Below, in pieces: positions 1-20,754 of a stretch of 20,754 nucleotides of DNA. A program made the translations under genes and the position numbers. The notes under the pieces are model-generated. The model did no database searches, was not told where the DNA came from, and was given only the letters and a program-made list of their open reading frames with translations. The DNA comes from Pilasporangium apinafurcum. Its lineage: Eukaryota > Oomycota > Peronosporomycetes > Pythiales > Pythiaceae. The stretch covers positions 35,813 through 56,566 of the forward strand of contig BCKE01000097.1 in the NCBI GenBank assembly GCA_001600495.1, written 5' to 3'. Within the stretch, counting starts at the first letter, position 1. Each line of letters starts with the position of its first letter.

Positions 1-99
1 TGGGCTTACCCACTCGGTTACTGGAATGCCTATGGTGCTGGACTGTATGGAGGTGGCTGTGGACTTGGCATTCCATTTGGCGGTCTCTTCTACTGCTAA
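1..99 (+). CDS. C-terminal end of a Gly/Tyr-rich protein (partial)
   Basis: The first bases read in frame 1 as 32 codons followed by TAA. The peptide is rich in glycine, tyrosine and tryptophan and ends in IPFGGLFYC. The 5' part lies outside the window. Low-complexity Gly/Tyr tails of this kind occur on secreted and wall-associated proteins, but I cannot assign a family from so little. The following 100 bases hold no convincing gene and are probably its 3' untranslated region. Confidence 0.6.
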   Translation, partial: WAYPLGYWNAYGAGLYGGGCGLGIPFGGLFYC

Positions 100-524
100 A
101 TTATCAGTACCGACTGTCGCTTGTATACTTGCACGCTTGGATTGGTCATCTCCAATACCATCGCTATGAATCAATCTCAAGAGCGCATGGATAGGATGCA
201 GCGTTGTCGTAAACTATCGCTCGTTTCTCATTACTAAACAATCAACATTTGAGCTTTTTCGTATCGTGCCTCCGTACTACTACCAAGGACATCGAGAATG
301 TCACCGTAGGATTTACGTCCTGACAGTAGGGTGACATTCTCGGTGCTCTTTGTAATAATCAGTTTTCTCTCCATTGTTACACCTATTAGTGTATACACGA
401 AATCAAGCACTTCAACAATCTCGATCAAAGTGACCACAAAACACATTCTCTCCATGCAACTCACAATAAGGTAAAACTGTCCGGATTAGTGAAGATAGCA
501 TGTAGAGAACAGATCTTGAAGATC
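100..524. other. Non-coding stretch between Gly-rich gene and Fanzor relic
   Basis: No gene is supported here. The minus strand has a 76-codon open frame (234-464) with a hydrophobic first third, but it has no recognisable domain and no promoter or splice context. The stretch holds one strong hairpin, listed separately. It may be the decayed 5' part of the mobile element that starts near 525. Confidence 0.5.
293..342. repeat. Perfect 13-bp inverted repeat (hairpin)
   Basis: CGAGAATGTCACC at 293-305 is repeated as its exact reverse complement GGTGACATTCTCG at 330-342. The 24-nt loop itself contains AGGA...TCCT. It could be a folded 3' UTR of the left-edge gene, or a palindrome near the left end of the Fanzor element. 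Sequence alone does not decide. Confidence 0.75.
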
Positions 525-1262
525 ATGACTACCGTCCAAGACCGCTTTGGGTGCGGACTCCTTGCACAAATGCGTAAAAAGCGTAGCATCCAAGTCATGG
601 TTCACGCTGACCAACAAGTCCTTCAAGACAAGAATGAAGACATGGAAGTGCAAGAAGTCTAAGAAGACTTCTCTTTTCGTGTTAACATCGGTCGCTAAAG
701 TCTGGTGAAGGTCAACTTTGATTCTTTCCGCGATATTTTGGTTTCTATAAAAAATGAAGGCATTAAGATCAAAGAGCAACTTCTGGCACTCGAGTATGCA
801 AATCGTTTACAGAGAAATCGAGAAGATTACTGCTATGTCTGTGTTCCAGTGTTGAAAGGGTTCCAGCTGACAGACTCTACTCGAACGTACACAATTGCTC
901 CCGGAGTTCATAGTTTTATTACTTTGTACAACCCTCATGGCATGGTATTAAGCGTGGACGATGCCAAGAACGCAATGTTTAACCGCTGTCTGTTGGTCGA
1001 TCTTCCATCCTTCAGGACTTCAGAGATGACGTCCAAACAACAAAAAATTTCAGACAAGGTGTCAAGAAAAACGTTCACGTAGTTTCACTACAAGTTCAAG
1101 ACGCTACTGAAGTACAAGATGGAAAGGACTGGAGGACGTATAATCGAGTGTGAGGAACACTATACAACAAAGACTTGTTCTCAGAGTCCAGGTGTCGGAG
1201 ATGGTTACTCTGCAGTTGTCCAGTCTTAACTAGCTTTTGCCAGTCAAGTCGGACCTGAATAG
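525..1262 (+). pseudogene. Decayed Fanzor/TnpB-like RNA-guided nuclease gene
   Basis: One plus-strand frame carries family landmarks across in-frame stops at 660, 696, 1080, 1227 and 1260. At about 807-850 it reads LQRNREDYCYVCVPV, the strand leading into the RuvC fold in TnpB/Fanzor proteins (LQR....YYLCIP pattern). At 888-936 it reads TIAPGVHSFITLYNPHG, matching the RuvC-I block (ALDPGVRTF..YDP.G), but the catalytic Asp is Ala. At 1086-1184 it reads HYKFKTLL...EEHYTTKTCSQ, the helix and start of the C-terminal zinc-ribbon block (E.YTSKTCS.CG). The second zinc-ribbon cysteine is missing and the rest is unrecognisable in this frame. Stops, the lost Asp and the broken ribbon make it non-functional. 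TnpB/Fanzor proteins are RNA-guided DNA nucleases carried by transposons. Eukaryotic Fanzor is likelier than a recent bacterial transfer, but this was not tested. Confidence 0.7.
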
Positions 1263-1322
1263 CAAAACAGGAGCTCCTCCCTGAGCTACCCGTACTTCTG
1301 TATCTCATATAATCTCTTGAGG
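1184..1322 (+). repeat. 3' segment of the Fanzor relic, repeated at the right edge (copy 1)
   Basis: Bases 1184-1229 recur at 20073-20115 on the opposite strand, with three differences seen in the aligned 43-44 bases. Bases 1227-1286 recur at 19371-19430, with seven differences in 60; weaker similarity runs on to a shared CTCTTGAGG. Here the two parts are contiguous; at the right edge they are separated by an insertion. The repeat covers the relic's last codons and its downstream flank, so it may mark the element's right end. It stops just short of the WBP2-like gene's stop codon at 1338. Confidence 0.8.
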
Positions 1323-1337
1323 TGATGAGATATAATT

Positions 1338-2153
1338 CTATGTGGGCTGTGCCTTATCAATGAGAAAAATGGTCATCGGATCTTCCGAAGCATAAAACGC
1401 CAGTCGGTTGTTGCTATCGATGAGACCGGGTGGTTTGGCAGGTACCATCAGCACCGATGGGGTGCGCAAGTCGCGAAACTGCTGGTGCAATGGTCGCGAG
1501 CTTTCCAAAAGTGGTGTAATATGGCTACGAAACTCTTCAAAGCCAAAGCTCTGCAGAAACATTTATCAGCGTGACAATTAACAATCTGCAGGTGAAATCA
1601 CTTGCGTGCAAGAATAGCATACCAGAAATTCCAACGTAAACGTCCCAATTCCAACTAAACCTCCGCCTGGAACACGATTGATATGCCCTTTCCAGGTTTT
1701 TGCGCCTATAGCGACAGGAAAACAGAAGTACAAGTTGTATTTGCGTAAGCAAACGTAAAATATGATCTTTTGCGAACCAAATTGGACATACCAAAGAAGC
1801 TGACGTGGAAGTTCCAATCACGGATGCAATAAAACGGCAATGAAAAGGACTTGTATGCAGTGTTTGCTGTATCGGACACGAATACAATACGGTACTGCGA
1901 TATGTAACATTGTCCTTCTTGCCCATAAAAACAGCCGCCCTGTCCTGGGTATCCACTGTATAATGGCAACATCACCGCGCTTTTGAAGTTAGAACCACAA
2001 TCAATTAATCTCACTGAGCAGAACACAGCAAGCAGCGACGCACTTGCCACTTTCGACAGTGAGCTGCACGTGGCGGATGAGAAAGAAAAAATTCTCGTAG
2101 GGTGACACGAGATACGGCACCACACCCTCATGCAGCTGCACATTGATGCTCAT
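1338..2153 (-). CDS. WBP2: WBP2-like GRAM-domain protein
   Basis: Four exons (2153-2044, 1979-1792, 1705-1623, 1550-1338) join in phase to 197 residues. Introns are 64, 86 and 72 nt with GT-AG ends. The start reads MSINVQLHEGVVPYL. The core follows the WBP2 GRAM pattern: QCYISQYRIVFVSDT (known family TVYLTPYRVIFLS), SFSLPFYCIRDW (SFMMPFYLMKD), then across intron 2 FFGAKTWKGHINRVPGGG (VFGANYIKGTVKAEAGGG), then GTFTLEF. Splicing restores FGAKTWKG exactly, which supports the intron call. GRAM domains bind phosphoinositides; WBP2 proteins act as cytosolic/nuclear adaptors. The 71-residue tail shows no PPxY motif, the site animal WBP2 uses to bind WW domains. It shares a 193-bp divergent promoter region with the kelch gene. 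Confidence 0.85.
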
Positions 2154-2346
2154 ATCCCAACAGTCTTGAGAAGGAGCTTTTTATTCTCTTCTTTGTTGCA
2201 TCGGATCTGATTCTTTAACCTGATTCTGTGTCTTAATCTGATTCCTATAACCTCTCAAAAGCGATCAATTGATGATTGCCCATTTTTTTTGGCGGGAAGA
2301 CACTTTTGCCATTTTCACTTGACAAATAACCGCGCAAGAAGCGACG
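2154..2346. promoter_or_regulatory. Divergent promoter with E2F-type site (2288-2298)
   Basis: This is the 193-bp gap between the starts of the WBP2-like (-) and kelch (+) genes. TTTGGCGGGAA at 2288-2298 fits the E2F/DP consensus TTTSSCGC with flanking GGGAA, 49 bp upstream of the kelch ATG. The overlapping GCCCATTTTTTTT and the nearby GCCATTTTCACTT (2307-2319) resemble the CATTTT core of oomycete initiators. Both assignments rest on sequence match only. Confidence 0.4.
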
Positions 2347-4449
2347 ATGCCGCTGCTGTCGTATGAAGGTGCGTCTTCTCTGCTTTTGCTTCTTCCTGCT
2401 CTATGTTCGCTCTCTTACTCTGTCCGTCGTTTGCTGGGTGTTGCAGGTGTGGAAGTGGACATTCCCACAAGTCTCAACGGCATCCAGTTTTCCTTCACCA
2501 ATGGCTCCCTCACAATCCGATGCTCCAATTTCACCGGCAACGTTGTATTGTCCAAGCGTATGTAATTTATGTAATTCACATACTCCGACCATTAATTACA
2601 TAAGAAAGAGATTGACGTATGCACTGCATTTCTTCTGTATAGCTGCTGGACGTGCAAACGACGTTTTTGCCAACTTCACCACCAAGAGCACTACCAACAG
2701 TACAAGCAACACGTTAAAAAAGCGAACGATTGATCTCAGCGAAGAAGACGACGAAGACACCGGCAGCTCCGAGCAGCGAGAAGTGGAACTTCAGAAGCGT
2801 ATTCGCCCCAACTTCCTCAACGATGTAGAGCAATCGATGCTTTTGGCACAACTGGACGTGTCTCAGCAGTCGCTCAATACAGACAAGTGTGGTAAAGCAG
2901 CAGGAGATGTAGATTCGATTGTGTTGGCGTCTTCGGTTTCAGTGCCTGATGAGGAAAGTAATATTCACATTACAACGAAGATTCCAGCCAAACCACCTGC
3001 GAAAACGCCAGCGAAGAAAGCCAAGAAGGGCGGTAGCGTCACGCCCAATCTCTTCTTTTCCCCAGAGCCAAAAGACCCTACGCAGAAACCTTCACCAAAA
3101 TCCCATGGAAAACGAGGACGTCCAAAGAAAACACCAGTAACGTCTGTGAAACCCATATCACCAACTAAAACCCTGCGAACAGGTATGTGCTTGATGAAGG
3201 TCATATAAGTGGTTTATGGCCTTATTATGATTTTTTGTCTTGTGTATGCTGCATAGTTAGTGCTCAATGGACTGAAGTCAAAGCAAAGGGGACTATTCCT
3301 GCAGAGCGGTGGGGTCATTCTGCAACGAAGATCTCGGATGATCGTGTCGTAATGTATGGAGGAGCAAATGATGATGAGGTCACGATCGGAGATCTCCACG
3401 TATTTGATTTGAAGAAACTTGAGTGGTCGCAGCCTCTAAACTGCGAAAGTATCCCTCGCACATGGCATGATGCCGTGTATTTAGAAACGAAGCACTTGCT
3501 ACTAGTGTTTGGTGGTGAGCGAATCACCAGTCCAGACCAAATGGAAGTGTTGTCAGATATTATGGTGCTGGACACCGAGTGCTTCCTTTGGTATCCTCCT
3601 GCCATCAGTGGCGTGGCTCCCGTTGCAAGGTTTGCTTGCATAGTTACTTTTGTTTTTATGATGGCGTTTTGCAGAATCATTAATGAGGCTTTATTTTGTA
3701 GAAGTGGCCATACTTGTACGGTGGTGGGGAATGAGATCGTTGTATTCGGCGGAAGTCGCGGTCGCAATCGTCAGAGCTCTGTTCATGTTTTAGATAGCGG
3801 TAAGAGATGAATACGACCTGAGGATGTTGTGCTGCTACTGATGATGAGACTAATTTTCTACTACTATATCTTAGATAAGTGGCATTGGAAGACATTAAAG
3901 ATCGAAGGCAAGCCACCCAGCGCGCGCACATACCACAGCGCAGTCACAGTGGGCAACAACATTGTGTATTTTGGCGGAAATGACTCCAAGCAGAGCTTCA
4001 ATTCCGTGCATGTGCTGCAAAAGAGCACAGACAGTGAAGACTCGTGGACGTGGTTTCACCCATGCGTGATTGGCCAACCGCCATGTCCTCGAACAGGTCA
4101 CTCGGCAACGCTCATTGGTGGCAGTTCTAAGAAGATTCTCATCTACGGTGGATGGGATCCACAGCAGGAAGAAGATATGGCGACAAGTGTTTTTGATGAT
4201 GCCTTCTTTTTGAATACGGAAAAATGGGAATGGGAACGAGTGATTCTGGAAAAGGGCGCAGTCAATGATGATGATGAAATACAGAGATTACCAGGACGAG
4301 TGGGCCATCGTGCTGTTTTGCATGAAGGAAACAACCAAATATGCCTCTTTGGTGGACAGAATGGAGCAGAGCAGCGGCTCAACGTGATCCACGCCATTAC
4401 GTTAAACAAACAGCAGCCAGAGGAAGAAGCATTAACAGTGGATGAATAA
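2347..4449 (+). CDS. Nuclear kelch-repeat protein with basic AT-hook region
   Basis: Six exons (2347-2368, 2447-2557, 2643-3182, 3257-3629, 3702-3799, 3875-4449) join in phase to 572 residues; introns are 72-85 nt. Residues 1-44 form a short unassigned N-terminus. Residues 45-224 are disordered: an acidic run (DLSEEDDEDTG), a histone H1-like Lys/Pro/Ala stretch (about 158-174), an AT-hook core KRGRPKK (201-207) and several SP/TP sites including SPTK. Residues 225-572 form kelch repeats, seen as recurring H(S/T)A..., V(V/Y)(M/F)(Y/F)GG and later W motifs (VVMYGGAN, LLLVFGGE, IVVFGGSR, IVYFGGND, ILIYGGWD, ICLFGGQN). These suggest a six-bladed propeller. The role is probably chromatin-linked protein binding; partner unknown. 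Intron 1 is a multiple of three and stop-free, so its removal is inferred from splice signals. Confidence 0.85.
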
Positions 4450-4617
4450 TGAACGAAAACGAGAAGAAGGTATTTTGTTCTTTTGTTGATTCCGTTTTAC
4501 TTGAGTGCTTGTGTGTGTATGATACTTAAATACATGGATACATGGATCTCTGTGGCTGTTAGTATTAAGTTGCTCGTGCAATTTTTGTGTTGTGATTTAT
4601 TCGATTGATTTCTCACC

Positions 4618-6910
4618 TCATTCCATGATATCCTCTAGTTCAAGCGCCACACTGTCGAGGAAGCGACTCATATGATCGTCCATCATATTGTTCTGATTGG
4701 TGCCACCGTTCGTCTCCTTTCTGGTTCGCTCGTCGTCCTCCTGGTTAGAGGATACAGTCACTCTAGAGGCTGCGTGTCCTTGGTTATCGGTGATAAGCGA
4801 TGCTTCCTGGTTTGAACGGAAGCCAAAGAAAGATTTTTTTCGAGGTTGCGCCGACTCTTCTTCCTCTTCAGGGGGTGGAGATGGAGACAAGAGCGCATAT
4901 AGCGACGAAGAAGACGCTGAAGACGACAGAGGCGATGATGACGTGAGATGGAAAGACCTGTTGGGTGGGTGCGTTTGGAATGGAAAGAGCGGGCTCACAG
5001 AAGAAGTACTGGGTGGACCATGAGGAGCTGCCATACTAGAACTACCGGTAGCAGCATTGCTAACAGCAGCATATCGTGCTGGACTCGATCCTCCCGCGGT
5101 AGACGGAAATGGAAACGAACTGAATGACGGAGTGGCAAACGTAGTGTTTGAGGTCACTGGCACAGGCGGTCGCATTGTGATAATGGACGAACTCGAAGGT
5201 GGCGCGTACGGAACTGGCGGTTGTGGCTTCTCTGGTGTCAATTGGCGACGTGCATCCATGGAGAGCGTGGTGCTGATCTTTGCCAGCTGCGACAAATCGC
5301 TCATACCGGAGTGGAGGCTGCTTAATACCGGTGCTTGATGGAAAGACGACGGAAGAGATGATGCTGACGCTAGAGCTGGTCTAGATTGGTGCATGGCACT
5401 GCCCATGCTATTTACTGATGGCACTAACGAGGTGGATGATGGCTGAGGAGGCGGCGCAACATATCCCATTGACGCACCAATTTCGCTGTGATTATTTCCC
5501 GCTGTACTTGGGTTCTGAGCTTTCGCGGCCTGATTCATCATCCATTTCCGTCGCGCAGCCGAATTGAATCGATTTTTAACCGCGTTTTCCGTTCGACCTG
5601 GTAGGAGTTTGGCGATTTCGCTCCACTTGTTTCCAAGCTTTTGCTGCCAGCGAAACACTATTTCGTCCTCTTCCTGAGTCCACTGACCCTTGCGGATGCT
5701 CGAGTCCAGATGATTGCACCATCGCTCACGGCATTGCTTGCCGATGCGACCGGGAAGATGCAATGCGATGTCGCACCAGCGGATCTTGCCCACCCCGTAG
5801 CGCGAGATGAGGCTGAGCAGGATGCTGTCCTCCTCGGGTGTCCATGGTCCTTTGATCAGCCCTGGCTTTAGCACTTTATTCCAGCGATGCAGACACTGCA
5901 CGTCAGTGCGTCCGTTGCCCATAGCTTCCGCGATCATTTTCCAGTTTTTGCCTCCGAATCGTGCTACGCACTCGCGCAGGCGATCATCTTCTTCACGAAG
6001 CCACTTGGTTGGCGGGACTGGGCCTGATGTAGACGCTGTCGATGGTGGAGGAGGACTAGGCGTCGCACTCGCAGTCGTTCTACTGCTACTGCTAGTTGGA
6101 GTGTATGGACGTGGATGCTGCGTATGGAACGTCTGCTCAGTCTTGACGAGTGATGGACTGTAGGTGAAAGTGGATCGTAGAGTTTGCTGCTGAGAATGGG
6201 ACGTTTGAAGTTCGTCTTCTAGTTGAGTGAACGACATTGCCATCGCCGCGTCCTCCCCGTTTGAAGAAATTCTCTGTTCACTTTCGACTGCTTCCTTGTT
6301 CTGCTGGTCATTGGTATGGATCTTCATGGCTCCAGATCCAAACGCTTGGACTAAAAAATCCTCGCGAGGGGTCAATTCATGTGACTGTAATGGCGTTTTC
6401 TTCGGTAGAGAGTGGCGGAGATGACCCTGGGGCGATTGCTGATTTGAATACGTAAGTTCAAACGGCGTCGTTTGCTGCTGTGGATCGAAATCTGCATCAG
6501 CGTTTAACACTACACCAAAACATAACACAAATTTGTTAATGACTATATGCTTAGGGAAAAAAAATAAATTTCCACTCACCGTCGCCAAACGAGAGTAATT
6601 CGGGTCGCCGTGGAGGAGGCTGATACAATGGCGGCACAAACGATGGCACTGTCGTGGCTGTTGAAGCTGAAGCCGCAGCCATGCCTGTGATCGTGCTTAA
6701 GGGAGAGACACCATTACTTGGATTCATAATTGCACCACTGGCGCAACTGGTAATGCTGTTCTGGCGCTTTCTGCTGTGCTGCCCCTGGTTCTGTTCGATT
6801 CCTCCAAGCAAATCATCTAGATCTTCTAGTCCAGCACAGGAGCTGGTCCGTTTTGGTGACGGTCTAGTCAGAAACGAACCGTTCGGGTAAGCGACGACAC
6901 GGGAAGACAT
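4618..6910 (-). CDS. Three-repeat MYB (R1R2R3) transcription factor
   Basis: Two exons (6910-6580 and 6509-4618) with a 70-nt intron join to 740 residues starting [11 protein letters not shown]. Three MYB repeats lie at about 278-325, 330-380 and 383-431. Each has the regular tryptophans, e.g. W..EED...[16 protein letters not shown]...[21 protein letters not shown]...[22 protein letters not shown]. This is the c-Myb/plant MYB3R layout; such factors bind YAACNG/AACGG-type sites, often in cell-cycle genes. The flanks are long and rich in Ser, Pro and Gln. The N-terminus has an acidic-hydrophobic patch ([11 protein letters not shown]) and the C-terminus ends in [15 protein letters not shown], both like activation segments. 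An open frame runs through the intron, but splicing links the N-terminal exon cleanly. It is convergent with the kelch gene, 168 bp away. Confidence 0.9.
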
Positions 6911-7561
6911 AAAGATGAAACAATCAGCTATGAGCTGCTGGCAGGGAGAGGTACGAAGTGAGCGCTTACCTGGGCATCGAGACGTTCGTATGCATACTTC
7001 TCGTGGCCGAAATGAACGAATCAAAGACGAAGAATGTTGCAATCCATTTCTCCGTCCAAATACAGCGAGAGAGAGCGAAATTGAAGTCAACGTCGCAATA
7101 GGTGGCCAACCCACAAAAAGCGACGCGATATAAATAGTGGATGCCTGCTAACCAACCTATATAAACACACCAACCGAAGCCCGGTCGAGCGACACGGGAG
7201 TTGGCTCGAATTACTCGCCCCAAGACAAAAATAACAGCTCAACATATAACACATCGCAGGACAACCACGACTTAGCTCAGCATCGAGCCAACCGCACACT
7301 CAAGACAGTTGATCTATTCACTCGACTGGGAAATGGTCTACAGATACACGATAAAGGGAAACGTGTGGGTTATCATTCATTCAGCAGGTATTAGGTACTA
7401 CCGCCCTCACAGCCCAATATAAACAATTCTACGTGTCATATTCGTTCTTTCAACGCCATCGCTACATGTTTCCTCTTTTCAGTTTCCGTTTTCTCTCTGC
7501 TTTCAAAGAAAAGCCCATCTGATGGCGAGCGAATCGTCCAGAAGGCGGATCAGCAAAATGG
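6911..7561. promoter_or_regulatory. Upstream region of the MYB gene and 3' flank of NFU1
   Basis: No protein gene is supported in these 651 bases, the longest gene-free stretch in the core. On the minus strand, CAGGTAAGC (around 6965-6973) is a good splice donor about 60 bp upstream of the MYB ATG, with AG acceptors following, so a 5' UTR intron is possible. TATA-like sequences lie at 7128-7137 (ATATAAATAG) and 7158-7166 (CTATATAAA). The plus-strand side of 7380-7560 looks like plain flanking sequence. Confidence 0.3.
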
Positions 7562-8734
7562 TTAGACGCTGGGGATGCCAGCTGCACGAAGCTTCTGTTC
7601 GAGTGTCTGGAACTCCTTTTCATTGATTTGGTTCAGTTCTTTATCCACATACTCCTCCAGACCGCGGACTTCCGGAATGTAGTGTTTGAGCATGTTTTCC
7701 ACGCCATTCTTGAGTGTCACCGTGGAACTGGGGCAACCTGCACAGGAGCCTGCCAACTGCACGGTCACGATGCCAGTGGCTTCGTCAAAGCCCCTACACG
7801 TGGAGAATGACTATAAATTTCCCTTCCATTTAGTTTGTTTATAATAAGCACTAATACCCACGTACTTGTAAAAGATGTCACCACCATCGTCCTGCACAGA
7901 CGGACGAATGCGCTGCTCCAGCAATTCCTTAATCATCGCCACCACTTCATCATCGTCTGGCAAAATTGTCGTGTCCTATAAAGATCACCAAGAGCCCATA
8001 ATACAATAGTGAATACATCTAAGCAGCAGGTCATTCTTTGTGACATATCAGTCCAACTTACAGTGATAATTGGTTCATCTGACATCACTTCTTCACCAGA
8101 CGCATAGAAATCCATAATTGTAGCAAAAATGTCCGCATTCAGCGCCTGCAGAGATCGCAGAAATCAGCGTGAATTGATAGTTGAGAGGCTAATACTCAAA
8201 GTGCCAGTGTTCAACCATAACGTACATCCCAGTCTTCTTCTTCATTCTTCGTCACTGAAATAAAATCTTTCCCAAAGAAAACACGTGTCACACCGTCGAT
8301 CTGAAAAAGTTTCTTCGCTAGCGGTGAGCGACGAATTTCCTCGGAGCCAGGAGTGAAATCCTATGAATACAAAATGTACCAGTGGTCAAGGACACCAGAT
8401 ACATAAAATACAAAGACAGCAAGACGTACCACACCAGTGGTGAAGCGATCGTCCAGGACGACTTTCCCAGGGAGAAACTTGACACTTTGCGGATTGGGTG
8501 TGGACTCCGTCTGGATAAACATCGATCGTAACGCACCTGTTTGTTTTCACGGTTGTCAAGAAATATAAGCATCCATTTCGTTTAATTGATGTGCAAATAC
8601 GTACCAGTGTGGCTGATAAACGGATTCAGTGGACGAACATGGTGGTTTTGCTGGAGCAGACGCAGCGCAGCGCTGCTTTGACTGTCATGGTGGCGCACAG
8701 CGGTGCGGAGGACATTGAGCGAGCGTTGCCACAT
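7562..8734 (-). CDS. NFU1: Mitochondrial iron-sulfur cluster scaffold NFU1
   Basis: Six exons (8734-8605, 8536-8430, 8360-8226, 8145-8062, 7975-7866, 7793-7562) join to 265 residues; the introns are 68-86 nt. The first about 50 residues ([16 protein letters not shown]...) are basic and lack acids, as in a mitochondrial targeting peptide. The Nfu N-terminal domain starts [20 protein letters not shown] and continues through [15 protein letters not shown] and [12 protein letters not shown]. The NifU C-terminal domain follows ([29 protein letters not shown]) with the cluster-ligating CAGC in [14 protein letters not shown]1 delivers 4Fe-4S clusters to enzymes such as lipoate synthase. I chose the ATG at 8734 over the in-frame ATG at 8797 because it begins the targeting-like sequence. 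The length and domain order are normal for the family. Confidence 0.95.
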
Positions 8735-8979
8735 TCTCTTTTGCCTTCGTTCTTCCAGAAGCTTATGCAATCGGTAAACAAAAGTTGCTCCTACCAACCG
8801 TGGTGGAGCGGATGGAGGTGTAGGGGAAGTGGATCCACTTGATGTGTATGCGGTTAGGTTTCTTAATATTCACCACCGAAACGAACCCAAAATAAGATAA
8901 CTGTAGCCATCATGCTGCCTCACATTGGCATTACTGACGACGCAAGGATCAAGAAAGGAGCGCTACATCTATCTATATA

Positions 8980-11592
8980 TTACGAGGTGAGATTGGGATT
9001 GAATTGTGGATGTAAGTCAGGGTTCGGATCATCCCAGAGCGGGATATGGACGACTTTTGGCCACACAAAGTAGTCGATGAGCAGGTCGTGGAGAAATGTG
9101 TGGAGCCTACATGTGCAACCACAACACCATAACATTAATGAAGAGAATAAAAAAGGAGAAATAGGTGCAATTTATCTATGTCTTACCATTCCGATGCAAA
9201 TGGCACATTGGATATGTTGATTTTTGCAGCCGTGAGGGAGAAATCGAAGACGGGGCGTCTACACACACACCATAACTCGATGAGTAATGACACACATTCA
9301 AGTTGGATACCAGACTAATGGACGTACGTGGTGAAGGACAGACTGAGTGCGCTGAAACAGGGCCAGTCCACACAGAGTGGATTTAATGTGATCCTCAGCG
9401 TCCCCACTAGAAAGAGCTCCCGCAGTGACACCATCGCAGCCGCACCAAGGTTCGAGACCATCTTGAGTTCAGCGACGCAGCTCTTGTCTGTGACGATTCG
9501 CACTTCGACATCGAGAGTCACTTCGTCTGTAAGAGCATTCGCAGAGATGAACTTGACACCACTGATGTGCGGTGTCTTATTGCCAAGATCGATGCGCACG
9601 ATCGACAGCGACGTCATAAAGGCTGGTCGATTGGCATCCAAGATCGGATTTAAACTCGATAGTAGTGAGTTCTATGTGAGAAGCACAAGAGCGAGACACT
9701 TTAAAACACACTAATGATCTGTTGGATGTACATGTCTACATACCCGAATCGCTGTCTTCAGATATGGCCACCCGCTATTGGAAAAAATACAGGAAGAAAT
9801 TCATTGTATCGCTTGTGAAAAAGTGGTGATGAAGATGAGAAAAATGAACTTACGTGACGAAGACTTTGTTAAGCCAATCGACACGATCGACATCTGGCTG
9901 TCGCATCCAATTCGGGATCTATGCAAACATAGGCGAGAGAGTGAGAGAGCGTAATTTAAAAAGCAGATCCACACAAAGAGATCCACTCACATCCACATGT
10001 GCGAAATTTGTGGCTTCTTCCTCTGTCAACTGGGCGGCAATCTCTCTGCGACGTATTCGCCGCTGCGTTTTATAATTTGCAAACGTACGACAGTAGAGAA
10101 TGCCCGCAAGGGAGCACACACCAAGGGAAATCTGGCAGCTACTGGCGACAAACACCAAAATGGAGGCGAATGTGGAGGCTACAAAGTCGTCTTCTTGGTC
10201 GTAAAGATGAATGAAAGCGCCAGCCACCGCAATGGGGAGGAAGATGGACGTTCGCAACACACCAGCAGCCGCAGCAATCACAAGAATGAGCACGCGGATG
10301 AGCATCGGATTGTTCGCTGGTGGAAGAGCCGAAGAAACTGGAGCGACTGCATTGTCTAGAGAAGCAAAAGCCAGGGGTAAAGACTCTGGTGACTCCAAGG
10401 CGCCATCTGAACTCAGCTCACTACGCTGTTTCTGCCTTAGCATGGCAGATTCGGTGCAATGTCGTGACTTGCTTGCTTCGTAGTGTTTCTTGTTCGATCG
10501 TGAGGTAGGTACTGCATGGATCTGGTTGGAACCACTTCCACGGTAGCGATTACTCTTCGTTGTTACGGAGTCTGTTGTCTCTGACTGGGAGACAGCGTGA
10601 TTGTGGGTGGGAGAGAAGGTTTTATTTCCTGATGCAGAGCAATCGGTACTGATCAGATGAGCGTTTTGTGACGATGGGCTTTTGACACCATGATGCCTTT
10701 GATGTGAGAAAATGGAATTCAAGCGATGGAATGCCGTTCTAGGAGAACTCGTGCTACCCGTATTAGTTCCCGGTTCAATCTCCAGGCGCTGGCGCAGCAC
10801 GTCTGATGGAGTGTTCTTCCCGTCGATGTCTCCTCCTATCGTGTCCGAATCGTCCATGTCGAACGCGTCATCATCACTGAAGAGATCAGAGGAGACGGTG
10901 GAGCTTGTGGATGACCGGAAAAGTGAATTGTCTTCGATTGCAATAGCAGCATGCTTAACGTTTTTGATAGTCAAATGAATACATTTGACCCACTGCAGCA
11001 TGCGTCGCTGGTCCTCTTGGAAGAAAACGAACTTTTGGTGCTGAAAGAAGACTGTATTGCGCTTCTTCCACGTCTTTACTTCGACACAGAAACATTTCTC
11101 CATCACAACATTGGCATCGTCCGACTCGAAGCTCAGCGTCGCCCCTGTGAGTGAGAGTAGATAGACAAGTTCATTCTTGCTTGCGTTGCTACGAAGCGAA
11201 GATCACATCACTGTTACAAACCTCGACAGTAACAATGAAAATAGTTAGCGTTTGACGTACCTATAGACCTCCAGCACATGTTTGTTGACGTCTCCGACAA
11301 CGTAGACAGTGGTCTTGATACGTCTGAAGAGCTTCTTCTTGGTAGTCTTGAGGTGCATCGTCATGAAGCCTTCGACAGCCAGCGCCTCCCGCTCATTTGA
11401 CGGCTGTTGCTGTTGTAAATGCTTCTCTGTCTTGAATGTAGCTAATGAAGGGGCTTCATCTTGAATTACATCACTGTTGCTACTGGTCGCCGGCAAAGTA
11501 GCTTCGGAGGGGCTGAGTGAAGTGCTGTACACTGCGCCTTCTTCTCCGCTTTCTACAAACGGGGCAGGGTCTGGAATCAACACAGCTACCAT
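8980..11592 (-). CDS. PH-TM-SMP membrane-contact lipid-transfer protein (TEX2/Nvj2 type)
   Basis: Seven exons (11592-11261, 11188-9991, 9918-9854, 9774-9744, 9671-9328, 9258-9187, 9106-8980) join in phase to 722 residues. Introns are 69-80 nt. Residues about 73-187 form a PH domain (GFMTMHLKTTKKKLFRRI ... LQWVKCIHL). A long Ser-rich linker follows, then hydrophobic segments at about 405-440 and 451-477, probably a membrane hairpin. The SMP domain starts at about 511 with IPNWMRQPDVDRVDWLNKVF and continues WPYLKTAIR, NPILDANRPAFM and, near the end, FLHDLLIDYFVWPKVVHIPLWDD. SMP domains carry glycerolipids between membranes; TEX2/Nvj2 proteins sit at ER contact sites. The acceptor at 11189 was chosen over a later AG because only it keeps frame. 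It is divergent from the ARM gene. Confidence 0.88.
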
Positions 11593-12011
11593 GAAATCTT
11601 GGATGCTTGATGCTTTTCAAACTGGAGGAAGTGCTACAGGTAAAATCGGCATTGTGCGTGCGATGGATGCGTAAAAATAGCAACGTAAGCTTTCCGCTCT
11701 CAAGTGAAGGACAAGTCGTTCCATTATGCTCAATAGCTTCAACATGTCAAAAAAACACACAACCTATTCAATTTCATACTGCGAAAAATAGAATTTATTC
11801 AATAATATAGAAAAATTGATTTGGAAAATGCAATGGCAACTTAAGAGTCGACCTTGGATACTTAAGATCAAATATAAAGTCGACATTTTTTTCCATATTC
11901 TCGACAGATATGCAAATCCCAAAGGTCATTTAGGTGAAAATCTAAGGGGAGGAGAAGGAGATTTGACGAGCAGCTACACAGATTGCAACATAAGAGACCG
12001 ATTTAGAAGCC
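11593..12011. promoter_or_regulatory. Divergent intergenic region between PH-SMP and ARM genes
   Basis: These 419 bp separate two start codons on opposite strands. Open frames here are short and lack domains or splice context. The right half is AT- and purine-rich (GGGGAGGAGAAGGAG at 11945-11959), about 55 bp before the ARM start. I see no clear TATA box or known operator. Confidence 0.4.
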
Positions 12012-13272
12012 ATGGGGAATGCGTCCGCGAAAGGCAATAAAGACGAATTTACCTTTGAGGAGGACAACGGTGAGTACTGTCGCTCATCTATTCCTCTTTT
12101 CTCTCGCGCAATCTTATCTAAATCTGCAGCTTGTGCTTGTTAGATGATGCGTTCACGGAGGCTCTGCGTGTAAATCTTCAACGGCTGATCGTGTACGCAA
12201 AATCTGCTGATACAACGCTGCAGCGCGAAGTGGCTGAGAAATTGGCCAACGAGGCTGTCAAACGTATGTCTCTTCACGATGGTGTATGGCGTATATGCTG
12301 TTGATTGTTCGTGTTGCTTGTTGGCGTGGGATTATAGCGGATAGACAAGTGCAAATTGTGGAGCTGGACGGACTCCAGCTGCTGCTCCCACTGACAAAAT
12401 CCAAGGACACAGAAGTGCAGCGACTTGCAGCGCATGCGTTGGCCAATCTCTCGGTTAACTGTGCGTAACAGTCGATTCCTCACTTGGTTTGTTGGGTAAG
12501 ATCTCATTACATTTGTGTCTTTTTTTTATTTCAGCTGATAATCAGTCAAAAATGGCCACGGAAGGAGGGATCGACATGCTCATTGACCTATTGGCGAGCT
12601 CGAATGAGCATGTACAGAGGCAGGCAGCCAAGGCGCTTGCCAACCTGGGTGTTAATGGTACTTCTTTTCTGTGGATTGATTTCTTATCTGGTTCAATTTC
12701 AGCGGTTTTTCATCTCTTCTCTATTGTTCCCAGTGGATAACAAAGAGCGCATTGCCAAGGCGGGTGGCATCAAGCCGCTCATCCATCTTGCCAGCTCCAA
12801 GCAAATTGGTGTCGCTGTTGAAGCCGTTGCAGCACTAGCAAATCTGGCCGTGAACGGTGAGTACCACGTCAGACTAATATTAATGGATCTTAGCATGTGC
12901 TGGTCAGTTCATTCTATCCCTAAATTTGTTGTTTCATAGATGCAAACGAAGTGGAAATCGCGCGCGAGGGAGGGTTGAAACCCATCATCGATGGTGCGCG
13001 ATCCGAGTCGGTAGAATTGCAGTCCCAAGTAGCACGTGCACTCCGCAATCTCTCGGTCAATCGTAAGTCTTTCAATAGAGCACAAGCAGGATGGAAATGA
13101 GTAGTTCTGACTGATAGCTTTGCCTTGTACACTTTTAGCGGAAAACAAGCAAGTGATCGTGGAGCTTGGGGGCGTAGAAGCACTTCAAAATCTGGCAAGA
13201 TCACCAAATGACCGTATTTGCCAACAGGCCACGCGTGCGCTTGTGAACTTAGGCGTCACCATCGTGGATTGA
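12012..13272 (+). CDS. Myristoylatable armadillo-repeat protein (Vac8-like)
   Basis: Seven exons (12012-12069, 12144-12263, 12338-12460, 12535-12657, 12734-12856, 12940-13062, 13139-13272) join to 267 residues; introns are 74-83 nt, all phase 1. The protein begins MGNASAKGNKD, a good N-myristoylation signal (Gly2, Ser6). The rest is armadillo repeats of 40-41 residues, each carrying GG(I/L/V)..L(I/L).L..S and ending A..AL.NL(S/G/A)VN. The four central exons are each exactly 123 nt and encode one repeat. Such proteins form curved scaffolds; the lipid anchor suggests a vacuole or plasma-membrane site, as for yeast Vac8. It is shorter than Vac8 and has about six repeats. The function beyond scaffolding is unknown. 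Confidence 0.9.
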
Positions 13273-13507
13273 ACATTCCGACAAACAAGAGGAAACCATC
13301 GAGAAATGAACATGTAATTGAAATCACAGAAACAAAACATACTGTTGAGATTGGGAAATAATGAAGCAACCCACTTGAATGTACAACGTTCGTGTTCCGT
13401 ACTTCTCTTCTCGAACTCTCTCCTTCCAGTTTGCTGTTTTTAAGGCATCTCTCTCCTCTATACCTTCAAAGCCTTCATCTGGAAAAGCGACAAGGTGGGT
13501 CAGCAGC

Positions 13508-16500
13508 CTATAAGTGCCGTCGCTTGGCACGCTCTTCTGATCGCTTGCTTGCAAGCCATGAACCTGCTCCTTGACCTGGACCTTGAGGCATCATAGTACG
13601 ACGCTGCATTTCAGTTCCAATCTAATCGATACAACGCGATATACATCAGCCCACAATGATTAACCTCTGTAAGAAGAAATTTTCAACGTCCTGATCCGTC
13701 GATCAACATCATAACTATACCTCATAAAACGATGACATCATCAATGCCTGCTCTCGAGAGAAGGATGTTCGCATTTCCTTCATTTTCTTCTCTAAAAAGT
13801 CCACTCTCTCCTGCTTCTCGTTAATCTGGTTGCGATGCGAACTCACAGCCACCATGTATTTGGTTTGCACAGCATGCAGCGTCTTTTTCGTGTAATTTTC
13901 CAATTTAGTACGCTGTTCTGAGAGTTCGTTAATGACCGATTCCTTGTCCTTTAGGCGGTTGGTGAGCTCTGTCACCGTCGCACGCATCGAATCAACGGCT
14001 TCGACATCCCTCCGCTACAAAATACGACCGAATCACCCATGTCAGTGAGATCCTTTGAACCATATACTATCGAGCGAAGAACATATCTGTGACGGAGGTA
14101 TGGACGACAGTGGGAGAGGCAACAAGGCAAAATCACATATGTACTCGGGGCTACATACACTGTGTCGCCAGTCATGCGTCACAAGGTTTACAAACCCATT
14201 GGATGCTAAGAGAAGTTTTCTCTGTCTTGTTGCTCTCCATCATTCATCAAACCATTAACTATCCACGCATTCATTCACCCCATCGAAGCCCACATCATAT
14301 CATTCGATTCATCACGCCAATTCAAACACAACATCACATATGTAGGAAAGGTTTTGCTTAAACAAACATTCGAATCACACCAACAATCACAATCATATGA
14401 AGCAGCGAGTGCTCCATAATTCCACTCCAGTCAAGCATCTCCACACATGCAACGCATGCAAAGACAACGGTAAAGCATTGCTGTGGTTTACAGTCCATCT
14501 TCGCCTTGAACAACACGCTTAAACTCACCAGTTTATCAATCAGCGCTTCATACTCTGCGACCTGCGAACTGGAAAGTGCGTTGCTCTCCGATGTCTGAAC
14601 AGCTAATGCTGTTTCGGGTGCAGATGAAGCTTTCGATGCTAAGATCATGGCTGATGCATTTTCTGACCCTGCTGATCCTACGGCTAACTCGGATGCTGCT
14701 CCAGGCGCTGGTGAGGGAAGTGTACCAGCAATACCGGGTGCTGTTGCTGCTTCGTGGAGCGTTGCAGATACAGAAGGAGTAGGCTGGGGCACCACGTGCG
14801 CGTTATTCGTTGGGATATGGCGATGATTTTGGCTGTGCGCGAATCTTAACTCGTCTGCCAGCTGCTCGTTTTGCTTCTTCAATTGAAACATCGCCTCTTG
14901 CAATGCCTCTTTGGCCCTCAGAGCCAAGTCAAGCTCGTTTGCCAGATGAATTTCTTCTGCATTTTCCTTGCCACTACGCAGTTCTGCATTCTCGCGCTCC
15001 AATCGCGCGATCCTATCTCGTAAAGAGTATGTAGCGTCGCGGCCAAGAAGTACGTCGGCACTGAGTCCTCCTGTGCCACTATTGGTACCAGTGGACGTGT
15101 AATCATCGTCCATTACTTCATTGTGTTGCTGAAGATTGGCAACTTGATTGCGTAGTTCTTCAACTTGACTTTCAAGGAATTCCTTCCCGCCCAATGCGCT
15201 GTCTAATTCTTCCTGGAGTTTACGCACTTTTTGTTCCTTGACAGCGATGTTCGATGTCGCTTCGACATTTGCTGTTTGAAGTTCCACGACTTGATTCTTG
15301 TACTTCTCCATCAATGCCTTCAGAGGCGGGACCGTCTTGATCGTACTCTCTAAGTCCAGTATTTTGTCCTGCAACTGGGCGTTCTGTAACTCCAGATCTT
15401 GATTTTGCTGTTTTATGGTGTTCATATCTTCTAATTTTTTCTTGTACTTGGTCACACTGGCTTCGAGTTTGGTGAGTTGGCCCAGTTTTGACCGCGAAAT
15501 GTCTAATTCGTCGGCTTGGCGACGTACCTCATTCTCCAAGATCATAAGCCGCTCGTTCGATTCCTGCTTCACGCGCTGCAACTCGTCGTTCTTCTCTTCC
15601 AACTGCAATGTCAGCGCGTGAATTTCGCTCTCAACGATCTGCTGAATCTTCTTATTATCTCGTGCCAATGTACTCTGCCGCTCGCTCAAAAGCTTATTGC
15701 GCTCCTCTTCCAATAACGCATATAGATCTGCCAATTTGTTCTTCTCGGCATAAAGGCTCTCAAACCGTTCGTAAAGCTCCCGCTTCTCCCGCTCCATATC
15801 AAAATATTTTAGTTCCATCGCCGATGCCTTCTCTAGCGCCTGAGCAATGGTGTCGCTGTCGTTGTTTAAATACGAAAAGGAATCTTTCTTGGAGCGCTGC
15901 TGGTTATGCAACTCCGCGCTCGCAGCCGAAGGCGACGCCATCTGAAAGCGACGCATGAGGTTCTCAATGAGGTGCATCATATTCGCTTGTTCTGACGAGT
16001 CCATTTGCATGATTGGGTGAATGTAGTCCGATCTACTGGGGCCCTGCACGGCACATCCGAGCAGCAGCTCCACTAGCTTGGCGACCTCGTAGACATCGTC
16101 TTCTTTGGCAATAAGATTGGCGTCGATGAGGTCATTCGTATCGCACAATTGACCCAACTCTTCGTGGTAAAAGAGCTGAATGCTGCGTAGCAACGTTTTG
16201 ATGTTGTTCAACTTCAACGCCCAATTACCCGCGGCGTGCAGGTTGATAAGATCCATATTCACATACTCTGAATCACTGGATCGATAAACATAAACACATT
16301 GTTAAATCACGCAACATCACACATACATAATGACAATATATATAAAGCAGAAAGTGTACATGTCGTGCATGATCTTGGCGAGGAAGACGCCGTCGCAGAG
16401 ATCCACCAGCGTCATCACTTGCAGCTCCGGCGCCAGGCGCTCCCGAAAGCTTTGGACCTGCAGTTATGTCAAGAAGAAACAGAAAACGGCATAAGCCACA

Positions 16501-16599
16501 GAGAAGAGAAGTCCACGGTAATAAATATCAGCAGTAAACTGTTGGAAGGTCATGAAAACGCACCCAGAGCAGCAGACTGCGTTGCGCGGCGTCGTCCAT
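13508..16599 (-). CDS. HOOK-family microtubule/dynein adaptor
   Basis: Five exons (16599-16564, 16457-16360, 16275-14529, 14014-13721, 13603-13508) join in phase to 756 residues. The introns are 106, 84, 514 and 117 nt, longer than those of its neighbours. Residues 1-150 are the HOOK domain: SLLLWVQSFRERL, LVDLCDGVFLAKIMHDID, GNWALKLNNIKTLL, FYHEELGQ, LLLGCAVQGPSRSDYI. Residues about 195-480 are predicted coiled coil (heptad-like E/K/L/Q-rich). A Ser/Ala/Pro-rich, coil-poor stretch precedes the last coil. The final exons read REQALMMSSFYE and GAGSWLASKRSEERAKRRHL, matching the conserved HOOK tail (REEKL..S.WY ... SFLA.QR). HOOK proteins link cargo to dynein. Start and stop are supported by both conserved ends. 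Confidence 0.9.
14015..14528 (-). other. Unusually long (514-nt) intron of the HOOK gene
   Basis: GTGAGTTTAAG opens the intron at 14528 and TTTTGTAG closes it at 14015; both sides are phase 0 and splicing joins two coiled-coil stretches. Most other introns in the window are 64-86 nt. The first about 165 nt are open in frame and would add a hydrophobic end if retained. I found no tRNA, and no C/D snoRNA with properly spaced boxes, inside it. Confidence 0.75.
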
Positions 16600-16908
16600 C
16601 TTTGTCAACCTCTTCCTTCCCACACTCTTCACTTGCAAAATGAGAAAGAGACGGGAAGCTGCCAACGCAAAAAAACCTATTTAAATAAAAAACCTTGTTA
16701 TCATTTTTCACACTAATCATACAAGTTACAGTAAATATGGTATGTGTAAGAGTCGATAAGAGTGGGGTTTTCCAAATGAATTTCTATTTCGGCTTATAAA
16801 ACACACACACAAATATACAAAATGACACTGGAAGCTTGGCTGACTGGTCATCATCAGCACATGCAGTCCGTCGTGTTCTTCATTGATTGACACTCGATGT
16901 CTGTCTCT
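16600..16908. other. Intergenic region between HOOK start and EF-G1 stop
   Basis: The 309 bp hold the HOOK promoter and the 3' flank of the EF-G1 gene, both on the minus strand. There is a short CA run near 16800-16812 and AT-rich sequence. No gene or clear regulatory site is visible. Confidence 0.4.
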
Positions 16909-19158
16909 CTATTTGTTCTTGGAAGCCATGGCCTTAGCGTGCTCAGCAACCAGCTTCTCCTGCACGTCACGGGTCACGAGGTCGTGGGTCTTGTACTCCA
17001 TCGTAAATTCACCCTTGCCCTGAGTGGACGAGCGGAGATCCGTCGAGAAACCGAACATGTTTTGAAGGGGCACGTCGCATCGTACGACCGTGGAAAGCTC
17101 ATCGGCATCGCTGCTGTTGATCATACCACGTCGACGGTTTACTTCCGCGATGGCAGTACCCTGGAACTCGTTCGGAACTTCCACTTCCACTGACATGACT
17201 GGCTCCAAAATGCATGGATTCGCCTTCATGAAAGCTTGGCGGATGGCCTGGATCATGGCAGTCTTGAACGCCAGCTCACTAGAATCGACAGAGTGAGCCT
17301 GTCCGTCGTTGATTACTACACGCATCCGCTGAATAGGATGCCCCACGAGCCACCCCTTTTGTACCGCTTCCTTCGTACCTTTTTCACACGCCGCAATGTA
17401 CTCGGGAGGAATAGCATTACCGATAATATCGTTGACGAATTCCACACCGGCGTTATCATCTTCCAATGGTTCAATGTACCCAACCACACGCGCGTACTGA
17501 CCTGAACCACCACTTTGCTTACGATGCAGATAGTTGAATTCCGAACGTTGACGGATGGTTTCGCGGTAGTTGACCTGTGGAGCTCCCGTCGTGACATCCA
17601 CGTTGTATTCCCGGCGCATGCGTTCTACATAGATCTGCAAATGCAGTTCACCCATACCACTGATGATCGTTTCTTTGCTATCATCATCCACTCGAACACG
17701 GAACGTCGGGTCTTCCTTCTGGAAGCGGTTGAGTGCCTTCGAGAAATTAGCGATTTGCTGCTTATTCTTAGGTGTCACGGCAAGTGACATCACTGGCTCC
17801 GGCACGTGTAGACTCGTCATCGTAAATTTGGACGTATTCGAGTCGCTGAACGTGTCCATACTGGCACATTCCACACCAAACATGGCCACGACCTCACCTG
17901 CACCAACTTCGTCGACGTCCTCCATTTCGTTCGAATGCATCTTCACTAAGCGAGGCACCTTGATGCGCTTCATATCACTCATGTTGTAGATGAAACCACC
18001 GCGTTTGAGAGTACCGGAGTAGATACGCATGTACGTAAGCTGTCCGAACTTTCCTTCTTCCAATTTAAAAGCAAGCGCCAACAACGGGGCCGTCGGCGAG
18101 CAAGGCACTAGCACTTTTTCTTCGGCATTGCCTTGATCCAACGCAAAGTTAGACACTTCGGATGGACTGGGCAAGTACGACACCACAGCATCCAGCATGG
18201 GCTGCACACCACGGTTCTTAAAGGCTGAACCCATTAGCACAGGCACAAACTTGTGCGCGACGGTTGCACGACGGATCGCTTCACGCAATTGGTCTTCTGT
18301 CGGCTCCTCTTCCATCAGGAACAGCTCGCCGATTTCATCATCAACGTCTGCCAACGCTTCGATTAGCTCCAGACGCTTTTCTTCAGCAAGAGCGCGAGTT
18401 TCCGCAGGAATATCATCCGACTCATCAATGATTTCACCATTATCGCCCTTGTTTCGCAACGCCTTCATGGTAATCAAGTCCACGACACCTTCGAGATCAT
18501 TTTCCGCACCAATAGGCACTTGCAATGCCGTGGCATTCAATTTAAGTTGGCTACGCAAATCGCGGATGACTTTCCATGGGTTGGCACCCATGCGATCCAG
18601 TTTGTTGATAAAGGCGATGCGAGGCACACCATAGCGCTTCATCTGTTTGTCGACCGTCAACGACTGACTTTGGACGCCGGAGACACCGCACAGCACGAGT
18701 ACACCACCGTCAAGCACACGCAATGCACGTTCGACTTCGATCGTGAAGTCGACGTGACCGGGCGTGTCGATGATATTGATGTTGGAGTCCTTCCACGAGC
18801 AGTACGTGGCAGCGGACTGAATGGTGATGCCCTTTTCGCGCTCCAATTCCATGGAATCCATCTTTGCACCGACGCCATCTTTCCCACGCACATCGTGAAT
18901 GGCGTTGATGCGACCCGTATAGAAGAGAATACGTTCTGTGAGTGTTGTTTTGCCGGAATCAATGTGCGCTGAGATCCCGATGTTGCGCAGATTGGCCATG
19001 TAGCCTTCCGGGACGGTGCATCCCTCCGCAAATGGACGAGCAACACTTTCACTGTCAGCCGCTGCTGCAGCAGCCGTACTGAGTGCACGCGATACCAGCG
19101 CAGTAGGGCGCTGATAAAGCGCAGCAGAGGTAGACAAACGCCGTGTGAATCGGAGCAT
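16909..19158 (-). CDS. GFM1: Mitochondrial translation elongation factor G1
   Basis: One uninterrupted frame gives 749 residues from the ATG at 19158 ([18 protein letters not shown]..., a clear mitochondrial presequence); an in-frame ATG at 19203 would add 15 residues. GTPase motifs are complete: [20 protein letters not shown] (G1), [10 protein letters not shown] (G2), [23 protein letters not shown] (G3) and NKLDRMG (G4). Domain II ([23 protein letters not shown]), III ([14 protein letters not shown]), IV and V follow to the stop at 16909. The factor drives tRNA-mRNA translocation on mitochondrial ribosomes. The mtEFG1 sequence [30 protein letters not shown] marks it as EF-G1, not the recycling factor EF-G2. 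It is the only large gene here without an intron. Confidence 0.96.
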
Positions 19159-19349
19159 GTTGCTGTTGTGCGTATCTCTCCAACCAAAAAGTGACTGGAT
19201 CAAGAGGAAACAACGGAAAACCTTTGTTTTTTAAAAATTTTTGGAAACGTTTTAGAAGGGTAATTATATTATAAAATTTTATTTTTGAATCAGGTAGTCT
19301 GATTATCAAGTGAAAATCTGAGTACGAAAAAGAAACAATTTCAACTTGT

Positions 19350-19430
19350 CCTCAAGAGATACCAAAGCAACTCAGAGAGGAGCTCTTGTTTTGTTATTCG
19401 AGTCCGACTTGACTAGCAAAAGCTAATTAA
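19350..19430 (-). repeat. Fanzor-flank repeat, copy 2, distal half
   Basis: Read on the minus strand from 19430, the sequence TTAATTAGCTTTTGCTAGTC matches 1227-1246 with two changes. Similarity continues through GTCGGA..CGAATA and GAGCTCCTC to CTCTTGAGG at about 19350. It is the continuation of the piece at 20073-20131, pushed apart by the inverted-repeat element between them. Confidence 0.8.
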
Positions 19431-20072
19431 CAGTGGTGGATATCATAAAGAAAACATTCGGCTATAACTTTCTCGATTCTTTAGTACACATGACAAGGAT
19501 AATTGTATTTGAAAGTATTATTTGCTAGCTTTCCAATGACGTATTCAACTGTTGGATTGAGTGATTTAAGCCCGAGATATGCCAACTTCTAGCAATTAGG
19601 ACTGGTGCATAAATTGGTGAAAATATAAGTATATTGAATTTTGTATGTCATTGATGCAGTGACATTTCACAATGGAAGATGAGGACGGCAAACAAACGAG
19701 GGTTGAAGCAATGATTCATACCGTAGCAGAACGGGCATTTGAACTGTGGTAAGAAACTCAGCTTGATGAAGAGGGTGATATAGACAAAGAGAGAAGTGAT
19801 TCAGACTCTGAGAGCACTGAGTTCGAAGATTTCCAGCACGAGAAGAGCTCGAATGAGGCTGTATTTTTAATAGCACTTTAGTATGCACACAGTTGATCTA
19901 TATTGAAATTCATATTAAATTTGTAGTAATAATTTTTTTGATATGTGCTCCTGCAATGCACAAACCTGTGATGCGAGCGAAAGCAATTAAAATCGGCGTC
20001 GTTTTACCTGAACTTTTTGAGTAGCTCAATTACTTTTTTGTGAAAATGTTTCCTTTATGGTGTCCACCACTG
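19431..20072. mobile_element. 642-bp DNA transposon with 28-bp terminal inverted repeats
   Basis: The ends are CAGTGGTGGATATCATAAAG (19431 onward) and, on the other strand from 20072, CAGTGGTGGACACCATAAAG. Pairing runs 28 bases to AAACATT with three mismatches. TAA flanks both sides (19428-19430 and 20073-20075). The insertion splits a repeat that is continuous at 1184-1322, so the empty site is known from the other copy. A CAGTGGTGG terminus with a TA-containing duplication fits Tc1/mariner; the 3-bp TAA also permits PIF/Harbinger. It is too short for a whole transposase and is probably a deletion derivative or MITE-like copy. Confidence 0.85.
19672..19881 (+). pseudogene. Acidic ORF remnant inside the inverted-repeat element
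   Basis: From ATG 19672 the frame reads MEDEDGKQTRVEAMIHTVAE and continues to TGG, is broken by TAA at 19750, then runs on to TAG at 19879. The second part is strongly acidic (LDEEGDIDKERSDSDSESTEFED). The frame's skew suggests it was coding. It may be the C-terminal tail of a lost transposase, since acidic tails are common there, but no catalytic motif remains and I cannot name a family. Confidence 0.35.
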
Positions 20073-20432
20073 TAAGACTAGACAACCGCGGAGTAACCAT
20101 CTCCGACACCTGGACTCATCGAGTCCAGGTGAGTAGGTGTTCGTTCTTGAGAAAGATGTTTCCCTTCCTTTCGCACCGATACTACCACGCCACGCTTTCT
20201 GAAAAATCACTTTGATTTTGCACGCACTCGATCTTCTCGGGCATGGACTATTATCGCTTCGCATCCGTTCTCGGAGAGAAGAATGGGGCTGGAAAAGTTC
20301 ATTGCGGAGAATTCGAAACAAGCTTCTATCGATAGGGATTAGTTCGCTTAAAATACACGCCAAAATGCATCCTACCAATAGGAGAAATGGAAGATTGAGC
20401 CTTATGCACCATTTCAAGCGATAATGCAGCAT
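20055..20432 (-). CDS. Candidate secreted protein with RILR motif and transposon-derived tail
   Basis: The 125-codon frame starts MLHYRLKWCIRLNLPFLLLV; residues 14-29 are a hydrophobic core typical of a signal peptide. RILR at 40-43 fits the RxLR pattern of oomycete effectors, in the usual window after the signal peptide, with LRERMR at 53-58 where an acidic EER-like motif is often found. Cysteines are few. The last about 25 residues are coded by the Fanzor-flank repeat, and the stop lies in the inverted repeat of the inserted element. So the native end is lost, or the frame is fortuitous. RxLR occurs by chance often; treat as a lead only. Confidence 0.3.
   Translation of the reverse strand: MLHYRLKWCIRLNLPFLLLVGCILACILSELIPIDRSLFRILRNELFQPHSSLRERMRSDNSPCPRRSSACKIKVIFQKAWRGSIGAKGRETSFSRTNTYSPGLDESRCRRWLLRGCLVLQWWTP
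20073..20131 (-). repeat. Fanzor-flank repeat, copy 2, proximal half
   Basis: On the minus strand from 20115 or slightly upstream, GAGTCCAGGTGTCGGAGATG and the next bases match 1184 onward, with three differences seen in the alignable 43-44 bases. Sequence further upstream does not match the Fanzor relic, so this copy is truncated at its 5' side. The break lies in or beside a hairpin. Confidence 0.8.
20107..20131. repeat. Perfect 11-bp palindrome with 3-nt loop
   Basis: CACCTGGACTC (20107-20117), ATC, GAGTCCAGGTG (20121-20131): the arms are exact reverse complements. The left arm belongs to the shared repeat; copy 1 at 1184 has one arm only. Confidence 0.85.
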
Positions 20433-20469
20433 ACGTTAACGTGCAGAAATGTAATACTGGCTTTTACTT

Positions 20470-20754
20470 TCATTCGTAAAGAACATAGTCAAAGTCTTCC
20501 TGCGTCACTGCTGTCGTTTGACGTTTGCTTCGAGCTTGGCGTTTCGTGATGACTACGAGAAGCATCGCAACAATCAACAAGAATGCTCCACCCATCATCA
20601 TTTGCGGAGGCATTTGGTGATCAAGAGAAGTTCCCATCAGTGATACGGCAACCGGGCGAGCGCGTGGGCGAGCCTGCTCGTGTACTTCCTTTCCAAGATT
20701 GTCGAGTAGTACTGCATCGCGAGGGCGAGCCTGCTCGTGTACTTCCTTTCCAAG
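20470..20754 (-). CDS. C-terminus of a repeat-bearing single-pass membrane protein (partial)
   Basis: The minus strand reads 94 codons to TGA at 20470-20472 and continues out of the window. LGKEVHEQARPR appears twice, 19 residues apart, coded by a 32-base direct repeat with a 57-base period (20666-20697 and 20723-20754). After it come a Met/Gln/Pro stretch, one hydrophobic segment (GGAFLLIVAMLLVVI), a basic cytosol-type stop-transfer (TKRQARSKRQ) and a short tail ending EDFDYVLYE. This suggests a type I membrane protein with an extracellular or luminal repeat region. I do not recognise the family. Confidence 0.7.
   Translation of the reverse strand, partial: LGKEVHEQARPRDAVLLDNLGKEVHEQARPRARPVAVSLMGTSLDHQMPPQMMMGGAFLLIVAMLLVVITKRQARSKRQTTAVTQEDFDYVLYE

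Follow-up and report, generated by a model that had tools for sequence, protein, structure and literature searches.

The elements closest to the one described here are already known in several forms. The sections of the literature drawn on here (PMC3627910; PMC10711439; PMC10432273) cover Fanzor2 accompanied by an IS607-type TnpA, Fanzor2 in Phytophthora, ghost loci, and Fanzor2 carried by cut-and-paste transposons. The 2013 list of Bao and Jurka, in the part used, gives one Fanzor2 family for each of three Phytophthora species (PMC3627910), and the name Fanzor2* denotes Fanzor2 captured by eukaryotic cut-and-paste transposons, with cases reported from an alga and from molluscs (PMC10711439). 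In intact Fanzor systems, according to the same sections, the guide RNA derives from the 3′ end (PMC10432273; PMC10711439). The families treated below are not described in the titles and abstract openings of a partial collection of papers on Fanzor or IS607 in oomycetes and Phytophthora.

The window analyzed here is a 20,754-nucleotide stretch of the Pilasporangium apinafurcum genome (G000:C97:35813-56566; 36,473,033 bases in 136 contigs). Near its start lies a stretch in which the features first noticed are confirmed and whose reading as a Fanzor-type relic is supported: it is non-coding and decayed, the remains of a mobile element that once carried an RNA-guided nuclease of Fanzor type, and it belongs with the Fanzor2/IS607 branch. 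The preferred reading, with a probability of about 0.9, is that the relic comes from an element combining an IS607-type TnpA with Fanzor2, that deleted derivatives of this element spread, and that the present copy makes no nuclease. Many related copies exist in this genome, so that the relic is of a known kind, and the present copy is dead.

Three motifs of the forward strand share one reading frame starting at 402: LQRNREDYCYVCVP (807-848), corresponding to the pre-RuvC strand, APGVHSFITLYNPHG (897-941), corresponding to RuvC-I, and EEHYTTKTCSQ (1152-1184), corresponding to the entry of the zinc ribbon. Since the stops of this frame fall at 660, 696, 1080, 1227, and 1260, the first two motifs lie in the same open stretch and a stop stands ahead of the third, and the order claimed by the original prediction in a single stop-broken frame is borne out. 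A search with TnpB/Fanzor profiles, which that prediction had proposed as its check with the lack of any match counting against it, returned Pfam PF07282 for the zinc-ribbon-entry fragment at 35.7 bits (cut-off 26.3, E = 9.4e-9); the relic thus exceeds the curated cut-off of this TNB zinc-ribbon profile by the first half of the profile only (positions 1-33 of 60), and the RuvC-I-bearing fragment matched no convincing family in Pfam. The claimed Fanzor-type relic is likewise upheld by the tblastn alignment of window 1-2400 with P0003, a relative with a 504-aa open frame elsewhere in the same genome (159 bits, E = 6e-46), against which only 3 of 200 dinucleotide-preserving shuffles of window 1-2400 matched at E ≤ 10, the best at 24.6 bits. 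The best solved relative is the TnpB-like protein L79, a mimivirus protein, which also ranks first by sequence for a 176-aa read-through of the relic, although there at only E = 0.04. At 897-899 the RuvC-I Asp is replaced by Ala, as had been noticed at the outset, and the related frames P0003, P0005, and P0007 have DPG. This Ala is one lesion among several larger ones. The catalytic D-E-D set and the four-Cys zinc ribbon are absent, and with the RuvC-III Asp and most of the Cys lost through the third of the deletions described below, in addition to the RuvC-I Ala, the stretch is a relic and not an enzyme.

By DNA similarity to relatives the relic runs from about 357, or from 386, to about 1324 on the forward strand, so the limits of 525-1262 first assigned to it were too narrow. 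The outermost start is a putative and uncertain 5′ edge (357..409), given by 53 bp of the single relative L016 that are 90.6% alike before the match jumps to 915. Positions 386..689 are a decayed remnant of an IS607-type serine recombinase (TnpA), covering the late part of its catalytic domain together with the sequence that leads to TnpB. At the junction of deletion 1 (689..707) about 480 bp, comprising the HTH and most of the REC, are missing relative to L043, the copy against whose coordinates all three deletion lengths were derived. A Fanzor fragment with the pre-RuvC stretch, the pre-RuvC strand, and RuvC-I follows at 707..1000, as delimited by tblastn with P0003 and by aligned relatives. 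Deletion 2 (junction 1001..1005, where the two sides overlap by 5 bp) removed 156 bp, or 52 codons, of the RuvC-II region and appears as a 52-residue gap against P0003. The next Fanzor fragment (1006..1184) holds the post-RuvC-II part, the alternative-Glu position, and the first zinc-ribbon Cys, with an in-frame TAG at 1080, and deletion 3 (junction 1185..1187, about 137 bp) took the remaining zinc ribbon and the RuvC-III Asp. The 3′ end region, from which intact Fanzor elements produce their guide RNA (omega/reRNA), occupies 1188..1324, with a hairpin at about 1218-1254 and the family end at 1324; among the 74 non-self DNA matches listed, 35 have their end within window 1315-1332.

Compared with nine related copies, the window shows 0.198, 0.209, and 0.229 differences per site in first, second, and third codon positions, near-equal values that therefore show no sign of coding selection and resemble non-coding DNA. 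There is little codon bias in family A either, the term used here for copies with P0003-like frames and TTAA ends: in the P0003 frame there are 54, 40, and 52 differences per codon position from L002 (391-393 sites each) and 53, 45, and 65 from L006 (384 sites). The corresponding figures for L004 (168, 174, and 171) are uninformative because L004 lacks most of that stretch.

Although the Fanzor label of the original prediction stood, the TnpA-like remnant had been missed, and the status of the locus as one of many copies of a deleted derivative has been added here. Before about 690 the relic matches recombinase proteins and not TnpB. In tblastn, P0123 of Phytophthora infestans (resolvase and HTH_OrfB) matches 459-617 (36%, E = 5e-8) and P0042 of P. 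cactorum matches 495-677 (39%, E = 9e-10); both proteins contain resolvase stretches, and P0123 passes the NCBIfam IS607 transposase model NF033518 (115.8 bits, cut-off 110). As DNA, the recombinase part matches L043 at 76.5% over 477-689 and L011 at 75.8% over 386-689, and its 86-aa piece at 402-659 alone gave no match in NCBIfam or Pfam. An IS607 TnpA-like stretch, located by tblastn with P0123, adjoins the Fanzor part in L043, in L002, and in the relic. With 15 candidates scored, three genomic sites match the resolvase profile PF00239 at E ≤ 0.001, in frames of 114-132 aa, two of which contain stops. The sites C62:21828 and C55:41644 correspond to the TnpA stretches found in L043 and in L002, and C1:1167832 is less than 1 kb away from a Fanzor match at C1:1168691. 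The likeness of its first part to a serine recombinase of IS607 type makes a TnpA + Fanzor2 element the probable source of the relic.

Relatives of the nuclease are numerous, with at least 150 TNB places in the genome (best 150 of 852 candidates) and at least 172 matches to the relic protein (best 150 of 441 candidates). With up to 3 mismatches allowed, the 3′-end pattern shared by the relic family has 296 occurrences in the genome (control 4); for the 3′ end of family A there are 67 (control 0). The suggestion that this lineage carried Fanzor elements and may have intact copies elsewhere agrees with the presence of longer open frames of Fanzor2 type that bear the Fanzor active-site signature. 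P0003 (147.6 bits), P0002 (128.1), and P0005 (109.6) all pass the NCBIfam model NF040570, guided_TnpB (cut-off 100). P0003, which has DPG at RuvC-I and a Glu six residues ahead of the zinc finger, fits the DPG...Ealt...CxxC..CxxC..D expression given in the section used of Yoon et al. (PMC10711439), as do 104 of the database matches listed (best 120 of 514); P0001, P0004, and P0005 fit only a widened form, and P0002 fits neither. None of the 18 matches of P0003 at E ≤ 0.001 is named as a Spizellomyces Fanzor.

The F1 family (P0001/P0005) is about 2.66 kb long, with 3′-nearer pieces 96-99% alike and 5′ pieces 84-97% alike, and between its copies L039 and L033 there are 6, 5, and 10 differences at the three codon positions (640 sites each). 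No TIR or TSD was seen by eye at 13 five-prime and 15 three-prime ends of this family. Its 3′ end looks like the one in the relic family, a likeness judged only by eye. An open frame of 2332 aa at a TNB match looked like a fusion and was rejected as an assembly-gap artefact (6257 of 9901 bases are N); one of 8140 aa was set aside likewise by analogy, the part seen (L031) having 223 N in 9901 bases. Two further large TnpB/Fanzor-like frames occur together in L037 (G000:C135), namely the 691-aa P0002 and a 703-aa frame at 270-2378 whose TNB match falls short of the cut-off. DPG is present in P0002, but its alternative-Glu position holds Ala, and by eye the Glu sits at the canonical position. The contig is 20 kb long, with a GC content of 0.388 in the part examined, and the two frames could be of a different kind or belong to a foreign contig.

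Deletions 2 and 3 are shared with other copies and deletion 1 is private as far as seen, because among the 74 non-self DNA matches listed (from the best 40 of 559 candidates; one locus may yield several, and the counts are of matches and not of independent events) an unbroken span crosses the third junction in 37, the second in 14, and the first in none, with 9 matches ending and 15 starting at the first. The sequences show that the zinc ribbon/RuvC-III part is missing at the same junction in many copies (family B) and that a subset has lost RuvC-II as well, again at a common junction; the latter is found in ten loci, L010-L019, or six groups after near-identical copies are merged. As two of the three junctions recur in other copies, a defective derivative appears to have spread. 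Part of this spread may be ordinary duplication, since L011/L013, L012/L015/L018, and L016/L017 are 96-99.9% alike over matched pieces; most other locus pairs from six query loci align over the element only, at about 70-80%. Decay in place of a single Fanzor gene, through point mutations and private deletions, would account for the stops and for the one private deletion, but two junctions recurring in 14 and 37 of the 74 matches, the second of them in six locus groups, fit such a history only if all sharing copies are segmental duplicates, as some of the near-identical sets may be, and it is considered very unlikely. The common borders of the missing stretches might also be taken to mean that these are introns and that the relic copies are retroposed spliced transcripts. 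In open relatives, however, the missing stretches encode conserved RuvC-II and zinc-ribbon residues, and the borders of deletion 3, the one inspected by eye, are not clean GT-AG, which makes this explanation extremely improbable.

The relic family could instead consist of ghost guide-RNA loci in which the protein part is dead and intact Fanzors act in trans with a kept 3′-end RNA. Such loci, with guide RNAs that work, are described from Spizellomyces punctatus in the section used of that report (PMC10432273), and the relic keeps its 3′ end and hairpin, with the 296 related ends counted above; the 37-nt hairpin piece (1219-1255) folds at z = -2.70, but the full 135-nt end (1190-1324) folds no better than shuffles (z = -0.30), and the ends of four other copies give z from -1.29 to -1.98. 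Pairing in the hairpin is 81.6% and drops to 20.7-43.9% when the partners are slid by 1-3 columns, which is partly expected because the hairpin was drawn from these same sequences. In an alignment of 18 ends, 17 of them distinct, covariation stays within the shuffle range (on the four measures, 205, 220, 115, and 194 of 500 shuffles do at least as well), as does pairing (124 of 500 reach the observed value), and RNAalifold returns a weak consensus of -1.85 kcal/mol with 9 pairs, 2 of which have a kept double change. Nor is the 3′ region better conserved than the dead coding part, with mean pairwise identities of 0.761 and 0.775 vs 0.776 and 0.798 in ten copies (with the near-duplicate pairs L012/L015 and L016/L017, and without L013, L018, L036, and L041); likewise, in the five ghosts described below the last 100 nt have an identity of 0.902 vs 0.915 for the rest. 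Neither the window, at gathering thresholds, nor any of four loci, at E ≤ 1, has an Rfam match. A kept guide RNA thus finds no support in conservation, covariation, or fold energy, and these together with Rfam supply no evidence of a working guide RNA in the relic, for which no guide-RNA function is therefore claimed; the ghost-locus explanation is regarded as unlikely.

Under the preferred derivation from a TnpA + Fanzor2 element, the ancestor would have combined a serine recombinase (TnpA) for movement with a Fanzor2 nuclease beside a 3′-end guide RNA. From how widely each junction is shared, it would have lost the zinc ribbon/RuvC-III part, then RuvC-II, and then, privately, the HTH/REC part. 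The defective versions may have multiplied through mobilization in trans by the proteins of intact relatives, a route suggested by the fact that they encode no protein themselves; the present copy has no nuclease and no detectable function. The intact relatives probably work like the Fanzors known from the literature, in which case the 3′-end RNA would hold flanking sequence as guide, the nuclease would cut the empty site that matches this guide, next to a short motif, and the element would be copied back during repair.

Family A starts with TTAACCTTTATTCCCC, and 10 or 11 of its last 12 bases mirror the first 12, TTAACCTTTATT. The start TTAACC is found in L043, L004, L007, and L006 and the end GGTTAA in L043, L002, L006, and L004, with GGTTAT in L017 and GGATTAA at the matching place in L007; TTAA is absent from two other 5′ regions, L019 and L007b. 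These TTAA-containing, mirrored ends run against the IS607 rule (no TIR, no TSD, GG target); the ends of the relic itself are uncertain, and no empty site was seen for family A or for the relic. The A 5′ end pattern occurs 927 times in the genome at up to 2 mismatches (control 77). Among the 67 sites of the A 3′ end, at least 11 lie 487-512 bp from a 5′ end in the same orientation (100 of the 927 5′ sites), which defines short ghosts. Five of about 510 bp (L049-L053) all start with TTAACC, four ending in TTAA and one in TTAT, and retain the Fanzor zinc-ribbon end along with the 3′ hairpin, complete or nearly so.

The A 5′ end also stands on both sides of L054 (G000:C34:5650-8141), a 2.45-kb element flanked by TTAA whose broken frames encode a Fanzor1-type protein and which belongs to another family than that of P0003. 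Its 293-aa frame passes PF07282 (28.8 vs 26.3) and has the Spizellomyces Fanzor 8gkh as best solved relative (E = 7e-5). The L054 protein has at least 136 genome matches, itself included (best 134 of 547 candidates), and among 100 listed exact sites of the shared end, 16 are no more than 400 bp away from such a match, with about 0.6 expected from density. No DNA similarity between L054 and L043 was found at E ≤ 0.001, and the stretch common to family A and L054 is about 20 bp long, at one end only (by eye). A tentative interpretation, at somewhat below even odds, is that an IS607 Fanzor2 unit, from which the relatives of the relic stem, was captured by the very TTAA-flanked transposon type that bears Fanzor1, and that one outside transposase moves both. 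If true, this would be an intermediate, still living, in the transition proposed to lead from IS607-borne Fanzor2 to the Fanzor1 found in cut-and-paste transposons. The piggyBac profile PF13843 has three genome places at E ≤ 0.001. At G000:C5:658288-659460 there is a piggyBac-type transposase (145.6 bits, no stops) in a 546-aa open frame, a possible mover of the TTAA elements.

Several other observations concern the surroundings of the relic. An imperfect inverted repeat with 31-nt arms (81%) lies directly ahead of it at window 278-357, and window 6-358 also adjoins the copy in L017, at 84%. Window 1-99 looks by eye like the end of a glycine-rich protein, and to the left of the window (L029) 8813 of 9901 bases are N. 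Two inverted relic-type 3′ arms, in a fold-back-like arrangement, occur in L012, in L015, and at G000:C4:431623-433347. A mitochondrial EF-G gene at 16909-19203 is closest to oomycete proteins, in keeping with a Pythium-like host: it is 90% alike to that of Pythium brassicae, 88% to P. insidiosum, 86% to P. oligandrum, 85% to Phytophthora sojae, and 77% to Albugo laibachii. The top-scoring record for this gene is labelled Albugo candida (84% over 57% in the best local piece), a label that may be wrong because A. laibachii is more distant than Pythium.

The relic alone documents only that an oomycete lineage carried Fanzor elements, and it is ordinary in kind. The small 36.5-Mb genome, with many Fanzor1- and Fanzor2-derived copies, attached TnpA remnants, and ghosts, is a rich setting for Fanzor evolution, suited to testing the passage of Fanzors between transposon types and the use of Fanzors in trans by their derivatives. 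Set against the Fanzor2/IS607 elements in the published sections compared (PMC3627910; PMC10711439), the likeness lies in the serine recombinase joined to Fanzor, the HTH_OrfB_IS605, the DPG, and the alternative Glu, and the difference in that the relic is deleted and decayed; family A has TTAA at most ends seen, whereas the published elements are given there as without TIRs or TSDs. The Spu-1 ghosts of S. punctatus, in the part of their description used (PMC10432273), are likewise short end-keeping Fanzor derivatives, about 550 nt long there and about 510 bp here, but here the 3′ RNA region is without extra conservation in the copies compared. Fanzor2* resembles family A in that the latter pairs Fanzor2 with short inverted TTAA-containing ends (the string TTAA has no occurrence in the main text of PMC10711439), and family A differs from it in still having a TnpA remnant.
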